Notes: generated from the letters alone by a model not told the origin. Counted from the stretch's first letter, positions 1-64,000 are shown. The stretch: 64,000 nt of DNA from a virus (IMGVR_UViG_3300028844_004047:1-64000), one strand, 5' to 3'. Made by a program: numbers and translations.

Positions 1-798
1 AATGAACTTAGAATGGTTAGGTTGGGAAGTGACGTCCTACCTGTTTATACTCAGTCTGATTGGAGTTACTTCTGGCGCAAGCCTGATGTACGAAAATATT
101 GCGAGACCAACTTCGCTAACGTCGGCGCAAAAGCTCGTGAACTTGATGTTAGGTTGTCTATGCATCCTGGTCAGTTTACTGTACTTGCGTCAGATAATCC
201 TGACATCGTAGATAGGAGCGTAGAAGAATTTGAATATCACACCGACGTCATACGCTGGATGGGATACGGGCGTACCTTCCAAGACTTCAAATGCAATGTC
301 CATATATCAGGCAGGCAAGGTCCAGCCGGTATCAAACACGCAGTTAACACAAGATTATCTCAAGAAGCGAGAAACACGATTACAATCGAAAATGACGAAA
401 ACGCATGGGGAATTAATGACAGTCTCGAGCTGGTCGACACCTGTGCCCTCGTACTTGACATACACCATCACTGGTGCCGTGAAGGCGAATATATTTTACC
501 AACCGACGATAGATATAAACGTGTAATTGATAGTTGGCGTGGTGTACGTCCTGCAATTCATTATAGTGTTAGTAGAGAAGACTACCTTAAGGACCATGAC
601 CCTAATGTATTACCTGATAAGGAATTACTATTGGAACAAGGTTACAAAAAAGGTAAAATGCGGGGTCATAGCGATATGATGTGGAATAACGCAGTAAATA
701 CTTGGGCAAGTTCATTTAACGAGTTTGCAGATATTATGGTAGAATCGAAACATAAAAATTTAGCAAGTATTGGATTTTTTGAATCGTTTAGTAGTTAA
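1..798 (+). CDS. uvdE: UV damage endonuclease UvdE-like, 5'-truncated by window edge
   Basis: Cuts DNA 5' of UV photoproducts to start excision repair. The frame is open from base 1 and the residues before the first ATG (13) already match the family, so the true start lies outside the window. About 265 residues are visible, close to the usual core of about 300. Visible family motifs are RLGSD near the start, LSMHPGQF, IENDE, DIHHHW and RGHSD, which carry the His, Glu and Asp metal ligands of this TIM-barrel nuclease. T4 uses the unrelated DenV glycosylase for the same purpose, so this is an alternative repair choice. Assignment is confident from motifs; substrate range is inferred. Confidence 0.88.
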   Translation, partial: NELRMVRLGSDVLPVYTQSDWSYFWRKPDVRKYCETNFANVGAKARELDVRLSMHPGQFTVLASDNPDIVDRSVEEFEYHTDVIRWMGYGRTFQDFKCNVHISGRQGPAGIKHAVNTRLSQEARNTITIENDENAWGINDSLELVDTCALVLDIHHHWCREGEYILPTDDRYKRVIDSWRGVRPAIHYSVSREDYLKDHDPNVLPDKELLLEQGYKKGKMRGHSDMMWNNAVNTWASSFNEFADIMVESKHKNLASIGFFESFSS

Positions 799-808
799 GG
801 GAGTTTAC

Positions 809-1000
809 ATGGAAATAACTATTTGGCACATCATAACCTTTGTAGTCTTTACTGCCTTGTGTGCTTATTATAATTTTAAGTCAGGTGTTGAACATGGTAT
901 AAATGCAACATTGGATACTTTAGAAAAAACTGGATTAATAGATATAAAAGGAACTGAAATACAAAAAGCAGTTACAAAATTAAATGAAGATGAGAATTAG
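809..1000 (+). CDS. Small single-pass membrane protein, unknown
   Basis: 63 residues. The ATG at 809 is chosen because GGGAG precedes it at 799-803 and it clears the stop of uvdE; a longer in-frame start lies inside uvdE. Residues 5-20 form one hydrophobic segment, followed by a soluble tail rich in Lys, Glu and Asp. The end overlaps the next gene by 17 nt, indicating co-translation. I do not recognise a family. Confidence 0.6.
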   Translation: MEITIWHIITFVVFTALCAYYNFKSGVEHGINATLDTLEKTGLIDIKGTEIQKAVTKLNEDEN

Positions 1001-1397
1001 TCACGAACCTATAACAGACACAGATCAAGTGGAGAAGTTTTATGCCAATGAATCCGGAGACGAAGTTAGATATATATGCACTACTGAGCTCAATATTCCT
1101 GATGTTCCTTGTGATATTTTTTATAGGAGAAAGCCAGACAATAATGACGATCGTGGGTATTTCGGCTTATATTGGGATAAGGATACTAGGGCGTTAACAA
1201 AGATGAATGCCGACATGGTTGAAGGTATGCAATTTGCTATGATAGAATCTGAAGAAGTATTTCATTATAGTAGTGCTTTAAGCGATGAAAAAGAAGTAGA
1301 CGGTAAGATAATAGGCGGCGGAAGACAACATATAAGCGGTTGGGGGTTTCAAATTTTTATATTAGATGACGGCAAGTTCAAATTACTTGATAAATAG
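984..1397 (+). CDS. Hypothetical protein, 137 aa
   Basis: Overlaps the end of the preceding small membrane gene. A second in-frame ATG lies at 990. It looks soluble and mixed alpha/beta, with no signal peptide or membrane segment and a glycine cluster (GGGRQH) near residue 112. I recognise no family. Codon use matches the neighbours. Confidence 0.6.
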   Translation: MKMRISHEPITDTDQVEKFYANESGDEVRYICTTELNIPDVPCDIFYRRKPDNNDDRGYFGLYWDKDTRALTKMNADMVEGMQFAMIESEEVFHYSSALSDEKEVDGKIIGGGRQHISGWGFQIFILDDGKFKLLDK

Positions 1398-1404
1398 TTG
1401 TATG

Positions 1405-1518
1405 TTAGAGGGAAGTATTTTCTTCCATAGTAATTTCGATTACTAAATTTTTGGTCGGATTTAATGGTACTTTAAAAATAGTATAACGTGTTAACGGATT
1501 TGAATCTCTCTCTAGCAT
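1405..1518 (-). CDS. Possible small minus-strand ORF, 37 aa
   Basis: An ATG at 1518 opens 37 codons with a protein-like composition (mixed charged and beta-prone residues) in the gap between two plus-strand genes. No good ribosome binding site or promoter is visible, and the frame runs across a UUCG hairpin that could be a terminator. The two readings compete, so this is only a candidate. Confidence 0.25.
   Translation of the reverse strand: MLERDSNPLTRYTIFKVPLNPTKNLVIEITMEENTSL
1428..1452 (+). terminator. UUCG-loop hairpin, possible terminator
   Basis: A perfect 7-bp stem (TAGTAAT / ATTACTA) closes a TTCG tetraloop and is followed by AATTTTT. It lies 30 nt after the stop of the 984-1397 gene. 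The T tract is short, so termination is inferred. Confidence 0.45.
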
Positions 1519-1545
1519 TACTATCCCAGATGAGATCAGCACTTA

Positions 1546-1905
1546 ATGACAACCATTTTTATCTTACTATTAATAAAGCACACAATCTGTGATTTATTTC
1601 TACAATCAACACGACCACCAGCAGATAAAAGTAAAATATTAGGTTATGGACTACACAGGCATTGTTTAGACCATGCAGTAGCAACAGCCATTATTTTATT
1701 GTTCTTTATCGAAATACAATATGCATTGTTATTTGGGTTATTAGATTATATAGCACATTGCACAATAGATTGGCTAAAACACAAAATTTTAAAAAAATAT
1801 AACGTAGTTAAGAATGGAAAAATGTTCTGGGGTTTACAAAGTATTGACCAATCATTACATTATATAACTTACTTTATTATTGTAATAATGATAGGACACA
1901 TTTAA
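1546..1905 (+). CDS. DUF3307-like membrane protein
   Basis: 119 residues with about four hydrophobic segments. The pattern fits the DUF3307 family of small membrane proteins: an N-terminal helix with H..CD, an LHRHCLDH stretch near residue 40, DYIAHCTIDW.KH near residue 70, and DQSLHY near the C-terminus, all His and Asp placed at membrane borders. Function is unknown in the family. Upstream ribosome binding signals are weak (GAGATC). It reads into the reductase gene 25 nt downstream. Confidence 0.6.
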   Translation: MTTIFILLLIKHTICDLFLQSTRPPADKSKILGYGLHRHCLDHAVATAIILLFFIEIQYALLFGLLDYIAHCTIDWLKHKILKKYNVVKNGKMFWGLQSIDQSLHYITYFIIVIMIGHI

Positions 1906-1930
1906 TGACACAAGGAAAATTTCATATAGT

Positions 1931-2629
1931 ATGCAATTAGAAGTTATTGAAGTCACACATTATACAGACAAATTATTTAGAATACAATTAGAAAGACCGT
2001 CTACATATAGATTTGTAGCAGGTGAGTTTACTATGATAGGTTTTCCAGAAGAAAAACTTAAAAGAGCATATTCGTATACTAGTGGACCGTATGACGATTA
2101 CTTAGAATTTTATAGTATTAAAGTGCCTGAAGGTCCTTTAACATCTAAATTACAATACATTGAGCCAGGTAAGTTTTTAGAAATTGGAGACAAACCAACA
2201 GGAACATTAACACTTAATAATTTAGAATTAGGTGGAACATTACATTTAATGGCAACAGGTACAGGTATTGCACCTTTTATTAGTTTGTTAAGAGATCCTA
2301 CAACGTTTGATCATTTTAATAAAATTAAACTTTGTTGGACTGTTCCTTTTAAAAAAGATTTAAGATCCTTTAACAATTTTTTAGAGGAAAGTGAGATTGA
2401 TTATTTTCCTACAGTAACTAGAGAAGAATTTAAGAATCAAGGAAGAATTACCAAGTACATAGACGAGGGTATGTGGGACGACATTACACCTGAAAAAGAT
2501 AAAGTTATGATTTGTGGTAGTTTAGAATTTAATTTAGAAATGAAAGAACGTTTACTTGCAAAAGGGTTTGAAGAAGGCAATAAACGTACTGCCGGAACTT
2601 TTACTCTGGAGAAAGCGTTTGTTGGTTAG
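1931..2629 (+). CDS. fpr: Ferredoxin-NADP(+) reductase, Fpr-type
   Basis: FAD enzyme that moves electrons between NADPH and ferredoxin or flavodoxin. The 232 residues show RAYSY at 45-49 (FAD binding), GTGIAPF at 110-116 (NADP pyrophosphate binding), MICGS near 194 and the C-terminal EKAFV typical of bacterial Fpr. Length fits a complete two-domain enzyme. An AAGGA lies 14 nt before the ATG, rather far. The phage also encodes a [2Fe-2S] ferredoxin at 16921, so a phage-made electron relay is plausible. The gene converges on and overlaps a minus-strand gene by 29 nt. Confidence 0.88.
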   Translation: MQLEVIEVTHYTDKLFRIQLERPSTYRFVAGEFTMIGFPEEKLKRAYSYTSGPYDDYLEFYSIKVPEGPLTSKLQYIEPGKFLEIGDKPTGTLTLNNLELGGTLHLMATGTGIAPFISLLRDPTTFDHFNKIKLCWTVPFKKDLRSFNNFLEESEIDYFPTVTREEFKNQGRITKYIDEGMWDDITPEKDKVMICGSLEFNLEMKERLLAKGFEEGNKRTAGTFTLEKAFVG

Positions 2630-2822
2630 ATAACTTGTGTTTTTCCCTATATTCCAATTGAGTCTTAAAACGTTCTATAACCTCAGGATCATTCCCCGAC
2701 TGTTCTATAAACATTTTTATAGCAACATACCCGTCACCTAAAAACATCAATCTACCGTCAATATACAACTTTGATCTTGTTGTTGCATAATCAAGGATAA
2801 TATTCTTGTGACTATATTTCAT
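2601..2822 (-). CDS. Hypothetical minus-strand protein, 73 aa
   Basis: The ATG at 2822 lies 5 nt after a perfect TATAAATA late promoter on the same strand and has no ribosome binding site, so its mRNA is probably leaderless. A longer frame up to 2903 would run through the plus-strand early promoter and is less likely. The product is charged and soluble (KMFIEQSGNDPEVIERFK.. region) with no family I know. No plus-strand gene competes for 2630-2900. Confidence 0.6.
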   Translation of the reverse strand: MKYSHKNIILDYATTRSKLYIDGRLMFLGDGYVAIKMFIEQSGNDPEVIERFKTQLEYREKHKLSNQQTLSPE

Positions 2823-2827
2823 ACAAA

Positions 2828-2835
2828 TATTTATA
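2828..2835 (-). promoter_or_regulatory. Late promoter TATAAATA, minus strand
   Basis: Exact T4-type late box read on the minus strand, 5 nt before the ATG at 2822. It overlaps the region just upstream of the plus-strand early promoter, so early and late transcription diverge here. Confidence 0.65.
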
Positions 2836-2840
2836 AAAAA

Positions 2841-2875
2841 GGTTGACAGATTGGCAAAAGGTGTTATTATATAAT
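2841..2875 (+). promoter_or_regulatory. Sigma70-type early promoter, cassette family
   Basis: TTGACA at 2843-2848 and TATTAT at 2865-2870 with 16 nt spacing, followed by ATAATAGTAAGTTAAG. It belongs to a repeated promoter-leader family found at 3099, 4944, 6824, 7155, 34743 and 38710. Confidence 0.85.
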
Positions 2876-2902
2876 AGTAAGTTAAGCAATTAGGAGAAGT
2901 CA

Positions 2903-3067
2903 ATGTTCGATGTATTTACTAGCCAAACAGGCACAATCTTTAATCATCAGTTTCCAACAGTAAAAGAAGCAGTTAAATTTGCTCGTACACTAGGAATAGA
3001 TGCACAAATATTCAAAGTTGGTGATCCTTTTACTGTAGTTAAGTGGGTTTTTGTTAAAAAAACCTAG
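2903..3067 (+). CDS. Small hypothetical protein, 54 aa
   Basis: The ATG at 2903 follows AGGAG by 7 nt and an early promoter by about 30 nt, so expression is well supported. The product is a small mixed alpha/beta protein without membrane segments. Its 3' end forms a GGTTTTT/AAAAACC inverted repeat. No family recognised. Confidence 0.7.
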   Translation: MFDVFTSQTGTIFNHQFPTVKEAVKFARTLGIDAQIFKVGDPFTVVKWVFVKKT

Positions 3068-3096
3068 TAAAATAAGGCAAAAATAGCCCTATAAAA

Positions 3097-3129
3097 GGTT
3101 GACAGAATGAAGAAAGGTGCTATTATAAT
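3097..3129 (+). promoter_or_regulatory. Sigma70-type early promoter, cassette family
   Basis: TTGACA at 3099-3104, 16 nt, TATTAT at 3121-3126, then AATAGTATAAGTTAAC and AAGGAG before the ATG at 3157. Confidence 0.88.
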
Positions 3130-3156
3130 AGTATAAGTTAACAAAAAGGAGAACAA

Positions 3157-3489
3157 ATGAATACATTTACTAAAGACAATTTTAATTATGATGGTATGTA
3201 CTTAACATATAATCTTAAACCTGGACAACATTACGGTAATAACGAGTTTGTTGCTAGATTTAAATATCAAAAATTTGCTGGTTCTTTTAAAGCATTTTTA
3301 ATTAAAAACTTCACAACAGATGAATACTTTAGTAGATACAAAGCAGGTGAAAGTCCGTTAGATATTTTAGAGTCTAAAGGCTTTGTTACTCCACAAGCAA
3401 AAAAATTGTGTAAGCAAAACGGCTTAACTCCTAGCAAAGAAAATTTTATGATATGTATTCAACAAATAGCAGAAGCAAGGGGATTATAA
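3157..3489 (+). CDS. Hypothetical protein, 110 aa, first gene of ligase operon
   Basis: Strong AAGGAG 6 nt before the ATG, directly behind an early promoter. The product is basic and soluble. Residues 70-108 look helical and could bind nucleic acid, but no motif proves it. It ends 1 nt before the ligase ATG, so the two genes are translated together; a role near DNA repair or replication is only suggested by this. Confidence 0.7.
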   Translation: MNTFTKDNFNYDGMYLTYNLKPGQHYGNNEFVARFKYQKFAGSFKAFLIKNFTTDEYFSRYKAGESPLDILESKGFVTPQAKKLCKQNGLTPSKENFMICIQQIAEARGL

Positions 3490-3490
3490 T

Positions 3491-4609
3491 ATGCAAAATA
3501 TAACAAGTTTAGCAAGTCTTTATAAAAGAGATACAAAAGGTAAATTGAGAATTTGGACTATTGAATATGGTTTTGATTCTGAGGATGTCGCGGGTATCAG
3601 GACTATCTCTGGTTTAGTTGATGGTCAAAAAATTACAGGTGAATGGAATATTTCAGTTGCTAAAAATACTGGTAGAGCAAATGCTACTACTTCTAAAACA
3701 CAAGCAATGGCAGAAGCACAAAGCGAGTGGACTAAAAAAGCAGATAAAGAATATTTTGAAAATATAAATGACGTGGATAGTTATGAACTGTTTAAGCCTA
3801 TGTTAGCACATGACTTCACAAAAACTCCAGTTACAAGTGGATACACACAACCTAAATTAGATGGTATTAGATGTGTAACAGATACAAATGGTATGCACAC
3901 AAGAGGAGGAAAGCCTATTAATAGTTGTCCGCATATTATGGAAAGTTTACAAAATTTAATTGATAATAATCCTAGCATTGTACTAGATGGAGAACTTTAT
4001 AACCATGAACTTAAAGCAGACTTTCAAAAGATTGTTTCGCTAGTTAGAAAAGTAAAATGTAGACCAGAAGAGATTGCTGAAGCAAAAGAAAAAGTACAGT
4101 ATCATATATATGATATGTTTGATAAAAACAATCCAAACATGACTTTTATTGAAAGAAGCAAATGGTTAGCAGACAACGTTTCAGGTGATATGATTGTTCT
4201 TGTTAATACTGACAAAGCAGATACTACACAAGATATTGATAAGTTATATGGAGAATACACACAGGCTGGATACGAAGGTCAAATGGTAAGACAGGATACT
4301 CCATATGAATGTAAAAGAAGTAAAAACTTGCTAAAAAGAAAAGAGTTTATTACGGAAGAATATACTGTAGTAAGAGTAGAGGAAGGACAAGGTAACTGGA
4401 CGGGTTATGCTAAAAAGTTTGTTCTTGTTTTAAAGGATGGAAGAGAATTTAGTTCAGGAGTAAGAGGTTCACAAGCACAACTGAAAGCACTATGGGAAAG
4501 TACACAAAAGCCTAGTTGGGTAACTTGTAGATATTTTGAATTAAGCAATGATGGTGTTCCAAGGTTTCCTGTAGTTATTGATTATGGTAATGGAAAAAGA
4601 GATGACTGA
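3491..4609 (+). CDS. lig: ATP-dependent DNA ligase with WGR-like N-terminal domain
   Basis: Seals nicks in duplex DNA. In 372 residues the nucleotidyltransferase motifs are all visible: motif I KLDGIR with the adenylated Lys122, LDGELY at 165-170, HIYDMF at 205-210, YEGQMVR at 261-267 and LLKRKEF at 280-286, then an OB-fold-like tail. Residues 1-95 resemble a WGR-type domain (IWTIEYG, NTGRANATT) seen fused to some ligases and PARPs. T4 gp30 is longer and lacks that domain. AGGGGA lies 7 nt upstream of the ATG. Early expression fits replication. Confidence 0.92.
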   Translation: MQNITSLASLYKRDTKGKLRIWTIEYGFDSEDVAGIRTISGLVDGQKITGEWNISVAKNTGRANATTSKTQAMAEAQSEWTKKADKEYFENINDVDSYELFKPMLAHDFTKTPVTSGYTQPKLDGIRCVTDTNGMHTRGGKPINSCPHIMESLQNLIDNNPSIVLDGELYNHELKADFQKIVSLVRKVKCRPEEIAEAKEKVQYHIYDMFDKNNPNMTFIERSKWLADNVSGDMIVLVNTDKADTTQDIDKLYGEYTQAGYEGQMVRQDTPYECKRSKNLLKRKEFITEEYTVVRVEEGQGNWTGYAKKFVLVLKDGREFSSGVRGSQAQLKALWESTQKPSWVTCRYFELSNDGVPRFPVVIDYGNGKRDD

Positions 4610-4796
4610 AATACAAACAAAAGGTCATCATTTAGTAGGAGTTGAGTGGCCCGTTATTGGTTCCAAGGGCGACGAGTACACAGTTGTTATGCAAGACAGA
4701 GGATTTGAATGTAATTGTCCGGCATATGTAAAGTGTAAGCATATCAAAGGAATCGAATCAGTCTTAAAGGGAGACGAGTACAATGGGATTTATTGA
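4602..4796 (+). CDS. Small SWIM-like zinc-binding protein
   Basis: 64 residues from the ATG at 4602, which overlaps the ligase stop; earlier in-frame ATGs at 4578, 4587 and 4590 are possible. The C..CNC...CKH pattern (FECNCPAY, KCKHIKG) matches a SWIM zinc finger, a DNA- or protein-binding motif. Position behind ligase suggests a DNA-related role, which is inference. Confidence 0.6.
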   Translation: MTEIQTKGHHLVGVEWPVIGSKGDEYTVVMQDRGFECNCPAYVKCKHIKGIESVLKGDEYNGIY

Positions 4797-4887
4797 ATTT
4801 TATGCAATATTGGCAGTAGTACATATTATGGCTAAAGTGGCAGGCAAGGAAGATATACTGATGATGTGTGTCTCAGGTTGTAAATAA
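4783..4887 (+). CDS. Very small membrane peptide, 34 aa
   Basis: The ATG at 4783 overlaps the end of the SWIM protein gene and follows GGGAGACGAG. A hydrophobic segment covers residues 3-17. It ends just before a strong terminator, consistent with being the last gene of the ligase operon. No family recognised. Confidence 0.45.
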   Translation: MGFIEFYAILAVVHIMAKVAGKEDILMMCVSGCK

Positions 4888-4901
4888 GTGAAAAAAAGAT
4901 T

Positions 4902-4930
4902 AAAAAGCCTTGTTTATCAAGGCTTTTTTT
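4902..4930 (+). terminator. Rho-independent terminator
   Basis: 11-bp stem (4902-4912 with 4918-4928, core AGCCTTG / CAAGGCT) with a 5-nt loop and a run of seven T. It closes the ligase operon just before the next early promoter. Confidence 0.9.
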
Positions 4931-4941
4931 ATGGTTTAAAA

Positions 4942-4974
4942 GGTTGACAGATAAGCAAATAGTGTTATTATAAT
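4942..4974 (+). promoter_or_regulatory. Sigma70-type early promoter, cassette family
   Basis: TTGACA at 4944-4949, 16 nt, TATTAT at 4966-4971, followed by AATAGTATGAAC. It starts 14 nt after the terminator. Confidence 0.87.
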
Positions 4975-5004
4975 AGTATGAACATTAAAAAACAGGAGAA
5001 AAAA

Positions 5005-5472
5005 ATGCAGAAATATGCGATTATAACTTCAGTTAGAGAAAACTATGCCGCTCATAATGATGATTGGGATGGTGAAACAACTTATTGGAAAAATAAGTTT
5101 GGTTCTACTTACATTGTAGAAGCAGAATCAGAAGCAGAAGCACGTTCTGTTATTGATTTGGTTACTTCTGAAAGTAAAGCATTTATAGAATATAAAGAAG
5201 ATTTCTTTCCTGTTGCAGATGAATTTCAGTCAGAATTTCAAAGAGATCAAGCAAGACACGATCCTACTGGATATGATACTTTGTATCTTGATAACCAAAT
5301 TAAGAAAGGTAAATCTGGTGATTGGTATATGAAAAGAGGATATATTGTTGGTGGATTTCAAAAAGACAAGTATCCAGAATTAGTGGGTAAGTTTGTAGGT
5401 AATGTTGATAACCTTACAAAAGGTAAATGTGTACTTTCAATTGAAGGTGACAAACGTAAGGAGATAGCATAA
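5005..5472 (+). CDS. Hypothetical protein, 155 aa
   Basis: The ATG at 5005 has CAGGAG 8 nt upstream; an earlier in-frame ATG at 4978 falls inside the promoter and is rejected. The protein is soluble with a Glu/Ala-rich stretch near residues 40-50 (VEAESEAEARSV) followed by aromatic and charged segments. No family recognised. The stop overlaps the next ATG (TAATG). Confidence 0.7.
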   Translation: MQKYAIITSVRENYAAHNDDWDGETTYWKNKFGSTYIVEAESEAEARSVIDLVTSESKAFIEYKEDFFPVADEFQSEFQRDQARHDPTGYDTLYLDNQIKKGKSGDWYMKRGYIVGGFQKDKYPELVGKFVGNVDNLTKGKCVLSIEGDKRKEIA

Positions 5473-5732
5473 TGAGTAGTATTGCAGGAATAGTAGGAGC
5501 AATTTGGGTAACAGTAGTTGGTGTTGCCGAAACTGGTGTAGTTACAGGAAAAGATATTTTGACTGTTGGTAAAACAATTTACCAAATAGAACAAAAAACA
5601 AAGAAAGAAGAGTGGGGTGCATCTGCCCATGAAGAAGGTGCTCAAATTATCAAGGATATAGCAAGAGGAACGTCGTATGTACAAGTTAAGCCAAATGCTA
5701 ATCCATTACCAATAATAACAAAGCAACAATAG
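5472..5732 (+). CDS. Small membrane-associated hypothetical protein, 86 aa
   Basis: Starts within the stop of the previous gene. Residues 3-22 are hydrophobic and small-residue-rich (GIVGAIWVTVVG), then a charged and amphipathic tail. It could insert in the membrane; no family recognised. Confidence 0.6.
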   Translation: MSSIAGIVGAIWVTVVGVAETGVVTGKDILTVGKTIYQIEQKTKKEEWGASAHEEGAQIIKDIARGTSYVQVKPNANPLPIITKQQ

Positions 5733-5739
5733 GAGAAAC

Positions 5740-6141
5740 ATGACAACAGATATATTTTTTAATAAAGACGATTTAGGTAAAAACCTTTACTCGAAACAAA
5801 CGTTCTACACAGTAATGGTAGAGCAACACGTTCTTGCAAATAACAAGGACGAAGCAGATAAATTGTTTTTAGATGGTGGAGGAATTGACCATTCTAAGAT
5901 TACAACTGATATAGCAGAAGCAAAAGATGGAGTTGAAACTACTGTTGTAGATGCTAATTACACAGATTCAGGTGATACAGTTTTCTTAGGTAAAGTTGCA
6001 TATGATGAAGATGATGAATATGCAGAAGAAGATGGTAATGTTGTTATTGACACTTATGCTGATGAAGATGTAACCGAAAAAGCAGAATCAGATATTGACA
6101 CCGCAATACAATTAGAAGCAGAAGCTCAGTTAGGGAAATAA
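5740..6141 (+). CDS. Acidic hypothetical protein, 133 aa
   Basis: AGGAG lies 5 nt before the ATG. The C-terminal half is strongly acidic (DEDDEYAEEDG near residue 90). Acidic early phage proteins are sometimes DNA mimics or host-protein binders, but nothing specific supports that here. It ends at the base before the next ATG. Confidence 0.65.
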   Translation: MTTDIFFNKDDLGKNLYSKQTFYTVMVEQHVLANNKDEADKLFLDGGGIDHSKITTDIAEAKDGVETTVVDANYTDSGDTVFLGKVAYDEDDEYAEEDGNVVIDTYADEDVTEKAESDIDTAIQLEAEAQLGK

Positions 6142-6822
6142 ATGAATAACCATAGCAAAGCAATTTTTAGAAAAATTAAGAAATGGGCGATATACATTTC
6201 TGGTGTTATATTTTTCACAACAATAGTTTATGCAGTTGGAACTTTTTATCCAAATAATTGGGTAGTTAAGAAACTTGTAAAAGTTACAGAACAGTCGATG
6301 ATTAAAGAATGGAAGTCATATGGATATCAGGCTCCAGAAATTGTTTACACTAATAATACAGAGTTTGTTATTGCCGTAGGTAAATGTATTAGTTTTCATA
6401 ACTTAACTTTAGACCACAAAAGCAGAGTCCATAGAGATATTATTATTGCAATGGCAGTATTAGAAACAGGGTATGGTAAAAGTAGGTTTGCCAAAGAGGC
6501 TAATAATCTATTTGGTATGAGAACTTGGAATCCGAGTACTCCACAGTTAAAACCTTTGGATTTACCTAAAGCAAAATTTGGTGTAAAGAAGTATAATACA
6601 AAATGTGATAGTGTCCTTGATACGATTAACAATATTAATACACACCCGGCATATGAAGGATTTCGCACTCTAAGAGCCCAGCAAATTGACAATGGGCATA
6701 TTGATATTAATAAACTAATTGATCAATTACATAAATGGAGTACTAATCCAGATTATACTGCTCTAGTCAAGCATAAAGCCAAAGATGTTGAAAAGATTTT
6801 AATTAAATTCTATGGCAAATAG
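6142..6822 (+). CDS. Membrane-anchored glucosaminidase, Bax/GH73-like
   Basis: Likely cleaves peptidoglycan on the outer face of the inner membrane. A cytoplasmic basic stretch is followed by one transmembrane helix at about residues 14-34. The catalytic domain carries IIAMAVLETGYGKSRFAKEANNL, split here as AMAVLETGYGKS (103-114) and FAKEANNLFG, matching the Bax/FlgJ glucosaminidase signature with Glu108 as the candidate acid. It is expressed from the early region and is separate from the GH108 endolysin at 42466, so it may serve cell-wall remodelling rather than final lysis. Confidence 0.8.
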   Translation: MNNHSKAIFRKIKKWAIYISGVIFFTTIVYAVGTFYPNNWVVKKLVKVTEQSMIKEWKSYGYQAPEIVYTNNTEFVIAVGKCISFHNLTLDHKSRVHRDIIIAMAVLETGYGKSRFAKEANNLFGMRTWNPSTPQLKPLDLPKAKFGVKKYNTKCDSVLDTINNINTHPAYEGFRTLRAQQIDNGHIDINKLIDQLHKWSTNPDYTALVKHKAKDVEKILIKFYGK

Positions 6823-6854
6823 GTTGACAGATAGACGAAAGATGTTATTATAAT
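6822..6854 (+). promoter_or_regulatory. Sigma70-type early promoter, cassette family
   Basis: TTGACA at 6824-6829 begins 2 nt after the preceding stop codon; 16 nt; TATTAT at 6846-6851; leader AATAGTATAAGTTAAC and AAGGATAT before the ATG at 6883. Confidence 0.88.
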
Positions 6855-6882
6855 AGTATAAGTTAACAAAAAGGATATAAAA

Positions 6883-7152
6883 ATGACAATAGAAAAGAAA
6901 CCAGAAGCAGTAGATAACATAGTTATTGACTTAGACGGTCCAAATGGAAATGCATTTTATTTACTTGGCGTTGCAAATAATCTATGTAAACAAGTTGGTT
7001 TAGACTTTGCTCCCATTGAAAAGAAAATGAAAAAGGGTGATTATCTTAATTTACTTAAAGTCTTTGACAAGTACTTTGGTCCTGTAGTTACATTACAGAC
7101 TAGTAATCCAGAATATTTAGATGCATTTATGAAAGAAAAAGTACTTCATTAG
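6883..7152 (+). CDS. Hypothetical protein, 89 aa
   Basis: Single-gene unit between two early promoters. Residues 12-40 are alpha/beta-like (NIVIDLDGPNGNAFYLL), the rest helical. The next promoter overlaps its last codons. It resembles small conserved proteins of T4-like marine phages with no known role. Confidence 0.7.
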   Translation: MTIEKKPEAVDNIVIDLDGPNGNAFYLLGVANNLCKQVGLDFAPIEKKMKKGDYLNLLKVFDKYFGPVVTLQTSNPEYLDAFMKEKVLH

Positions 7153-7185
7153 GGTTGACAGATTAGCAAAAGGTGTTATTATATA
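7153..7185 (+). promoter_or_regulatory. Sigma70-type early promoter, cassette family
   Basis: TTGACA at 7155-7160, 16 nt, TATTAT at 7177-7182, leader AGTAAGTTAATTAATAAGGAGAT, split here for length: AGTAAGTTAA then AAGGAGAT, before the ATG at 7217. Confidence 0.88.
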
Positions 7186-7216
7186 ATAGTAAGTTAATTA
7201 ATAAGGAGATAAAAAT

Positions 7217-7594
7217 ATGATGAAATCAGCAGAACTTTTAAAATTTAATGGTGAATGTGCAGATCCGCAAGTTATTTGGAACGAAGCAGTTGCAAAAGGT
7301 GTTGACGCCGTAAACGAATTCACTGCTAAACACGGTGAACCAATGTATTGTGGATTTGCTAGTGTTCAAATTAATCCTGCACAAGGACCGTTTGTTAAAT
7401 TTCTTAAACAAAAAGAACTTGGTGGAAAAGGTTATCCAAAAGGATACAGGGTTTCATATTATGATATTATGCCAAATGATCATCAGTATAGACATACACA
7501 ATCTATGGATATTAAAGAAGAATGTGTTAATGCATTTACAGATGTTCTTCAAAGTTATGGTATTAAAGCATATGGTCAGTCGAGGGCAGATTAA
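7217..7594 (+). CDS. Hypothetical protein, 125 aa
   Basis: AAGGAG 9 nt before ATGATG. Mixed alpha/beta protein with PMYCGFASVQI near residue 42 and a glycine/lysine turn near residue 72. It opens an unbroken run of short overlapping genes reaching 10.6 kb. No family recognised; similar short proteins are common in T4-like marine phages. Confidence 0.7.
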   Translation: MMKSAELLKFNGECADPQVIWNEAVAKGVDAVNEFTAKHGEPMYCGFASVQINPAQGPFVKFLKQKELGGKGYPKGYRVSYYDIMPNDHQYRHTQSMDIKEECVNAFTDVLQSYGIKAYGQSRAD

Positions 7595-7908
7595 TGAATA
7601 GGTTAGATAATTTTGTAAACACTGCGACACCAATACAATTTTATGGTGATCCAGATCCTTTTCAAGTTAGGTTAGCATTTGGCGACTATGAGTTGAGTAT
7701 TGTAAAACACAAAGGTTCATATGGCGGCGAAATGGGTCTTTATGAAATTGGAGTGTTTAAAGATAGTTTAATGGAAGAAATGACAGGTATTACTGAAGAT
7801 GGTGATACTGTTAAAGGATTCCTATCTAAAGACGAAGTGGATGGAATTATTATTAAAATGTTTACACTTACTGGTAAAGAACCAAAACAAATCGTGGAGC
7901 AAATGTAA
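7594..7908 (+). CDS. Hypothetical protein, 104 aa
   Basis: Its ATG overlaps the stop of the preceding gene (TTAATG). The sequence suggests a small beta-rich domain (VRLAFGDYELSIVKHKG) with a helical C-terminus. Translationally coupled on both sides. Function unknown. Confidence 0.65.
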   Translation: MNRLDNFVNTATPIQFYGDPDPFQVRLAFGDYELSIVKHKGSYGGEMGLYEIGVFKDSLMEEMTGITEDGDTVKGFLSKDEVDGIIIKMFTLTGKEPKQIVEQM

Positions 7909-8204
7909 TGCAAAATAGTAACGAACTTCAAACGGCACTAGATGCCATTCAAGCAATTCGTACTCAATCAGATTTAAATGTCCTTGCTGAAGCATGGAAA
8001 AATCAACAGACTTTTATTGCCACTCGCATTGGTCGTATGGTAAAGAAAGGTGACACTATCCAATGGGAAAACCGGGGTGTTATTAAAACTGGAACAATCG
8101 TCAAAATGAATAAGAAAACCTGTGAAATTCAAAATGCAGGTGCTACTCCTTTTGGACGTACAGTTACAAAAATCTACAATTCAATGATTGTAGGGAAAGT
8201 ATAG
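7908..8204 (+). CDS. Small KOW/SH3-like protein, 98 aa
   Basis: Helical N-terminus, then GDTIQWENRGVIKTGTIVKM (residues 43-62), which has the pattern of a KOW/SH3-like barrel that can bind nucleic acid or ribosomal components. The start overlaps the preceding stop. The fold is inferred from pattern only. Confidence 0.6.
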   Translation: MQNSNELQTALDAIQAIRTQSDLNVLAEAWKNQQTFIATRIGRMVKKGDTIQWENRGVIKTGTIVKMNKKTCEIQNAGATPFGRTVTKIYNSMIVGKV

Positions 8205-8212
8205 AGGTAGGT

Positions 8213-8359
8213 ATGATTAGGTTCGCAATTTTGGTAGCCATATTTTTAGCAATCTATCCAATGATTGGAAATGGCTGGGAACAATTCAGTAATGACTTTG
8301 AAGAGTTTGGCGCAAGTGTTGAATTCGTTAAAAATGCATTTAAAAACTTGAAAGGTTAA
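8213..8359 (+). CDS. Small membrane protein, 48 aa
   Basis: ATG 8 nt after the previous stop, with AGAGGTAGGT upstream. Residues 2-18 form one hydrophobic helix, followed by an acidic soluble tail. Too short to assign to a family. Confidence 0.55.
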   Translation: MIRFAILVAIFLAIYPMIGNGWEQFSNDFEEFGASVEFVKNAFKNLKG

Positions 8360-8362
8360 AAA

Positions 8363-8569
8363 ATGACAAAAGTAGTAAGTTATGTAGATACAAATTATCT
8401 ACGAAAAAGGGTTTGTTCTATGACAACAGAACAAATTGTGGATAAAGCATTCAAAGTTAAGAATTGGATGGATATGAATAAAGATAATGATTGGGTACAA
8501 CAGGCTGGTCAAAATTTCATTCATAAACTTAATGCAACATATACTTTCGATGAGGGAGTGATACGATGA
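8363..8569 (+). CDS. Hypothetical protein, 68 aa
   Basis: Starts 3 nt after the preceding stop and ends in an ATGA overlap with the next gene. Helical and charged. No recognised family. Confidence 0.6.
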   Translation: MTKVVSYVDTNYLRKRVCSMTTEQIVDKAFKVKNWMDMNKDNDWVQQAGQNFIHKLNATYTFDEGVIR

Positions 8570-8745
8570 ACGATATCTTAGATGATATTGAAAACCTTGA
8601 AACTGCAATTACTCTTATTCAAGAAGGTGCTAGTGATGAGAAACAAATGGGAATCACAATGATTCAAAATGTTATTTCTCAAAAGCAAAAGCAAATTACA
8701 GATTTTGAAAAACAACTTGAGTTAGAATTTGTAGAAAGTATCTAA
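8566..8745 (+). CDS. Small helical protein, 59 aa
   Basis: ATGA overlap with the preceding gene, preceded by GGGAGTG. Rich in Glu, Gln and Leu with heptad spacing (residues 35-55), so probably a short coiled coil. The stop overlaps the next start (TAATG). Confidence 0.6.
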   Translation: MNDILDDIENLETAITLIQEGASDEKQMGITMIQNVISQKQKQITDFEKQLELEFVESI

Positions 8746-8999
8746 TGAACAAAGTTAAACAAAATTATTTTGTACAAATAAAAAAATTAACTGAGCAAAG
8801 AACTACTATTGCTCATCGGGCTATTGGCGTGTTATCGGCTGTTGTTCATATGAATCAAACTGCTGGAGTTGAAAGAATCGCACCAGCAACAATGGAAATG
8901 ATCACAGATTTTGTTAGCGAATATGACAATCTTTCAGAACAAATTAAACACACAGATTTATTGCTTGATTTAGTAGACCAGAAAGTAGATGAAGCATAA
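8745..8999 (+). CDS. Helical hypothetical protein, 84 aa
   Basis: Almost entirely alpha-helical with amphipathic patterning. It may pair with the small coiled-coil product just upstream, given the shared coupling and composition; that is inference. The stop overlaps the next start. Confidence 0.6.
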   Translation: MNKVKQNYFVQIKKLTEQRTTIAHRAIGVLSAVVHMNQTAGVERIAPATMEMITDFVSEYDNLSEQIKHTDLLLDLVDQKVDEA

Positions 9000-9214
9000 T
9001 GGATAATGTTATAAATGTAAAGGCAATGTTAGCCGCCAAGCAATTACAATCTAAGATTACTAGGGATATTGATAAAGAGAAATTCCAAGTACAAGTTGAA
9101 TATGATTGTATTAATAATGAAAAGTATAACTGGACTAATTTAGATTTTCAATTAGTCTGTAAAACAACTGGAAAGAAACATGAAATACCTGTTACTACTA
9201 TGTTTGGCAATTAG
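8999..9214 (+). CDS. Hypothetical protein, 71 aa
   Basis: Coupled to the preceding gene. N-terminal helix followed by beta-prone residues. Its 3' end overlaps the signal peptide region of the next gene by 35 nt in another frame. Confidence 0.55.
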   Translation: MDNVINVKAMLAAKQLQSKITRDIDKEKFQVQVEYDCINNEKYNWTNLDFQLVCKTTGKKHEIPVTTMFGN

Positions 9215-9545
9215 TGTTAGTGCCTGTTCGGCAACTAACCAACCTACAAGTATTCACCGTACTAGTACGGCAGATATGGATTTCGAACGAATTAATCACC
9301 TAGTGGTTGACTGTAAAATAGCAAAAGCCCAATATAACTGGCTAGATAGTAAAAGAACGGATAAGGTTGACAAACTCAAAAGTTCCGTGTATAGTAATAC
9401 TAGAGCTGGACAAATATATGCAAGTTTTACAGGACAAAGCAAATGGGCATACACAACAAGGAGTGGTTTAAGAAATGCAGTCATCGATTTTAAACAAAGT
9501 CAAATTCGCGAGCATTGTTGGCCTACTATGCCTATCGGGTACTAG
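9180..9545 (+). CDS. Exported lipoprotein, 121 aa
   Basis: Lipoprotein signal peptide with lipobox SVSAC (Cys16), so the mature protein is lipid-anchored in the envelope. The mature part is basic and contains two further Cys. It overlaps the flanking genes by 35 and 71 nt. With the next two exported products it forms an early envelope-directed set, perhaps for superinfection exclusion or surface change; the role is inferred. Confidence 0.7.
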   Translation: MKYLLLLCLAISVSACSATNQPTSIHRTSTADMDFERINHLVVDCKIAKAQYNWLDSKRTDKVDKLKSSVYSNTRAGQIYASFTGQSKWAYTTRSGLRNAVIDFKQSQIREHCWPTMPIGY

Positions 9546-10011
9546 TTATGCAAAAGAACGTTGCAGTGTTGTAACGTCAACAGAAACAGTTAGTGTAACA
9601 CAGATACAAAAATATGATAGTGTATCGAAAAGTGTTATTCCTAATCAAGATGGTACTTTAAATTGTAGTGTAATGTTTAATGCTTTAATTGGAGGTCAAT
9701 GGTATCCTGCTTATGGTAAAGCAGATGGACATACAAACCAAAATTATGTATGTAACCAAGCCTTAAAGAATGCACAAACGGAAGTTATCCGTATAGCAGG
9801 TGCAGAAAGAATTATTAATAACCAATATATGGTTTGTGATGATAATGTAGATTACAACAAAAAAGTTGGTTATGAATCAGAATTTACTTACAAAGGTTTT
9901 AGATGTAAGTATTTTATGCAAACTGTCGAACAAGCAGGCAAGTTGTATAATATAAACAAACCCGCTTGTGAAATCAGTCCTGGTCAATGGGTTGGGATTG
10001 AAAACTGGTAA
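9475..10011 (+). CDS. Secreted Cys-rich protein, 178 aa
   Basis: Sec signal peptide with cleavage expected after SYA (about residue 26). The mature protein has six or more Cys, suggesting disulfides in the periplasm. It overlaps the lipoprotein gene by 71 nt in another frame. No family recognised. Confidence 0.65.
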   Translation: MQSSILNKVKFASIVGLLCLSGTSYAKERCSVVTSTETVSVTQIQKYDSVSKSVIPNQDGTLNCSVMFNALIGGQWYPAYGKADGHTNQNYVCNQALKNAQTEVIRIAGAERIINNQYMVCDDNVDYNKKVGYESEFTYKGFRCKYFMQTVEQAGKLYNINKPACEISPGQWVGIENW

Positions 10012-10021
10012 AGAGGAAAAA

Positions 10022-10588
10022 ATGAACAAAGTAACAACAATAATTGCATTAGTAGGTGTAGTATTCCTTTCGGCTTGTAGTAGTATGACGCCAGGGAGTC
10101 CTGAAAGTCTTGCTAAACTACAAAAAGACAAAATGAAGGCTAAAGAAAAAGCCCTCGAGAATACAATCGATGAAATGCCGAAATGGTATTTGAAAACTCC
10201 AACAAGCGATTATGCCGTATACGCGGCTGGTACTGGTGTTTCAGATGATCCACAATACTCATTAGATATTGCTATTCTTAGAGCAAAGGTTATGTTAGCA
10301 GATAGACTGCAAGGTGAACTTTCTCAGAAAAGTAAGAGTATTAAAACTAATGGATCGGAAATCAATACACAGGCTACACAAAACGTTATTAATGGCGTAA
10401 ACGTAGCAGGGTATAAGATTAAACACAAGGTGCTAGAGTTAGAAAGTGGTCAAGTTAGAGCATATGTTCTTTTGGAGTACCCAATTAACGGTACTAATGA
10501 CGTTTTGGAATACAAAGCGACACAAGAGGATAAAAAGTTCAAAGATGGACTAACTGAAAAAGCATTATCCGATTTAGAAAAACTGTAG
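10022..10588 (+). CDS. LPP20-like lipoprotein
   Basis: The ATG at 10022 follows AGAGGAAAAA; an earlier in-frame start at 9968 lies inside the previous gene. Lipobox LSAC gives Cys20. The mature part (MPKWYL.., AAGTGVSDDPQYSLDIAILRAK) matches the LPP20 pattern of W, G-x-G and a helix rich in Ala. Bacterial members are envelope lipoproteins. It closes the early run just before a tRNA and a terminator. Confidence 0.75.
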   Translation: MNKVTTIIALVGVVFLSACSSMTPGSPESLAKLQKDKMKAKEKALENTIDEMPKWYLKTPTSDYAVYAAGTGVSDDPQYSLDIAILRAKVMLADRLQGELSQKSKSIKTNGSEINTQATQNVINGVNVAGYKIKHKVLELESGQVRAYVLLEYPINGTNDVLEYKATQEDKKFKDGLTEKALSDLEKL

Positions 10589-10599
10589 AGAATTCTTTA

Positions 10600-10677
10600 C
10601 TCCTGGTAGCTCAGTTGGATTAGAGCAACGGTCTTCTAAACCGTAGGTCGCAGGTTCGAGTCCTGCTCAGGAGGCCA
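10600..10677 (+). tRNA. tRNA-Arg (anticodon TCT)
   Basis: Complete cloverleaf: acceptor CTCCTGG/TCAGGAG, anticodon stem ACGGT/ACCGT with TCT at 10635-10637, T arm GCAGG-TTCGAGT-CCTGC, encoded CCA at 10675-10677. It reads AGA, which the phage uses very heavily for Arg. Confidence 0.95.
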
Positions 10678-10682
10678 ATTAT

Positions 10683-10716
10683 AGGCAATGGTACTTTAAA
10701 GTATCATTGCCTTTTT
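10683..10716 (+). terminator. Rho-independent terminator after tRNA-Arg
   Basis: AGGCAATGGTACTT pairs with AAGTATCATTGCCT (one wobble), followed by TTTT. It ends the long early transcript. Confidence 0.85.
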
Positions 10717-10721
10717 GGGTG

Positions 10722-10729
10722 AATAAATA
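10722..10729 (+). promoter_or_regulatory. Late promoter AATAAATA
   Basis: Directly after the terminator and 23 nt before the ATG at 10753, with AAAGGTG as ribosome binding site between. It drives the five-gene operon to 14374. Confidence 0.65.
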
Positions 10730-10752
10730 CTAATATAATCTAAAGGTGAAAA

Positions 10753-11868
10753 ATGAAGGCTTTTGTTATTGTCCACGATAATCCGAAGGACACATGGTTT
10801 TATAAGGTCGCCACCAACTACACTAAACTTAATTTTGATTACTGTATGGCAGACCGTTTTAGCGAAAATGCTGAATGGCATTTTTATGAGACCAATAACC
10901 TTGATTGGAAAAAGTTCAATCAATATGATTTCACTGTTGCAGTTAAACCTGGAACTATATTCCCTTATTCATATTTCCAAAGAGTTATAGAACACCAAAT
11001 TGGTAAATTCAAATGGAACACCGTTGGACCATCTATGATTTATTGCCCAACAGGCGTAGGAACCACAGAAATTAAACTACCATATAACTTCAGCCATGTA
11101 AACCCAGAAAATGCAGACACATTTAGTGAAACACATGATAGTGCAATAGATATGGTTTTAAAGAATTCAAACCTGGCTTACGTTGTACACAATGAGATAC
11201 CAAAGCCCGTGTATGAGCTTAACAAACCCGTTAAATGGGCAATGACAGTGAGTTCTGGCTTCTATATTAACTATATTCTACAAGATGCTGGCTTTGATAA
11301 TAACACTATTGTAAACCATATTGATATAAGCAAAAGCAGTTTAGCAGTAAGAAAGTATACAATAGAACACTGGGACGGAGAAGATTATTTGTCTTGGTTA
11401 GACCATTTATATGATAAATTTCCCTTATTAACAGTCTTTAACGGAAAACAATTTAGACGTGGACATAGACCCACTCATAATGTTTTAGAACATATGGACA
11501 CAAAATGGACAAAGAGTCAATGGCAAGAACATTGGAAAAAATATCAAAAATGTAAACACAATTATTATGTTTGTAACTTAGGAGATACTAGTGCATTCAA
11601 AAAAATATTAGCAGAACATAGAGCATATGATTCTAGTGTATTTTGGTATAACGGTGCATTAAAAAGACAACCTGCAAATGTTAATAAAACAAGTAACCAA
11701 AGTCATCAAAATGCAAAAAGATTTATTGATACTTTAGTGAATTACAATCCAGAATTATTGGTATATGGATCGGATCATTGTTGTAATACATTTAATGGAA
11801 TAACATCTAAACAAGCACTAGAACAAATGGCAAGAGATTCAAGAGCAGATTTATGGAAACAGGTGTAA
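10753..11868 (+). CDS. Unknown 371-aa protein heading a modification-type operon
   Basis: Large soluble protein with no signal peptide or membrane segment. It has an alpha/beta N-terminal half (MKAFVIVHDN.., FTVAVKPGTIF near residue 60) and a Trp/His/Lys-rich C-terminal half. The first half has the look of a glycosyltransferase-like or Rossmann-like fold, but I see no diagnostic motif and do not assign one. It overlaps the PP-loop ATPase gene by 16 nt, so the two products are probably made together. A late promoter lies upstream. Confidence 0.7.
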   Translation: MKAFVIVHDNPKDTWFYKVATNYTKLNFDYCMADRFSENAEWHFYETNNLDWKKFNQYDFTVAVKPGTIFPYSYFQRVIEHQIGKFKWNTVGPSMIYCPTGVGTTEIKLPYNFSHVNPENADTFSETHDSAIDMVLKNSNLAYVVHNEIPKPVYELNKPVKWAMTVSSGFYINYILQDAGFDNNTIVNHIDISKSSLAVRKYTIEHWDGEDYLSWLDHLYDKFPLLTVFNGKQFRRGHRPTHNVLEHMDTKWTKSQWQEHWKKYQKCKHNYYVCNLGDTSAFKKILAEHRAYDSSVFWYNGALKRQPANVNKTSNQSHQNAKRFIDTLVNYNPELLVYGSDHCCNTFNGITSKQALEQMARDSRADLWKQV

Positions 11869-12440
11869 TACCACAACATAAACGTATAGGCATTTTGTTT
11901 AGTGGAGGTGCTGATAGTACACTTATGTTATATCAACTTTCCAAAACACATCCAGACAGTGAGTTTTATTTGTATGTAGGATCTAGATTAGATGACGGTC
12001 AATATCATTTAGATAATTGTAATAATATACTAAATGAATTAAAACTAAATAATATTAAAGCATATGCAATATATACTTTTAAAGATAGAGCTGAAGGAAA
12101 AGCAAATAGAGATAAGTTAAGAAAACAATTTTTTGATTATCATAACTTAGATTGCTTTATAAATGGCTTTACTCGAAACCCTTCCGAATACATTGGAGAA
12201 GGCGAAGACCAATCACGCAACAAACAAATGGAAAAGGTAGTTACTACACCGAATGGGTTAACTATGTATAGACCTTTAGCAGATTTAGATAAAAAAGGTG
12301 TTGCAAAACTTTATAAAGAATACGGTATATTAGATTCTTTATTTCCATTAACTATAAGTTGTGAAGCAAAACAACCACCGAGACCTTGTAAAGAATGTTG
12401 GTGGTGTAAAGAAAGGCACTGGGCCTTTGGAGAATATTAA
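11853..12440 (+). CDS. PP-loop ATP pyrophosphatase, QueC-like
   Basis: Adenylates a substrate using ATP and releases pyrophosphate. SGGADST at 17-23 is the PP-loop signature. The C-terminal Cys set (SCEAKQPP, CKECWWCKER) matches the zinc site position of QueC, which makes 7-cyano-7-deazaguanine. At 195 residues it is slightly shorter than typical QueC. No QueD, QueE or FolE is present in this window, so queuosine or deazaguanine synthesis is not shown. The genes around it (two oxygenases, a methyltransferase) suggest a multi-step modification. Confidence 0.78.
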   Translation: METGVIPQHKRIGILFSGGADSTLMLYQLSKTHPDSEFYLYVGSRLDDGQYHLDNCNNILNELKLNNIKAYAIYTFKDRAEGKANRDKLRKQFFDYHNLDCFINGFTRNPSEYIGEGEDQSRNKQMEKVVTTPNGLTMYRPLADLDKKGVAKLYKEYGILDSLFPLTISCEAKQPPRPCKECWWCKERHWAFGEY

Positions 12441-13228
12441 TGCAATTTTATGATTTAGAATTTAGTAGAGATCCTTTATTGATGTGGGAAAAGTTAAAAA
12501 CAAAACCACCGGTTGATAAAGAAGGATACAATAGCCTTTATGATTTTTGTAAAGCAACAAGTAGATATCACTTTGACGAATCAAGAGATGATATTGTAGA
12601 ACTAGATGGGGATTGTCCTCCAGTAATACCTGTTGGAAATTTTGGTGGAGACTGGGACGAAGCAGTAGCAGAATTAAGTAAAGAAACTAAACCAGCAGAT
12701 TTTAAGTTTCGTAAAGAAACTAGAAAAGATACAACAAACGATTGGGAAGAAAACGACTTTAAAAAATGGGGATATGATATCGATGGTGGATACACTATTG
12801 CAAATAGAACTTTACACCCTAAACTAAAAGATAGTTTACAATATATTGTTGATGCATTTGGATTTGAAAAACCAGGTGTAGTAAAATTTGATGTACAAAA
12901 ACCTGGGCAATGTTTTTATTGGCATTTAGATAATTTTGGTGGAGTACTTAAAAAATCCAGACAAGAATATGATAATGCTGATAAAGGAGATTTGGATCAA
13001 CGTAAAGTAATGAGAACAATGATATTTTTAGATGACCAGCATCAAGGACAAATATTTCAACTAGGCAATCTATTAATAAAATGGAAACGTGGCGATTGTA
13101 TTACATGGCCCTGGAGAGATGTTCCACATGGAACTTGTAATTACGGACATAAACCAAGACCCGTGCTAAACATAACTGGCGTAGTAACAGAAAAAACTAA
13201 AGAATTTCTATCTAATGCAACAACTTAA
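12440..13228 (+). CDS. 2OG-Fe(II) oxygenase-like protein, Asp/Asn hydroxylase type
   Basis: 262 residues. WHLDN (about 174-178) supplies the His and Asp iron ligands, and VPHGTCNYGHKPRPVLNITG, i.e. the region from about 232, supplies the distal His and the Arg that binds 2-oxoglutarate. This matches aspartyl/asparaginyl beta-hydroxylase-like dioxygenases. The first 120 residues are a charged region of unknown role. Its start shares one base with the previous stop. Confidence 0.75.
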   Translation: MQFYDLEFSRDPLLMWEKLKTKPPVDKEGYNSLYDFCKATSRYHFDESRDDIVELDGDCPPVIPVGNFGGDWDEAVAELSKETKPADFKFRKETRKDTTNDWEENDFKKWGYDIDGGYTIANRTLHPKLKDSLQYIVDAFGFEKPGVVKFDVQKPGQCFYWHLDNFGGVLKKSRQEYDNADKGDLDQRKVMRTMIFLDDQHQGQIFQLGNLLIKWKRGDCITWPWRDVPHGTCNYGHKPRPVLNITGVVTEKTKEFLSNATT

Positions 13229-13754
13229 AGATATCTTTCAACAAGGTAGTACAGACATTTATAGATGGCCCGATTGTGCTACACCTATGATAGATAAGAT
13301 AAATGAATTAAAACCAAACGCAGTAATAGATTTAGGCTGTGGTGCTAATTTATACAAAAAGTGGATTAATAATTTAGTTGGTTTAGATATAGCAACTACT
13401 GAAGCAGATATAAATGGTTTAATTGAAGATTTACCATTTAATGATAATAGTGCAGATGTTGTACTTGCTTTAGGTAGTATAAATTTTGGTAGTGAAGATT
13501 TAATCAGAACACAACTTGACGAAGTAAAAAGAATAACAAAGCCAAGCGGACATATATTTTTTAGAGTTATGTGTGAACATAAACATGAACTATATTATCC
13601 ATGGAATGAAAAGAAAGCAAAACAGTTTGCAAAAGAATTTGGATTTACATTTGTAGATGGACCTAGAGTTATATATAAAACAATATGGGAAACTAGAGAA
13701 AAAACAGTCGGTGATAGAGGGCAAGAAAGGCTTTATTGGGAATGGACAATTTAA
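13215..13754 (+). CDS. SAM-dependent methyltransferase, class I
   Basis: 179 residues with motif I VIDLGCGANLYKKW (about 37-50), acidic end of strand 2 (VGLDIA), and DLPFNDNSADVVLALGS as motifs for the SAM pocket. The substrate is unknown. It overlaps both neighbours by 13-14 nt, so it is made in step with the two oxygenases and the PP-loop enzyme. Confidence 0.82.
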   Translation: MQQLKDIFQQGSTDIYRWPDCATPMIDKINELKPNAVIDLGCGANLYKKWINNLVGLDIATTEADINGLIEDLPFNDNSADVVLALGSINFGSEDLIRTQLDEVKRITKPSGHIFFRVMCEHKHELYYPWNEKKAKQFAKEFGFTFVDGPRVIYKTIWETREKTVGDRGQERLYWEWTI

Positions 13755-14374
13755 GAATTTATAGCGGAACATCAGAAGCAGAACATCATTGTGTACTAGA
13801 AGGTGTTGTTTGGGATAAACAGGAATTATTAGATTTTTATAATCAGTTTGATGACAGTTGTCATTTACCATGGAATGAATTTAAAAAGAAATACAATAAA
13901 GACAATCCTTATCGCAAAACACTTACTGATAAGTTTAGACAAATATACGCACCTAATTTTGAAGGTAAAGAACTTATTGAATATCCAGTTATACAAAAGT
14001 TTATTAAACAGTTTAATTTTAAAGTACCATTAAGTGTAACAGATGTACAAATATTAGCATACGAACCTGGCTTTGCATTTGTACCGCATATTGACCAAGA
14101 GGTAGAATTAAGCATTATGTTACCTATTATTCCAGATGATGGTGGCGAGCCTTTAACATTTTTAGAAGGAGATGACTTTCGCAATCCTGGAAAAGAGATT
14201 TACAAAGTTTATTACAGTACAGAACATCCAACATTAGTAACAGGTAAAACTATTCATAGTGTTGAAGAAATGAAAGATTTCAGAGTAGTATTACGTTTTC
14301 GTACAAATGGAGAAACATACGAAGATGTAATTAAAAAACATAAAAAAGGTGAATTTATTTTACCATTATCGTAA
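13742..14374 (+). CDS. 2OG-Fe(II) oxygenase
   Basis: The ATG at 13742 is preferred to a TTG at 13736. PHIDQEVELSIMLPI (about 115-129) holds the HxD iron ligands; TIHSVEEMKDFRVVLRFR near 175-192 holds the distal His and the Arg for 2-oxoglutarate. 210 residues is normal for a stand-alone phage dioxygenase. Last gene of the late operon; an independent tRNA promoter follows 9 nt later. Confidence 0.8.
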   Translation: MDNLRIYSGTSEAEHHCVLEGVVWDKQELLDFYNQFDDSCHLPWNEFKKKYNKDNPYRKTLTDKFRQIYAPNFEGKELIEYPVIQKFIKQFNFKVPLSVTDVQILAYEPGFAFVPHIDQEVELSIMLPIIPDDGGEPLTFLEGDDFRNPGKEIYKVYYSTEHPTLVTGKTIHSVEEMKDFRVVLRFRTNGETYEDVIKKHKKGEFILPLS

Positions 14375-14382
14375 AATAAATG

Positions 14383-14411
14383 TTGACACATTGCATTTTC
14401 TTTGCTATATT
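14383..14411 (+). promoter_or_regulatory. Sigma70-type promoter for tRNA-Trp
   Basis: TTGACA at 14383-14388, exactly 17 nt, TATATT at 14406-14411. The tRNA starts 21 nt downstream. It lacks the AAGTTAA leader of the cassette family. Confidence 0.85.
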
Positions 14412-14432
14412 AAATCATAACGTTGTTTATGA

Positions 14433-14518
14433 GGGGGTGCGGTGCAGTTGGAGAGGCACACTGGTCTCCAAAACCAGGACATGAGTCAAAATAGGTTCGA
14501 ATCCTTTCACCTCTGCCA
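14433..14518 (+). tRNA. tRNA-Trp (anticodon CCA), unusual long variable region
   Basis: Acceptor GGGGGTG/CACCTCT with two G-T pairs, D stem GTGC/GCAC, anticodon stem CTGGT/ACCAG with CCA at 14468-14470, encoded CCA tail. Between the anticodon and T stems lie about 13 nt (GACATGAGTCAAA) that can form a GAC/GTC mini-stem, where tRNA-Trp normally has about 5. Position 8 is C instead of U and the T stem has one mismatch. Confidence 0.82.
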
Positions 14519-14533
14519 ACGTAAGGAAACAAT

Positions 14534-14731
14534 ATGCATAAGGCAAAACAATTAGAATTATTTAAGGACAACATATTTGATACAACAACAAAGATTCGTA
14601 TATTAAAAGAAGAGATTGCATATGCGAAATCACAGTTGGAGCCACACGATACAGGACATATACATACTGCTATCAGTTGGATGAAAGAAAGAGTTAGAGC
14701 CTTAAAAAAGAAACCAAATTTGGGTGAATAA
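14534..14731 (+). CDS. Small helical protein between tRNA genes, 65 aa
   Basis: AAGGAAAC lies before the ATG. Predicted to be a helical hairpin with basic C-terminus (ERVRALKKK). Co-transcribed with four tRNA genes. Unknown function. Confidence 0.6.
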   Translation: MHKAKQLELFKDNIFDTTTKIRILKEEIAYAKSQLEPHDTGHIHTAISWMKERVRALKKKPNLGE

Positions 14732-14734
14732 AAA

Positions 14735-14821
14735 GCCTGCGTGGCGGAATAGGTAGACGCAACGGACTTAAAATCCGTTATCGATTACGGTGTGTGGGTT
14801 CGAGTCCCTCCGCAGGCACCA
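14735..14821 (+). tRNA. tRNA-Leu (anticodon TAA)
   Basis: Acceptor GCCTGCG/CGCAGGC, anticodon TAA at 14769-14771 in stem ACGGA/TCCGT, class II variable arm, T arm GTGGGTTCGAGTCCCTC, CCA encoded. It reads TTA, a very frequent codon in these genes. Confidence 0.95.
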
Positions 14822-14835
14822 CCCAGAATTCATAT

Positions 14836-14910
14836 GGTCCCTTCGTCTAGTGGTTAGGACAACGGTTTTTCATACCGTAAACAGGAGTTCAATTCTCCTA
14901 GGGACTACCA
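14836..14910 (+). tRNA. tRNA-Glu (anticodon TTC)
   Basis: Acceptor GGTCCCT/AGGGACT, typical tRNA-Glu D arm (TTCGTCTAGTGGTTAGGAC), anticodon TTC at 14869-14871, CCA encoded. It reads GAA, the dominant Glu codon here. Confidence 0.95.
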
Positions 14911-15026
14911 AATTGTCGAGTGAGTGTAAACACGGTTAAGCCAATAAACGACATTAAAATTAAGACATTGGTAGGAAACAAGGCGCCTTCATTAGAAAGA
15001 CCTTCTTTTACTTCATTTTTAAATGC

Positions 15027-15055
15027 TTGACATTGTGGTATATTTCGTGTATTAT
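15027..15055 (+). promoter_or_regulatory. Sigma70-type promoter
   Basis: TTGACA at 15027-15032, 17 nt, TATTAT at 15050-15055, then AACAGTATAATT. The upstream 110 nt after tRNA-Glu hold no convincing gene. Confidence 0.82.
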
Positions 15056-15085
15056 AACAGTATAATTAATTGAAAGGACTACAAA

Positions 15086-15325
15086 ATGGGAAGAGTATTT
15101 ACACAAGACACACTTAACACTACCGGCTATAACAAAAGTGAACTTATTCTAGTTTTAACAAAAATGATTAGAACTGGACTAGCAAAAAGTGTGGGTGAAG
15201 CAATAAAAATGCTAGACGAGGGTACAGTAAATAAAGAAGAATTGTTAGAATTAGTTATTAAATCCCATCAACAAGAACTTCCTAAGTCTGAAACACAGGA
15301 AGAAGTTAAAGTTAACGTAAGGTAA
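15086..15325 (+). CDS. Hypothetical protein, 79 aa
   Basis: GAAAGGA before the ATG. Helical, with ELILVLTKMIRTGLAKSVGE resembling a small helix-turn-helix-like bundle but without a clear DNA-binding signature. Followed by an acidic tail. Confidence 0.65.
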   Translation: MGRVFTQDTLNTTGYNKSELILVLTKMIRTGLAKSVGEAIKMLDEGTVNKEELLELVIKSHQQELPKSETQEEVKVNVR

Positions 15326-15330
15326 TAAAT

Positions 15331-15519
15331 ATGTTTAACAAAGTAGGCGACTTTTTACAGTCGCGAGCAGAAAATAACGAATCCAGAGCACAACGTAGAG
15401 AAAATGCTCGTAAGGCGTATAAGTTGGCAAAAAAAATGCGTAAGGAACTTGAAAAAGATCCTGAGTTGGCAAAAGCCGTTAGAGATGGTAACCAACAACT
15501 TAAAACACCTATTAAATAA
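15331..15519 (+). CDS. Basic coiled-coil-like protein, 62 aa
   Basis: Starts 5 nt after the previous stop. Nearly all helix with many Arg and Lys (ESRAQRRENARKAYKLAKK). Could bind RNA or DNA; no family. Confidence 0.6.
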   Translation: MFNKVGDFLQSRAENNESRAQRRENARKAYKLAKKMRKELEKDPELAKAVRDGNQQLKTPIK

Positions 15520-15522
15520 TAT

Positions 15523-15741
15523 ATGAAAAAACTTGTTTTACTAGTAACATTCTTAATCCTTGCTGGTTGTGTACAACCATCTATGCTTAATGATGATGAA
15601 AGTTCTGGTATACATAATATGGGTAGTATTGCCAATGTATTAGGCTGTATGTTTGCTCCCCAAGATCCAAGTTGTACAAAGAAACAACCAAGCGAATCGG
15701 AAAAAGAAGCAGACGAAAAAGAGTGGAACGAAGTTAAGTAA
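15523..15741 (+). CDS. Small lipoprotein, 72 aa
   Basis: Signal peptide with lipobox LAGC (Cys16). Mature part acidic and Lys-rich with a Cys pair. Envelope-anchored; role unknown. Confidence 0.7.
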   Translation: MKKLVLLVTFLILAGCVQPSMLNDDESSGIHNMGSIANVLGCMFAPQDPSCTKKQPSESEKEADEKEWNEVK

Positions 15742-15760
15742 ATCAATTAAGAGGCATAAT

Positions 15761-16198
15761 ATGACAATGCATTTAGAAAGAGGACTAACAACCCTTAATA
15801 CTCGAAAACGTAAAACTAAAAAGAAAGATACAAAAGCAGATATTCAACGTTGGCAAAAAGAATTGCGTGATTACAATAAAAAGATGCGTCAATGCCATGC
15901 TCACAATATGCAAATGACATGGAACGAGTATGTTGATTATGTTAAAGGTAGATACAAACCTAAAAATCCGCCAACTGCAATTAAAGAACCTTGGCATTAT
16001 TCAGGACCAAGTGTTAGACAAACAGAACACGTTCCAAGCCTAAATTCTAAAGAAAGTTTTACAACTGCAACAAAACGAAAACCTATGGAATATACCGGTG
16101 AAAGACGACTGTTAGGCATAGCAACTATGCATAAGAGTAATCTAGTGCCCGTATTCAGCGATGACGACGCCAAAGAGTTGGCGAAAATGAGACGTTAA
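15761..16198 (+). CDS. Basic hypothetical protein, 145 aa
   Basis: The ATG at 15761 follows AAGAGG; an in-frame start at 15653 would lie inside the lipoprotein gene. The N-terminus is very basic (TRKRKTKKKDTK), followed by helix and a Pro/Thr-rich C-terminus. It may bind nucleic acid. No family recognised. Confidence 0.65.
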   Translation: MTMHLERGLTTLNTRKRKTKKKDTKADIQRWQKELRDYNKKMRQCHAHNMQMTWNEYVDYVKGRYKPKNPPTAIKEPWHYSGPSVRQTEHVPSLNSKESFTTATKRKPMEYTGERRLLGIATMHKSNLVPVFSDDDAKELAKMRR

Positions 16199-16201
16199 CA
16201 A

Positions 16202-16209
16202 GGTAAATA
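16202..16209 (+). promoter_or_regulatory. Possible late promoter GGTAAATA upstream of IF-1
   Basis: Matches the TAAATA core but not the first two bases of the late box; the ATG of infA is 7 nt downstream without a clear ribosome binding site. If active it gives a near-leaderless mRNA. Confidence 0.35.
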
Positions 16210-16216
16210 CTACACA

Positions 16217-16441
16217 ATGGCAAAAGACGGCACCATAGAAGTACAGGGCGTAGTAGAACAACTATTACCAAATGCACTATTCAAAGTAAAAGTCGCAGGA
16301 CACGATAAAACCTTAGTCGCTCACCTAAATGGTAAGATGCGAAAAAATAACATTAAAGTTTTGCTAGGTGATAAAGTGGATCTAGAAGTTAGCGTCTATG
16401 ATATGAATAAAGGACGTATAACTTATAGGCATAAACAGTGA
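16217..16441 (+). CDS. infA: Translation initiation factor IF-1
   Basis: Binds the ribosomal A site during initiation and helps IF-2 and IF-3 choose the start codon. The 74 residues align end to end with bacterial IF-1 (E. coli 72): IEVQGVVEQLLPNALFKV, VAHLNGKMRKN, GDKVDLEVSVYDMNKGRITYR. The OB-fold length and the conserved KMRKN and GRITYR segments are intact, so it should be functional. A phage copy could bias initiation toward phage mRNAs, especially those without leaders; that role is inferred. Confidence 0.93.
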   Translation: MAKDGTIEVQGVVEQLLPNALFKVKVAGHDKTLVAHLNGKMRKNNIKVLLGDKVDLEVSVYDMNKGRITYRHKQ

Positions 16442-16482
16442 GGATAATCTTCACTATTCTAAAATAAAAAAAGGAGTCAAAT

Positions 16483-16716
16483 ATGGACATACTTAATAAA
16501 ATAAAAGGCTGGAGTTCAGCTCTAACAGAAGCAGGTATTAGTTTAATATCTTTAGCAGTTGTACTTGAAGTACTATTTAATGGACAGAATATTCCATTCT
16601 GGCCAAACATCAGTGTAATCGCAAATGTACAAAACATTATTGCTGGATTTTCAGCACAAGGTCTTGTAGGTTTAGTAGCGATTTGGGTGTTATACCACAT
16701 TTTTACAAGAAAATAA
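16483..16716 (+). CDS. Small membrane protein, 77 aa
   Basis: Strong AAGGAG 10 nt upstream. Two hydrophobic segments (about residues 18-33 and 50-74) and a basic C-terminus. Holin-like size and topology, but far from the endolysin gene, so I do not call it a holin. Confidence 0.65.
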   Translation: MDILNKIKGWSSALTEAGISLISLAVVLEVLFNGQNIPFWPNISVIANVQNIIAGFSAQGLVGLVAIWVLYHIFTRK

Positions 16717-16755
16717 TAACGTAATAATTTGGTACAAAAATAAGGAGACCAAAAC

Positions 16756-16917
16756 ATGACAAATTGGATAAAAAGTAGAGTAAAAGAAAGAACATCGCAT
16801 TCAGGAGCGGCTTTAATTGCTATTGGTGTAATTGTTCTAATTGCTGGACCTTTTGCTAAATTGGCGGCATATGCCGCAATCGGTTATGGAGCATGGCAAA
16901 TCTATAAAAAAGGTTAG
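16756..16917 (+). CDS. Small membrane protein, 53 aa
   Basis: AAGGAGACC before the ATG. One or two hydrophobic stretches rich in Ala, Ile and Gly between basic ends. It precedes the ferredoxin gene by 3 nt and is likely co-transcribed with the Fe-S set. Confidence 0.6.
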   Translation: MTNWIKSRVKERTSHSGAALIAIGVIVLIAGPFAKLAAYAAIGYGAWQIYKKG

Positions 16918-16920
16918 TGA

Positions 16921-17208
16921 ATGCCCAAACTTACAGCCTTACATAAAGGCAAGTCAATTCAAGTAGAATACACAGGCACAGACAATGTAATGATTGCCCT
17001 ATACGATGATATCGATTGGGGAACTTGCGGAGGATCTTGTGCCTGTGGTTCATGTATATGCACAGTACTTGAAGGAGAAGAATTTTTTAAAGACCCAAGT
17101 GAAGAAGAATTAGATATGCTTCACGCAGAAGGAAGACCTAACAGTCGTTTAGGATGTCAACTAGATTTAGATAACGCACCCGATGGGAAAGTAAAAATTA
17201 GAATATGA
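16921..17208 (+). CDS. [2Fe-2S] ferredoxin, adrenodoxin type
   Basis: Electron carrier. Cys36, Cys42, Cys45 and Cys79 fit the C-x5-C-x2-C...C spacing of adrenodoxin/Isc-type ferredoxins (GTCGGSCACGSC, RLGCQL). Extra Cys40 and Cys47 are unusual. Acidic overall, as expected for docking to a reductase. First of three genes in an Fe-S set, with ATGA overlap to the SufT-like gene. The phage Fpr at 1931 could reduce it. Confidence 0.87.
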   Translation: MPKLTALHKGKSIQVEYTGTDNVMIALYDDIDWGTCGGSCACGSCICTVLEGEEFFKDPSEEELDMLHAEGRPNSRLGCQLDLDNAPDGKVKIRI

Positions 17209-17627
17209 AAGTAGAAATAAAAGACTTCAATCGAAGTCCAGATGCAGAAGGCAGTTTTGATTTAAAAATAACTGACCCAAATGTTAATCAAGAAGATATT
17301 AAAAAAGAACTTCGCGAAGTACATGATCCAGAAATCAGCATAAATATATTTGAACTAGGATTAATTTATCATTGTGATGTTGTAGAAGGTAATTGTACAA
17401 CAGTTATGACACTTACAAGTCCTTTTTGTCCAGTAGCAGGCGAGATGCCAATATGGACAGAACAAGCATTGTTAAAAGTGCCTGGTATTAATAAAGTAGA
17501 TGTACAAATGACATTTGAACCTACATTTAATCCATCACAAATGAGTGAAATTGCACAGTTCACATTAAATTTAGGAGATGATAACCACGATGACGAGTAT
17601 GTTACCAACTATCACAGATTCCGCTAG
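17205..17627 (+). CDS. MIP18/SufT (DUF59)-like Fe-S assembly protein
   Basis: Members help mature or insert Fe-S clusters. Visible family pattern: VHDPEISINIFELGLIY (about 41-57), TLTSPFCPVAGEMP with the conserved Cys, and VDVQMTFEPTFNPSQMS. The N-terminal 35 residues are an extra charged extension. Translationally coupled to the ferredoxin before it and overlapping the A-type carrier after it. Confidence 0.85.
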   Translation: MKVEIKDFNRSPDAEGSFDLKITDPNVNQEDIKKELREVHDPEISINIFELGLIYHCDVVEGNCTTVMTLTSPFCPVAGEMPIWTEQALLKVPGINKVDVQMTFEPTFNPSQMSEIAQFTLNLGDDNHDDEYVTNYHRFR

Positions 17628-17928
17628 AAATTACTTAATTAAAACGGCAGACAAACAAAATGCAACTAATGTATACTTTGGTGTACAAGGTGGCGGTTGT
17701 GCAGGTTTTAAATATAAATGGGATTCTATCGAAACGGATAAAATCAATCCTGAAGATGAAGTTATTAAATTAGATGAAGAAAAAAATCTAATTATTGATA
17801 AGTTTAGTTTATTCTATATTATGGGAACAACTATAGATTATAAAGAAAGTTTTGGAGGTTCCCAAATTGTAATTGAAAACCCCCAAGCAACTAGTTCTTG
17901 CGGTTGCGGAGAATCAGTAGCATTTTAA
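17590..17928 (+). CDS. A-type Fe-S carrier (IscA/SufA/ErpA/HesB family)
   Basis: Holds and delivers Fe-S clusters. The three ligand Cys are present (GGGCAGFKY, and SSCGCGES at the C-terminus). The start is uncertain: ATGs at 17578, 17590 and 17599 are in frame, and GGAG at 17574-17577 favours 17590. Family length is about 110, as here. It overlaps the SufT-like gene by 38 nt and converges on the minus-strand protease with no gap. Confidence 0.88.
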   Translation: MTSMLPTITDSARNYLIKTADKQNATNVYFGVQGGGCAGFKYKWDSIETDKINPEDEVIKLDEEKNLIIDKFSLFYIMGTTIDYKESFGGSQIVIENPQATSSCGCGESVAF

Positions 17929-19014
17929 CTACTTTGGTGGATTAATACCTTTTGGTTCCATCGGTTCCACTGGTTCCACTTCTTGTTTTTCTTCCTTCTT
18001 ACTTAAAGACTCCCAATCACCTAACTCAAACGTATGAGTTGACACTTCCCCGGATTCTACATTTTCAACCTTAACTGTGGCCATTTCTCCGTCTAACTTT
18101 GTTTTTAAGTATTCGAAGATATCACCATACTCTTTTACCTGGATCCCATCAATTTCTAGAATGTAAGATTCGCTTGTCATTCCAGCAATATAGAGATTAC
18201 TCTCAGGCGAGGCCTTTATTTTTACCCTCTTCATATCAACGTCGAAATCAACTTCGATGTTTAAAGCAGGTCTTCGTACTTTGCCGTACGAAAGTATTCT
18301 GTCGTAAACCCATCTCACATCATCTAAATGAATGCTCATTGCCCAGGCTTGTGTCTTTGCAGTCGGGTCACGAGATAGAATCATAAGTGTATTGATGCCT
18401 ATTAAATCACCATGTTCATCGAACAATGGTCCGCCACTATTACCTGGCATTATAAGTGCATCTGATTGTATTAGTCTTTGCCACGGTGAAGACACAAATC
18501 GTTTTGGATTGCTAACAATACCTTTACTAACACTCCAAATCATACCTTGCGGATGACCGATAACATAAATGTCTTCTCCAAAGTTAGGATCTTTGCCCCA
18601 CTTAACAGGATTAAATTTATAATCCTTTGGTAGGTCAATTTTTATTACTGCAATGTCAGAAAGAATATCAAATCCAACAATAGTTGCATTATATTCTGTC
18701 ATGGATTCGTCTTCATACATCCATACTGAAATTGTATTACCTTTTTCGATAACGTGATAGTTAGTAATAATATGTCCTTCTTTTGACATAATAATACCTG
18801 ACCCTAAACCAGAGCCCTGCTCCGGTGGAGGTACTGGAATCATGTTACCTGATGTTTCGTCTATAGTCGGTGTTACGTTTTTAATAGAAACAAAAACAGT
18901 TGACTTTAAATTGTTGTCAATATTTTTTAATCCACTAGTAGCAGTATCAGTAAAACTGAAATATGTGATTATGCTAACGCAGGCGACTAATAGGAATTGT
19001 TGAACTCGCATCAT
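17929..19014 (-). CDS. Exported HtrA/DegP-like serine protease
   Basis: Membrane-anchored or secreted trypsin-like protease of the envelope. After an N-terminal hydrophobic signal (residues 5-20) the catalytic triad is complete: His87 in TNYHVI, Asp120 in SDIAVI, Ser193 in PGNSGGPL. A divergent PDZ-like region (about 245-330) and a Pro/Glu-rich tail follow. 361 residues fits a single-PDZ DegS-like enzyme. AAAGGAC lies upstream of the ATG. It is second in a minus-strand pair behind a late promoter. Confidence 0.88.
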   Translation of the reverse strand: MMRVQQFLLVACVSIITYFSFTDTATSGLKNIDNNLKSTVFVSIKNVTPTIDETSGNMIPVPPPEQGSGLGSGIIMSKEGHIITNYHVIEKGNTISVWMYEDESMTEYNATIVGFDILSDIAVIKIDLPKDYKFNPVKWGKDPNFGEDIYVIGHPQGMIWSVSKGIVSNPKRFVSSPWQRLIQSDALIMPGNSGGPLFDEHGDLIGINTLMILSRDPTAKTQAWAMSIHLDDVRWVYDRILSYGKVRRPALNIEVDFDVDMKRVKIKASPESNLYIAGMTSESYILEIDGIQVKEYGDIFEYLKTKLDGEMATVKVENVESGEVSTHTFELGDWESLSKKEEKQEVEPVEPMEPKGINPPK

Positions 19015-19252
19015 ATTTTAATGTCCTTTTTCGTAATGCACTATCTTTTTGTGCAAGTTTATAAACGTCACCACAACAACCGCAGTAGTGATTAACCCAT
19101 TTATTCAGTCGAGATGTGCTGATGTCCTTTGAACTTCTAAGGAATAAACTTGAACAATTATCACACAATAATGCGTAAACTTGCAAACTTCTTTTAGTTG
19201 CAAAGCCCTTACGTCGATGCCATTGCTTAATAAATGTATATCCTAAATACAT
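18974..19252 (-). CDS. Small zinc-ribbon-like protein, 92 aa
   Basis: CDNC (about residue 30) and CGCC (about 57) are placed as a four-Cys zinc site, with FLRSSKDISTSR between. Similar short Cys4 proteins occur next to or fused with phage HNH nucleases, but no nuclease motif is present. The ATG is 5 nt after a GATAAATA late box and lacks a ribosome binding site. It overlaps the protease gene by 41 nt. Confidence 0.65.
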   Translation of the reverse strand: MYLGYTFIKQWHRRKGFATKRSLQVYALLCDNCSSLFLRSSKDISTSRLNKWVNHYCGCCGDVYKLAQKDSALRKRTLKYDASSTIPISRLR

Positions 19253-19257
19253 ACTAG

Positions 19258-19265
19258 TATTTATC
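19258..19265 (-). promoter_or_regulatory. Late promoter GATAAATA, minus strand
   Basis: Five nt (CTAGT) separate the box from the ATG at 19252. Diverges from the plus-strand late promoter at 19295. Confidence 0.68.
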
Positions 19266-19294
19266 TTTTTAGCGTTCGGCTATCGTAATTCGTT

Positions 19295-19302
19295 GATAAA
19301 TA
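19295..19302 (+). promoter_or_regulatory. Late promoter GATAAATA
   Basis: 37 nt before the ATG of the first virion-type gene, with CAGGAG at 19326 as ribosome binding site. Confidence 0.72.
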
Positions 19303-19339
19303 ATAGTACGAAATTATTTAATCTGCAGGAGTTATAACA

Positions 19340-20032
19340 ATGGCGAAACAAGCAATCAACATTGGAAGTAGTGCAAATGATGGCGCAGGTGATCCTTTAA
19401 GAACCGCCTTTACTAAAATTAACGAAAACTTCACTGAAGTCTACACAGAATTAGGTGGATCAAGTTTAAGTAATATTAGTATTACAGGCAACACTATTGG
19501 AACAGATGATACCAACGGAAATATTACATTAAGTCCGAATGGTACAGGTGCTATTGTTGTAGATACTTCTAAAAATTTACAATTTACTACACACACTGAT
19601 AATGCAGTCTTAAAATTTGATGCAAGTGGTAATGTAGTAATAAGTTCAGTAGTTGATGATGGAACAACAGTTACAATGGGTGACATTGCAATAAATGGAA
19701 CAACATCTACACTAACAACAACTACAAATGATATTAACCTAGTACCAGGTGGTGGCGAAGTTAATGTTAGTGGTCACGTTTTAAGTGATACAACAAACAC
19801 AAAAGATTTAGGCTCTGCGGCAAACGTATGGCGTGGGATCTTTGGAACAAAATTAACCGCAACAGGTGATAGAATCAATATTACTACAACACATACACCA
19901 GCAAGTGCTCAAGGCGCCGCAGGTGATTTAGCAGGTGATGTAGCCATAGACGCAAGTTATATCTATTACTGTACTGCGGCACATGATGGCGCAACTGCTA
20001 TCTGGAAAAAAGTCGCACTAGTGGCATTCTAA
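19340..20032 (+). CDS. Virion surface/fibre-like protein, 230 aa
   Basis: N-terminus AINIGSSANDGAGDPLRTAF..INENF is shared with the next gene and looks like a common attachment module; the middle is Thr/Gly/Asn-rich beta repeat; the C-terminus (DASYIYYCTAAHDGATAIW) is shared with the 24448 gene. Such modular proteins are virion or fibre components in T4-like marine phages. Late promoter and strong ribosome binding site agree. Confidence 0.75.
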   Translation: MAKQAINIGSSANDGAGDPLRTAFTKINENFTEVYTELGGSSLSNISITGNTIGTDDTNGNITLSPNGTGAIVVDTSKNLQFTTHTDNAVLKFDASGNVVISSVVDDGTTVTMGDIAINGTTSTLTTTTNDINLVPGGGEVNVSGHVLSDTTNTKDLGSAANVWRGIFGTKLTATGDRINITTTHTPASAQGAAGDLAGDVAIDASYIYYCTAAHDGATAIWKKVALVAF

Positions 20033-20047
20033 GGATAGGAGAACACA

Positions 20048-20929
20048 ATGGCTGGAACTAAAAGAGTAATTAATATAGGAACAAATGCAGACGACGGTAC
20101 AGGTGACTTACTTCGTGCGGCGTTTGAAAAAGTAAATCAAAACTTTGATGATGTATGGACATATGGTGCAGTTAATAGTAATTTAAATATTACTGCTGAT
20201 ACCATTGCTGGTACAACTGATGTTATCGTGGATCCTGCAGATTCAGGTGCTTTTAAAGTAGCCGGTGATACCATCATTAATCCAAACAATGGTAATTATA
20301 ACTTTACTGTTAATACAGATTTAGCCAATGACGTTTTATATGTTAAAGGTAGTTCGGGTTTTGTTGGTATTAAGAATAATGCTCCAACAGTACCACTTGA
20401 TGTAACAGGTGATGCTAAAGTTTCAGGTACTGCAACATTAACGACTTTAAGTGTAACTGGAAATACAACACTAGGTGACAGTAATACAGATACAGTTAAT
20501 TATGTTGCAAAATCTAGTTCAGACTTCTTACCAGTTAGTACTACACAAAATTTAGGTGGTGCTAGTAATCGTTGGGGAAATGTTTATTCAACTAACCTTG
20601 ATGTAAGTGGAAGTATTAGTGGTACATTTACTGGTAATATGACAAGCACACTAACAGGTGATGTTAATAACACTAACGTAACAAGTGTTAACTTAAACGT
20701 AACAGGCCCTAGTAACGTTCAAAACTTAACTGTAACGGGTGATTTAGTTGTACAGGGTACAACTACTACTCTTGAAACAAACGACGTTTTAGTTAATAAT
20801 CAAATTACATTTGAAGGTACAACTGCTGACGCACACGAAACAATTTTAACAGTTACAGAACCTACACAAGATAACACAATTACTTTTAAAAACGCAACTG
20901 GTACAGTAGCATTTAGCATTTTTAACTGA
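20048..20929 (+). CDS. Virion/fibre protein, N-terminal part of frameshifted gene
   Basis: 293 codons: attachment module (VINIGTNADDGTGDLLRAAF), then Thr/Asn/Gly-rich beta repeats with TLTTLSVTGNTTLGD-type units. A TGA at 20927 ends this frame, but the homologous-looking sequence continues without a start in the +1 frame to 21968. Removing one T from the T5 run at 20919-20923 would join the two parts as one protein of about 640 residues. See the continuation entry. Confidence 0.75.
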   Translation: MAGTKRVINIGTNADDGTGDLLRAAFEKVNQNFDDVWTYGAVNSNLNITADTIAGTTDVIVDPADSGAFKVAGDTIINPNNGNYNFTVNTDLANDVLYVKGSSGFVGIKNNAPTVPLDVTGDAKVSGTATLTTLSVTGNTTLGDSNTDTVNYVAKSSSDFLPVSTTQNLGGASNRWGNVYSTNLDVSGSISGTFTGNMTSTLTGDVNNTNVTSVNLNVTGPSNVQNLTVTGDLVVQGTTTTLETNDVLVNNQITFEGTTADAHETILTVTEPTQDNTITFKNATGTVAFSIFN

Positions 20930-21968
20930 TGTTCCAAGTGGTATAAACGATTTAAGTGATGTTGATACTTCAACAACTCCTCCAACTAATGGACAAGCAT
21001 TAGTTTGGAACAATGCTAATTTAGAATGGGAACCAGGCACAGTTGGTGGTGCTTCAGAAATAAATGATTTAACTGCGGCAGTAACATGGGCAAATATTCC
21101 AGATGCAAATGTTCCAGCAAGTGCAGTAACACAACACCAAGCGGCATTGAGTGTAACAGAATCACAAATTAGTGATTTAGGAACTTACTTAACAAGTGTT
21201 CCAGCACAGACGTTTGCTAGTTTAACAGGTAAACCAACTACGATAGCAGGTTATGGAATTACAGATGCATTTGATGGTGCATACGGATCGTTGACAGGAA
21301 CTCCAACAATGTATGCTAACTCCGACGTTGATGCCCACTTAAACCAATCAAATCCAACTAGTGGATACGTTCTTTCTTGGAATGGTTCTGATTATGCTTG
21401 GGTGGCAAACAGTAGCGGCGGTGCAACAAGTATCAATACTGCTGGTAACACAGGAACAGGTAGCGTAACTTTTGCAAGTGAAACATTAACTGCAACAGGA
21501 ACAACAAACCAAATTAATGTTAATGCGGCAGGTTTTGCTTTAAGTTTCAGTTTAGATGCAGATTTAACTGGGTTAACAACAATTAACACACATACTATTC
21601 CAAGTGGTACAGGAACACTAGCATTAACAGGTGATCATCCGCAACATACTTTTGTTATTGCCGCTAGTGGATCAACGGATTATACATTTAGTGATGGTGA
21701 TAATCATTGGTTCCCAACTACAGAGAATGATCCTGTATTATACTTACGCAGAGGCGAAACTTATATCTTTAATGTAAATGCATTAAGTGGTTCACACCCA
21801 TTTGAGATTAGGGTAAGTAATGGCGGTAGTGCATACAGTACTGGTGTAACGAACAATGGTGCAACAAGTGGAAACGTTACTTTTAAAGTACCTATGTCAG
21901 CACCTGCAACATTATACTACCAATGTACTTCACACGCAGGAATGGGCAATACGATTAATATAGTATAA
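20925..21968 (+). CDS. Virion/fibre protein, C-terminal continuation with cupredoxin-like end
   Basis: About 347 codons in frame +1 to the preceding entry, open from TDVPSGINDLSDVDTS onward. An internal ATG at 21147 exists but would cut off clearly coding sequence. The middle has GTYLTSVPAQTFASLTGKP-type fibre repeats. The last 110 residues resemble a cupredoxin: HPFEIRV, then YYQCTSHAGMGN, giving His, Cys, His and Met in type-1 copper order. Copper binding is inferred. Confidence 0.72.
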   Translation, partial: TDVPSGINDLSDVDTSTTPPTNGQALVWNNANLEWEPGTVGGASEINDLTAAVTWANIPDANVPASAVTQHQAALSVTESQISDLGTYLTSVPAQTFASLTGKPTTIAGYGITDAFDGAYGSLTGTPTMYANSDVDAHLNQSNPTSGYVLSWNGSDYAWVANSSGGATSINTAGNTGTGSVTFASETLTATGTTNQINVNAAGFALSFSLDADLTGLTTINTHTIPSGTGTLALTGDHPQHTFVIAASGSTDYTFSDGDNHWFPTTENDPVLYLRRGETYIFNVNALSGSHPFEIRVSNGGSAYSTGVTNNGATSGNVTFKVPMSAPATLYYQCTSHAGMGNTINIV

Positions 21969-21986
21969 ATTAGTAGTTGATATTAT

Positions 21987-21994
21987 TATAAATA
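21987..21994 (+). promoter_or_regulatory. Late promoter TATAAATA
   Basis: Exact consensus, 22 nt before the ATG at 22017, with AGAAGGAAAT as ribosome binding site. Confidence 0.78.
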
Positions 21995-22016
21995 CTACTA
22001 ATAAGAAGGAAATATA

Positions 22017-24392
22017 ATGGCATCACCTGTTTGGTACACTACTGCGAGTAATCTAGGCGTAATACAAGAAGGTCAATTTTACCAATTTGGCTTAGACGCA
22101 AGAGATCCGGCTGGCGGAACAATTGAATATTCAATTGTATCTGGTAAACTTCCTGACGGTATCGAACTAGCGAACAATGGGCTATTATTTGGTAACCCAA
22201 GAAAAGTAGTACAAGGTGTACCTGTTGAAGTAAACAGAGATGTTACTAGCAAGTTTTCTATTAGAGCAAAAGATTCCACTGGTATTGTTAATGATAAAAC
22301 ATTTCAGTTAATAGTAACAGGGCAAGATATTCCTACATGGGAAAGCACACAGTTTTTAGGAAACTATATCGATTTCCAATATATTAATAAACAAATTTTA
22401 GTAAATGATTCGGATACCGAGGATACATTAACATACGAATTGTTAAGTGGATCATTACCAACCGGAACAGAATTAACAAATGACGGTTATATAAGAGGAT
22501 TCATACAGCCACAACTAGTTCAAGGTAGTAGCAATGTAGGAAGTTTTGACACTTCAGCATTTGATACTGAATTATTTGATTTTGGACAAGGTGTTGGTAG
22601 TTATAGTAAAATGCACCACTTTGTTGTTAGAGCAAGTGATGGAAAAGCATTCATTGTTAAAGAATTTAGTATATATGTATTTGGTGCTTTTGATTTAAAA
22701 GCAGATAATGACACAATTACTGCTGATAAAGATGATTTATTAATTCAAGCAGACACAAGTAGTCAATACGGTCCAATTATTAGACACGCAGATAGTAATA
22801 TTGGAACATTCTTACATGACAATATGTTTAGTTTTAAAGTAGATGCTATTGATTATAGTGGTGCTGGTATTACTTACAGTATATACGCCGGAGATGCCGC
22901 ATGGGATCAAGCAGGTTATGATACAGAATTGTTTGATGCTATCGAAGGAGAAATGCCTGAAGGTTTAACTATTGATCCTAGTACAGGTTGGATACATGGT
23001 AAACTTCCTTTCTTAAATCAAGTTATTAAAGAATATTCATTTATTGTAAAAGCGGCAAGAACAAGTGATCCTGACAACTTTTACGATACACACCAGTTTA
23101 CAATGAAGTTAATAACTAATAAAGATTTAGATATTACTTGGAACACTCCTAAAGATTTAGGAATATTACAAACAGGTGCGGCAAGTACTTTATTTGTTAA
23201 TGCAACAAGTAAAAATAATACTGCTCTTGTATATGAATTACAACCTAACAGTAAATTGCCACAAGGATTAAAATTAAATTCAACAGGCGAACTTGAAGGT
23301 AGAGCAAGTTTTAAAACATTCCAGTTAGATTCTGGTACAACAAAATTAGATGTTGTTCAAAATTCGGCAACAACCACAGTTGACGGAACTTATACATTCT
23401 CAATTAAAGCAAGAGACAACACAGGAACATTATTTAACACAAGAACATTCAGTGTTGTTGTTAAAAACGAGTATAGTGCACCTTACGAAGATTTATATAT
23501 TGATTTATTACCAAGTCAAGTAGATAGAAATATTTGGAAAGATGTAATATACAATAGACAAGATATTCCAGACGAAGATTTATACAGAGCAACAGATATT
23601 TACTTTGGTAGACAAGAACATCCTAGAATGTTATTCTTACCAGGATTACCTGCAAACACATTGTCTAAATATTTTGAATCAGTTTACAAAAACCACCATG
23701 ATATAAATTTAAGATTTGGTGATTTTAAATATGCAAAAGCAACTGACAACAATAACAATCATATATATGATGTTGTGTATGTTGATATATTAGATAAGTT
23801 TGATCCTCCAGCAGGAACAGTATTAAATACTGCTAACTTAGAAATTAAATATTCATCTATTAATAATCCAATTACAGTAGATGAATCAGCACATATCGAA
23901 AATACTAATTTAAGAGCAAGTGCAAATAATAATAAAGTTTTATATCCAGCAAGTTTAAGTCGTATGAAAAAACGTGTTGAAGATAAATTAGGTATCCAGG
24001 ATAGTAGAACACTTCCACGTTGGATGACCAGTGTACAAGATGACGGTACTGTATTAGGATTTACAAGTGCTTGTGTGATTGCATACTTAAAACCAGGAGC
24101 GGGTAAACGTATTCTTTATTATCTAGATATTAATAAAAATATTAATTTAAACAAAATTAACTTTACTGTAGATAGATATGTATTAGATGCATACTTCAGT
24201 AAAAATTATGATAAAGATAGTACACCAAAAGCATGGTTAGTAGGAGCAGAAACAACATTTGATTCAACAAACACTAGTTTAGATGGTAAGAATACAAGAT
24301 TTTTCCCTAATATCGATACTAAACGTACAGATATTACAGATGGTAATAATTATATCAAATTCCCAAGGAATGAGATAATTGACTTACCGTAA
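22017..24392 (+). CDS. Large virion protein with repeated Ig-like (He_PIG-type) domains
   Basis: 791 residues. Four related units are visible, each with the pattern Y-S/E-x-x-G-x-LP-x-G-x-x-L: IEYSIVSGKLPDGIEL near 38, LTYELLSGSLPTGTEL near 140, ITYSIYAG..MPEGLTI near 283, LVYELQPNSKLPQGLKL near 406. These are typical of putative Ig domains in phage surface proteins. The C-terminal 300 residues lack repeats. Likely a tail, baseplate or capsid-surface protein that binds host glycans; placement inferred. It has its own late promoter. Confidence 0.78.
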   Translation: MASPVWYTTASNLGVIQEGQFYQFGLDARDPAGGTIEYSIVSGKLPDGIELANNGLLFGNPRKVVQGVPVEVNRDVTSKFSIRAKDSTGIVNDKTFQLIVTGQDIPTWESTQFLGNYIDFQYINKQILVNDSDTEDTLTYELLSGSLPTGTELTNDGYIRGFIQPQLVQGSSNVGSFDTSAFDTELFDFGQGVGSYSKMHHFVVRASDGKAFIVKEFSIYVFGAFDLKADNDTITADKDDLLIQADTSSQYGPIIRHADSNIGTFLHDNMFSFKVDAIDYSGAGITYSIYAGDAAWDQAGYDTELFDAIEGEMPEGLTIDPSTGWIHGKLPFLNQVIKEYSFIVKAARTSDPDNFYDTHQFTMKLITNKDLDITWNTPKDLGILQTGAASTLFVNATSKNNTALVYELQPNSKLPQGLKLNSTGELEGRASFKTFQLDSGTTKLDVVQNSATTTVDGTYTFSIKARDNTGTLFNTRTFSVVVKNEYSAPYEDLYIDLLPSQVDRNIWKDVIYNRQDIPDEDLYRATDIYFGRQEHPRMLFLPGLPANTLSKYFESVYKNHHDINLRFGDFKYAKATDNNNNHIYDVVYVDILDKFDPPAGTVLNTANLEIKYSSINNPITVDESAHIENTNLRASANNNKVLYPASLSRMKKRVEDKLGIQDSRTLPRWMTSVQDDGTVLGFTSACVIAYLKPGAGKRILYYLDINKNINLNKINFTVDRYVLDAYFSKNYDKDSTPKAWLVGAETTFDSTNTSLDGKNTRFFPNIDTKRTDITDGNNYIKFPRNEIIDLP

Positions 24393-24398
24393 ATAAAT

Positions 24399-24406
24399 GA
24401 TAAATA
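24399..24406 (+). promoter_or_regulatory. Late promoter GATAAATA
   Basis: 41 nt before the ATG at 24448, just after the preceding stop; CTTGGAGTT is the ribosome binding site. Confidence 0.72.
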
Positions 24407-24447
24407 AATATATTACAATATAAAGTAATACTTGGAGTTAAAGAAAT

Positions 24448-25179
24448 ATGGCTAGTTCAATTAATACAACTAATATAGACGGTACTTTTCCAGTCGCAGG
24501 ACAAGATAATAGTTCACAGGGTTTTAGAGATAACTTTACTAACCTAAAGACAAACCTTGGATATGCTAAAACTGAGATTGAAGATTTACAAACTAAAGTA
24601 GTTTTAAAATCCGCATTAACAGGTACTTCACTTGATAATGATATGGGTGGAAACACTATCTATAACGTTGAATTAAACAGAGCAGTAACTACTAAAAACT
24701 CAATTGGTACTGTAACAGGAACTTTTACTGTTAACTATCAATCAGGTGGTTACCAAACACTTACAACTAGCGGTGCAGTAACATTAGGCTTTAGTAATTG
24801 GCCCGCAACAGGCAAATATGCTGAAGTAGACGTTATGATTAACGTTGCAGATGTTACACATACTTTAACACTACCAGCGGCTGTATCACATGGCACAGAT
24901 GGTATCCAAGGATATAGCTCAAATGTTATTACTTTTAGTGCAACAGGAAACTACTTGTTGCGTTTCTCTTCAGACGACAATGGTTCTACAATAACAGTTC
25001 AACTGTTAAGTGGACCACAGGTTGCAAAAGGTTTAGTATACAGAACAATTAGCACAAACACAGGTCAAGCAGGTGATACTGCTGGAATGGTGGCATATGA
25101 TGCCAGTTACTTGTATGTTGCTATTGCTGACTACGATGGCTCAACTGCAATTTGGACAAGAACCGCCCTTTCTTGGTAA
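24448..25179 (+). CDS. Virion/fibre-like protein, 243 aa
   Basis: Short helical N-terminus (GFRDNFTNLKTNLGYAKTEIEDLQTKV split over residues 27-52) that may trimerise, a beta-rich middle, and a C-terminal module (YDASYLYVAIADYDGSTAIW) shared with the 19340 protein. The shared ends suggest a common tip or assembly domain. Last gene of the virion block. Confidence 0.73.
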   Translation: MASSINTTNIDGTFPVAGQDNSSQGFRDNFTNLKTNLGYAKTEIEDLQTKVVLKSALTGTSLDNDMGGNTIYNVELNRAVTTKNSIGTVTGTFTVNYQSGGYQTLTTSGAVTLGFSNWPATGKYAEVDVMINVADVTHTLTLPAAVSHGTDGIQGYSSNVITFSATGNYLLRFSSDDNGSTITVQLLSGPQVAKGLVYRTISTNTGQAGDTAGMVAYDASYLYVAIADYDGSTAIWTRTALSW

Positions 25180-25198
25180 TATTTTTTACCAATAATAC

Positions 25199-25227
25199 TT
25201 GACTTTAACCTTCAATTATATTATAAT
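25199..25227 (+). promoter_or_regulatory. Sigma70-type promoter for prs
   Basis: TTGACT at 25199-25204, 17 nt, TATAAT at 25222-25227, ACGGAG before the ATG at 25256. Not of the AAGTTAA-leader type. Confidence 0.82.
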
Positions 25228-25255
25228 CAGGATATAATATACTTACGGAGTTTCA

Positions 25256-26221
25256 ATGAAAATCATCGCAGGAAATAGCAACCTAGAACTTGCTAATGCA
25301 GTTTCCGAACATTGTTTTACAAATATTGTACCTTCTAATATCTCAACTTTTGCAGATGGTGAAAGTAGTGTAGAATTTTTAGAAAATGTTCGGGGCGAAG
25401 ACGTCTTTATTATACAATCAACAAGTACACCAGTTAATGATAACTTAATGGAATTAATGGTAATGATTGATGCCGCTAAACGTAGCAGTGCCAAACGTAT
25501 TACCGCAGTTATTCCTTATTTTGGATATGCACGACAAGATAGAAAAAGTGCAAGTCGTACACCAATCACTGCCAAACTAGTAGCAAACTTAATTACCAAA
25601 GCAGGTGCAGATAGAATCCTTACAATGGATTTACACGCAGGACAGATACAGGGCTTCTTTGATATTCCTGTTGATGACTTAACAAGCAGAATTGTATTTG
25701 CTAAAGATATTAAACGTAGACTTAATATGTATGGTAACAATCATATAGATACAGTGTTTGTAAGTCCGGACGCAGGTGGAACTGTAAGAGCAAGAAAATT
25801 TGCAGAAATGTTTAATGGTGATATTGCCATTGTCGACAAACGTAGACCCAGAGCAGGCGAAAGCGAAGTAATGGGAATTATTGGAGACGTAGAAGGAAAA
25901 CACGCAATACTAGTAGACGATATTATTGACAGCGGAGGTACATTATGTAATGCCGCAAAAGTTATTATGGAACAAGGAGCATTATCTGTAAGGGCATATA
26001 TTACACACGGTGTTTTAACAAATAGTGCTTGTCAAAAAGTTGAAGACAGTTGTCTTGAACATTTAATTATTACAGATTCTATTCAAAATCGTTGTCCAGA
26101 TAACTGTAAGAAAACAATTCAAATATCAACTGGTGCTCTTTTTGGAGAAGCAATCAGAAGAATAACAAATGAGGAAAGTGTTTCTTCATTATTCAATACC
26201 TCATTAATGAAAACGGAGTAA
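25256..26221 (+). CDS. prs: Ribose-phosphate pyrophosphokinase (PRPP synthetase)
   Basis: Makes PRPP from ribose-5-phosphate and ATP, the entry to purine, pyrimidine and NAD synthesis. 321 residues, full length. Visible: FADGESSVEF, VIPYFGYARQDRK (ATP flexible loop), TMDLHAGQIQGFF, SPDAGGTVRA, and the PRPP loop VDDIIDSGGT. It precedes MazG and lies 2.6 kb from RpiB, which makes ribose-5-phosphate. Own early-type promoter. Confidence 0.95.
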   Translation: MKIIAGNSNLELANAVSEHCFTNIVPSNISTFADGESSVEFLENVRGEDVFIIQSTSTPVNDNLMELMVMIDAAKRSSAKRITAVIPYFGYARQDRKSASRTPITAKLVANLITKAGADRILTMDLHAGQIQGFFDIPVDDLTSRIVFAKDIKRRLNMYGNNHIDTVFVSPDAGGTVRARKFAEMFNGDIAIVDKRRPRAGESEVMGIIGDVEGKHAILVDDIIDSGGTLCNAAKVIMEQGALSVRAYITHGVLTNSACQKVEDSCLEHLIITDSIQNRCPDNCKKTIQISTGALFGEAIRRITNEESVSSLFNTSLMKTE

Positions 26222-26224
26222 TAA

Positions 26225-26632
26225 ATGCAAGTCGATTTGAACAAGTACAAAGAATTTGTTGAAGAAGTAACAAGTTTAGAATCAAACAAAACTATGGTGT
26301 TAAAACATACCATGGAAGAATTGGAAAAAGAAAGTGGTGTTAACATTGCACTACTATTAACAGGTGCAATCGGTATTGCAAGTGAAGGAGGCGAATTTGC
26401 TGAAATTGTTAAAAAATGTATATTTCAAGGTAAACCACTTGATAATGAAACTATCTTTCATGCTAAACGAGAACTTGGCGATATTATGTGGTATTGGATT
26501 AATAGTTGCAGGGCACTTGGTTTGGACCCAAATGAAGTAGTAGCAGAAAATGTGAATAAACTTAAAGCACGTTATCCAGGTGGAGAGTTTGATGTACACT
26601 ATTCAGAGAATCGTAAAGAAGGCGACCTTTGA
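26225..26632 (+). CDS. mazG: MazG-like nucleotide pyrophosphohydrolase
   Basis: All-alpha NTP pyrophosphatase fold: GEFAEIVKK (ExxE-type metal site near residue 58) and KRELGDIMWYW (ExxD near 83), then LDPNEVVAENVNKLKARYPGGEFD. 135 residues, single domain as in marine phage MazG. May act on dNTPs, (d)GTP or ppGpp-related nucleotides; the substrate is not shown. Three nt after prs. Confidence 0.88.
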   Translation: MQVDLNKYKEFVEEVTSLESNKTMVLKHTMEELEKESGVNIALLLTGAIGIASEGGEFAEIVKKCIFQGKPLDNETIFHAKRELGDIMWYWINSCRALGLDPNEVVAENVNKLKARYPGGEFDVHYSENRKEGDL

Positions 26633-27114
26633 TTGAAAAAATTAAAACATGGATAGAAGAATTCGTTTCAACACATAACGAAACTATTGGACACGTTCCA
26701 TGCCCATTTGCCAAACAGGCAATGTTAACAGATAAAATTAGATACAAGGAAGTAAACAGAGACAATACAGTTTCTACACTAGAAGACCTTGTAGATAATT
26801 GGAATGACAAATATGAAGTTGTAGTTGTTTATGCAAGAACATCAGAAATGACACCAATGGAATTAGCCAAACTTGTTGAAGACTTTAATGAGGAGGCTAT
26901 GAAAAAAGATATTGTAGCACTAGAAGATCATCCTAATGATTTTGAGATGTTAAATGGTGTTAAGATGAATTTTGGTAGTGCAATACTAATATTAGTTCAA
27001 AGATTAAGTAAACTTAATAATGCAAGTAAAATGTTACAAAAACAAGGGTATTACGAAAACTGGAAACAAGAAAACTATGATGATGTAGTATCTTGGAGAT
27101 TCAAAAGCCAATAA
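26629..27114 (+). CDS. Hypothetical protein with CPFA motif, 161 aa
   Basis: Starts with TTG inside the mazG stop (TTGA overlap). The N-terminus (helix, then VPCPFAKQAM) resembles DUF1415-type proteins weakly; the rest is helical. Coupled to nucleotide genes, but no activity can be assigned. Confidence 0.6.
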   Translation: MIEKIKTWIEEFVSTHNETIGHVPCPFAKQAMLTDKIRYKEVNRDNTVSTLEDLVDNWNDKYEVVVVYARTSEMTPMELAKLVEDFNEEAMKKDIVALEDHPNDFEMLNGVKMNFGSAILILVQRLSKLNNASKMLQKQGYYENWKQENYDDVVSWRFKSQ

Positions 27115-27117
27115 ATA
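27110..27117 (+). promoter_or_regulatory. Late promoter AATAAATA
   Basis: 25 nt before the ATG at 27142, with GTAGGAG between. Confidence 0.62.
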
Positions 27118-27141
27118 CTACTTTAAGTAGGAGTATTATTA

Positions 27142-27564
27142 ATGGCCATATATGCCCGAGTAGATTTATCTAAATGTAATTACACAACGTTACCAAATTA
27201 CAAGGTAATCAAGTCTCCTAATATAACAGAATTAAATAAAATTTACACAAAGTACTGTAGGTATAAAAAGTTTAAGAGTGTAATGCCTATATTTGATAGT
27301 GATTATAAAAACAATGATGTAATAGGTTATTACGACAATGACAAACTTGTTGCATTTAGTATTATCATAATACAAGATAAAGAAAATGTTGAAGCATTAC
27401 AATTTGCATGGGATTATAAAAATCCTAAACTATTTTTAGGATTAAGAAGTTTAAGAAATGAATGTGCTATATATAAAGCAAAAGGCTACAAGTATATGTA
27501 CTTAGGTGAAGCACATTCTTATAAAAAACAGATAGATGGCTTTGAGGTATTAGGACCTCTATAA
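27142..27564 (+). CDS. GNAT-like acyltransferase, 140 aa
   Basis: The C-terminal half (AIYKAKGYKYMYLGEAHSYKKQ) resembles the YxYLG..I....YK region of aminoacyl-tRNA-protein transferases and other GNAT-fold enzymes, and VIGYYDNDKLVAFSIIII fits a GNAT core strand. It ends 1 nt before the amidinotransferase gene, suggesting joint action. Family is inferred from pattern. Confidence 0.5.
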   Translation: MAIYARVDLSKCNYTTLPNYKVIKSPNITELNKIYTKYCRYKKFKSVMPIFDSDYKNNDVIGYYDNDKLVAFSIIIIQDKENVEALQFAWDYKNPKLFLGLRSLRNECAIYKAKGYKYMYLGEAHSYKKQIDGFEVLGPL

Positions 27565-27565
27565 T

Positions 27566-28804
27566 ATGACATATAGAATTAATAAGGCAAATGCATACAA
27601 TGGATGGGATCCTTTAAAACAGGTTGTACTTGGAAATGTATTTGAACCAGAGTTCTTTGAAGACCTTAAAGACCATAAGTTAAGAGATTTACTACAAAAA
27701 CTTTTATACGAAACACACGAAGATTTAGACAACATACAAAAAACACTTGAAGATTTAGGAGTTGATGTAGTACGTTTACACCCTAATTTAACTCAAGCCG
27801 CCACGTTGGCAGAAACAACAACACACGGCGTTGGTTATTCTAGTATTATGGAATACTATGAAGAACAAAAATCAGCATTTAATGGAATACCTAAGCCTGC
27901 ATTAATGCCTAGAGATTACTTAATAACAATGGGCGATAAAATATTGTTAACACAACAATATCCAGAGTTTCACAAATTTATGACATCAAGCGGACAAAAC
28001 TTTATTAATCCGGATTGTTTGGATATGAGATTAACAGTTGATCCAAAAAAAAGAAAATTTAGAGGACCATTAAGACCTAGAAAAGAATATGTTGAATATG
28101 ATACTACATATAAAGCAGAATGGTTTGATGTAAATATTCCAGAAGGAACGTTTTCTAATGATCCTGATTTTATAAGAGCAATGGGTTATACTTGGGGATT
28201 TTGGGCACCAACTGTAACTAGAGTTGGCGACACTTTAATATTAGATACTAAAGATGTTGAAAATTTAGATGATGTAATGATAGAATTGTATCCACAATTT
28301 AAACGTACAAATACTGCTAACGGTGGTCACAGTGATGCAACATTTAATTTACCTAAACCTGGACTTGTTATTTGTGCTTCTTATCTAGATAAAGATACTT
28401 TTAAAGAAACTTGCCCGGGCTGGGACGTTTTAAAAATTCGTACAGGTACAGAAAAAACTATGGAATCAGAATATGGTAGTTGGCAACAACAAAAGCATCT
28501 TACTGATGGTAAATGGTGGACACCTGATGCTAAAGATAATCCAGGATATACAAAGTTTATTGAAGAATGGTTAAACACTTGGACAGGGTATTCAGAAGAA
28601 ACACAATTCGAAGTTAATATGTTAAGTGTAAATGAAAATACAATTTTATCTATGAATTACCAAAAGCAAGTACATGATAAATTAAAAGAACATAAAATTG
28701 AGCCTATTTACTGTCGTTTTAGACACAGAAACTTCTGGGATGGTGGTTTACACTGCTTAACACTAGATACAGTTCGTGAAGGTGGAATGCAAAGTTACTT
28801 TTAA
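27566..28804 (+). CDS. Amidinotransferase family enzyme (glycine amidinotransferase-like)
   Basis: 412 residues of the beta/alpha propeller guanidine-modifying superfamily. NGGHSDATFN near 253 and the C-terminal GGLHCLTLDTVREGG with nucleophile Cys397 match arginine:glycine amidinotransferase-like enzymes, which move the amidino group of arginine to an amine. Full length with catalytic Cys and His present. Substrates are unknown; polyamine, arginine or small-molecule modification are possible. Late expressed with the GNAT-like gene. Confidence 0.82.
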   Translation: MTYRINKANAYNGWDPLKQVVLGNVFEPEFFEDLKDHKLRDLLQKLLYETHEDLDNIQKTLEDLGVDVVRLHPNLTQAATLAETTTHGVGYSSIMEYYEEQKSAFNGIPKPALMPRDYLITMGDKILLTQQYPEFHKFMTSSGQNFINPDCLDMRLTVDPKKRKFRGPLRPRKEYVEYDTTYKAEWFDVNIPEGTFSNDPDFIRAMGYTWGFWAPTVTRVGDTLILDTKDVENLDDVMIELYPQFKRTNTANGGHSDATFNLPKPGLVICASYLDKDTFKETCPGWDVLKIRTGTEKTMESEYGSWQQQKHLTDGKWWTPDAKDNPGYTKFIEEWLNTWTGYSEETQFEVNMLSVNENTILSMNYQKQVHDKLKEHKIEPIYCRFRHRNFWDGGLHCLTLDTVREGGMQSYF

Positions 28805-28808
28805 AAGG

Positions 28809-28816
28809 AGTAAATA
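28809..28816 (+). promoter_or_regulatory. Possible late promoter AGTAAATA, 5 nt before rpiB
   Basis: TAAATA core with exactly 5 nt (CTATT) to the ATG at 28822. AAGGAG at 28805-28810 overlaps it, so readthrough transcripts can be translated by a normal ribosome binding site too. Confidence 0.5.
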
Positions 28817-28821
28817 CTATT

Positions 28822-29283
28822 ATGGAAGACGTTAGTTTAGCAATCGGAAGTGACCACAGAGGTATAAAACTTAAAAACTATATATATGATTATGTAGCAC
28901 CCAATACAGATGAAGAGCCTACAAAATTTAACATTAGTGTGTTAATTGACGTAGGAGCATATGATGATAAATCTGTTGATTACCCAGATATTGTAAGTGA
29001 AGTAGCAAATAATATGGAGCATCAAACACATGGTATTCTAGTATGTGGTTCTGGATTTGGTGTAACTATTGCGGCAAATAGATATCCACATATCAGAGCG
29101 GCAAATTGTAGAACAGTAAAAGATGTAGTAATGGCTCGAAAACATAACAACATAAATGTATTGTGTTTAGGTGCAGACTTTGTTAAAGTTACAGATGCTA
29201 AAGACATTGTTAAAGCATTTTTTAATACAAAGTTTGAAGGCGGCAGACACGAAAAGAGATTAGGAAAATTGCGAAATGTATGA
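28822..29283 (+). CDS. rpiB: Ribose-5-phosphate isomerase B
   Basis: Interconverts ribulose-5- and ribose-5-phosphate. Clear motifs: GSDHRGIKLK (8-17), VDYPDIV, GILVCGSGFGVTIAANR with the catalytic Cys, HNNINVLCLGADF, and FEGGRHEKRL. 153 residues, full length. Supplies the Prs substrate. Its end overlaps the next gene by 8 nt. Confidence 0.93.
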   Translation: MEDVSLAIGSDHRGIKLKNYIYDYVAPNTDEEPTKFNISVLIDVGAYDDKSVDYPDIVSEVANNMEHQTHGILVCGSGFGVTIAANRYPHIRAANCRTVKDVVMARKHNNINVLCLGADFVKVTDAKDIVKAFFNTKFEGGRHEKRLGKLRNV

Positions 29284-29509
29284 TCCAAGAGGTGAAGATT
29301 TATCTAAAATAAAAGATGATGATTTAGTTGAACGTATTAGTAACTTACACAAAAGAATGAAGTTCTTTTATAATACAGGCAATAATCAAGCAATATTACA
29401 GTTAAACGTTATGTTGTCTGAAGCAAATGCTGAACAACAACGTAGATGGGCCAAACAGGGCCAAGCACAGTTAGATAAAAAAGAAAAGAATAATATACTT
29501 GACAACTAA
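29276..29509 (+). CDS. Helical hypothetical protein, 77 aa
   Basis: Overlaps rpiB. Two amphipathic helices (DLVERISNLHKRMKFF, then LNVMLSEANAEQQRR). Proteins of this type recur in T4-like marine phages with unknown role. Confidence 0.62.
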   Translation: MYDPRGEDLSKIKDDDLVERISNLHKRMKFFYNTGNNQAILQLNVMLSEANAEQQRRWAKQGQAQLDKKEKNNILDN

Positions 29510-29528
29510 CCTTCATATGTTGTATAAT
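29499..29528 (+). promoter_or_regulatory. Sigma70-type promoter
   Basis: TTGACA at 29499-29504, 18 nt, TATAAT at 29523-29528. The -35 box overlaps the end of the preceding gene. Confidence 0.78.
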
Positions 29529-29550
29529 ATACAATAATATGGAAAGAAAT

Positions 29551-30063
29551 ATGCATACTGACGAATACGGCATCGTATATCATAATGAATTAGAGTTATT
29601 TGAAGAACTTTATAAGAATCCTAAATTAGACATTAGTAAGTTTAATGTAACTGATCCAGAGACTTATAATAAAAGTGCAGATAGACTTTATAGTGATGGG
29701 CCAAGATTACACTCGATAGAAAAGCCAAGCATTTCTGTAGAAGATTTTGATAAAGAAAATCAAAGTCAATGGAATATGCCAAAAGAATATGAAGAATTTG
29801 ATATATGCAAATGGTTATTGGAACAATGCAATAATGATGCAGAGTTACAAAGAGTCGGTGCAGAACTTCTTTTGTATCAAGAAAGAAATTTACTAAATCT
29901 ATTAAAGTTTTTAAAGTATTTTGTGGAAACTATGAAGAAAAATAACGTAGTTATGGGACTAGGACGTGGTTCTAGTGTTTCAAGTTTTGTTTTATACAAG
30001 ATAGGTGTACACAAAGTTAACAGTATGTACTATGATTTAGATGTGGGTGAATTCCTTAGATAA
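29551..30063 (+). CDS. DnaE palm-motif protein, 170 aa
   Basis: The C-terminal third (VVMGLGRGSSVSSFVLYKIG.., then YYDLDVGEFLR) matches the start of the bacterial DNA polymerase III alpha palm (GRGSxxGSLVAYxLGI...YDLLFERFL). The catalytic Asp residues that follow in DnaE are absent because the protein stops there. So it is a fragment-like stand-alone domain, perhaps a regulator or decoy for host Pol III. The ATG at 29551 has GGAAAG upstream; an ATG at 29539 is also in frame. Confidence 0.65.
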   Translation: MHTDEYGIVYHNELELFEELYKNPKLDISKFNVTDPETYNKSADRLYSDGPRLHSIEKPSISVEDFDKENQSQWNMPKEYEEFDICKWLLEQCNNDAELQRVGAELLLYQERNLLNLLKFLKYFVETMKKNNVVMGLGRGSSVSSFVLYKIGVHKVNSMYYDLDVGEFLR

Positions 30064-30066
30064 ATA
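30059..30066 (+). promoter_or_regulatory. Late promoter GATAAATA
   Basis: Overlaps the stop codon of the DnaE-motif gene; ATG at 30095 with CTTGGAG between. Confidence 0.68.
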
Positions 30067-30094
30067 ATAGTAGTATATAACTTGGAGAAATATA

Positions 30095-30637
30095 ATGGCA
30101 AATAAGACATATAGAACTGCTAATGGTAAGCAAGTTGATATCGAGACATTGTCTTTGCAAAATGAAACAATTATTGCAGTAGGCAACATGAGTGTAAATG
30201 CTCGTGGAGACCAACTTGGAGAAGGCGGCAAAATTGTTAGGACTAGAGAAGAGGTTATGAAAGAGCATTATGCAGTAACTAATTCTATTGTTCCAAATGA
30301 TGACGCTATGCCTAGAGATCCTAATGTGGAGAACATTGAACAACCAGTACAGGCACAACAACCTGCACCAGTTCATGAAACTCCGCCGGAACCTACACCA
30401 GAAGCAAATAAAATCGTTGAAGATGATCCTGCAGGTCCACTAGATGAACCAGTAGCAGAAGGTCAAAATGACGAATGGGTAGAAGATGAAGATGGTAACT
30501 TTGTAAGACCAGAAGATGCAAAAGCATCAACTAAAGGTATTGCAGATGCACTAGCAACATCTAAGTCAGTGAGTGTTCCTATGGAACAAACACCTAAACA
30601 AAAAGCAAGAGCTAAAAAAGGTATTAAGAGAATATAA
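30095..30637 (+). CDS. Hypothetical late protein, Pro/Glu-rich, 180 aa
   Basis: Ordered-looking N-terminus (TIIAVGNMSVNARGD) and a long disordered Pro/Glu/Asp-rich middle (residues 85-140), ending in a basic tail. Coupled to the co-chaperonin gene by a 1-nt overlap. Composition suggests a virion or assembly protein; the role is unknown. Confidence 0.62.
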   Translation: MANKTYRTANGKQVDIETLSLQNETIIAVGNMSVNARGDQLGEGGKIVRTREEVMKEHYAVTNSIVPNDDAMPRDPNVENIEQPVQAQQPAPVHETPPEPTPEANKIVEDDPAGPLDEPVAEGQNDEWVEDEDGNFVRPEDAKASTKGIADALATSKSVSVPMEQTPKQKARAKKGIKRI

Positions 30638-31002
30638 TGCAAGTAAATCATAAACCCTCATACGAAGGAACTTATAAAGCAAATAGTGTAAAAGCATTGC
30701 ATGATAATGTTCTAGTTAAAGACATGAACTTCGAAGAAAGAGTAACAGCCGGCGGAATTATCTTACGAAGTGATGATGGCACAAGCGACGGCGTTCGACC
30801 ACGATGGGCTGAAGTTTATGCAGTCGGTTCAAAACAAGTAGATGTAAAACCAGGACAATGGGTTTATGTCGAACATGGTAGATGGACACGTGGCGTACAA
30901 ATTGAAGATAGCGAAGGAAACACATTTAAACTTCGTAAAGTAGATAAAGACTCCATATTACTAGTATCTGATGAGGATCAAAGTGACTTTTCCGATAAAT
31001 AG
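30637..31002 (+). CDS. GroES/gp31-like co-chaperonin
   Basis: 121 residues with the Cpn10 pattern: VKALHDNVLVKDMNFEER (start strand), TAGGIILRSDDGTSDGVRPRWAEVYAVG (mobile loop region around residues 40-68, split here as TAGGIILRSD and AEVYAVG), VKPGQWVYVEHG, and VDKDSILLV at the end. T4 uses gp31 to fold its capsid protein through GroEL; this late gene likely does the same. Confidence 0.85.
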   Translation: MQVNHKPSYEGTYKANSVKALHDNVLVKDMNFEERVTAGGIILRSDDGTSDGVRPRWAEVYAVGSKQVDVKPGQWVYVEHGRWTRGVQIEDSEGNTFKLRKVDKDSILLVSDEDQSDFSDK

Positions 31003-31077
31003 TAATGTACAAAATGTACATAATTAAACTATACGCCTCGAGGTAGTAATACTGGAAGGATCTTAGGAGAAAATAAA

Positions 31078-31335
31078 ATGGCAATTAGACATATATCTGA
31101 TTTAGACGACAATAACGCAACAACATTCGCAGACATGACGGCATGGTATGCTACACATGGTCCTTGTGGATCAAACAACACTGGTTGTACTTCAATTAAC
31201 TTTGAATTACACACAGATGGACAAGGTTGTCGTAGAACAATTATATTTGAAGATGAAACCCAATTTCAGGCTTTCTTCCCAAATAGTGTTGACAAGGCTT
31301 TTACTGTAACAAGAATCGAAAAAGTAACTATATAA
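31078..31335 (+). CDS. Small late-region protein of a tandem paralogous pair, 85 aa
   Basis: AGGAG 12 nt before the ATG. Shares MAIRH, GxG-like turn and RRT(I/V)(I/V)FED...(F/Y)FP with the next gene, so the two arose by duplication. Contains four Cys that the paralogue lacks. No family known. Confidence 0.68.
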   Translation: MAIRHISDLDDNNATTFADMTAWYATHGPCGSNNTGCTSINFELHTDGQGCRRTIIFEDETQFQAFFPNSVDKAFTVTRIEKVTI

Positions 31336-31349
31336 TAGGACCTAGTTAA

Positions 31350-31622
31350 ATGGCTATTAGACACGTTGCAGACATTGTTACGAAAAACGGAAATACATAC
31401 GAAAATTTAGAAGAGTTTATTCTAGAACACGGCATGGTAGGATCAGGTGGCCCAAACACAGTTTCGGCTGATTTTGAATTATTACCTGCTAGAAATGGAT
31501 TTAGAAGAACAGTAGTTTTTGAAGACAAAGCTCGTTATGATGCTTATTTTCCGATGATTAGTAACGCCGATTCGGCAAAGACTTGGACGTCAACAAAAGT
31601 TAGCGAAGAAATCATAGATTAG
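31350..31622 (+). CDS. Small protein, second copy of paralogous pair, 90 aa
   Basis: MAIRHVADI, FELLPARNGFRRTVVFED and AYFP align with the preceding product at the same spacing. The Cys residues are replaced. It ends just before the clamp loader promoter. Confidence 0.68.
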   Translation: MAIRHVADIVTKNGNTYENLEEFILEHGMVGSGGPNTVSADFELLPARNGFRRTVVFEDKARYDAYFPMISNADSAKTWTSTKVSEEIID

Positions 31623-31625
31623 TTC

Positions 31626-31654
31626 TTGACTTTCAAAACTTAATTGTATATAAT
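31626..31654 (+). promoter_or_regulatory. Sigma70-type promoter for clamp loader
   Basis: TTGACT at 31626-31631, 17 nt, TATAAT at 31649-31654; AAAAGGTG before the ATG at 31683. Confidence 0.82.
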
Positions 31655-31682
31655 ATAATTAAATTACTTAAAAAGGTGCTCG

Positions 31683-32600
31683 ATGAAAGAACTATGGACT
31701 GAAAAATATAGACCCGCTTCTGTGGGTGATTATGTGTTTCGTGATGAAGCACAAAAGAAACAAGTTGAATCTTGGGTTTTGTCCGGCGCCATACCGCATC
31801 TACTTTTTAGTGGTGCACCTGGCGTTGGCAAAACTACACTAGCAAAGATTCTTATTAACGAACTAGGCATCGATCAATATGATGTACTAGAAATAAATGC
31901 TAGTAGAGAAAATTCAGTAGACACAATTAGAGACAAAATAACTGGCTTTGTACAAACAATGCCTTTTGGAGAGTTTAAGATTGTACTACTAGACGAGGCG
32001 GACTACATTAGTCCAAATGGTCAGGCGGCATTACGTGGTGTTATGGAAACATATGCCAGTACTGCTAGATTTGTTTTAACGTGTAATTATCCAAATAGAG
32101 TAATTCCAGCATTACATAGTCGTTGTCAAGGATTTCATATTGAAAAAATTGATACAACAGAATTTACGGCAAGGATTGCCAAAATTCTTATTGACGAAAA
32201 TGTGAAGTTTGAATTAGATGTTTTGGACAGTTACGTTAAAGCCACATATCCAGACTTGCGTAAGAGTTTAAACTTATGTCAGATGAATACTGTGGATGGT
32301 GAGCTACAAAGCCCGAAGGAAAGTGAAAATACTACTGCTGATTATAAACTAGCAATGGTAGACTTGTTTAAAGAAGGTAAAATTCGAGAAGCAAGAAAAC
32401 TATTAACTAGTCAAGTAAGAGCAGACGAGATGGAAGATTTATTCCGTTGGATGTATGATAATTTGGAACTTTGGAGTGACACTGACGAAGGACAAGACAA
32501 GGCGATTCTAACAATTAGAAATGGTTTAGTTAATCATGCTCTAGTTAGCGATCCAGAGATCAATCTTTCAGCAACATTGGTTGAACTATCTCAGATTTAA
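31683..32600 (+). CDS. 44: Sliding clamp loader ATPase (T4 gp44 / RFC small subunit-like)
   Basis: Loads the sliding clamp at primer ends. WTEKYRP at the start, Walker A GAPGVGKT at 44-51, Walker B VLLDEADYI near 102, and the SRCQGF sensor/arginine-finger SRC motif near 145, then a helical collar domain. 305 residues fits T4 gp44 (319). The partner gp62 and the clamp gp45 are not in this window. Confidence 0.93.
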   Translation: MKELWTEKYRPASVGDYVFRDEAQKKQVESWVLSGAIPHLLFSGAPGVGKTTLAKILINELGIDQYDVLEINASRENSVDTIRDKITGFVQTMPFGEFKIVLLDEADYISPNGQAALRGVMETYASTARFVLTCNYPNRVIPALHSRCQGFHIEKIDTTEFTARIAKILIDENVKFELDVLDSYVKATYPDLRKSLNLCQMNTVDGELQSPKESENTTADYKLAMVDLFKEGKIREARKLLTSQVRADEMEDLFRWMYDNLELWSDTDEGQDKAILTIRNGLVNHALVSDPEINLSATLVELSQI

Positions 32601-32632
32601 TCTAAGACACAACCTGTAAGACATATAACTTG

Positions 32633-32650
32633 AGGCACCGATAGGTGTCT
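32633..32650 (+). terminator. Weak hairpin after clamp loader gene
   Basis: AGGCACC pairs with GGTGTCT around a 4-nt loop, followed by TTAG rather than a T run. It may slow transcription or protect the 3' end. The surrounding 120-nt gap holds nothing else convincing. Confidence 0.3.
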
Positions 32651-32720
32651 TTAGTTGTGATATAGTGATTACAATAAGTGTAATTGCGTTATATTTTTTT
32701 ATTTAATAAGGATAATAATA

Positions 32721-33326
32721 ATGAAAAAAATATTAATGTTAGTTTCTGTTTTAACAATGATGGCAACATCGGCGTTTGCAGAAAATTATGATAATGGTAC
32801 AATTGAACTGGTAGCAGTTACTGACAGTTATGCCATATCAATTAAAACACCAGAAACTGGAGCAAACGAATATGGTATTGCAAAAGATTTAGGTGTCGTA
32901 AACGGTGAGCTCAAATTCTTTCAAAACGGTAGTGTAAATGATTACCAATTGAAAGCATCAAAAGAATTAGTCATGCCAATTGGTGGCGGTGTTGACATTG
33001 AGCCCATTGCAGAAACATATGCAGGTGCAGGCTTGGCGTACAAATGGGGAGATAGTTTAACTAATGAAACTGTTACTGCTTCTCCGTATATTGGCGTACA
33101 AAAATCTGTAAGTGTATTAACACCATTTGTTGAAGTAGGTTTTGACTGGCAATCAACAAGCAATGATGTTTTAGACTTTGATAGGAATAATTCTTATTTA
33201 GAGTATGGAACAACATTTACAGTAAGTGAATCTATGCTTTTAAAAGCATCTATTGTTGAAGATCGTTCAAAGAGCTTTGACTTAGAAGATAGAGAACTTG
33301 CTTTAGGAATAGTTGTTAGTTTCTAA
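32721..33326 (+). CDS. Exported outer-membrane beta-barrel-like protein, 201 aa
   Basis: Signal peptide with cleavage expected after AFA (residue 20). The mature part alternates polar and hydrophobic residues in short strands (AYKWGDSLTNETVTASPYIG, LTPFVEVGFDWQS) and ends with Phe after VVS, as outer-membrane proteins do for BAM recognition. AAGGATAAT lies upstream. It may modify host outer-membrane permeability or block receptors; inferred. Own terminator follows. Confidence 0.68.
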   Translation: MKKILMLVSVLTMMATSAFAENYDNGTIELVAVTDSYAISIKTPETGANEYGIAKDLGVVNGELKFFQNGSVNDYQLKASKELVMPIGGGVDIEPIAETYAGAGLAYKWGDSLTNETVTASPYIGVQKSVSVLTPFVEVGFDWQSTSNDVLDFDRNNSYLEYGTTFTVSESMLLKASIVEDRSKSFDLEDRELALGIVVSF

Positions 33327-33345
33327 CTATAATACAGCCAAAAAG

Positions 33346-33381
33346 AAACCCAGTATACAATTAAGTGTACTGGGTTTTTTT
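33346..33381 (+). terminator. Strong terminator, probably bidirectional
   Basis: 10-bp stem AAACCCAGTA / TACTGGGTTT with a T7 tail on the plus strand and an A-rich flank giving a T-rich tail on the minus strand. It separates converging genes. Confidence 0.88.
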
Positions 33382-33389
33382 ATGAATTA

Positions 33390-33899
33390 TTAATCTTGTG
33401 TTTTGTTTTTCTTATCTTCGTTTGCTTTTAACTTACGTTCTAGCTCTTTAATTTTTTTATCTTTAATATTTTCATCAGCAATATCTTGTTTTTTTCTTAA
33501 CTCGTCTGATTTCCATACTTGACTACACTTGTCTTTAAGTTCTTTAAAGTCAAGTCCTAGTTCAAGTCCTTTGTATCTACCACACATTTTCAACAATTCT
33601 AATTGCTGTCTTATTGCGGCATTTTCTGTTACAATACCTCTATAACGTTTTGTACAGGTACTTTGTAATGGGATTCTAAATCTAATACCAATAGTAGCTC
33701 TATCATCATCATATCCGTTATTAACGTTTGATCCTGCACCTCTATTAGTGTTTTGACTATATTCGATATATGGTTCTAATGCGGCGCCACTACAATGTTG
33801 ATCAGAGTTTAAGTAATCGTTTCTTGCATGAGCAGGGCTAACAAAAAATGCAAATAAAGCCAAAGCCGCTAGTAGTAAAAATGTAAATCGTAAGTCCAT
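33390..33899 (-). CDS. Exported coiled-coil protein, 169 aa
   Basis: The ATG at 33899 has GGAGG 8 nt upstream; a start at 33914 is also in frame. Signal peptide cleaved after AHA (about residue 25 from this start). The mature part has RATIGIRFRIP beta-like segments and a long Lys/Glu coiled coil at the C-terminus (about 120-169). Forms an operon with the membrane coiled-coil gene upstream; the pair resembles an envelope-spanning unit. Confidence 0.68.
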   Translation of the reverse strand: MDLRFTFLLLAALALFAFFVSPAHARNDYLNSDQHCSGAALEPYIEYSQNTNRGAGSNVNNGYDDDRATIGIRFRIPLQSTCTKRYRGIVTENAAIRQQLELLKMCGRYKGLELGLDFKELKDKCSQVWKSDELRKKQDIADENIKDKKIKELERKLKANEDKKNKTQD

Positions 33900-33913
33900 C
33901 CTTGAGCCCTCCA

Positions 33914-34333
33914 TTAGTAACCACCTGTCAGTTCACGTTTTAAATCTTTAATATCATATGTGAGTTGATTAAGTTCGTCACTTAATTTGTAATAACTTTC
34001 TTCTAATGCTCTTAGCTCTGCCGCACTAGCCATTTTGAAGGATCCATCTCTAAGGGCTTCTGCTTTAATTCTAATTTCAGTAATTCGTGAGAATGTATCT
34101 GTCATTTGTATAACAAGTTCTTCACGTGCTTCATTGTATTTTTGTGTTAAGTTTTTTATCTCTATACCATACTTTTCGTCAACTGATGCAATCCTTTGAG
34201 TATGCTCACTTAGAAGTATAGTATGGGCGGCAATAGTGTTGTTTAATGTGGATACAACATTTATACCTGTGTAAAGAGAACCTATTAGTGCAAGGGCAAT
34301 AGGGAGCCAAGTAAATACTTTTTTTAATTCCAT
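33914..34333 (-). CDS. Membrane-anchored coiled-coil protein, 139 aa
   Basis: One N-terminal transmembrane helix (about residues 9-30), then about 100 residues of continuous coiled coil (TQRIASVDEKY.., LRALEESYYKLSDELNQL). Topology is like an inner-membrane spanin or a host-membrane exclusion protein. It is not near the endolysin and lies on the other strand, so a spanin role is uncertain. The stop overlaps the next start. Confidence 0.66.
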   Translation of the reverse strand: MELKKVFTWLPIALALIGSLYTGINVVSTLNNTIAAHTILLSEHTQRIASVDEKYGIEIKNLTQKYNEAREELVIQMTDTFSRITEIRIKAEALRDGSFKMASAAELRALEESYYKLSDELNQLTYDIKDLKRELTGGY

Positions 34334-34364
34334 CGGTTTTCCTCGTTAAAACTGCCCTTCAGTG

Positions 34365-34372
34365 TATTTACC
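34365..34372 (-). promoter_or_regulatory. Possible late promoter GGTAAATA, minus strand
   Basis: TAAATA core 31 nt before the ATG at 34333, with GAGGAAAA as ribosome binding site. First two bases deviate from the usual box. Confidence 0.4.
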
Positions 34373-34404
34373 AAAAAAAAGCAAAAAAACCCCGTCTTTT
34401 TAGG

Positions 34405-34432
34405 TTGACAAATAGGACAGATATGTTAATAT
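34405..34432 (+). promoter_or_regulatory. Sigma70-type early promoter, cassette family variant
   Basis: TTGACA at 34405-34410, 16 nt, TAATAT at 34427-34432, then AGTATAAGTTAAC and AAAGGAC before the ATG at 34462. Confidence 0.8.
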
Positions 34433-34461
34433 ATAGTATAAGTTAACAAAAGGACTACATT

Positions 34462-34725
34462 ATGAAACGTAATTATAGATCAGCCTACAATGAACTACTA
34501 AAGATGCAATGTCCTGTTATTGAGGGCGGCGATAGGGGCGAAGATACGTTCCGTATTAGTGCAGAACAAAACTGTGAAGATGTCAACGAAACTGTATGGG
34601 CAGACTACAACAATATGGGTTTGGGTTTGTTTGGTGTTAACAACAAGATTAATGCAGTGTTAGACAAGCATGGATTGTATGCAGAATGGATTAATCCTGG
34701 TGTTCTATCAGTACAAGAAGTATAG
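34462..34725 (+). CDS. Hypothetical early protein, 87 aa
   Basis: Single-gene unit. Acidic alpha/beta product with three Cys. Conserved leader and promoter indicate strong early expression. No family recognised. Confidence 0.68.
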   Translation: MKRNYRSAYNELLKMQCPVIEGGDRGEDTFRISAEQNCEDVNETVWADYNNMGLGLFGVNNKINAVLDKHGLYAEWINPGVLSVQEV

Positions 34726-34742
34726 TTAGGTAATTTTTTCGA

Positions 34743-34770
34743 TTGACACTTTGAGTAAAGATGCTATTAT
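34743..34770 (+). promoter_or_regulatory. Sigma70-type early promoter
   Basis: TTGACA at 34743-34748, 16 nt, TATTAT at 34765-34770, followed by AGTATTATAAGATAATA. Confidence 0.83.
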
Positions 34771-34825
34771 AGTATTATAAGATAATAAACCTTAGGCTGG
34801 ATATGCCGCAACAGAGGAATATGAG

Positions 34826-35953
34826 ATGAGTAAACACGCAGATATTGTAAATGAACAATACAACCATAAAGAGAGTAATTTTGTCTCTTTACAAACCCGT
34901 ATAACAGAAGCATTTAAACTTGCACCTAAGTTTGAAGCACAACTCGAAGCAGTTGTAGAAGAATTCAAAAGACGTAACAAAGATAACTGGTCATCATACA
35001 GTGACATGGAATTAGTACAAGCAATTCCTGTAGATTTTAGTAAAATACTAATCGACTCAACAATGCAACGTCCTGTTAATATGCGTCATGTATTAAAAAT
35101 CCTAAACTATTTTAGTCAAACTATGGTTATGCCTATACAAGTATATAAAGAAGGTGACAATTATATTGCTTGGGACGGACAACATACTAGTATTGCACTT
35201 TATCTTATACTTACAAAAGTATTTGGTGAACGTCAAGTAGGTACAATGATTCCTGTTAACATTTATCCAGTTAAGCAAAAATTAGAAATTCGTAGAAACT
35301 TTATTCTACTTAATGGTGATGCTAAAGAGAAACTAGATTTTATCGATACATATCGTCAAATGGTTTATGGTGCTATTATTGATAACAGTGATGATCCTAT
35401 TTGGCAAGACACTGCTAAAATTAATGACTATTTAAAAGAAGCAGGTCTATTTGCTACACACGAAAAGTTTGGTGATGATAGAGAGTCTGGTGCATTTACA
35501 TTGTTGGCTGATACTATTATGACAAAGAAGTTAGAAAAACGTAAAGACGTTGATGTAACTCGTATGTTTGCAAAGTATTGGGTTTATATTAATGATGAAC
35601 GTCCTGTACAAGCAAAAGAAGCCAGAATGCTTTATGAATACTTTGATGCTTGTTTTAAAGATAATGTAAAAGTAGATGACAAATACTTGTTAGACTTTGC
35701 ATTATTCTGTAAAGAATACTTTGAAGCAAATTGGTCTGAAACAGGATCGTTTTGGAGTAAAGTAAAACTATCTTATGAAACTTGGTATAAAAAGGCTAAC
35801 CCAGAAGAATTTGAAGAAAATGGTTTAAAAGGTTTTACTACAGAACCACGTTTTGGTGTTCCGTTTTTGATTGCACAACTTAAAAAAAGTACTAAACTTA
35901 AAACACCTAAGTACAAACACTTGTATGCAGTTGATGGAAAGGATCTTTGGTAA
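34826..35953 (+). CDS. ParB/DGQHR-fold protein, 375 aa
   Basis: WDGQHTSIAL with DGQH at 117-120 is the signature of the DGQHR/ParB-like fold found in DndB and related DNA-interacting proteins; the usual Arg is replaced by Thr. The VMPIQVYKEGDNYIAWDGQH context fits the ParB-type beta hairpin before it. The C-terminal 200 residues are helical. Its stop overlaps the ATG of an HNH nuclease, so the two form a pair. Role in DNA modification, restriction or host takeover is inferred. Confidence 0.7.
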   Translation: MSKHADIVNEQYNHKESNFVSLQTRITEAFKLAPKFEAQLEAVVEEFKRRNKDNWSSYSDMELVQAIPVDFSKILIDSTMQRPVNMRHVLKILNYFSQTMVMPIQVYKEGDNYIAWDGQHTSIALYLILTKVFGERQVGTMIPVNIYPVKQKLEIRRNFILLNGDAKEKLDFIDTYRQMVYGAIIDNSDDPIWQDTAKINDYLKEAGLFATHEKFGDDRESGAFTLLADTIMTKKLEKRKDVDVTRMFAKYWVYINDERPVQAKEARMLYEYFDACFKDNVKVDDKYLLDFALFCKEYFEANWSETGSFWSKVKLSYETWYKKANPEEFEENGLKGFTTEPRFGVPFLIAQLKKSTKLKTPKYKHLYAVDGKDLW

Positions 35954-36414
35954 TGATTCGTAATCCAGATAAAGATAAGTTTAAAAGTTCGGCAGTATTA
36001 ACAGAACAACAACTTAAAGCAACCACTTGTATGTTACAAGATTGTGATAACAAGTTAAGTATGTATGAAGGTCCTGGTAGTCAAGTACTATGTAGACAAC
36101 ACCAACTTGAGTGTGTTGAATATGGTGGAATGGGAAAACCAGAAAGACCACATACATTTTATCGTAACTGGATATGTGATAGTTGTAGTTACGATCCACG
36201 TGAAGATGAACTAAGATTTGGTCACGTTGAAAATGAATATGATAAGATTCGTGCAATGCGAGGAGTGATGCACGGTGATCATATACACTTAAAGTCTAAG
36301 GGCGGAACTGATACTAAAGATAATATTAGTACTTTATGTGTATTGTGTCATATGGCAAAAACTTATACTCAAAAGGACTATTTGGGTAAAAAGCAGGATA
36401 ATATGGTAGTTTAA
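35953..36414 (+). CDS. HNH endonuclease, 153 aa
   Basis: ATG at 35953 overlaps the previous stop. HGDHIHLKSKGG (about 109-120) and NISTLCVLCHMAKT (about 127-140) give the HNH core, and CDSC plus CVLC the zinc Cys. An extra N-terminal region has CMLQDCDNK and VLCRQHQ, a second possible zinc site. Could be a free-standing homing-type nuclease or the effector of the DGQH pair. Confidence 0.82.
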   Translation: MIRNPDKDKFKSSAVLTEQQLKATTCMLQDCDNKLSMYEGPGSQVLCRQHQLECVEYGGMGKPERPHTFYRNWICDSCSYDPREDELRFGHVENEYDKIRAMRGVMHGDHIHLKSKGGTDTKDNISTLCVLCHMAKTYTQKDYLGKKQDNMVV

Positions 36415-36483
36415 TGATATCTTTCTTAAAAAAAATTTATTGCAAAATAACACATTCGTTGAAATATAAGGGTTTTTTAAAGG

Positions 36484-36511
36484 TTGACAGATTAAACATA
36501 TATGTTATATT
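36484..36511 (+). promoter_or_regulatory. Sigma70-type early promoter
   Basis: TTGACA at 36484-36489, 16 nt, TATATT at 36506-36511. The 130-nt gap before it contains no supported gene. Confidence 0.8.
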
Positions 36512-36546
36512 AAGTAAAATGATGTTAAATACTAGAGAGCATAGAC

Positions 36547-37041
36547 ATGAAAGTTATAGTGACAGGTGGGTGCAAAACCCAACGGAAATTTTCAGAAAGT
36601 TTGGCACGATTCTGTGCAGACTTATTAATGTCCAAGCGACTTCAGAACTCAATACATTTAGATATACAACTTGTTCCAAATCTAATGAAAAAGGAAGAGG
36701 TATATGGTGATTCGTGTTGGGAAGATAACAATTGGCGACCACGTGAGTTTACTGTCCGGGCAGATAGCAAACTTCGTATGCGTCGGCTACTTGAAACCAT
36801 TGCACACGAAATGGTACACGTTAAACAATTCGCTAAAGGCGAAATGGTTGACCTTGCTCGTGCAGACAAAATTCGCTGGTGTGGTAAAATGTTTGAAGAA
36901 AAAGATTCAAACTATTATGACTACCCTTGGGAAATCGAAGCACACGGCAGAGAATGTGGACTATTTGTACGTTGGGCACAAGCAAAGAAATTGTCTAAAG
37001 AAAAATGGGCAAACAACGAAGACTTCAACTTTAAAACTTAA
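36547..37041 (+). CDS. Putative zinc metalloprotease, SprT/gluzincin-like
   Basis: HEMVH at 87-91 is an HExxH zinc site, and PWEIEAHGRE about 40 residues later supplies a third ligand Glu. IHLDIQLVPNL before it fits the edge strand. 164 residues is the size of stand-alone SprT-like domains. Target unknown; SprT-type proteases act on DNA-protein crosslinks, others on host proteins. Confidence 0.7.
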   Translation: MKVIVTGGCKTQRKFSESLARFCADLLMSKRLQNSIHLDIQLVPNLMKKEEVYGDSCWEDNNWRPREFTVRADSKLRMRRLLETIAHEMVHVKQFAKGEMVDLARADKIRWCGKMFEEKDSNYYDYPWEIEAHGRECGLFVRWAQAKKLSKEKWANNEDFNFKT

Positions 37042-37067
37042 TCAACAATACATAGAAAAGGGCAAAT

Positions 37068-37406
37068 ATGACTAATAATCTTACAGGTAAGATACAATCA
37101 ATTTACGACTTAACTTCCAATGAAGCGGAGGTACGTGACTTTGGTAAAGATATGATGGATCTAGCCTTCATCGAAAAAGATGATGTTAGAGCAAACAAAC
37201 TTTCAGACTTAGGTTATCGTTTAAGTAGATTTGGTGAATTATGGAGTATCAAAGGTAAAGACATTACCGATGAAGAACTGCAATTAATTAATTATGGGCA
37301 AAAAGAAATTAATGCTCCTAAAAACAAAAAGAAATTGCAACGTCTAAAAGATTTACAAAAAGAGAAATTAGAAAAAGCATTTATTCAATCTTCGCCAGTC
37401 GAGTAA
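37068..37406 (+). CDS. Helical hypothetical protein, 112 aa
   Basis: Follows the protease gene by 26 nt with GAAAAGGGC upstream. Acidic N-terminal half and very basic C-terminal helix (KNKKKLQRLKDLQKEK). May bind nucleic acid. No family. Confidence 0.64.
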   Translation: MTNNLTGKIQSIYDLTSNEAEVRDFGKDMMDLAFIEKDDVRANKLSDLGYRLSRFGELWSIKGKDITDEELQLINYGQKEINAPKNKKKLQRLKDLQKEKLEKAFIQSSPVE

Positions 37407-37409
37407 GCA

Positions 37410-37556
37410 ATGTATCAAGTTGTTTATATTCCTAAAGTTGAAGACGAGGTAATCGTCGCAGAATTTGATTCCATAGAAGAAGCAGAATCTCATATGGAAT
37501 TAATTAAAGTAGAACGCCCTAATGCGTTCCCACATCATTATATAAAGGAGAAGTAA
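37410..37556 (+). CDS. Small protein, 48 aa
   Basis: ATG at 37410, 3 nt after the previous stop. Compact beta-alpha pattern (YQVVYIP, VIVAEFDSIEEAESH). Ends immediately before the entericidin-like gene, whose AAGGAG lies in its last codons. Confidence 0.55.
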   Translation: MYQVVYIPKVEDEVIVAEFDSIEEAESHMELIKVERPNAFPHHYIKEK

Positions 37557-37682
37557 ATGAAATATTTTATGATTATTATGGTAGCACTATCTTTAGGTGC
37601 TTGTTCTACAGTTGCTGGTGTTGGCAAAGATATCCAAGATGCGGCTGAGTATACAAAAGAAAAAGTTGGTTCAAAACTGTAG
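37557..37682 (+). CDS. Entericidin-like small lipoprotein, 41 aa
   Basis: Signal peptide with lipobox LGAC (Cys16), then STVAGVGKDIQDAAEYTKEK, which matches the entericidin EcnA/EcnB pattern (C-x-T-x-x-G-x-G-x-D-I). Host entericidins are an antidote/toxin pair of tiny membrane lipoproteins linked to programmed lysis. Excellent ribosome binding site (AAGGAG, 5 nt). The phage role is unknown. Confidence 0.72.
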   Translation: MKYFMIIMVALSLGACSTVAGVGKDIQDAAEYTKEKVGSKL

Positions 37683-37689
37683 AAATAGG

Positions 37690-37718
37690 TTGACAAAAGT
37701 CGCATAATATGGTATACT
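37690..37718 (+). promoter_or_regulatory. Sigma70-type early promoter
   Basis: TTGACA at 37690-37695, 17 nt, TATACT at 37713-37718; leader GTATAGTTAAGAAGAAGGAG. Confidence 0.83.
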
Positions 37719-37748
37719 ATATGTATAGTTAAGAAGAAGGAGAGTTAA

Positions 37749-38468
37749 ATGTCAAAAGAAGTTTACACGTTTACAAAAGCACTTACAATCGCTTTTACGG
37801 CACAACGTTTTAACGATTCGTATCAAAAAGAAACTGTGGTTCCTTATACCATTGACGGTAAACTCACAGGCACTCCAACTGTTGCTAATAAACAAATTAT
37901 GCGATTCCTAGTAAACAATCACGATGGAATGGATCCAAACGTTATTGACTTCTTAAATAAAAACGAAAAGAAACTTCGTGTAACTGAAGATGATGAAAAA
38001 GATACATCTGAAACTATAGAATGGTTAGAAGGTTTGGCTATGCGAGCCATGGCAAGTGACCTTAACGGATTTGAATCTAAATTATATTCAACATTCGAAA
38101 AAGATGATATTTCAACATATGACTTTGGAATGATTGCAAGTATACCACAAACTGTACAACGTGTAGTTAAAAAAGAAACAACAGAAGATTTGATTATGAA
38201 ATCCTGTACAGGTGACTGGATAGGTAAAGTAGGTGATAAAGTTAATGTTACTGCTAAAATGATTTCTGGTGTTTACAGTCGTAACTATTCGAGTTACATT
38301 TATGTTGCAATAGCAGATAATAAACTTATTACTTTCTGGAGTCAAAAAGACTTTTTGGAAGAAGTTGGTAAAAATGTTAAAATTTATGCCAAAATAAAAA
38401 GGACTGACATGAGTCGTTGGTATCCTAGCATTAAAGAAACTCAACTTAACTACGTTAAAATAAATTAA
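37749..38468 (+). CDS. Hypothetical protein, possibly OB-fold, 239 aa
   Basis: N-terminal 120 residues alpha-rich. The C-terminal half (IGKVGDKVNVTAKMISGVYSRN, then KNVKIYAKIKR, both in the 160-225 range) has the beta pattern of an OB fold, so nucleic-acid binding is possible. AAGGAG 9 nt upstream. Its 3' untranslated region contains a structured element complementary to its own ribosome-binding leader. Confidence 0.66.
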   Translation: MSKEVYTFTKALTIAFTAQRFNDSYQKETVVPYTIDGKLTGTPTVANKQIMRFLVNNHDGMDPNVIDFLNKNEKKLRVTEDDEKDTSETIEWLEGLAMRAMASDLNGFESKLYSTFEKDDISTYDFGMIASIPQTVQRVVKKETTEDLIMKSCTGDWIGKVGDKVNVTAKMISGVYSRNYSSYIYVAIADNKLITFWSQKDFLEEVGKNVKIYAKIKRTDMSRWYPSIKETQLNYVKIN

Positions 38469-38475
38469 GAGGTTT

Positions 38476-38537
38476 ACGGTACGATCTCCTTCTTAACTTA
38501 CACGAGCCCTGTCATGTTGTACCGTGTGGCAGGGTTC
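38476..38537 (+). ncRNA. Structured RNA element, candidate pseudoknot with anti-leader segment
   Basis: An 11-bp stem (38504-38514 with 38527-38537, two G-U pairs) has a 12-nt loop containing GTACCGT, which pairs perfectly with ACGGTAC at 38476-38482, giving an H-type pseudoknot. The joining strand 38484-38500 (ATCTCCTTCTTAACTTA) is complementary to the early mRNA leader (TAAGTT..AAGGAGAT), including the Shine-Dalgarno. It lies between two genes, so it may act in cis or be cut out as a small RNA. No known riboswitch class recognised. Confidence 0.45.
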
Positions 38538-38558
38538 ATTTTCTTGAAAGGAAAATAA

Positions 38559-38726
38559 ATGGCAAGATATCAACGAACAGAAGCAGACACAAAGGCCATT
38601 GAAGAATGGTTAGCAAAAGGCAACAAAATTACTGTATGTGAACCTTATGCAAGAACAGAGGATATCGGCTACATGAGTCGCTGGAAAGGTTCTAAAAAGA
38701 AGAAAAAGGTTGACAAATCGACATAA
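38559..38726 (+). CDS. Small basic protein, 55 aa
   Basis: AAGGAAAA before the ATG, directly behind the structured RNA. Alpha-helical start, then a Lys-rich tail (KGSKKKKKVDK). The tail is encoded by the next promoter's -35 region, so promoter and gene share sequence. Confidence 0.6.
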   Translation: MARYQRTEADTKAIEEWLAKGNKITVCEPYARTEDIGYMSRWKGSKKKKKVDKST

Positions 38727-38737
38727 GGTGCTATTAT
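38710..38737 (+). promoter_or_regulatory. Sigma70-type early promoter, cassette family
   Basis: TTGACA at 38710-38715 inside the end of the small basic protein gene, 16 nt, TATTAT at 38732-38737, leader AAAATAGTAAGTTAAAC. Confidence 0.86.
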
Positions 38738-38768
38738 AAAATAGTAAGTTAAACAATAAAAGAAGAAG

Positions 38769-39350
38769 ATGAAATTGAAAAAAATTATATTAACAGACGC
38801 AGATGGTGTACTCCTTAATTGGGAGTTCGCCTTTAACTGTTGGATGGAAGAACACGGATTTAAAACTACAAAAGGATACCAGTTCAAATACGATATGGCT
38901 GAACGTTATGGTATTCCAAAAGCACAAGTTAAAACACTAATTAGACAGTTTAATGAAAGTGCTACAATCGGATACTTACCTGCTCTACGTGACGCAGTTC
39001 AATATGTTACAAAACTTGCTGACGAAGGTTGGGAGTTTCATTGCATTACATCATTAAGTAATAACAAATATGCAAAAAGGCTAAGACAGAAAAATTTAGA
39101 CAAGTTGTTCGGAGAAGGAGTCTTTACTAAACTAATTTGTTTAGGTACTGGAGACGATAAAGATGACACACTTGCACAATACAAAGGATCCAAACTTTGG
39201 TGGATTGAAGACAAACCTGTAAACTGCGAAGCAGGATTAAAAGCAGGACTTAAACCTATACTTGTAGAACATGGACACAACATGAATGGCGAGTATTCTT
39301 ACCCAATAGCAAAAGATTGGGAACACATCTATAACATTGTAACAGTCTAA
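38769..39350 (+). CDS. HAD-family phosphatase, nucleotidase-like
   Basis: 193 residues. DADGVLL (10-16) is HAD motif I with the nucleophile Asp; ITSLSNN near 95 is motif II; a Lys follows; WWIEDKPVNCEAGLKAG near 147 is motif IV. The layout is like 5'(3')-deoxyribonucleotidases, so it could recycle nucleotides. Early promoter of the cassette family. Confidence 0.78.
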   Translation: MKLKKIILTDADGVLLNWEFAFNCWMEEHGFKTTKGYQFKYDMAERYGIPKAQVKTLIRQFNESATIGYLPALRDAVQYVTKLADEGWEFHCITSLSNNKYAKRLRQKNLDKLFGEGVFTKLICLGTGDDKDDTLAQYKGSKLWWIEDKPVNCEAGLKAGLKPILVEHGHNMNGEYSYPIAKDWEHIYNIVTV

Positions 39351-39386
39351 GGTTGCAAATCATTTAACAAAACTGTAATCTTTCTT

Positions 39387-39416
39387 TTGACATTATCAAG
39401 TAAATAGTGTTACAAT
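39387..39416 (+). promoter_or_regulatory. Sigma70-type promoter for the permease gene
   Basis: TTGACA at 39387-39392, 18 nt, TACAAT at 39411-39416; 60-nt leader with TGGAGAT before the ATG at 39476. Confidence 0.72.
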
Positions 39417-39475
39417 GAAATAATATATAAATCAATAACAAGCAACGTCGAGCTTGGCCAATATGGAGATATAAA

Positions 39476-40438
39476 ATGGACGCATTAACACTTTGGATGG
39501 GTGTAGGTTTTTTACTAGCCGCTTATTCTGTTATCGCAAACGATTCAGTACAAACTCTCGGTACATGGATTGCATCAAACAACGAAAAATTTAATTGGAA
39601 AACTTTATGGATCGCCGCATCGGCGGTTTTGCTTTGGGCCTTATGGTACGGGTGGTATGTCAATGGGGGAGATATATCATACGGACGTCTTAATAGGATA
39701 CCATGGCAAGAAGTAAAATGGTATCATGCAATGGCACCTGCTTTACTTTTATTACTAACAAGGATAGGTATTCCTGTTAGTACATCATTTTTAGTATTGT
39801 CGGCATTTGCTAGTACATTTGTATTAGAAAAAATGTTAATGAAATCTATTATGGGTTATGCAGTCGCGGCAGTGGCGGCTTATGCCATATGGATAGTTAT
39901 AACTAAATTTATAGATGAAAAACATGACCCTGTAAAAGATGAACACAAAGTATATTGGCGAGTTGGTCAATGGATAACTACTGGTTTTTTATGGTGGACT
40001 TGGTTAAGTCATGACATGGCAAACATTGCCGTATTCCTGCCAAGACAAGTAAACTTTGAATTAATGGTAATGATAAGCCTTGTGTTTGTTATAGGCTTGT
40101 TCTTTATGTTTAGAGAACGTGGAGGAAAAATACAACAAATTGTATTAGAAAAGCACAATACAAGATATGTAAGAAGTGCAACATTAATTGATTTGTTTTA
40201 TTGGTTAGTACTTTGGTTCTTTAAAGAACTCAATGATATCCCAATGTCAACAACATGGGTATTTGTTGGACTATTATGTGGACGTGAACTTGCAATGGCA
40301 ACTATGCTAGGCAATGGAAAACTAAAAGTAGTATTTCCTTTAGTTGGCAAAGACTTTCTTAAGATGATAACAGGATTGTTAGCATCAGTAGGTATTGTTA
40401 TTACAATTCACTATGTATTAATACCAAACGGATTTTAA
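39476..40438 (+). CDS. PiT-like inorganic phosphate permease
   Basis: Integral membrane protein, 320 residues, eight or more hydrophobic segments. Two halves repeat the PiT/Pho4 signatures: AYSVIANDSVQTLGTWIASN with GIPVST about 75 residues on, and WLSHDMANIAVFLP with IPMSTTWVFVG about 70 residues on. These correspond to GANDVANAxGT and PxSTTHxxVG of PiT transporters, which import phosphate with H+ or Na+. It is shorter than host PitA (about 500). PhoH lies next to it. Transport itself is inferred. Confidence 0.68.
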   Translation: MDALTLWMGVGFLLAAYSVIANDSVQTLGTWIASNNEKFNWKTLWIAASAVLLWALWYGWYVNGGDISYGRLNRIPWQEVKWYHAMAPALLLLLTRIGIPVSTSFLVLSAFASTFVLEKMLMKSIMGYAVAAVAAYAIWIVITKFIDEKHDPVKDEHKVYWRVGQWITTGFLWWTWLSHDMANIAVFLPRQVNFELMVMISLVFVIGLFFMFRERGGKIQQIVLEKHNTRYVRSATLIDLFYWLVLWFFKELNDIPMSTTWVFVGLLCGRELAMATMLGNGKLKVVFPLVGKDFLKMITGLLASVGIVITIHYVLIPNGF

Positions 40439-40444
40439 AGATAG

Positions 40445-40511
40445 TGGGTGGGTTTCGGCTCACCCATAATCACCGATACAGTATTCATAGCAGTAGTGTC
40501 CGGAACACTAC
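40445..40511. terminator. Two hairpins between converging genes
   Basis: TGGGTG/CACCCA at 40445-40466 and GTAGTGT/ACACTAC at 40493-40511 lie between the permease (+) and phoH (-). Neither has a long T run, so they may act as weak bidirectional terminators or 3' end stabilisers. Confidence 0.45.
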
Positions 40512-40525
40512 AATATAAAATTTAC

Positions 40526-41251
40526 TTAATCATTATCACCATAAATTGCTAATACCTCCGTTACTGCTGGATGACGTTCTATGTCCTTATGCGAAAACTG
40601 TACACTTTCGATATGATTTGAATCTCTCGTTTGTACAAGTTGCATAAAGTCTAATAGTCCGTTGTCTTTAACTTTTCGATCAGTCTGTTTAACATCTCCG
40701 GTTACAACAATTTTACTTCCTTCGCCGATTCTGGTCAATAGCATCTTCATCTGATTTGGCGTTGCATTTTGCATTTCGTCTGCGACGATATATGCATTTT
40801 TAAATGTGCGACCTCTCATAAATGCTAGGGGTGATATTTCGATGATTTGTTCGTCTAGCATCTTGGCTGTTTCTTTAGGAGAGTAATATTCGTGTAAAAC
40901 ATCGAACAATGGACGAGTCCACGGTTCCATTTTTTGGTTGAGATCACCTGGTAAGAATCCATGTTTTTCATCATCAACACCAACTGCTGGACGAGTACAA
41001 ACAATCTTGTCAACTAAACCACTTTTATAATGTTTTATAGCAGATAGCATAGCAATCATGGTTTTACCCGTTCCTGCTGGTCCTGATGCAAAAACAATAT
41101 CCTTGTTAGACGTAAGCAATGCATCTACATATGATTCTTGCGTTCGACTTCTAGGAATGATATTAACTTGTTTTTTTCGTCCATAACTTGCATTATGGTT
41201 GTCTTGTGAAATGTACATATATTCTTCTTTTTTGTGTCTACGTTTGCCCAA
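40526..41251 (-). CDS. phoH: PhoH-like P-loop ATPase
   Basis: 241 residues. Walker A GPAGTGKT at 57-64, CTRPAV, LPGDLNQKMEPW, Walker B-like AYIVADEMQNATPNQMKMLLTR, GDVKQTD. Starts with TTG behind a perfect AGGAGG with 6 nt spacing. PhoH is common in marine phages; RNA helicase or phosphate-stress roles have been proposed but not settled. On the minus strand, alone. Confidence 0.93.
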   Translation of the reverse strand: MGKRRHKKEEYMYISQDNHNASYGRKKQVNIIPRSRTQESYVDALLTSNKDIVFASGPAGTGKTMIAMLSAIKHYKSGLVDKIVCTRPAVGVDDEKHGFLPGDLNQKMEPWTRPLFDVLHEYYSPKETAKMLDEQIIEISPLAFMRGRTFKNAYIVADEMQNATPNQMKMLLTRIGEGSKIVVTGDVKQTDRKVKDNGLLDFMQLVQTRDSNHIESVQFSHKDIERHPAVTEVLAIYGDND

Positions 41252-41358
41252 TTTGAACCTCCTGAGTTTATAGTTGTATATAAAACATATTATATACTAA
41301 AAATATTTAACTCTATAAGACTAGAAATAAGTGAATATAAGTCAGAACCTTTAAAAAG

Positions 41359-41366
41359 GATAAATA
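41359..41366 (+). promoter_or_regulatory. Late promoter GATAAATA
   Basis: 34 nt before the ATG at 41401; the gap contains no clear ribosome binding site. It starts the run of late genes leading into the lysis cassette. Confidence 0.68.
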
Positions 41367-41400
41367 CTTTGAGTAACGACAAACGGTAAGATAGATAATC

Positions 41401-41916
41401 ATGAAATCAAATAATATTGTAACTAACGTTAATAAACTATATCAAGCAGAAAGTTTTATGACTACATTGGTGGATTTTGAACGTGTTTTAGACAGTGTTC
41501 ATTTATACGCCTATGACAATTGGGTAAAAGGTGAATTAGTAGAAGGTCCTAAAGTTGAAAAACATTGGGTAACTTGCACATTCATGTGGCCTCACAAAAT
41601 GATGCCAGAACCTACAGGAGCAAAAAGACTCCTAGACTACAATATTAAAGTACGTTACAAAAAAGACATATTAGAAAGTCCTGTATCTATAAAGATGCCA
41701 GATGACAAAGAACCGGGTGGAAACTATCCTAAAATGAAAACTGATCCTATTTGGTTAGTTGAAATTAGAATGCCTAGAACAATCATGTCTGACATTTATC
41801 GTGGTACTATGGAACTAGAAGGCGAAAAAATCGATCTAGATGATATCAATTCAGCATACCAACAAGATTTAGATTTTGACGGAGTACAAGATGACAATAC
41901 AGAAGAAGCAGAATAA
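41401..41916 (+). CDS. Conserved-type hypothetical protein, 171 aa
   Basis: Soluble alpha/beta protein with acidic C-terminus (DLDFDGVQDDNTEEAE). FMTTLVDFERVLDSVHLYAYDNW is the most distinctive region (residues 19-41). First gene behind a late promoter and overlapping the next by 26 nt. Product unknown; probably morphogenesis. Confidence 0.66.
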   Translation: MKSNNIVTNVNKLYQAESFMTTLVDFERVLDSVHLYAYDNWVKGELVEGPKVEKHWVTCTFMWPHKMMPEPTGAKRLLDYNIKVRYKKDILESPVSIKMPDDKEPGGNYPKMKTDPIWLVEIRMPRTIMSDIYRGTMELEGEKIDLDDINSAYQQDLDFDGVQDDNTEEAE

Positions 41917-42454
41917 ATTATTTGAAGGTCTTCGTAAAGGCGACTTATTTGATATTATTGATAGTAATGTAACTATTGATAGATACAAAAGTAAGATGGG
42001 CGAAGATGACCAAGTAGTTGTATTAGGATTTAAAGCACTTCATAAAGAAGGTGCAAGAGATTTAGTAGAATTTATCGAGTCAGGATATGAGTGGGTATTA
42101 GATGCTAATGAAAGTCCTGCTACTGACGAAAAAGGTAAAGTTACTGTATTTGTTGAATTCAATCGCAGAACTAGTTCTCCAGCAAAGATTGTAGAATTAT
42201 TAAATGACTTAAATCATTTAACTGAAAAACAAGACTGGACTTTTTCATACTATAAAAATGAATATCCATCACCGGTTACTGAAGAAAACTTAAACGTTAT
42301 TCCTAAATCTCCTAAAGAGTATAGGGATAGATTAATGCAAGAGCAAGAACTCGATAATATGATGATGCAGGCAGGTTTAGATCCAAGTAAGCGATATAAA
42401 AAAGCACCAGAAGATAAAGATATATCATTCATAAAGAGCCTTGCCCAAAACTAA
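41891..42454 (+). CDS. Hypothetical protein, 187 aa
   Basis: The ATG at 41891 has GGAG 6 nt upstream inside the previous gene; a TTG at 41876 is less likely. Beta-rich N-terminal half (DQVVVLGFKALHKEGARDLVEF) and a helical Met-rich C-terminus (MQEQELDNMMMQAG). Made with the preceding protein; function unknown. Confidence 0.65.
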   Translation: MTIQKKQNKLFEGLRKGDLFDIIDSNVTIDRYKSKMGEDDQVVVLGFKALHKEGARDLVEFIESGYEWVLDANESPATDEKGKVTVFVEFNRRTSSPAKIVELLNDLNHLTEKQDWTFSYYKNEYPSPVTEENLNVIPKSPKEYRDRLMQEQELDNMMMQAGLDPSKRYKKAPEDKDISFIKSLAQN

Positions 42455-42465
42455 AAGGCTTAACA

Positions 42466-42975
42466 ATGCAAAAAAATTACGATAAGTGTTTAGAAACTAT
42501 ACTTCATCATGAAGGTGGTTATGTAAATCATCCTAAAGACCCTGGGGGTGAAACTAACTTGGGAGTTACCAAGAGAGTTTACGAAGAATGGGGCGGTAAA
42601 AAAGACATGAAAGACTTATTAGTCGAAGATGTTGCACCAATTTACAAAAAGAATTATTGGGACAAAATGAAAGGCGACGATCTGCCAAGTGGATTAGACT
42701 TATGTGTATTCGACTTTGGTGTTAACGCCGGACCAGGACGTTCTGCAAAATATCTACAAACTATGATTGGAACAGTAGCCGATGGAGGCATTGGTCCAAA
42801 CACACTTAAAAAAGTTGATGAGTATGTTAGTGAACATGGATTAGTAGATACTATTGTAAACTTTCAAAATGCAAGACAAGGTTATTACGAAAGTTTAAGT
42901 ACATTTTCTACTTTTGGTAGAGGATGGACAAGACGTGTTGACGAAACAACCGAATTAGCAAAAAAATTAGTCTAG
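42466..42975 (+). CDS. Endolysin, GH108-type N-acetylmuramidase
   Basis: Degrades the cell wall for release. HHEGGYVNHPKDPGGETNLGVT holds the catalytic Glu16 (EGGY) of GH108 lysozymes; the C-terminal part (ADGGIGPNTLKKV..) is the usual peptidoglycan-binding-like domain. 169 residues, full length, no signal peptide, so it needs a holin. First gene of the lysis cassette. Confidence 0.9.
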   Translation: MQKNYDKCLETILHHEGGYVNHPKDPGGETNLGVTKRVYEEWGGKKDMKDLLVEDVAPIYKKNYWDKMKGDDLPSGLDLCVFDFGVNAGPGRSAKYLQTMIGTVADGGIGPNTLKKVDEYVSEHGLVDTIVNFQNARQGYYESLSTFSTFGRGWTRRVDETTELAKKLV

Positions 42976-42981
42976 TATATT

Positions 42982-43467
42982 ATGTTTAGTAGTTTAAAAA
43001 TAGGATTAGTGATACTTATACTTGCAGGAGCAGGTGGGGGATTCTTGTATGTAAAGAATCTAAAAGCAGACTTGGCTATGAGTGAAGCAAATAATGTTTT
43101 ATTAGAGCAAGGTGTTGAAGACCAAAAACAAGCACTGGCTCAAATGAAAGCAGACTTTGTAGCAATCAATAAAGCCAATGCTGATCTTAATAAACTAGTA
43201 GACACATTAAACAAAGAAATAAAAGTATTAGACACTAAATTTAATAAAGTTAATGGCAAAGGTGACCAGAGAGATTTGGGCGACCTTGCCATTAAGAAAT
43301 CAAAAGTAATTGAAAGAATAATCAATAAAGGAACTAAAAATGCTCAACGTTGTTTTGACATAGTAATGGGCAGTCCTTTAACGGAGAAAGAGAAAAATGC
43401 GACTAAGAAATCAGAAATCAATTCTGAATGTCCTAGCATTGCTAACCCTAATTACGTTCCTTACTAG
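42982..43467 (+). CDS. Inner-membrane spanin-like protein (Rz-like), 161 aa
   Basis: N-in transmembrane helix (residues 6-24), then a long periplasmic coiled coil (about 27-110), the topology of an i-spanin. It directly follows the endolysin and its 3' end overlaps a lipoprotein gene in another frame by 71 nt, the classic Rz/Rz1 arrangement. Assigned from topology and position. Confidence 0.75.
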   Translation: MFSSLKIGLVILILAGAGGGFLYVKNLKADLAMSEANNVLLEQGVEDQKQALAQMKADFVAINKANADLNKLVDTLNKEIKVLDTKFNKVNGKGDQRDLGDLAIKKSKVIERIINKGTKNAQRCFDIVMGSPLTEKEKNATKKSEINSECPSIANPNYVPY

Positions 43468-43783
43468 TTGTAGTGCGGCAGTTAAGCAGTTAGAGATTTT
43501 TAAAGTAGAGGAACCAAGACAACCTCTTAATTTAGAAAAGCCAATGCCAGCACAACTTAATGAGATCAAATGGATTATCATTAATAGTGAGAATGCTGAA
43601 GAAGTATTTGCTAAATTAAAAAAAGCAGAAACTGATGCAGTTATTTTTGGATTAACAGATGAAGGTTACGAAGCATTATCAATTAACTTTGCTCAAATTA
43701 GAGCATATATGATTCAACAAGATAAGATAATTGACGCATATAAAAAGTATTACGAAACTGAAGATACTAAAAAAGACAAATAA
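43397..43783 (+). CDS. Outer-membrane spanin-like lipoprotein (Rz1-like), 128 aa
   Basis: Basic N-terminus, signal sequence and lipobox LTSC (about Cys25). The mature part has a Pro-rich stretch (EEPRQPLNLEKPMPAQ) and a C-terminal helix (IRAYMIQQDKIIDAYKKYYE) of a type often found beside phage lysozymes. Overlap with the i-spanin-like gene supports the pair. Confidence 0.73.
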   Translation: MRLRNQKSILNVLALLTLITFLTSCSAAVKQLEIFKVEEPRQPLNLEKPMPAQLNEIKWIIINSENAEEVFAKLKKAETDAVIFGLTDEGYEALSINFAQIRAYMIQQDKIIDAYKKYYETEDTKKDK

Positions 43784-43968
43784 TGACAAGAAAAACTAAT
43801 ACAATGTTGATAGGCTTATTAGGTACAATCCTATTAGGGTTGGCTACATGGACTTTAGTAACACTAATAGAACTTCAAATTTTAGTTGGTATGATACAAT
43901 CCGATTTAGAAAGTGTGGACAAACAATTTGGTCGGGTTTATAATTTTATAGATTCAGTAAGAAAATAA
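43783..43968 (+). CDS. Small membrane protein, holin candidate, 61 aa
   Basis: One strong transmembrane helix (about 8-36), short charged ends. Coupled to the lipoprotein gene (TAATG). Size and place fit a holin or antiholin with a single helix; the 84-aa and 98-aa membrane proteins downstream are rivals. Confidence 0.6.
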   Translation: MTRKTNTMLIGLLGTILLGLATWTLVTLIELQILVGMIQSDLESVDKQFGRVYNFIDSVRK

Positions 43969-44195
43969 TGAAATTTGTATTATTGTCTGCACTTGTAATT
44001 CTTATGAGTGGTTGCGGTGTACAATTTAAAGACTGTAAGTTTGATCCTGGTGCAGATATTACTGTACAAAAGGAAAAAGTAGAGAAGTCAGAAGATGGGA
44101 CAGAAACTACAGATAAAAAAGATAGTGATATTAGTGTAACAGATGATACAACAATACGCATTAATCCTAAAGCAGATTTCAGTTGTCCGTTTTAA
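43968..44195 (+). CDS. Small lipoprotein, 75 aa
   Basis: Lipobox MSGC (Cys16). Mature part acidic with Lys/Asp/Glu repeats and two Cys. A second lipoprotein in the cassette, maybe another envelope disruptor or an exclusion protein. Coupled to the preceding gene. Confidence 0.65.
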   Translation: MKFVLLSALVILMSGCGVQFKDCKFDPGADITVQKEKVEKSEDGTETTDKKDSDISVTDDTTIRINPKADFSCPF

Positions 44196-44201
44196 TAAAT
44201 A
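44194..44201 (+). promoter_or_regulatory. Late promoter AATAAATA
   Basis: Overlaps the stop of the lipoprotein gene, 18 nt before the ATG at 44220, with AAAGGAT between. Confidence 0.6.
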
Positions 44202-44219
44202 AAATAACAAAGGATTAAT

Positions 44220-44474
44220 ATGGAATATATTTCAAACATGATATCAGAGATGGCTACTAACCGTCTATGGATATGGACTGCTTTAATTGGTTCATTATTT
44301 GGTTTAGCATTTTCAACTTACTTTAAAAGTACAAACATAGGTATTTGGTTGTATGGTAAGTTTGATAAAACATTAGACTTTTTAGTAAACCGTTGGGGTT
44401 GGACATGGTTCAAACAACAACCATCTAGACTAGATAAAATAGAAGCAAGATTAGATAAGTTAGAAAAGAAGTAG
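44220..44474 (+). CDS. Small membrane protein, holin candidate, 84 aa
   Basis: A hydrophobic helix at about 16-34, a possible second weaker segment near 52-64, and a basic/acidic coiled tail (LDKIEARLDKLEKK). The structure resembles small phage holins. It ends at the base before the oxygenase ATG. Confidence 0.58.
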   Translation: MEYISNMISEMATNRLWIWTALIGSLFGLAFSTYFKSTNIGIWLYGKFDKTLDFLVNRWGWTWFKQQPSRLDKIEARLDKLEKK

Positions 44475-45182
44475 ATGTTCAATCCTGGAATATTCTCTCC
44501 AGATGTACAACAGAAGTACAAGGATCATTTTACTAACAAGGGCTGGCTTGCAATCGATGATATATTACACGAAGAATATATTACACATCTGTACGAATCT
44601 GTACAAAATTTAAATTATGATTATAGAGGTGGAGTTGGCGACTGGTACGAAGAAGTCCCATATACTCAACCTGCTGAAGGTGAATTATTAAAACAAAAAG
44701 TTCAACACTCTATGTTTAATGACGATTTTTCATTTTTTCATAGAATTGCAAAAGTTAGAAGAGATAGCAAATATACAAATAAACACACAGAAGAATTTGC
44801 ACAAGAAGTAAACTTGGGTAAAACATTTAAAGAATGGGTACAAAATCTTACAGGATTTGATAACCTATATACAACTTACCCTACATTTAGTTTTTACAAG
44901 TACGATAACTGGATTACATCACATTATGATCCTACTAGAAAAGTTGCTTATTTGTTTTACTTTACAAAAGAATGGAAAACAGAGTATGGCGGGCAACTAT
45001 GTTTACAAGATGAGCAAGATAAAGTACATACAACAATAGCACCAATTGGCAACAGATTAGTGCTCTTAGACGTGTCAAAGCCGTCGTATAACAAGCATTT
45101 CGTTAGTCCTGTTAGTTTTGTAGCACCTACGCCAAGATATAGTCTCGTAGGTTGGTATAGTGAAAAACCACCCAAGAATTAG
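44475..45182 (+). CDS. 2OG-Fe(II) oxygenase, prolyl-hydroxylase-like
   Basis: 235 residues. SHYDPTRKVAYLFYF (about 140-154) gives the HxD ligands, YGGQLCLQ follows, and HFVSPV plus RYSLVGWY supply the distal His and the 2OG-binding Arg. This is the most canonical of the oxygenases in the window. Substrate unknown; located within the lysis/late block. Confidence 0.83.
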   Translation: MFNPGIFSPDVQQKYKDHFTNKGWLAIDDILHEEYITHLYESVQNLNYDYRGGVGDWYEEVPYTQPAEGELLKQKVQHSMFNDDFSFFHRIAKVRRDSKYTNKHTEEFAQEVNLGKTFKEWVQNLTGFDNLYTTYPTFSFYKYDNWITSHYDPTRKVAYLFYFTKEWKTEYGGQLCLQDEQDKVHTTIAPIGNRLVLLDVSKPSYNKHFVSPVSFVAPTPRYSLVGWYSEKPPKN

Positions 45183-45190
45183 TCGAATAC

Positions 45191-45198
45191 GATAAATA
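45191..45198 (+). promoter_or_regulatory. Late promoter GATAAATA
   Basis: 37 nt before the ATG at 45236; ACAAGGAG is the ribosome binding site. Confidence 0.72.
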
Positions 45199-45235
45199 CC
45201 AGTGTAGTTAAGAATACACAAGGAGAATCGTATCT

Positions 45236-45532
45236 ATGTCAGACGTACAAAAGAAAAAAATCAACATCGAGCTAGAGGTTGATACAAACCAAGTAGATAG
45301 TAGCAAGAACCCGTTTCAATGGTTAATTCATTTAGCAAAAGCAGTAGACAGTTGGAGAATATTCCCAAGATTATTCTTAACAGTATACATTGTGTTATTA
45401 TACAAGGTTGTATTATGGTATATGGCTTTAAACGCACCGAGTATGGAACAATCAGGTTTAGTATCAATAGTAGTTGGTGCTGGCGCGGCTTGGTTCGGTT
45501 TATATACCGGAACTTCCAAAAACAAAAGTTAA
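45236..45532 (+). CDS. Late two-helix membrane protein, holin candidate, 98 aa
   Basis: Hydrophilic N-terminus of about 40 residues, then two transmembrane segments (about 44-62 and 72-90) joined by a short loop. Own late promoter with a good ribosome binding site. The class II-like topology makes it a good holin candidate for the endolysin at 42466. Confidence 0.62.
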   Translation: MSDVQKKKINIELEVDTNQVDSSKNPFQWLIHLAKAVDSWRIFPRLFLTVYIVLLYKVVLWYMALNAPSMEQSGLVSIVVGAGAAWFGLYTGTSKNKS

Positions 45533-45540
45533 ATAAAAAC

Positions 45541-45569
45541 TTGCATCTACTTCAAAGATGTAGTATAAT
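45541..45569 (+). promoter_or_regulatory. Sigma70-type promoter, leaderless start of dnaJ-like gene
   Basis: TTGCAT at 45541-45546, 17 nt, TATAAT at 45564-45569. The ATG at 45576 lies where transcription should start, and no ribosome binding site is present. Confidence 0.7.
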
Positions 45570-45575
45570 ATAACC

Positions 45576-46382
45576 ATGAGCGACTATTATAACATACTTG
45601 GAGTAGACAAAAGTGCCAATGCTGACCAATTAAAGGCGGCATATAAAAAAGCGAGTATGAAGCATCACCCTGATAGAGGTGGTAGTGAAGACGAATTCAA
45701 AAAGATCAACGAAGCATACACAACTCTAAAAGATCCACAAAAAAGACAACAGTACGACAACCCAAACCAATTTCAATTTAATACATCTGGGTTTAGTTTT
45801 AATAACGAAGATATACCTGATAATGTAGCAGACCTTTTTGCAAGTATGTTTGGTAGACCAGGAGGTATGCATAAACCTAGAACAAGGGGATCCGATATAC
45901 GTTTACAAATGCCAATGACACTAGAAGAAATTGCTAGTGGTATAAACAAAACAATTAGTGTTAACATAGCAGGCAAGGATGAAGTATTAAATATTACTAT
46001 ACCAATGGGTATGCAAAATGGACAACAAGTTAGATACAAAGGAAAAGGTAATCCTGGTCCTGTTGAAAGAGGAGATTTATATATTGTTGTAAAGCAATTA
46101 CCTCACAAAGTATTTGAACGTAATAATAACGACATTTATAGTATGCAAGAAATAAGTGTATGGCAAGCAATGATTGGAGCAGAATATTCGCTAGAAACAG
46201 TGAATAATAAAAAGATCAAATATAAGGTAAATCCGGGCAGTCAGCCAGAAACCCGCATAAAACTAGCCAATCAAGGTATTAATGGCGGACATCACTATGT
46301 TATTCTTCATGTTTTGGTGCCAAAAGACTTGACAGAATCGCAAAAACAAGTTATATTAAGTATTATGAATGGTAAAATATGA
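45576..46382 (+). CDS. J-domain co-chaperone, CbpA/DnaJ-like without zinc finger
   Basis: 268 residues. J domain 1-65 with HHPDRGG (HPD motif), a short Phe/Gly region (FQFNTSGFSFNNED), then C-terminal beta domains (GSDIRLQMPMTLEEIASG, GDLYIVVKQLPHKVFER). The Cys-rich zinc module of DnaJ is absent, as in CbpA. Likely steers host DnaK. First gene of an operon with deformylase and ClpA. Confidence 0.92.
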   Translation: MSDYYNILGVDKSANADQLKAAYKKASMKHHPDRGGSEDEFKKINEAYTTLKDPQKRQQYDNPNQFQFNTSGFSFNNEDIPDNVADLFASMFGRPGGMHKPRTRGSDIRLQMPMTLEEIASGINKTISVNIAGKDEVLNITIPMGMQNGQQVRYKGKGNPGPVERGDLYIVVKQLPHKVFERNNNDIYSMQEISVWQAMIGAEYSLETVNNKKIKYKVNPGSQPETRIKLANQGINGGHHYVILHVLVPKDLTESQKQVILSIMNGKI

Positions 46383-46852
46383 AACTAACAGATAACATAT
46401 TAAACATTATTACACAACCTGTGGTATTTGATACTATGGAAGATAAAATAGAGAACGAACGTCTATCTGTAATTATGTTTGGATTCATGCGAGAATCAAA
46501 TGGTATTGGTTTAGCGGCAAATCAAGTAGGAATAGATACTAGTTTATTTGTTACATTTACTGAAGGCAAGTATACTGCATTTTTTAATCCAGTATTAATA
46601 GAATGGAGTGATAGATTAGTTAAGTTTGATGAAGGGTGTTTAAGTTTCGAAGGCGAAAGTCTTATTGTAGAAAGACCTGAATGGATTAAACTTGAATGGC
46701 AAGATCACAAAGGAAACAAAAGTAAAAAAATATTACATGGAATTAGTGCTAGAGTATGTTTACACGAATACGACCACTTAAAAGGCATTACATTTCATCA
46801 ACGAATTAATAACACTAATATAACGGAAGATTTATTATATGTTAAGACCTAA
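46379..46852 (+). CDS. def: Peptide deformylase
   Basis: Removes the N-formyl group from new proteins. All three motifs are intact: GIGLAANQ at 42-49, EGCLSF at 85-90, HEYDH at 129-133. 157 residues, slightly shorter than host enzymes at the C-terminus, as in cyanophage deformylases. ATGA overlap with the J-protein gene. Confidence 0.94.
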   Translation: MKLTDNILNIITQPVVFDTMEDKIENERLSVIMFGFMRESNGIGLAANQVGIDTSLFVTFTEGKYTAFFNPVLIEWSDRLVKFDEGCLSFEGESLIVERPEWIKLEWQDHKGNKSKKILHGISARVCLHEYDHLKGITFHQRINNTNITEDLLYVKT

Positions 46853-49175
46853 TCCAGAAATAGAATTAATTGTAGAAAAGGCTAGTGAGTTTGCCGCCAA
46901 ATACGGACACAGTTATGTTACTGTTGAACATTTATCACTTGCATTAATTAACTACAAAAACTTTAGAATTATGCTTGAAGAGTTTGGTGCTGACTTTGAC
47001 GGACTTAATGATTCATTTGTTAAGTATCTTACTGACAACCAATTTGGTAAAAAAGCAAAACAAGGCGAAGAAGTTAGACTTCTTAGAACACACGCATTAG
47101 AAAGAGTTTTTAATAGAGCATATACTCAAGTACTATTTGGTGGTAGAGAACATATGCAAACTATAGATATCTTTTTAAGCATCTATGCAGAAGAAAAAGG
47201 CTATTCAATTTACTTGTTTAAAAAGTTTGGTGTTAATAAAAAAGATTTAGTAGAATTCTTTAACGAAACATATGTACATGATAATCCATACAGTGGAGAA
47301 CTAGGCAGAGAAGACGCTGAACGTACACTAACAGAGTATTGTACAGATTTAAACAAACTAGCAGAAAAAGGTGAAGTTGATCCTGTAATAGGTAGACAAC
47401 ATGAAATTGATGAACTATGTCAGATACTAGGTAAAAGAAACAAAAGTAATGTATTACTAGTTGGTGATCCTGGTGTTGGTAAAACTGCTATTGCGGAAGG
47501 ACTAGCAGGTAAAATTGTTGCTGGCGAAGTTCCACAATATTTAAAAGAAGCAACAATTTATAGTTTAGATATTGGTGGTCTAGTTGCTGGTTCTAAATAT
47601 AGAGGCGAGTTCGAAGAAAAAATTAAAGATGTATTTGAAAGTTTACAAGCAAAGCCTGGTAGCATTGTGTTTATTGATGAAGCACATACAATGAGAGGTG
47701 CAGGTGCTACAAGTGGTAGTGGTCCTGATTTTGCACAAATGGTTAAGCCTTATATTACTAGAGGACTAAGAGTTATTGCAAGTACAACTTGGGAAGAATA
47801 CAACACAAGTTTTGAAAAAGATAGAGCATTGATGAGAAGGTTTTATAGACTTACTATTGATGAGCCAACTCCAGCAGTTGCAAAAGATATTTTAGTTGGA
47901 CTTAAAAAATATTTTGAAGAATACCATACTGCTAAAATTACAAAAAATGCCATCGAATCGGCAGTTGATTTAAGTGTAAGATATCAAACAGACAAGAGAT
48001 TGCCTGATAAAGCAATTGACTTAATTGATAGTGCTTGTGCTAAACAAAGACTATTAAACAGAAGTAATTTTACAATTAACAAGCCAAACATACTAGAAGA
48101 ATTAAGTAAAGCAGTTAAGATTCCTGTTGATCAATTAGGTAGTGCTAGTAGTGGTGTTAAAGTAGAAGAGAATTTAGAAACAATTGAAGGTAAAATTAAA
48201 ACAGGATTGTATGGACAAGACAAAGCAGTTGATACAATTATGGATAGAGTTACAGTAACAAGAGCAGGACTTAAATCACATAGTAAACCTGTTGGAAGTT
48301 ATTTGCTAGTAGGACCTACAGGTACTGGTAAAACAGAACTTGCTAAACTATTAAGCGAAAACTTACATATGAAACTTCTACGTTTTGATATGGGAGAGTA
48401 TCAAGAGAAACACACAGTTGCAAGACTGATTGGTGCACCTCCAGGATATGTAGGATACGAAGATGGTAACTTGGGTGGAGGTTTACTTGTAAGTCAAGTA
48501 GAGAAAGATCCTAATGCCATTATATTGTTTGACGAGATTGAAAAAGCACACCCAGATGTAACAAACGTATTGTTAAGTTTAATGGACGAAGGATTTGTTA
48601 CAAGTACAAATGGTAAAAAAGCAGATGCTAGAAACTGTATTGTATTAATGACAAGTAACTTAGGTGCAAAAGAATCTGAGAAAAGAGGCATTGGGTTTGG
48701 TGCTAGTGAAGAAAATGCAGAAGCAAGTACTGAAGAAGTTAAAAAGTTTTTTGCTCCTGAATTTAGAAACAGATTAGATGGTACTATTAAGTTTAATAAA
48801 CTTGATAAGAGTATTATGCGTAAAATTGTTATTAAGTTTATTGATGAAATAAATGAACTAATGATTGAAAAAGGTTTACATATTACTATTAGCGAAAGTG
48901 CAGTAGAAGAACTTGCTAAAAAAGGATACGAACCTAGTATGGGTGCAAGACCTTTAAAACGTGTAATTGAAAATGAAATTAAGATACCATTGTCTAAGTC
49001 TATTATTAGAGACAAGCCAATTGCAGGAACTAATATTATATTAAAATACGAAGATGATAAGTTTACTTTTGAATACAAACCAGAAGAAGTTATTGTCGAC
49101 AAGTTAGCACATAATCCTGGTGTTGACGAAGATGGCTTAATAGTTTTAGACCAATTCAAACCAAAAGTACAATAG
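46839..49175 (+). CDS. clpA: ClpA-like AAA+ unfoldase
   Basis: 778 residues, full length (E. coli 758). Clp N-domain about 1-145, first AAA module with Walker A GDPGVGKT at 209-216 and VFIDEAH, second with GPTGTGKT at 492-499 and [12 protein letters not shown]. The loop that docks ClpP carries IGF at 618-620, so it should still feed a host ClpP. No ClpB-type middle domain. No ClpP or ClpS gene is in the window. Overlaps the deformylase gene by 14 nt. Confidence 0.93.
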
Positions 49176-49202
49176 ACATATTTCATTAAGATAAGTATTA
49201 GT

Positions 49203-49898
49203 ATGACTAGTACTAGTGAAAGATTATTCTATAATCAGTATCAATACCGCATTAGGTTTATGTTAAGACGAGGCGGATCGTTGCTACGAAGTATCTATCG
49301 ATATAAAGATGTAAATCATATACTATCTACACTCGATGATTTTAGAAATAGAGAACTTGAGTACAAAAATACTTCTAAAGGTTTTCATTCAAATGGAGAC
49401 AGTCTTTGGACTTTAGATAATAAAGAAGTTGAAGACTTATTATCTTTGTTTGTGTATAGAGAAAATTTTGATAATCTAGGCAAAGTTAGAGTTGAATGTC
49501 CTAATGTAGACTTTTATTCTAATAATGAAGATTATATAAAACGTGCTGAAGATATTGGTATAGAAAATTTAGAAATTACTAGGAGTCTTACTGAAGAGCC
49601 TAATACTATTATTACTGAAAAACTACCATACGGCGTATACAATTTAAAGTGTATGACAAAATATTGTTGGGTAGCAGATGATGTTGTAGTAGCATTACTA
49701 AATTATCAAGACTCTGGGGAAATTAAGTTTCCATGGACTTGGGAAACAAGAAGAATGTATACAAATCACAACAATGTATATAGACAAGAAAAACCCTTGC
49801 CAGAGTACATTTATGCTTTAAACGAAGATAGCCTTACTATGCTTGGCTTAATAGCAGGTAACGTAATTAATACAATATACTCTTACAAGATAGCATAA
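49203..49898 (+). CDS. Hypothetical protein, 231 aa
   Basis: Highly charged and aromatic, starting with a basic region (YRIRFMLRRGG). The second half has CMTKYCWVADD and KFPWTWETRRMYTNHNN. No signal or membrane segment. It has no clear promoter of its own and may read on from ClpA. I do not recognise the family. Confidence 0.64.
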   Translation: MTSTSERLFYNQYQYRIRFMLRRGGSLLRSIYRYKDVNHILSTLDDFRNRELEYKNTSKGFHSNGDSLWTLDNKEVEDLLSLFVYRENFDNLGKVRVECPNVDFYSNNEDYIKRAEDIGIENLEITRSLTEEPNTIITEKLPYGVYNLKCMTKYCWVADDVVVALLNYQDSGEIKFPWTWETRRMYTNHNNVYRQEKPLPEYIYALNEDSLTMLGLIAGNVINTIYSYKIA

Positions 49899-49901
49899 AT
49901 A
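49894..49901 (+). promoter_or_regulatory. Late promoter CATAAATA
   Basis: Overlaps the preceding stop codon, 22 nt before the ATG at 49924, with TTAGGAAT between. Confidence 0.7.
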
Positions 49902-49923
49902 GTTACATAATTAGGAATATAAC

Positions 49924-50286
49924 ATGACAACAACATTAATCACAACTACAACACATGGTGCCGCAAATGGTAATTATGATGGATCAGCAACTTCATTTTT
50001 TAGTGAAAAGAGTGCAGGTGATGGTTATTACGGATATACAGATGGTGTACACACTGTTGCAGGATTTCCAAATGCATTTGTTGGAACTATTACATTCCAA
50101 GGAACGTTAGCACAAGATCCAGCATCAACTGATTGGTTTGATATTCCAGGTATCACAATTGGTAATGGTGCAACTACAGTCAGCGATGCAGTAACAGGTA
50201 ACTTCACAGGTAACTTTGTTTGGATTAGAGCTAAAGTAGAAAACTTCACAGCCGGAACAATTACAAAAGTACAATTCAATTATTAA
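49924..50286 (+). CDS. Probable virion protein, 120 aa
   Basis: Beta-rich with Thr, Gly and Asn throughout and almost no Lys or Arg (GTLAQDPASTDWFDIPG, TVSDAVTGNFTGNFVWIRAK). Strict late promoter. Composition and size fit a decoration, head-fibre or tail-tip subunit; no specific assignment. Confidence 0.68.
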   Translation: MTTTLITTTTHGAANGNYDGSATSFFSEKSAGDGYYGYTDGVHTVAGFPNAFVGTITFQGTLAQDPASTDWFDIPGITIGNGATTVSDAVTGNFTGNFVWIRAKVENFTAGTITKVQFNY

Positions 50287-50295
50287 GGGTTTCAA

Positions 50296-50988
50296 TTGTC
50301 TAAAGAACACAAGTTTAATGAAACAGAGATTTCATTAATTAAAAACAGCCACGTTAGTTTCATGGTTCCGTGTTACGGAGGTGCTGTCTTTGAAAATTTC
50401 TTTGTTAGTTTTAGTAGACACATTATCAATATGAATGGAAACGGTTTAAGATTTTCATTAGAAACTATTGCTAACGAAAGTTTAGTTACTAGAGCAAGAA
50501 ACAATCTTGTTGCAAAGGGAATGGCAAATCCTACTGCAACACATCTAATGTTTATTGATGCTGATATTGGATTTGAAACATTAGATGTTTATAAATTAAT
50601 AGCCTCTGATAAAGATGTTATAGGTGGCTTATACCCTAAAAAGAATTACCCAGTACAATATGTAATTAATACTATACCAGGCGAAGAACAACAAGAATCA
50701 GGCATACAAGAAGTACACGATATTGGTACTGGCTTTTTATTAATAAAAAGACACGTTATAGAAATGATGTTTCAACGTTATACAGATTTAAAGTATAAAA
50801 ATTCTTTGAATCTGGATACTAAATTTGAGCCATTTATGTATGCCCTATTTGATACTTGGCTATTACCCGATGGCAACTATTTAAGTGAAGACTACACATT
50901 CTGTAAACGTTGGAAAGATATGGGTGGTAAGATATTTGCACACAATGACGTTAGATTAAGGCATTCGGGTTACCATACGTTCCGTTAG
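50296..50988 (+). CDS. Glycosyltransferase family A-like protein, 230 aa
   Basis: Begins with TTG behind AAGGGT. GT-A pattern: SFMVPCYGG at about 19-27, then THLMFIDADIGFE with the DxD-like DAD, IGGLYPKK, GTGFLLIKRHV, and SEDYTFCKRW near the C-terminus. Could glycosylate virion proteins or DNA bases. No sugar-nucleotide genes nearby. Confidence 0.75.
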   Translation: MSKEHKFNETEISLIKNSHVSFMVPCYGGAVFENFFVSFSRHIINMNGNGLRFSLETIANESLVTRARNNLVAKGMANPTATHLMFIDADIGFETLDVYKLIASDKDVIGGLYPKKNYPVQYVINTIPGEEQQESGIQEVHDIGTGFLLIKRHVIEMMFQRYTDLKYKNSLNLDTKFEPFMYALFDTWLLPDGNYLSEDYTFCKRWKDMGGKIFAHNDVRLRHSGYHTFR

Positions 50989-50994
50989 CATTCA

Positions 50995-51002
50995 CATAAA
51001 TA
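50995..51002 (+). promoter_or_regulatory. Late promoter CATAAATA
   Basis: 18 nt before the ATG at 51021, with ATAGGAGC between. Confidence 0.73.
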
Positions 51003-51020
51003 CACTATATAGGAGCAAGT

Positions 51021-52271
51021 ATGAATCATTTAGTAGTTTATCCAGGTAGATTTCATCCTTTTCATAAGGGCCATGCTAGTGTATATAATGCATTAGTAAA
51101 GAAATTCGGTGCGGATAAAGTATTCATATCAACAAGTGATAAAGTTGTTCCACCTAAAAGTCCTTTCTCATTCGAAGAAAAGAAAAAGATGATGATGCTT
51201 ACAGGTGTTCCTGAAAGTGCTATTATTCAAACTAAAAATCCATACCAAGCACAAGAACTTGTTTCAAAGTATGATCCTGCAGATACTATATTAATGTTTG
51301 CAGTGAGTGAAAAGGATATGGCTGAAGATCCACGTTTTACATTCCAACCTAAAAAAGATGGTAGCCCTAGTTACTTTCAAAAAGCAGGTAAGGATATGCA
51401 GTCATTAGATAAGCATGGATATATTGTTGCAGTACCTACTTTAAGTTTTAAAGTATTAGGTAAGCCAATGAAAAGTGCAACAGAATTTAGAAGTAATTTT
51501 GCAAAAGCAGATACTGACACACAAGAGAAAATGATTACAGATTTATTTGGAAAATATGATCCTAGTGTACACGAATTAATGACAGCCAAAATTACAGAAA
51601 TGGCAGATTTGTATAACAAGTATCCTGTTTATAAAAAAGTTCCAGAAGCCGCAGGTGTTGGTATTGTTACAAAACAAAACGCAACTAAAGATAGCCCTGT
51701 AGGCAGTGAATATGACAACGTAAAGAAATTAAAATTAAGTAGTAAAAGTAAAAAGCCGTACATCTCTAGAATGATGGAAGTAACAAAAGCAATAAAAGAG
51801 TTAAAAGAAGCAAAGGCGCTAACAGTTCAGGATTCCATGAAGATCAATAGTAAACTAGAACAGTTGAAAGCAGTAGTTCAAATACATAACAACACAAAGA
51901 TTGTTGAAAGCCTGTATGCATTAGACAAAGAAGACATTATGAACAGTGAAGTATTAGTTCAAGGTGTTGGACGTTATAGCATTAAGTCATTAATGGCAAA
52001 TGTTCATAGCAAGTTACAAGACTTGTCCGATGAAGCAGGTAAAAATGAACCAACTAATTTTAAAAATATCAAAAGTAAACTAGACAGCGGAATATTGCAA
52101 TTAATGGTTAAGTCGTTGGAAGATGCTTTTAATCAAATCGAAAATACTAGACGTGCAGGTGGTAAAGCCAGTCAAGGTATTCCTAAAAATGTTTTTGATA
52201 GTTTTGAAACAGATTTAAGGGAATCATGGCAAAAAAGAAAATTGACGAAAAACAATACTGGACAAAATTAA
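51021..52271 (+). CDS. HxGH nucleotidyltransferase fused to a large helical domain
   Basis: Residues 1-190 are a cytidylyltransferase/NadM-like fold: GRFHPFHKGH at 9-18 and FSFEEKKKMM, with KSATEFRS as the distal motif. Residues 190-416 are helical and not part of known small nucleotidyltransferases. NMN adenylyltransferase or CTP-type activity is possible. Late promoter is odd for an NAD enzyme and suggests a virion or modification role. Confidence 0.72.
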   Translation: MNHLVVYPGRFHPFHKGHASVYNALVKKFGADKVFISTSDKVVPPKSPFSFEEKKKMMMLTGVPESAIIQTKNPYQAQELVSKYDPADTILMFAVSEKDMAEDPRFTFQPKKDGSPSYFQKAGKDMQSLDKHGYIVAVPTLSFKVLGKPMKSATEFRSNFAKADTDTQEKMITDLFGKYDPSVHELMTAKITEMADLYNKYPVYKKVPEAAGVGIVTKQNATKDSPVGSEYDNVKKLKLSSKSKKPYISRMMEVTKAIKELKEAKALTVQDSMKINSKLEQLKAVVQIHNNTKIVESLYALDKEDIMNSEVLVQGVGRYSIKSLMANVHSKLQDLSDEAGKNEPTNFKNIKSKLDSGILQLMVKSLEDAFNQIENTRRAGGKASQGIPKNVFDSFETDLRESWQKRKLTKNNTGQN

Positions 52272-52522
52272 AAAAGAAGTCGCCTAAATACCCAGACTTT
52301 ACTTGTCCTAGTGTAGACGATATACTAGAACGTATTGCAAAAGTTCAAAGTAAACAAAAATTATCACAGTGGCAACACAAATTGATAATAAAGAGAATGG
52401 AAGAGTTAAGAACAGACAATGAACAGTTGAGAGAAAGTGGCAGATACTGGCACGAAACTTGTAAAACAACAGTTGAAGATATGTTTGACCTTAACAAAGA
52501 AAGTAAATGGAAGAAAAAATAA
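52226..52522 (+). CDS. Basic helical protein, 98 aa
   Basis: Overlaps the nucleotidyltransferase gene by 46 nt. Lys-rich ends and a central helix pair (KLIIKRMEELRTDNEQLRES). GGGAATC precedes the ATG. Unknown. Confidence 0.62.
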   Translation: MAKKKIDEKQYWTKLKKKSPKYPDFTCPSVDDILERIAKVQSKQKLSQWQHKLIIKRMEELRTDNEQLRESGRYWHETCKTTVEDMFDLNKESKWKKK

Positions 52523-53943
52523 TGTCTTATTCGTGGTTAAAAGAATATTCAAATGACAGTGTACCTGTTACACAAGGTGACTTGAATAAACTTGAAGACT
52601 ATGCTGACAAGTTATTTTCTAAAGTTGGTGTAGACGTAGAGTTTACTAGACACTTTCTTGATAGAGTAAATGATACTCGTAACCAAAAACAAATTAATGT
52701 TGCAGAACTTATTAGAATCTTTAAGCAAGAGTACAAGTACTACGGCAAAAAGATTGCACAACTAGGTCCAGATGCAGAAGCAGTAATGAAAGATATGAGA
52801 ACAGATGTTAACATACCATTTGCTTTACGTTGGGATAGTGCTAATAACGAACTAGATCTCATTGCTAAAACTGTGATGCGTAAGAAAGATTTTAAAACTA
52901 GTAATCCTGAATTTGCAGTAGAAGAATTTAGTTGGACTGAAGCAGAAGAAGATAACACTAAAGAATGGCAAAAGATGTATGGCGATTATGCAGAGACAAA
53001 CATCTTTGAAGACTTGGCACCCGAGTCTGAATTATATGTAGATATGGACGGCGTACTTGCAGACTTTTTTGGCGAGTGGGCTAAACTAATGGGTGTGGAC
53101 AGTTGGCGTAATATTAAAGACATTGATTCAGCATTAAACAAAATTAAACAACAGCCTAACTTTTGGATTAACTTACCAATGACAAGTAATGCTTTACAAC
53201 TATTAAGTGCCATTAAAGCATATAAAGGCAAATATAATATATTAAGTGCTCCATTAGCCGGCGATAAAAATAGTGTCCCACAAAAGAAAGAATGGATTAA
53301 AAAGAATTTAAGTTCTTTCCCACCACAAAAAATTATTATAGATCCTAACAAATCTAAATATGCTAAACAACCAGACGGAACACCAAACGGTTTAATTGAT
53401 GACTATGGTGATAATATTCGTAAATGGGAACAAGCAGGCGGTATTGCTATTAAACATAATAACAAAAACATAGATAGAACTATATCTAAATTGGATTCAG
53501 AAATTAACGAAGATCCATTCCATGATATTAGTAGATTTATTAACAGAATAACTTCACCAAAATCATACAAATATGCAGTAGAATTGTTACATAAAATTCT
53601 ACAACGTAAAGAACAAGAAGATGGTAAACTAAAACATAGTTTAGGTTACTATGCTCAATCAGTAGCAAATACTATTAAAGGTGCTGATTGGCGTAATATA
53701 GTAAAATTATATATTAAGCAGTATGGCGATGAAGCCGTTTTACAAGACGACGTGATAAAAGAAAACGGTATAATTACAGATCAAAATACTACTGATGATG
53801 TTAAACCGGGAGAAACACAACGACAAGCATTAAAATTTGGAAATAAGATAGATAAAAAAGGTAGTCCGCCGTTACTACACACATCAGCGGCGAAAAACAG
53901 TGACCCTAACACATTAAGCAACTTAGGTATAGGGAATAAATAA
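52522..53943 (+). CDS. Multi-domain protein with central HAD domain, 473 aa
   Basis: ATG at 52522 overlaps the previous stop; GGAAG lies upstream. Residues 25-105 (FTRHFLDRVNDTRNQKQI, ELDLIAKTVMRKKDF) are like a phage-encoded toxin-fold or structural domain; residues about 175-320 are a HAD phosphatase (YVDMDGVLADFF with DxD, ILSAPLAGD, and GLIDDYGDNIRKWEQAGG). The C-terminal 100 residues are low-complexity. The HAD part resembles 5'-nucleotidases. The fusion is unusual. Confidence 0.68.
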   Translation: MSYSWLKEYSNDSVPVTQGDLNKLEDYADKLFSKVGVDVEFTRHFLDRVNDTRNQKQINVAELIRIFKQEYKYYGKKIAQLGPDAEAVMKDMRTDVNIPFALRWDSANNELDLIAKTVMRKKDFKTSNPEFAVEEFSWTEAEEDNTKEWQKMYGDYAETNIFEDLAPESELYVDMDGVLADFFGEWAKLMGVDSWRNIKDIDSALNKIKQQPNFWINLPMTSNALQLLSAIKAYKGKYNILSAPLAGDKNSVPQKKEWIKKNLSSFPPQKIIIDPNKSKYAKQPDGTPNGLIDDYGDNIRKWEQAGGIAIKHNNKNIDRTISKLDSEINEDPFHDISRFINRITSPKSYKYAVELLHKILQRKEQEDGKLKHSLGYYAQSVANTIKGADWRNIVKLYIKQYGDEAVLQDDVIKENGIITDQNTTDDVKPGETQRQALKFGNKIDKKGSPPLLHTSAAKNSDPNTLSNLGIGNK

Positions 53944-53962
53944 TAAGACAAGGAGACTTGTT

Positions 53963-54268
53963 ATGGATTATCAAGATAGAGTACAATGGATCGTCGAGGA
54001 ACTAGATAGTTTATTAGAAGATTTTACAGGAAAAGAAAAACCTGGAAGTCGCCCAGGCAGTTTAAAACGCAAAGCGGCACAGTACTTAGGCAAAGGTGCT
54101 GGCGATAAGTTAAGTAAAACAGATTTAAAAAACCTTAGAGCTAAAGCAAATCATTTAAAAAAAAGTTCTAAGAAAAGTGAGAGAGACAGAGGCAACCAAT
54201 TAGCAAAGCAAGTTAATTTTGCATATAACTTTAAGGTAGCCGAAGATAAAAACAATGAGATTATTTGA
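53963..54268 (+). CDS. Basic protein, 101 aa
   Basis: AAGGAGACTTG before the ATG. Acidic start (EELDSLLEDF) then a very basic body (RPGSLKRKAAQYLGKGAGDKL, then KKSSKKSERDRG). Looks DNA-binding and is grouped with two further basic proteins in a row; possibly packaged in the head. Overlaps the next gene. Confidence 0.65.
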   Translation: MDYQDRVQWIVEELDSLLEDFTGKEKPGSRPGSLKRKAAQYLGKGAGDKLSKTDLKNLRAKANHLKKSSKKSERDRGNQLAKQVNFAYNFKVAEDKNNEII

Positions 54269-54443
54269 ATTAGAACAAAAAGCATTAACGGAAGAACAGT
54301 TTGACGAAGCGGCTGGTAAAAAGGACGCTTGTTATCATAAAGTTAAATCACGTTATAAAGTTTGGCCCAGTGCCTATGCCAGCGGTGCACTAGTTAAGTG
54401 TAGAAAAGTTGGTGCGGCTAATTGGGGTAAAAGTAAAAAGTAA
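54255..54443 (+). CDS. Small basic protein with T4-like N-terminal signal, 62 aa
   Basis: N-terminus MRLFELEQ contains LFE, fitting the [LI]-x-E prohead protease site right after a short leader. The rest (KKDACYHKVKSRYKVWPSAY, KCRKVGAANWGKSKK) is basic with two Cys, a type found in marine T4-like phages. Candidate internal head protein. Confidence 0.68.
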   Translation: MRLFELEQKALTEEQFDEAAGKKDACYHKVKSRYKVWPSAYASGALVKCRKVGAANWGKSKK

Positions 54444-54745
54444 TGAGAGCATCTGAATTTATCAGTGAAGACCTAAGAGCATGGTTCGGCAAAGGCAAGA
54501 AGGGCGGAGCCGGAGGTGGTGGTTGGGATCGCTATAATACTAAAGGCGAACGTATTGGTAAATGCGGAGATAGAAGCAAAGGTGAAGGCAAACCTAAATG
54601 CTTGTCTAAATCACGTGCGGCTAGTTTAAGAGCCAAGGGCGGTAAAAAAGCAATCGCGGCGGCTGTTAATAAAAAACGCAGAGATGATCCAAAAAAGAAT
54701 CGCAAAGGCAAAGCGAAAAACGTTTCTAATAAAGTTAAAAAATAG
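54443..54745 (+). CDS. Highly basic Gly/Lys-rich protein with T4-like N-terminal signal
   Basis: 100 residues. Starts MRASEFISED, with ISE as a possible cleavage site at 7-9, then a Gly-rich and very Lys/Arg-rich body (KGKKGGAGGGGWDRY, LRAKGGKKAIAAAVNKKRRD), strongly DNA-binding in character and similar to DUF5872-type proteins. TAATG overlap with the previous gene. Confidence 0.7.
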   Translation: MRASEFISEDLRAWFGKGKKGGAGGGGWDRYNTKGERIGKCGDRSKGEGKPKCLSKSRAASLRAKGGKKAIAAAVNKKRRDDPKKNRKGKAKNVSNKVKK

Positions 54746-54748
54746 TTC

Positions 54749-54777
54749 TTGACTTTATGATCAAAATTATGTATTAT
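54749..54777 (+). promoter_or_regulatory. Sigma70-type promoter
   Basis: TTGACT at 54749-54754, 17 nt, TATTAT at 54772-54777; AAGGAAAA before the ATG at 54803. An early-type promoter inside a late region. Confidence 0.78.
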
Positions 54778-54802
54778 ACAAGCATAAGGAAAACAATCAA
54801 AC

Positions 54803-55588
54803 ATGGCGCATAAAGACGACAAATATACCAAAGACGGTAAAAAGATCGACTGGATAAAAAACAGACCTTCAGCACCTAATTACTATAAACATAGATTCAT
54901 TAATGATGGTGTTACTGCATGGCAAATGCCTGACCCATCACAAGAAGATATTATGTGTGAGTTACAATTACAAGCCATTGGCGACTTTGCTCCTTTAGAT
55001 ATTACAATAGATGAAAGTTTATTTAGAAAAGAATTAAAACAATACGAAGATAAATGGGTACCTTACTTAAGACGTGAAGGGGTTACTAATGATAGAGAAG
55101 GATTATTGTTAGTAGGTGCTGAAGGAGATTCAGTAGGAGATAGTTTAAGTATGCCTGAAGTTAGAAAACGTTTAGGCGAAATACCAGGTAAACGTCTTTT
55201 AGAAACAGATTTATGTTACCCAACAGAAGCATTTCATAATTTAACTGCCTTATACCCAATAACAAAATACTTTGATAAGTTAGGCAGATCCATGCTAGTA
55301 AAATTAAACAAAGGCGGTTGGTTCCCACCACATAGAGATACACCACAATTAAGCAGAGATTGTTTTAGAGTGGTAGGCTTCTTAAGTAGAAGTTGTGGGC
55401 ATGGTGGATTTATGTGGGAACATGATTATAGACCTGTACAAATAGAACCTATGCGTTGTTATTATGCAGATACAAGAAAAACTCATAGAACCGCGGCATT
55501 TGATTCCGATATTATTCATTTAGTAATTAACGTTCCTAAAACTTGGGAAAACGTATTAAAATTATTAAGTATCACCGAACATCATTAA
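54803..55588 (+). CDS. 2OG-Fe(II) oxygenase, Asp/Asn hydroxylase-like, 261 aa
   Basis: The core is at the C-terminal half: WFPPHRDTPQLSRDCFRVVGFL (HRD as HxD ligands, split over residues 172-193) and TRKTHRTAAFDSDIIHLVINV (about 224-244) with distal His and Arg. The N-terminal 100 residues are charged. Transcribed from a sigma70-type promoter, unlike the other oxygenases. Confidence 0.75.
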   Translation: MAHKDDKYTKDGKKIDWIKNRPSAPNYYKHRFINDGVTAWQMPDPSQEDIMCELQLQAIGDFAPLDITIDESLFRKELKQYEDKWVPYLRREGVTNDREGLLLVGAEGDSVGDSLSMPEVRKRLGEIPGKRLLETDLCYPTEAFHNLTALYPITKYFDKLGRSMLVKLNKGGWFPPHRDTPQLSRDCFRVVGFLSRSCGHGGFMWEHDYRPVQIEPMRCYYADTRKTHRTAAFDSDIIHLVINVPKTWENVLKLLSITEHH

Positions 55589-55591
55589 TTA

Positions 55592-55599
55592 CATAAATA
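55592..55599 (+). promoter_or_regulatory. Late promoter CATAAATA with leaderless geometry
   Basis: Exactly 5 nt (CTAGT) before the ATG at 55605; no ribosome binding site. Confidence 0.7.
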
Positions 55600-55604
55600 C
55601 TAGT

Positions 55605-55832
55605 ATGAAAATTTGGGAAATAACATCAATAGACGACAGTGTAACCGAAGACGCAACACCGGGTGCTACAGATAGTGGTGCAATGGCTGGAGCGGCTGTG
55701 GCATTTCCATTGTTTGGCGATCCTAAAAAGGCTCGTAAAGCAGTAGATCCATACGGATATACAACGCCTAAGGGTAAAAAGAAGACTAAATTCCCACCAT
55801 ACACTAAAAAAGTTAAATCAATATTCGCATAA
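55605..55832 (+). CDS. Small late protein with T4-like N-terminal signal, 75 aa
   Basis: MKIWEITSIDD carries IWE at 3-5. Then an acidic linker, an Ala/Gly-rich hydrophobic stretch (SGAMAGAAVAFPLFGD) and a basic C-terminus (KGKKKTKFPPYTKKVK). Expected leaderless mRNA. Candidate internal or head protein. Confidence 0.65.
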   Translation: MKIWEITSIDDSVTEDATPGATDSGAMAGAAVAFPLFGDPKKARKAVDPYGYTTPKGKKKTKFPPYTKKVKSIFA

Positions 55833-55901
55833 TCCACTGTTTAAGTATAGTGTATTAATGTCTATTGGTGTTAATATAAGATAGTTTATTTGTTCATAAA
55901 G

Positions 55902-55909
55902 AATAAATA
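55902..55909 (+). promoter_or_regulatory. Late promoter AATAAATA
   Basis: 29 nt before the ATG at 55939, with TTGGAGTT as ribosome binding site. Confidence 0.68.
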
Positions 55910-55938
55910 CAACATAGTACAAAGAAATTGGAGTTATT

Positions 55939-56283
55939 ATGAGAGCAAAACACTTTAAAAAGAAAATTAATGAAGATGTGTCCTCTGACGCCAAATTAAT
56001 GGAATTAGACCACGAAGTAAACATGGCAAAAAGCGATTTGTATAAAATCGCCAAGTATGCTATTGAACTTCATAAAATCTTACAAAATGTATCCGAAGAA
56101 CAAGGCCTTGAAGGCTGGGTACAGGCAAAAATTACAAAATCGGCAGATTATATGAGTAGTGTTAAACACCACTTAGAATACAAGGAACCAGGTGATGATG
56201 TTCAAATCGTTGCGGTACCTGCCGAACAACCTCAGGCTGAGATGCCAGCAATTCAACCACAAGAGTCAATCAAGGAAGAGTAA
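55939..56283 (+). CDS. Head-associated helical protein, 114 aa
   Basis: MRAKHFKKKINED has INE at 10-12. The body is helical (DLYKIAKYAIELHKILQNV, GLEGWVQAKITKSADYMSSV), a pattern found in T4-like marine phage proteins near head genes; the C-terminus is Pro/Gln/Glu-rich. Likely a core, scaffold or internal protein. Followed directly by two acidic proteins. Confidence 0.68.
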   Translation: MRAKHFKKKINEDVSSDAKLMELDHEVNMAKSDLYKIAKYAIELHKILQNVSEEQGLEGWVQAKITKSADYMSSVKHHLEYKEPGDDVQIVAVPAEQPQAEMPAIQPQESIKEE

Positions 56284-56284
56284 T

Positions 56285-57028
56285 ATGTCAGAAGATTTTG
56301 CAACACTAGTATCTAAACTTAATGAAATGTCAGAAGATAATTATCAAAAAGAAGAAGAAGTAACAAAAGAAGTTGTTACTGAATCTGCAAATGATATGCG
56401 TGGCATATTAGACAAGTTTAATACAGTTACAGAATCTAACATATTAGCACAAAAAGGCAATGTCAAAATGGTAATGACTGAAAGTCATACAGACCATTTT
56501 AACGTTGATGTTATGATCGATGATGATGTTGTTGCTAGTGGTCAATATGACAGACTAGATAATGCATATACAATCGATAGCGATGACTTTACTAGTGCTG
56601 ACGAAGTATTAGAAGCATTCGCACAAACGGCACATGAAGAAGGCAAAGAGTTTAAAGAATCAGAAGTTGTAGCAGAAGCAACACCTGATGAAGCCTATGT
56701 TCATAATATGTTTGAAAAAGCATCAGCAATGATTAATTCATTGGAAAAAGTATTTAGACAAGATGGTTTAATGATGAAGAAGATTGATGCTATTGGTGGT
56801 GACACTAGTTGTTGCAATCGTATAGCAGAAGCTCTGTCAGATGCATATGAATCATTAGAAGATGGTCACTATGATGCAATGGCACATATTCATAACGAAA
56901 GTAAATTAAAAGCAGAACTAGAGGCGGCTTTAAATGAAGAGCCTGTAGAAGAAGAAAAGAAAAACTGCGGTTGCGGACAAGATCCGTGTGTAACATACGG
57001 TGAGGAAAAAAGCAATGAAAGTGAATGA
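56285..57028 (+). CDS. Acidic late protein with C-terminal Cys cluster, 247 aa
   Basis: ATG at 56285, 1 nt after the previous stop; earlier in-frame starts lie inside that gene. Acidic, with DHFNVDVMIDDDVVASGQYDR (split: residues 64-84) and helix DEAYVHNMFEKASAMINSLE. Shares the ..KSADY/SAMINS helix style with its neighbours. Ends with KNCGCGQDPCVTYG, a Cys cluster. Overlaps the next gene by 14 nt. Probably part of the head core. Confidence 0.64.
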   Translation: MSEDFATLVSKLNEMSEDNYQKEEEVTKEVVTESANDMRGILDKFNTVTESNILAQKGNVKMVMTESHTDHFNVDVMIDDDVVASGQYDRLDNAYTIDSDDFTSADEVLEAFAQTAHEEGKEFKESEVVAEATPDEAYVHNMFEKASAMINSLEKVFRQDGLMMKKIDAIGGDTSCCNRIAEALSDAYESLEDGHYDAMAHIHNESKLKAELEAALNEEPVEEEKKNCGCGQDPCVTYGEEKSNESE

Positions 57029-59072
57029 TATCAATTCTAATAAATTAGAATCTCGTAAATTTTATAGTGAAGAAGAACTAGCAGAATTATTTGGTATAGG
57101 TAAAAAAGAAACACCTGTTAAACAAAGTGATGCTTTTAAAGTTTTACAAAATATTGAAATGAGAAAATCAGGAACACATCCTGTAAAATTCAGTGATGGT
57201 TACACAGTTGATATTGATCCAATAATTGCAAAAAAAATTAATGCCTGGGTAGCAAAAAGAGATAAGAAAGATCAAGCAGGTGCAGAAGGTTTAGTACGCA
57301 GTTGGGAAGGCTTTCAAAAGATTGCTAAAGTATTAGGTATACAAGATAAACTTCCAGTTCCAAGAACTGTTGAAGATACCAATGAATCAGAAAAGCGTTG
57401 GAAACAAACTAGTATGTCTCCAGCAGAAGCAGAAAAAGAATACGGTAAAGAAAACGTAAAAGTTAAAAAAGGTGCATTGCGTAATGGCGATGACATGGTA
57501 GAAGTATTTGTTGAAGATACAAACGAAGAATTAAATGCTATTTTATCATTAGCAGGTATTAGCACAATGACACCAGTACAGGCGATTGTTGCAGAATCTA
57601 AAGAAGAAGTAACAGAAATGAACAAGTATGGTATTTCGGCTGTACATAAAGGCGGAAAGTTTTATGCATTTAGACATGGTAAAATGGTCGGTGGACCTTT
57701 TGATACTATGCAAGAGTTACAAGACTTCCAACTAAAAAGTATTGAAAACGAATCATATGATATGACACCAGGTGGTCAAGTTGAGTATGAATTTACAAAA
57801 GCAGATTTCCTTGCTAACGAAGATGAGAATATGCATACTGAAAATGCAATGGAACTTGTAGCAAAGTTTGGTACTGAAGAAGAAATTAAACGCATGGAAA
57901 TGATTATGACTGCACACAATACACGTGGTCACATTGAGCCTGCTGAACAAGAAGAACGTGATAGTTATGTTAGAAAATACTATCCAATGTTAGAAGATAC
58001 TGTAGAAGAAGTAGCAAGTCCAGAAGAACAAGCACAGCCAAGCAGTGTTGCTATGGACACATTAAGATTGATTGTTACTAACAAACAAAATATGCCAGTT
58101 AAGTTTGCAGATGGTCAAATGAAAGTTGACTTATATACTGCAAGTGCTATTACACAAGTATATGATAAAGTTAACGACGCTAATAAACAAAAGATGCTTA
58201 ATATGTTAGGTACTAAAGAAGGTATGGTTAAATTAACTAACCTTGTGTTTGGTATGCTAAACAAAAAAGAAAGCATTGGTGAAGGACTAGAACAAGATTT
58301 AGTTGATATGTACAAAGGCGATGGCGAAGCAGGTCTTGCCGATTATATTATCACACACTTAGGTGTAGATGAAAAACAATTTGAAAAAGAATTTGAAAAA
58401 GCCGGAAATGCAATGAAGTTTATTAAAAACTTCGTAGCAAAACAAAATGAAGGTAAGAGTCCACATAAAAAAGGTACTGCAAAGTATAAGAAGCATATGG
58501 CGGCAATGCACGCCGAAAGTTTAGAAATTTCCGAAGATGCATACAATCGTATTGAAGCATTTAGAGATAGCAGATTACAAGAACTATCATCTACAGAATC
58601 AGATGAGGTTAAAGGAATATTAGAAGACTTTGAAAAAGACGAAGTTAAAATAATATTAGACAAACATGATGTTAAAAGTATAGACGATATAGAACTTGGT
58701 TCTGAAGTTTATGAAGAATTATTTGCATATTATATGGATTCAGGTGAAATGCCATACGGTGTAATGAAAGCCAGAACTGGTATGCCAGATGAATGGATTG
58801 CAGATAGATTAGACGATTTAGGTCTTTTAGAGCAAAACATTGAAAGCAATAACGTATTTAATAATTTACAAGATGTAAAAAGAACAAGTGAAGGTGAAGA
58901 GAACATGGCACAAGCAAAGGCTATGAGAGGTTCACAGTTTACAGATAAACAAATTAAAATGGCATTTGGTATTTTAAACGATCCAAAGTTTAAAGGTGGT
59001 AACTATAGTGGAGCAGTTGAAGTTATTAACAAAGTTGCACCAGGTTTAGCAGATCATCCATCAGTAGAGTGA
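57015..59072 (+). CDS. Large acidic multi-domain late protein, N-terminal part of frameshifted gene
   Basis: ATG at 57015, overlapping the previous gene; 685 codons to a TGA at 59070. Two copies of a domain that starts HPVKFSDGYTVDID (near 53) or MPVKFADGQMKVDL (near 355), a GGKFYAFRHGKMVGGPFDTM domain near 216, and GKSPHKKGTAKYKKHMAAMHAES near 490 (split). Many Glu-rich linkers contain [LI]-x-E sites. Composition suggests a prohead core or internal protein processed by the prohead protease. Coding continues in the +1 frame past the stop. Confidence 0.68.
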   Translation: MKVNDINSNKLESRKFYSEEELAELFGIGKKETPVKQSDAFKVLQNIEMRKSGTHPVKFSDGYTVDIDPIIAKKINAWVAKRDKKDQAGAEGLVRSWEGFQKIAKVLGIQDKLPVPRTVEDTNESEKRWKQTSMSPAEAEKEYGKENVKVKKGALRNGDDMVEVFVEDTNEELNAILSLAGISTMTPVQAIVAESKEEVTEMNKYGISAVHKGGKFYAFRHGKMVGGPFDTMQELQDFQLKSIENESYDMTPGGQVEYEFTKADFLANEDENMHTENAMELVAKFGTEEEIKRMEMIMTAHNTRGHIEPAEQEERDSYVRKYYPMLEDTVEEVASPEEQAQPSSVAMDTLRLIVTNKQNMPVKFADGQMKVDLYTASAITQVYDKVNDANKQKMLNMLGTKEGMVKLTNLVFGMLNKKESIGEGLEQDLVDMYKGDGEAGLADYIITHLGVDEKQFEKEFEKAGNAMKFIKNFVAKQNEGKSPHKKGTAKYKKHMAAMHAESLEISEDAYNRIEAFRDSRLQELSSTESDEVKGILEDFEKDEVKIILDKHDVKSIDDIELGSEVYEELFAYYMDSGEMPYGVMKARTGMPDEWIADRLDDLGLLEQNIESNNVFNNLQDVKRTSEGEENMAQAKAMRGSQFTDKQIKMAFGILNDPKFKGGNYSGAVEVINKVAPGLADHPSVE

Positions 59073-59775
59073 ATGCTGTGATGCTCCATTAGACAATTAT
59101 CAAAACGAATTAGGTATTTGTAGTGATTGTGGAGAACACGCCGGTGCTCATAATGTTGATGAATCAGTTGATATCAATACAGGAAAACCAGTACCTAAAA
59201 CTAATTTTATGGGCGTTAATGTAAGAAGTAAAGAAGATAGAATTAGAGATAAAGAAACACAAATTGCACTAGCAAAACGTAACGCACCTAAAAGTGGATT
59301 GAAAGCAAAAGATGTTCCACAGTTAGAAAAAGAACTTGCTGATCTTAAAAATGAAGGGTATGCAAGATTACCTGATATGCCTGAGAAGTATGTAGCAAGA
59401 GATGGACTAGAAGGTCCTATTATGACACGTTCAGGTAAAGTTGTTTACTACGATAACGTAGAAGGCAAATACTATGATCCAGACACAGATATGTATTTGA
59501 CATACGATGAATGGAAAGCATATGATTTCATAGGCTGGCAATTACCAATTAAACAAGAAGACGAAGTTATGGAAGAAAAATTAACTGTAACAATGGCAGA
59601 CATGAAGTTAAACACTAAAGCATATCAAAATCTTTTAAAAGGCGACGAAAAGTATATTGCTGATAAAGAATTGATGAAACACATTTTAGCAAATGGCGGT
59701 AGAGAAAAATTAGCCGCAAGTTGCAATTATGAAAGTGCTGAATTAGACCGTTTAAAGCATCTGTCAGGATTGTAA
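59068..59775 (+). CDS. Continuation in +1 frame: zinc-ribbon-like late protein
   Basis: The frame is open from 59068 with ECCDAPLDNYQNELGICSDCGE (Cys pairs of a zinc ribbon, split over the first 25 codons) but has no start codon before an ATG at 59209. It therefore looks joined to the preceding gene by a 1-nt or 4-nt indel or by +1 recoding at GAG-TGA-A. Later residues include a helix-rich basic part and DEWKAYDFIGWQLPIKQED. If translation starts at 59209 the product has 188 residues. Confidence 0.6.
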   Translation, partial: SECCDAPLDNYQNELGICSDCGEHAGAHNVDESVDINTGKPVPKTNFMGVNVRSKEDRIRDKETQIALAKRNAPKSGLKAKDVPQLEKELADLKNEGYARLPDMPEKYVARDGLEGPIMTRSGKVVYYDNVEGKYYDPDTDMYLTYDEWKAYDFIGWQLPIKQEDEVMEEKLTVTMADMKLNTKAYQNLLKGDEKYIADKELMKHILANGGREKLAASCNYESAELDRLKHLSGL

Positions 59776-59779
59776 TAGA

Positions 59780-59974
59780 ATGTCCTTTAAGGACACAAAC
59801 TACGCCGCCTTAGATTATTGTCAAAATTGCGGACATGGATCACATTGCGGAGGTTCTTTATGGAAAGAAGTAATAGACTATCCGTCCGAACAACCAAAAG
59901 AATACAGACAAATAGAAGTTTGTAAACATTGTAGATGTAAAAAATGCTTAACGAACGACAACAAAGTATCTTAA
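59780..59974 (+). CDS. Small zinc-binding protein, 64 aa
   Basis: CQNCGHGSHCGG and CKHCRCKKC give seven Cys and two His, enough for one or two zinc sites. Starts 4 nt after the previous stop. The end overlaps the following oxygenase gene by 31 nt. Confidence 0.66.
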   Translation: MSFKDTNYAALDYCQNCGHGSHCGGSLWKEVIDYPSEQPKEYRQIEVCKHCRCKKCLTNDNKVS

Positions 59975-60441
59975 ACAAAACTTCTCCTACACTCATCATT
60001 AAAAATTTTATATCTGAACCAGAACAGATACACTTACTAAACATACACAAAGATAGACCAGATTCTGAAAAAGTATTTAAGAATACAGGTCCTATTGCTA
60101 GTAAGTTACCACATAAAGACGACGGACACTTCCAAAATATAATGAGTAGAGTTGAAGACGTACTTCGTACAAAAGTAAAACCATTCGGTGGTAATTACTT
60201 CACTGTACGACATCCACATATACTACACAATGATGTACCACACGACCATAATATTATACCTGGTAAGTGTATAGTATTACCATTGGAAAAAGTATATACA
60301 AAATATCAATTTCCTATGTTAGATGACGCACAGTTTTATATCTTTGATCAAATGTATTTTGATCGTCCAGTTAAACATATGAAGATGTTTATAACTTACA
60401 TGAAGACAATAGACTACCTGACACAAAAACAGGACATATGA
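59944..60441 (+). CDS. 2OG-Fe(II) oxygenase-like, N-terminal part of split gene
   Basis: TLIIKNFISEPE (start of many dioxygenases), then LHNDVPHDHNIIPGKCIVLPLE (about 99-120), giving the first iron ligands. After about residue 143 (FDRPVK) the frame loses family resemblance, while the -1 frame continues with sensible sequence (TYEDVYNLHEDNRLPD) into the C-terminal half. One extra A in the AAA at 60373-60375 would restore a single gene to 60602. Confidence 0.7.
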   Translation: MLNERQQSILNKTSPTLIIKNFISEPEQIHLLNIHKDRPDSEKVFKNTGPIASKLPHKDDGHFQNIMSRVEDVLRTKVKPFGGNYFTVRHPHILHNDVPHDHNIIPGKCIVLPLEKVYTKYQFPMLDDAQFYIFDQMYFDRPVKHMKMFITYMKTIDYLTQKQDI

Positions 60442-60602
60442 AAGATGAGTGGCTAGAAGGATTTAGTGTTGAATCTGCTTGTAATTGGGTACCAGGTGAT
60501 GCTATTATATTTGATTGTGCTAGACTACATTGTGCTAGTAACTTTATGGATAATGGTATAGAAGAAAAAACCGGATTAAGTATCTTTACGGAGTATGCAT
60601 AA
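60438..60602 (+). CDS. 2OG-Fe(II) oxygenase-like, C-terminal part of split gene
   Basis: 54 codons from the ATG at 60438, which overlaps the preceding stop as ATGA. Encodes NWVPGDAIIFDCARLHCASNF, i.e. the distal His strand of the same enzyme (split here as NWVPGDAII and LHCASNF). The in-frame sequence is open back to about 60375, so the true join is probably upstream of this ATG. As annotated, two coupled half-proteins are also possible. Confidence 0.62.
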   Translation: MKDEWLEGFSVESACNWVPGDAIIFDCARLHCASNFMDNGIEEKTGLSIFTEYA

Positions 60603-61312
60603 TGATATTCACGTTTGGAGATAGTTGGACTGCAAAATGGCAAAGTTATAAACCATGGCCCGCACTATTAGATAAACCAAGTAAAAACTTCGCCGCGGCT
60701 GGTTCTAGTAATAAACAAATACTTGACCAAGTATGCGAAGCAAGTTTAGATTATCCAGACGAAGACGTAGAAGCAATTATAGTTGCATTTACAAGTATCA
60801 ATAGAATGACTGTTAATATTAGTGTTAACAGTGAATTGTGTATATCAGACCATCCAGATCCTTGGTATGCAGATGTACAACAAAGAGTATTTGATGATGG
60901 AGTAACATTAAAAAATGTTATGGAATATTCATTATACAACTTTCACGCAATTGAATGCGTGGCAAAACAAACTTGGGATTGTGACGTGTATTTTATACCT
61001 GTCTTTGAAGATGACGATTATTGGAGGAAACAAGAACCTTTTTTACAATACAGCCTAATAAACTTATTGCACTTTGAAGAAAAGCAAAAGTATTTCATGT
61101 ATAACTGTCCTGTGTATGAATTAGGGTATATGCAAGATCCTAATGAACTTGGACAAGCATGGTTAGATAAGAACTGTGATAGTAATTGGCGTAAAGCACA
61201 CTTTGAAAGAAGTGATTATACTTTAAATAGTAACTTATTTGACAATACACAACACCCTAATCAACGAGGACACGAGATACTAGCAAATTATTTTAATAAA
61301 GTTTTGAGCTAA
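60602..61312 (+). CDS. SGNH/GDSL-type hydrolase, 236 aa
   Basis: FTFGDSWT at 3-10 carries the block I GDS Ser; HPNQRGHEILANYF near the C-terminus carries the catalytic His with its Asp (DNTQHPNQRGH). Such enzymes are esterases or lipases that deacylate sugars. Shares one base with the previous stop. Could edit host surface glycans or virion sugars. Confidence 0.75.
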   Translation: MIFTFGDSWTAKWQSYKPWPALLDKPSKNFAAAGSSNKQILDQVCEASLDYPDEDVEAIIVAFTSINRMTVNISVNSELCISDHPDPWYADVQQRVFDDGVTLKNVMEYSLYNFHAIECVAKQTWDCDVYFIPVFEDDDYWRKQEPFLQYSLINLLHFEEKQKYFMYNCPVYELGYMQDPNELGQAWLDKNCDSNWRKAHFERSDYTLNSNLFDNTQHPNQRGHEILANYFNKVLS

Positions 61313-61315
61313 ATA
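61308..61315 (+). promoter_or_regulatory. Late promoter GCTAAATA with leaderless geometry
   Basis: Overlaps the stop of the hydrolase gene and lies exactly 5 nt (CTAAT) before the ATG at 61321. Confidence 0.58.
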
Positions 61316-61320
61316 CTAAT

Positions 61321-61896
61321 ATGAAATACAAAGATATATTACCAGTCAACGAAGGTGTACAATATCACCAAACAAATAAGATCCCGCTTCACGAATCAAT
61401 TTTTCGTTTAGGCAGTGACGAATACTTTCAAATGTTTAGAGATGCAAGGAAACTATATGCAGAAGGTAAGTTAAAAGACTTACATCCATATGATGAAGAA
61501 ATACTTCGCGATACATTGCTTGGAGAGTGGGAACAGTTAAGAGTAGGTAATGTGCCTTTGGATATGATTATCAGCGAAGAGAATCATCAAGCATTCTTAG
61601 AAGCAGAGTATCAAGGCAAAAAAGTAAGTTTAAATAAACCTAAACGTGGTGGCAGTAAAAAGTTTTATGTGTATACAAAAAACAAAAAAGGCAATGTTAT
61701 TAAAGTATCCTTTGGTGCCGACAGCGGTGGCGGAAAATTAGCAGTTAAGTTAAGAGATCCAAAAGCAAGAAAAGCCTTTGCAGATAGACATAATTGTGAT
61801 CAAAAGAACGACAAAACTAAAGCAGGTTATTGGAGTTGCCGTTTACCACGTTATGCAAAAAGTTTAGGATTAAGTGGTGGCGGAACTTGGTGGTAA
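61321..61896 (+). CDS. Conserved-type late protein with T4-like N-terminal signal, 191 aa
   Basis: MKYKDILPVNEG may be a targeting leader (VNE at 9-11). The body has a helical middle (LRDTLLGEWEQLRVG) and a distinctive C-terminal domain: KKFYVYTKNKKGNVIKVSFG, KLRDPKARKAFADRHNC and GYWSCRLPRYAK, with two Cys, ending SGGGTWW. This C-terminal domain is widespread in T4-like marine phages; role unknown, probably virion. Confidence 0.72.
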   Translation: MKYKDILPVNEGVQYHQTNKIPLHESIFRLGSDEYFQMFRDARKLYAEGKLKDLHPYDEEILRDTLLGEWEQLRVGNVPLDMIISEENHQAFLEAEYQGKKVSLNKPKRGGSKKFYVYTKNKKGNVIKVSFGADSGGGKLAVKLRDPKARKAFADRHNCDQKNDKTKAGYWSCRLPRYAKSLGLSGGGTWW

Positions 61897-62164
61897 TGCT
61901 TTTCCTTTTGTAGAGGAAAACCTTTCAAAAAATAGACGAATTAGAATGTTCCCAGAAACTGTTTGGGAAGAAGATTTAGTGTGGCACAGAGATGCTGAAG
62001 ACCGTACTATTAAAGTTATTAGTAGCAATGGTTGGAAATTGCAAATGGACAATGAACTGCCTAAGGACTTAATAATAGGCGAATCGCATTTTATTCCTAA
62101 AAAAGAGTATCATAGGGTAATCAAAGGCGAAGGTGAATTGATTGTAGAAATAGTATCTGATTAA
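61874..62164 (+). CDS. Cupin-like small protein, 96 aa
   Basis: Starts with GTG at 61874 inside the previous gene; the first in-frame ATG (61946) would remove LGGNAFPFVEENLSKNRRIR, so GTG is preferred. VWHRDAEDRTIKVI and SHFIPKKEYHRVIKGEGEL have the His/Asp/Glu spacing of a cupin barrel. Function unknown. Confidence 0.62.
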   Translation: MVAELGGNAFPFVEENLSKNRRIRMFPETVWEEDLVWHRDAEDRTIKVISSNGWKLQMDNELPKDLIIGESHFIPKKEYHRVIKGEGELIVEIVSD

Positions 62165-62172
62165 GATAAATA
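62165..62172 (+). promoter_or_regulatory. Late promoter GATAAATA
   Basis: 22 nt before the ATG at 62195, with TATAGGAATA between. Confidence 0.7.
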
Positions 62173-62194
62173 GTTTATATTATAGGAATACACA

Positions 62195-63259
62195 ATGAGA
62201 GCAAGACAGTTTTTAAAAGAATATACAGATTTAAGTACTGCTAAAGCAGAAATACTTAAAAGTATCAATGCCATTGACCCGGACACAAAAGATGAAGATG
62301 CCCGTGCAAAAGCAGAAAAAGTATTAGATAAGATTTACACTGTTCTTAATAAAAACTCAGTGCTAGACAGATTCACATCAGTACTACCATCCATACTTAA
62401 AGATGAATACAACGATACGCAGATAATGAAAATTGCCGGTGAAATTGCGAAGGCGCCATTATCCTATGCTGAAAAAATGAAGTTCACAGAAAATCTAGCA
62501 AGTAATAAAGTAATCAATGCCAAAGTATTAGTAACACCAGGTACATATACTATTGATAAATTATGTTATGATAGTTCACTTAACAAAGAAGTATTTTTAC
62601 ATTTAAGAAGTTACGGTGTTGGACAACAAATGAAAGGTCCAATGGAACACGCATTGGCAATTTTAAGTTCAGGTATTAGTATTAAAGGTAAAGGTGATGT
62701 TACAGTAGGTACTACTCCTGTAGAAGTTAAAGCGGCAATTGGTGAGAAAAAAGGTTCAGGCGGTGGACGTTTTGGTGAAGCCGGTGAAGTTCCAGGTAGA
62801 GAGGCTATGATTGCCATCATACAATCATACGAATGGTTAGCAGGTCCTGTTAATGAATACCTAGAAGGACAAGCAAGTCTAAACGTTGAGAATTTTACAA
62901 AAATTGTTAATGCCACAGGTGCAGAACCGAGTGAACGTAAAAAACTTGGTGATGAGATATTTGGCAAAATCTTCCCAGGCAAGTCAGGACAAATTGTTTC
63001 AGTATTCCAAAATAAAAACGCAGACCCCAATGAAGTTAGAAAAGCATATATCAAAGCAAACTTTGATTGGTACAAAGATTCAGACATGGGCGGTGCTTGG
63101 CAAGTACTAGTAGGAATTAGTATGGCAGATAACTCCGTGGGAGTTATGAAGGATTCTAGCGATTTCGATAAAGTTGCTACTGCTAAAAAGAACCCAGCAA
63201 TCATTACCACTGGTAAACCAATGGAAATGTTATTCCAATTTAATCCAAAATTATCATAA
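62195..63259 (+). CDS. Late protein with targeting-like N-terminus and PD-(D/E)XK-like core, 354 aa
   Basis: MRARQFLKEYTD contains LKE at 7-9. Residues 1-130 are helical. At about 147-190, GPMEHALAIL, KGKGDVTVG and PVEVKAAIG give Glu, Asp and ExK in the order of the PD-(D/E)XK nuclease fold. The C-terminal third is alpha/beta. A nuclease packaged in the head and injected with DNA would fit, but this is inference. Ends just before a sigma70-type promoter. Confidence 0.65.
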   Translation: MRARQFLKEYTDLSTAKAEILKSINAIDPDTKDEDARAKAEKVLDKIYTVLNKNSVLDRFTSVLPSILKDEYNDTQIMKIAGEIAKAPLSYAEKMKFTENLASNKVINAKVLVTPGTYTIDKLCYDSSLNKEVFLHLRSYGVGQQMKGPMEHALAILSSGISIKGKGDVTVGTTPVEVKAAIGEKKGSGGGRFGEAGEVPGREAMIAIIQSYEWLAGPVNEYLEGQASLNVENFTKIVNATGAEPSERKKLGDEIFGKIFPGKSGQIVSVFQNKNADPNEVRKAYIKANFDWYKDSDMGGAWQVLVGISMADNSVGVMKDSSDFDKVATAKKNPAIITTGKPMEMLFQFNPKLS

Positions 63260-63266
63260 TTATAGG

Positions 63267-63295
63267 TTGACAACCAGTCAACAATATTGTATTAT
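63267..63295 (+). promoter_or_regulatory. Sigma70-type promoter with overlapping inverted repeat
   Basis: TTGACA at 63267-63272, 17 nt, TATTAT at 63290-63295. GTTGAC at 63266-63271 and GTCAAC at 63277-63282 form a perfect 6-bp inverted repeat over the -35 box, a possible operator. Confidence 0.8.
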
Positions 63296-63338
63296 AGTAA
63301 CAATATATCAATAATATCCAACGGATAAAGGAGTTCAA

Positions 63339-63617
63339 ATGAGTGCAGATAAAGTATTCAATCCTGAAGAAAAAGCAAAATTGACTCAGGTAATTAATGA
63401 AGGCATTAGTGTAATGCAAGAAGTTGAAGATCTAAACGAAGGTCTTTCGGATACTGTTAAAGCGATTGCAGAAGAAATGCAAATCAAACCAGCAGTATTA
63501 AAAAAAGCAATCAGAACAGCCCACAAAGGAAACTTTCAAGAGAATGCAGATGACTATGGTAGCATGGAGAATATCCTTGCAACAGTAGGAAAAATTGGCA
63601 CCACTGGATCTAACTAG
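63339..63617 (+). CDS. dsbA: DsbA-like double-stranded DNA-binding protein
   Basis: 92 residues, helical, with DTVKAIAEEMQIKPAVLKKAIRTAHKGNF (split: residues 38-66) matching the phage DsbA pattern, a small protein that binds near late promoters in T4. AAGGAG 7 nt before the ATG. Early promoter would allow it to act before late transcription. Confidence 0.8.
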   Translation: MSADKVFNPEEKAKLTQVINEGISVMQEVEDLNEGLSDTVKAIAEEMQIKPAVLKKAIRTAHKGNFQENADDYGSMENILATVGKIGTTGSN

Positions 63618-63898
63618 TGGAAAAGATTAAAGCATTTTGGGTAAATTCATACAAAAGCGATAAAACGGCTTTTGGATTTGAATTAGTAAGTTTTGTGTTT
63701 ACAGTTGGCGCAAGTTTAACTTTGGCTTTTAATGCCAGAGATCCTAATATGCTAATTGTATATCCTGGATTTTTCGTTGGATCATTAACACAATGTTATG
63801 CAAGTGTTCGCAGAGGAGCGGCTTGGGTAACAGTATTAACATTCTACTTTAGTTGTGTAAACGTATTTGGATACGGTATCGCGGCAGGGTGGTGGTAA
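63617..63898 (+). CDS. Membrane protein with three helices, 93 aa
   Basis: Starts with GTG overlapping the dsbA stop (TAGTGG). Hydrophobic segments at about 21-38, 46-62 and 68-90. No family motif; small polytopic proteins like this occur in many T4-like marine phages. Confidence 0.65.
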   Translation: MEKIKAFWVNSYKSDKTAFGFELVSFVFTVGASLTLAFNARDPNMLIVYPGFFVGSLTQCYASVRRGAAWVTVLTFYFSCVNVFGYGIAAGWW

Positions 63899-63914
63899 CA
63901 AATAGAGGACATTT

Positions 63915-64000
63915 ATGAAAGAAGGATTTAGAATCCCTTTAACTAAATTTAAAGTCAGACAAGGTGATGTTGTTTTAGAACAAGGTTGTAGTTTTGATGA
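63915..64000 (+). CDS. Hypothetical protein, truncated by right window edge
   Basis: ATG at 63915 with AGAGGAC 7 nt upstream. Only 28 codons are visible (MKEGFRIPLTKFKVRQGD..), beta-like and open to the last base. Not recognised. Confidence 0.6.
   Translation, partial: MKEGFRIPLTKFKVRQGDVVLEQGCSFD

Follow-up and report, generated by a model that had tools for sequence, protein, structure and literature searches.

What do five overlapping phage genes, among them candidates for ATP-driven activation, oxidation and methylation, do together, and on what substrate would their products act? The question is raised by a locus in a 64,000-nucleotide stretch (the window) of an 80,349-base virus contig, in which a sequence-only reading had seen a late operon for the stepwise modification of a base, a tRNA, a virion protein or a small molecule. 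T4-type DNA polymerase, clamp loader and baseplate-connector genes are present in the phage, and the genome that carries the operon is that of a T4-like phage, probably a marine one to judge from its gene content.

Organization of the locus

The operon comprises five co-directional plus-strand ORFs at positions 10753–14374 (Table 1), for which the ORF calls give successive overlaps of 16, 1, 14 and 13 nt, in agreement with the 1–16 nt read earlier. tRNA genes lie on either side, as had also been described: tRNA-Arg upstream, separated from the operon by a terminator-like hairpin, and tRNA-Trp, tRNA-Leu and tRNA-Glu downstream. The Arg and Trp/Leu flanks are retained in the related lineages L003 and L004.

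The late promoter that had been placed ahead of the operon corresponds to a T4-type late-promoter-like motif, ATAAATAC, upstream of ORF1. Copies of ATAAATA number 20 on the plus strand and two on the minus strand of the window, and the majority of the plus-strand copies are located 25–50 nt upstream of an ORF start. As the total is lower than expected from shuffling the window (22 versus 43), the promoter signal resides in position and strand, not in abundance; this placement and strand bias fits a T4-type late promoter preceding the operon. Overlaps of 1–16 nt are common in this genome (20 of the 98 adjacent plus-strand ORF pairs), so the coordinated dosage that had been read from them goes further than the overlaps themselves, which favour a single transcription unit and do not prove a dosage relation.

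Table 1. Features of the operon and its flanks (positions counted from the first base of the window).
Feature	Position	Strand	Size or location	Assignment
tRNA-Arg(tct)	10600..10677	+	upstream flank	
Terminator-like hairpin	10683..10712	+	13-bp stem with T tail	
Late-promoter-like motif ATAAATAC	10723..10730	+	30 nt 5′ of ORF1	T4-type, putative
ORF1	10753..11868	+	371 aa	
ORF2	11853..12440	+	195 aa	divergent QueC-like PP-loop ATPase, predicted
ORF3	12440..13228	+	262 aa	AspH-fold Fe(II)/2OG oxygenase, predicted
ORF4	13215..13754	+	179 aa	class I SAM methyltransferase (Methyltransf_11), predicted
ORF5	13742..14374	+	210 aa from ATG; 212 aa from TTG 13736	second 2OG oxygenase-like protein, putative
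tRNA-Trp(cca)	14433..14518	+	downstream flank	

ORF2 belongs to a divergent clade of QueC-like proteins

ORF2 had been described as a QueC-like PP-loop ATPase with a Cys cluster, and both elements were recovered: the protein matches PF06508 (QueC) at 38.2 bits (E = 1.4e-9; gathering cut-off 22) and carries SGGADS at position 17 and the zinc motif C(x)8CxxCWWC (CEAKQPPRPCKECWWC) at position 170. Judged by its sequence, it is a PP-loop enzyme of the PF06508 (QueC) superfamily; its score against TIGR00364 (28.6 bits) is far below the cut-off of 150.3. The PP-loop SGGxDS, the C(x)8CxxCxxC zinc motif, a size of about 195–230 aa and a conserved Lys (K147, aligned with K165 of the Escherichia coli enzyme) are common to ORF2 and canonical QueC. 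In contrast, ORF2 has CWWCKExxWAFG and lacks the YxQxHxxE, VPxRN and YPDC motifs and the zinc-loop Tyr by which a recent survey defined canonical QueC (Biochem J 2026, PMC13329287), all of which include key residues that E. coli QueC cannot do without (Y35, R99, Y131 and Y189; PMC13329287). ORF2-type proteins (the PP clade) are represented in IMG/VR by 52 distinct sequences, mostly with CxxCWWC, and none of the 52 contains any of these four features. Canonical queuosine synthesis by ORF2 was rejected because the canonical motifs are absent; the earlier view that the operon is not simply the queuosine route thus holds, on a ground other than the one first given for it.

Among solved structures, the PP family profile matched Cap9 best (1.5e-5), with weaker matches to ThiI, asparagine synthetase and QueC (1.6e-3). 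In type IV CBASS, Cap9 attaches 7-carboxy-7-deazaguanine (CDG) to the N-terminus of a protein (PMC13279940, PMC11996544). ORF2 shares with the deazaguanylation ligases Cap9 and QatC a QueC scaffold without a preQ0 role and an SCE...CxxCxxC C-terminus, but their CD-NTase, Cap10, QatA, QatB and QatD neighbours were not seen beside it. The Cap9 substrate motifs are missing too (Y/FxQ(x)5E occurs in two of the 52 PP proteins, ORF2 not among them, and YxDC in none of the 52), and ORF2 cannot be called a Cap9 on this resemblance. A PADLOC search of the operon proteins gave weak matches only, for example to QueC.

Singleton QueC-like proteins encoded without adjacent queD, queE or dpdA have been described in phages SP-15, SFP10 and Muddy and are suspected of another function (PMC6884629). 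ORF2 resembles these proteins and phrog_1550 in lacking such neighbours, whereas its clade differs from them, by description, in the CWWC motif and in its AspH-like oxygenase or radical-SAM neighbours. Of 30 PP clusters, nine have an AspH-like oxygenase encoded within two genes of the PP gene and seven have radical-SAM genes there, with neither partner nearby in 15 by the profile test; in L095 the neighbouring oxygenase is a PF05118 protein scoring above the cut-off. In GTDB the PP profile matched two MAG contigs, and the one inspected (L122), which encodes radical-SAM and phage-tail-type genes, has the appearance of a phage fragment. The ORF2 clade appears to be a virus-specific, divergent relative of QueC.

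Predicted functions of the other gene products

The structure model of ORF3 (pLDDT 79) has AspH and prolyl hydroxylases as its best fold matches (E = 2e-4, probability 1.00), and its iron triad and distal Arg (H162/D164/H230/R240) form an HxD..H..R pattern that is invariant in 13 homologues. The assignment of the third gene as 2OG-Fe(II) oxygenase-like is thereby borne out, and ORF3 is predicted to be an AspH-fold Fe(II)/2OG oxygenase with an intact HxD/H/R site. Known PF05118 (Asp_Arg_Hydrox) hydroxylases share with it the 2OG fold, the HxD...H...R residues and the best PDB fold matches; unlike them, ORF3 scores below the gathering cut-off of that family (16.7 versus 22.6 bits) and its own phage family conserves the motifs YWHLDNFGG and TWPWRDVPHGT. 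The AspH-like profile found no relative in a GTDB collection of 84,980 genomes. AspH and the prolyl hydroxylases act on proteins or amino acids, and this was counted in favour of a protein or amino-acid-like target.

ORF4 matches Methyltransf_11 (E = 8.9e-9, 36.3 bits; cut-off 21.2) and retains a conserved motif I, DLGCGxN, so that its earlier designation as a class I methyltransferase stands, with SAM as the predicted cofactor. For ORF5, previously called a second 2OG oxygenase, an HID...H...R (IHS...R) pattern was found by reading, in keeping with that name; family matches are weak, with phrog_61 at E = 0.026 and none above threshold, there is no convincing similarity to the AspH-like profile, and homologues occur in close relatives only. 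ORF5 is thus a candidate 2OG-like protein by motif and weak matches.

ORF1 has no Pfam or other family match, and its homologue alignment is conserved. Its AlphaFold model (pLDDT 71) gave weak Foldseek matches to 3cgx, GT8, NNMT and FPP-MT, every one with E > 0.001. With low confidence, the model suggests a GT-A, or nucleotide-diphosphosugar-transferase-like, domain in the N-terminal half and a class I methyltransferase-like domain in the C-terminal half. The weak folds of ORF1 and the sparse characterization of ORF5 were counted against a reading of the five genes as one tailoring cassette.

Conservation and modular spread

Neither the operon nor ORF1 or ORF2 had a match among 50,697 phage records at the nucleotide or protein level, so the relatives compared here were drawn from IMG/VR alone. 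The complete five-gene order is kept, with the overlaps, in three related contig lineages (L002, L003 and L004/L005, the last being identical sequence in two contigs). Purifying selection acts on each of the five genes (dN/dS 0.02–0.27 among G000, L003 and L004) and is strongest on ORF3 (0.02–0.07), and the alignments show catalytic residues that are invariant, not lost. Two of the outcomes that the sequence-only reading had named as counting against it, a gene neighbourhood not kept in relatives and the loss of catalytic residues, were thus looked for and did not appear.

More distant phages retain sub-modules, with the oxygenase–methyltransferase pair as the conserved core. The AspH-like oxygenase is directly followed by the methyltransferase in seven of eight lineages, down to ~50% identity, and the pair is often followed by a sulfotransferase-like gene; L036–L038 form the exception, in which ORF1 directly precedes the oxygenase. 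ORF1 precedes the PP gene or stands one gene away from it in L006–L010 and L070, and sulfotransferase-like, AMP-binding and radical-SAM genes lie beside the core in relatives. Conserved neighbourhoods of this kind, like the genes, their overlaps, their motifs and the selection on them, are direct observations.

Candidate targets of the proposed pathway

Conserved catalytic motifs, gene order, purifying selection and recurring sub-modules together provide good support for a modification cassette, as the sequence-only reading had supposed. DNA and tRNA are judged less likely targets because there is no linked transglycosylase or nucleic-acid methyltransferase. Our preferred reading, which we hold tentatively and at somewhat under even odds, takes the operon for a modular tailoring cassette, carried by T4-like phages and expressed late, that acts on a protein or small molecule sooner than on DNA or tRNA. 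In such a cassette the QueC-like PP-loop protein ORF2 would use ATP to adenylate a carboxylate and pass the activated group to an amine; hydroxylation of the substrate would fall to the AspH-type oxygenase ORF3 and its methylation to ORF4, while ORF1, with its glycosyltransferase-like and methyltransferase-like halves, and ORF5, as a second oxygenase, could supply extra group-transfer or oxidation steps. Its target would more probably be the side chain of a protein or peptide, or else a small molecule resembling an amino acid. The order of the steps, a common substrate for all five proteins and the identity of the target are what we infer; as the sub-modules also occur apart, the five genes need not share one substrate.

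The absence of QueD, QueE and FolE, on which the earlier reading had relied, is correct for the window. FolE, however, is encoded in the same record at 75.4–76.1 kb, outside the window, and G002, a 136-kb relative colinear with the whole record, has adjacent QueD and QueE genes ~6 kb past the point that matches the record end. As the record itself stops short of the expected site, QueD and QueE are known for it from this relative only. This undoes the argument from absence and makes CDG a possible substrate of the operon. Each of the six records that carry ORF1 and extend to the locus (G002–G005, G010 and G016) contains QueE, and none of the 10 other records tested does; G000 and the 83-kb G001 contain ORF1 and FolE, and both end before the expected QueD–QueE site. 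The association of QueE with ORF1 may reflect shared ancestry. A co-encoded CDG pathway could indicate a nucleobase target, a point that was counted against the cassette reading.

If FolE, QueD and QueE make CDG, a Cap9-like ORF2 could couple its carboxylate to an amine, either a protein N-terminus or a small molecule, and the oxygenases and methyltransferases could then decorate the product. The distribution of the pathway genes speaks for this alternative, as do the failure to find canonical QueC in the QueE- and ORF1-carrying genomes, the closer match of the PP profile to Cap9 than to QueC and the C-terminal SCE of ORF2, which resembles the CE motif of Cap9 (PMC13329287). We nevertheless consider it unlikely: ORF2 does not have the substrate-binding motifs of Cap9, neither Cap10 nor a TGT was found, the link between QueE and ORF1 is confounded by common ancestry, G010 has QueE with no PP gene in its record, and the wider clade does without the pathway, since FolE, QueD and QueE were not found in the PP carriers G007 and G017–G021. 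A joint reading, in which a Cap9-like ligase couples CDG to a protein of the virion or the host, or alternatively to a decoy against type IV CBASS or Qat, and the oxygenases, methyltransferase and ORF1 decorate the adduct, is very improbable; if true, it would constitute an undescribed class of viral protein–nucleobase modification.

Decoration of a surface glycan or lipid, on the host envelope or the virion, would assign sugar transfer to ORF1, formation of an amide or amidine to the PP-loop protein, in the manner of WbpG, and a role like that of the lipid hydroxylases LpxO and OlsC to the PF05118-like enzyme. The weakly GT-A-like N-terminus of ORF1 and the GT-like, epimerase-like, sulfotransferase-like and AMP-binding genes nearby in relatives are consistent with this proposal, but the operon has no sugar-nucleotide pathway and the likeness to LpxO derives from family knowledge. 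WbpG falls within the same Pfam superfamily as ORF2 (PMC13329287), yet its CxxC(x)6CxC motif was not seen in ORF2, and we regard this reading as quite unlikely.

Similarly doubtful is the view that the five are unrelated accessory genes that sit behind one late promoter and are freely reshuffled by recombination, with no common pathway. Gene pairs do recombine in many combinations, and overlapping genes are common in the genome, but adjacency of the AspH-like oxygenase and methyltransferase in most lineages at ~50% identity and the full order kept in relatives argue against it. Lastly, phages with FolE, QueD, QueE, QueC and DpdA insert preQ0 into DNA (PMC6884629), and the first three of these occur in the lineage, but that ORF2 is the phage's QueC, making preQ0 for a DNA or tRNA base that the remaining genes modify further, is highly improbable, as all 52 PP proteins lack the four essential-residue motifs of E. 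coli QueC (PMC13329287), no TGT-family gene was found in 23 records, and searches with PF01702 and, although DpdA families are divergent, with phage 9g DpdA (phmmer) gave no match.

Returning to the tailoring cassette, each enzyme class in it is already known, whereas no description of the CWWC-type clade, of its repeated pairing with AspH-like or radical-SAM genes in phages or of the five-gene unit came up in searches of open-access papers. Recent work has shown that enzymes of the QueC family modify proteins in defence against phages, and the existence of a large QueC-like clade confined to phages, whose members are coupled to hydroxylases, radical-SAM arrays and methyltransferases, suggests a reuse of the scaffold by phages for chemistry of their own. 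The compact five-gene unit is well suited to expression and could reveal the role of the phage QueC-like singletons, a question left by earlier work (PMC6884629).

Gene neighborhoods of the operon homologs

In phage contigs other than that of the window (L095, L083, L098, L120 and L121), the QueC-like PP-loop gene of the ORF2 clade is embedded among radical-SAM genes, which form arrays with as many as six members. The AspH-fold oxygenase–methyltransferase pair, or ORF1, recurs in distant phages beside sulfotransferase-like, acetyltransferase-like and AMP-binding genes. L004 (136,449 bases) and L005 (306,714 bases) hold one locus at coordinates offset by 300, and the longer contig, L005, may be a concatenated assembly. 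A phage QueE in L124 carries an insertion of ~34 residues that displaces the third cysteine, giving CNLQC...GCDSSYTW in place of the usual CxxxCxxC.

Other genes in the window

The protein encoded shortly past the operon starts with MGR, as does its L034 homolog; its N-terminal glycine would be exposed, as in Cap9/QatC substrates, a resemblance that is probably due to chance. Three additional ORFs with HxD...H patterns resemble 2OG oxygenases, of which the window phage may carry five or more. Another protein resembles, as judged by eye, the glycine amidinotransferase type, which would be unusual for a phage.

Coordinates of the features described
Feature	Location
79-aa MGR protein	window 15086-15325
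Putative glycine amidinotransferase-type protein	window 27566-28804
Additional 2OG oxygenase-like ORFs	window 44475-45182, 54803-55588, 59944-60441
Sulfotransferase-like/acetyltransferase-like/AMP-binding neighbors (listed jointly)	L037:8326-10417; L006:3555-6218; L046
Phage QueE	L124:6779-7684
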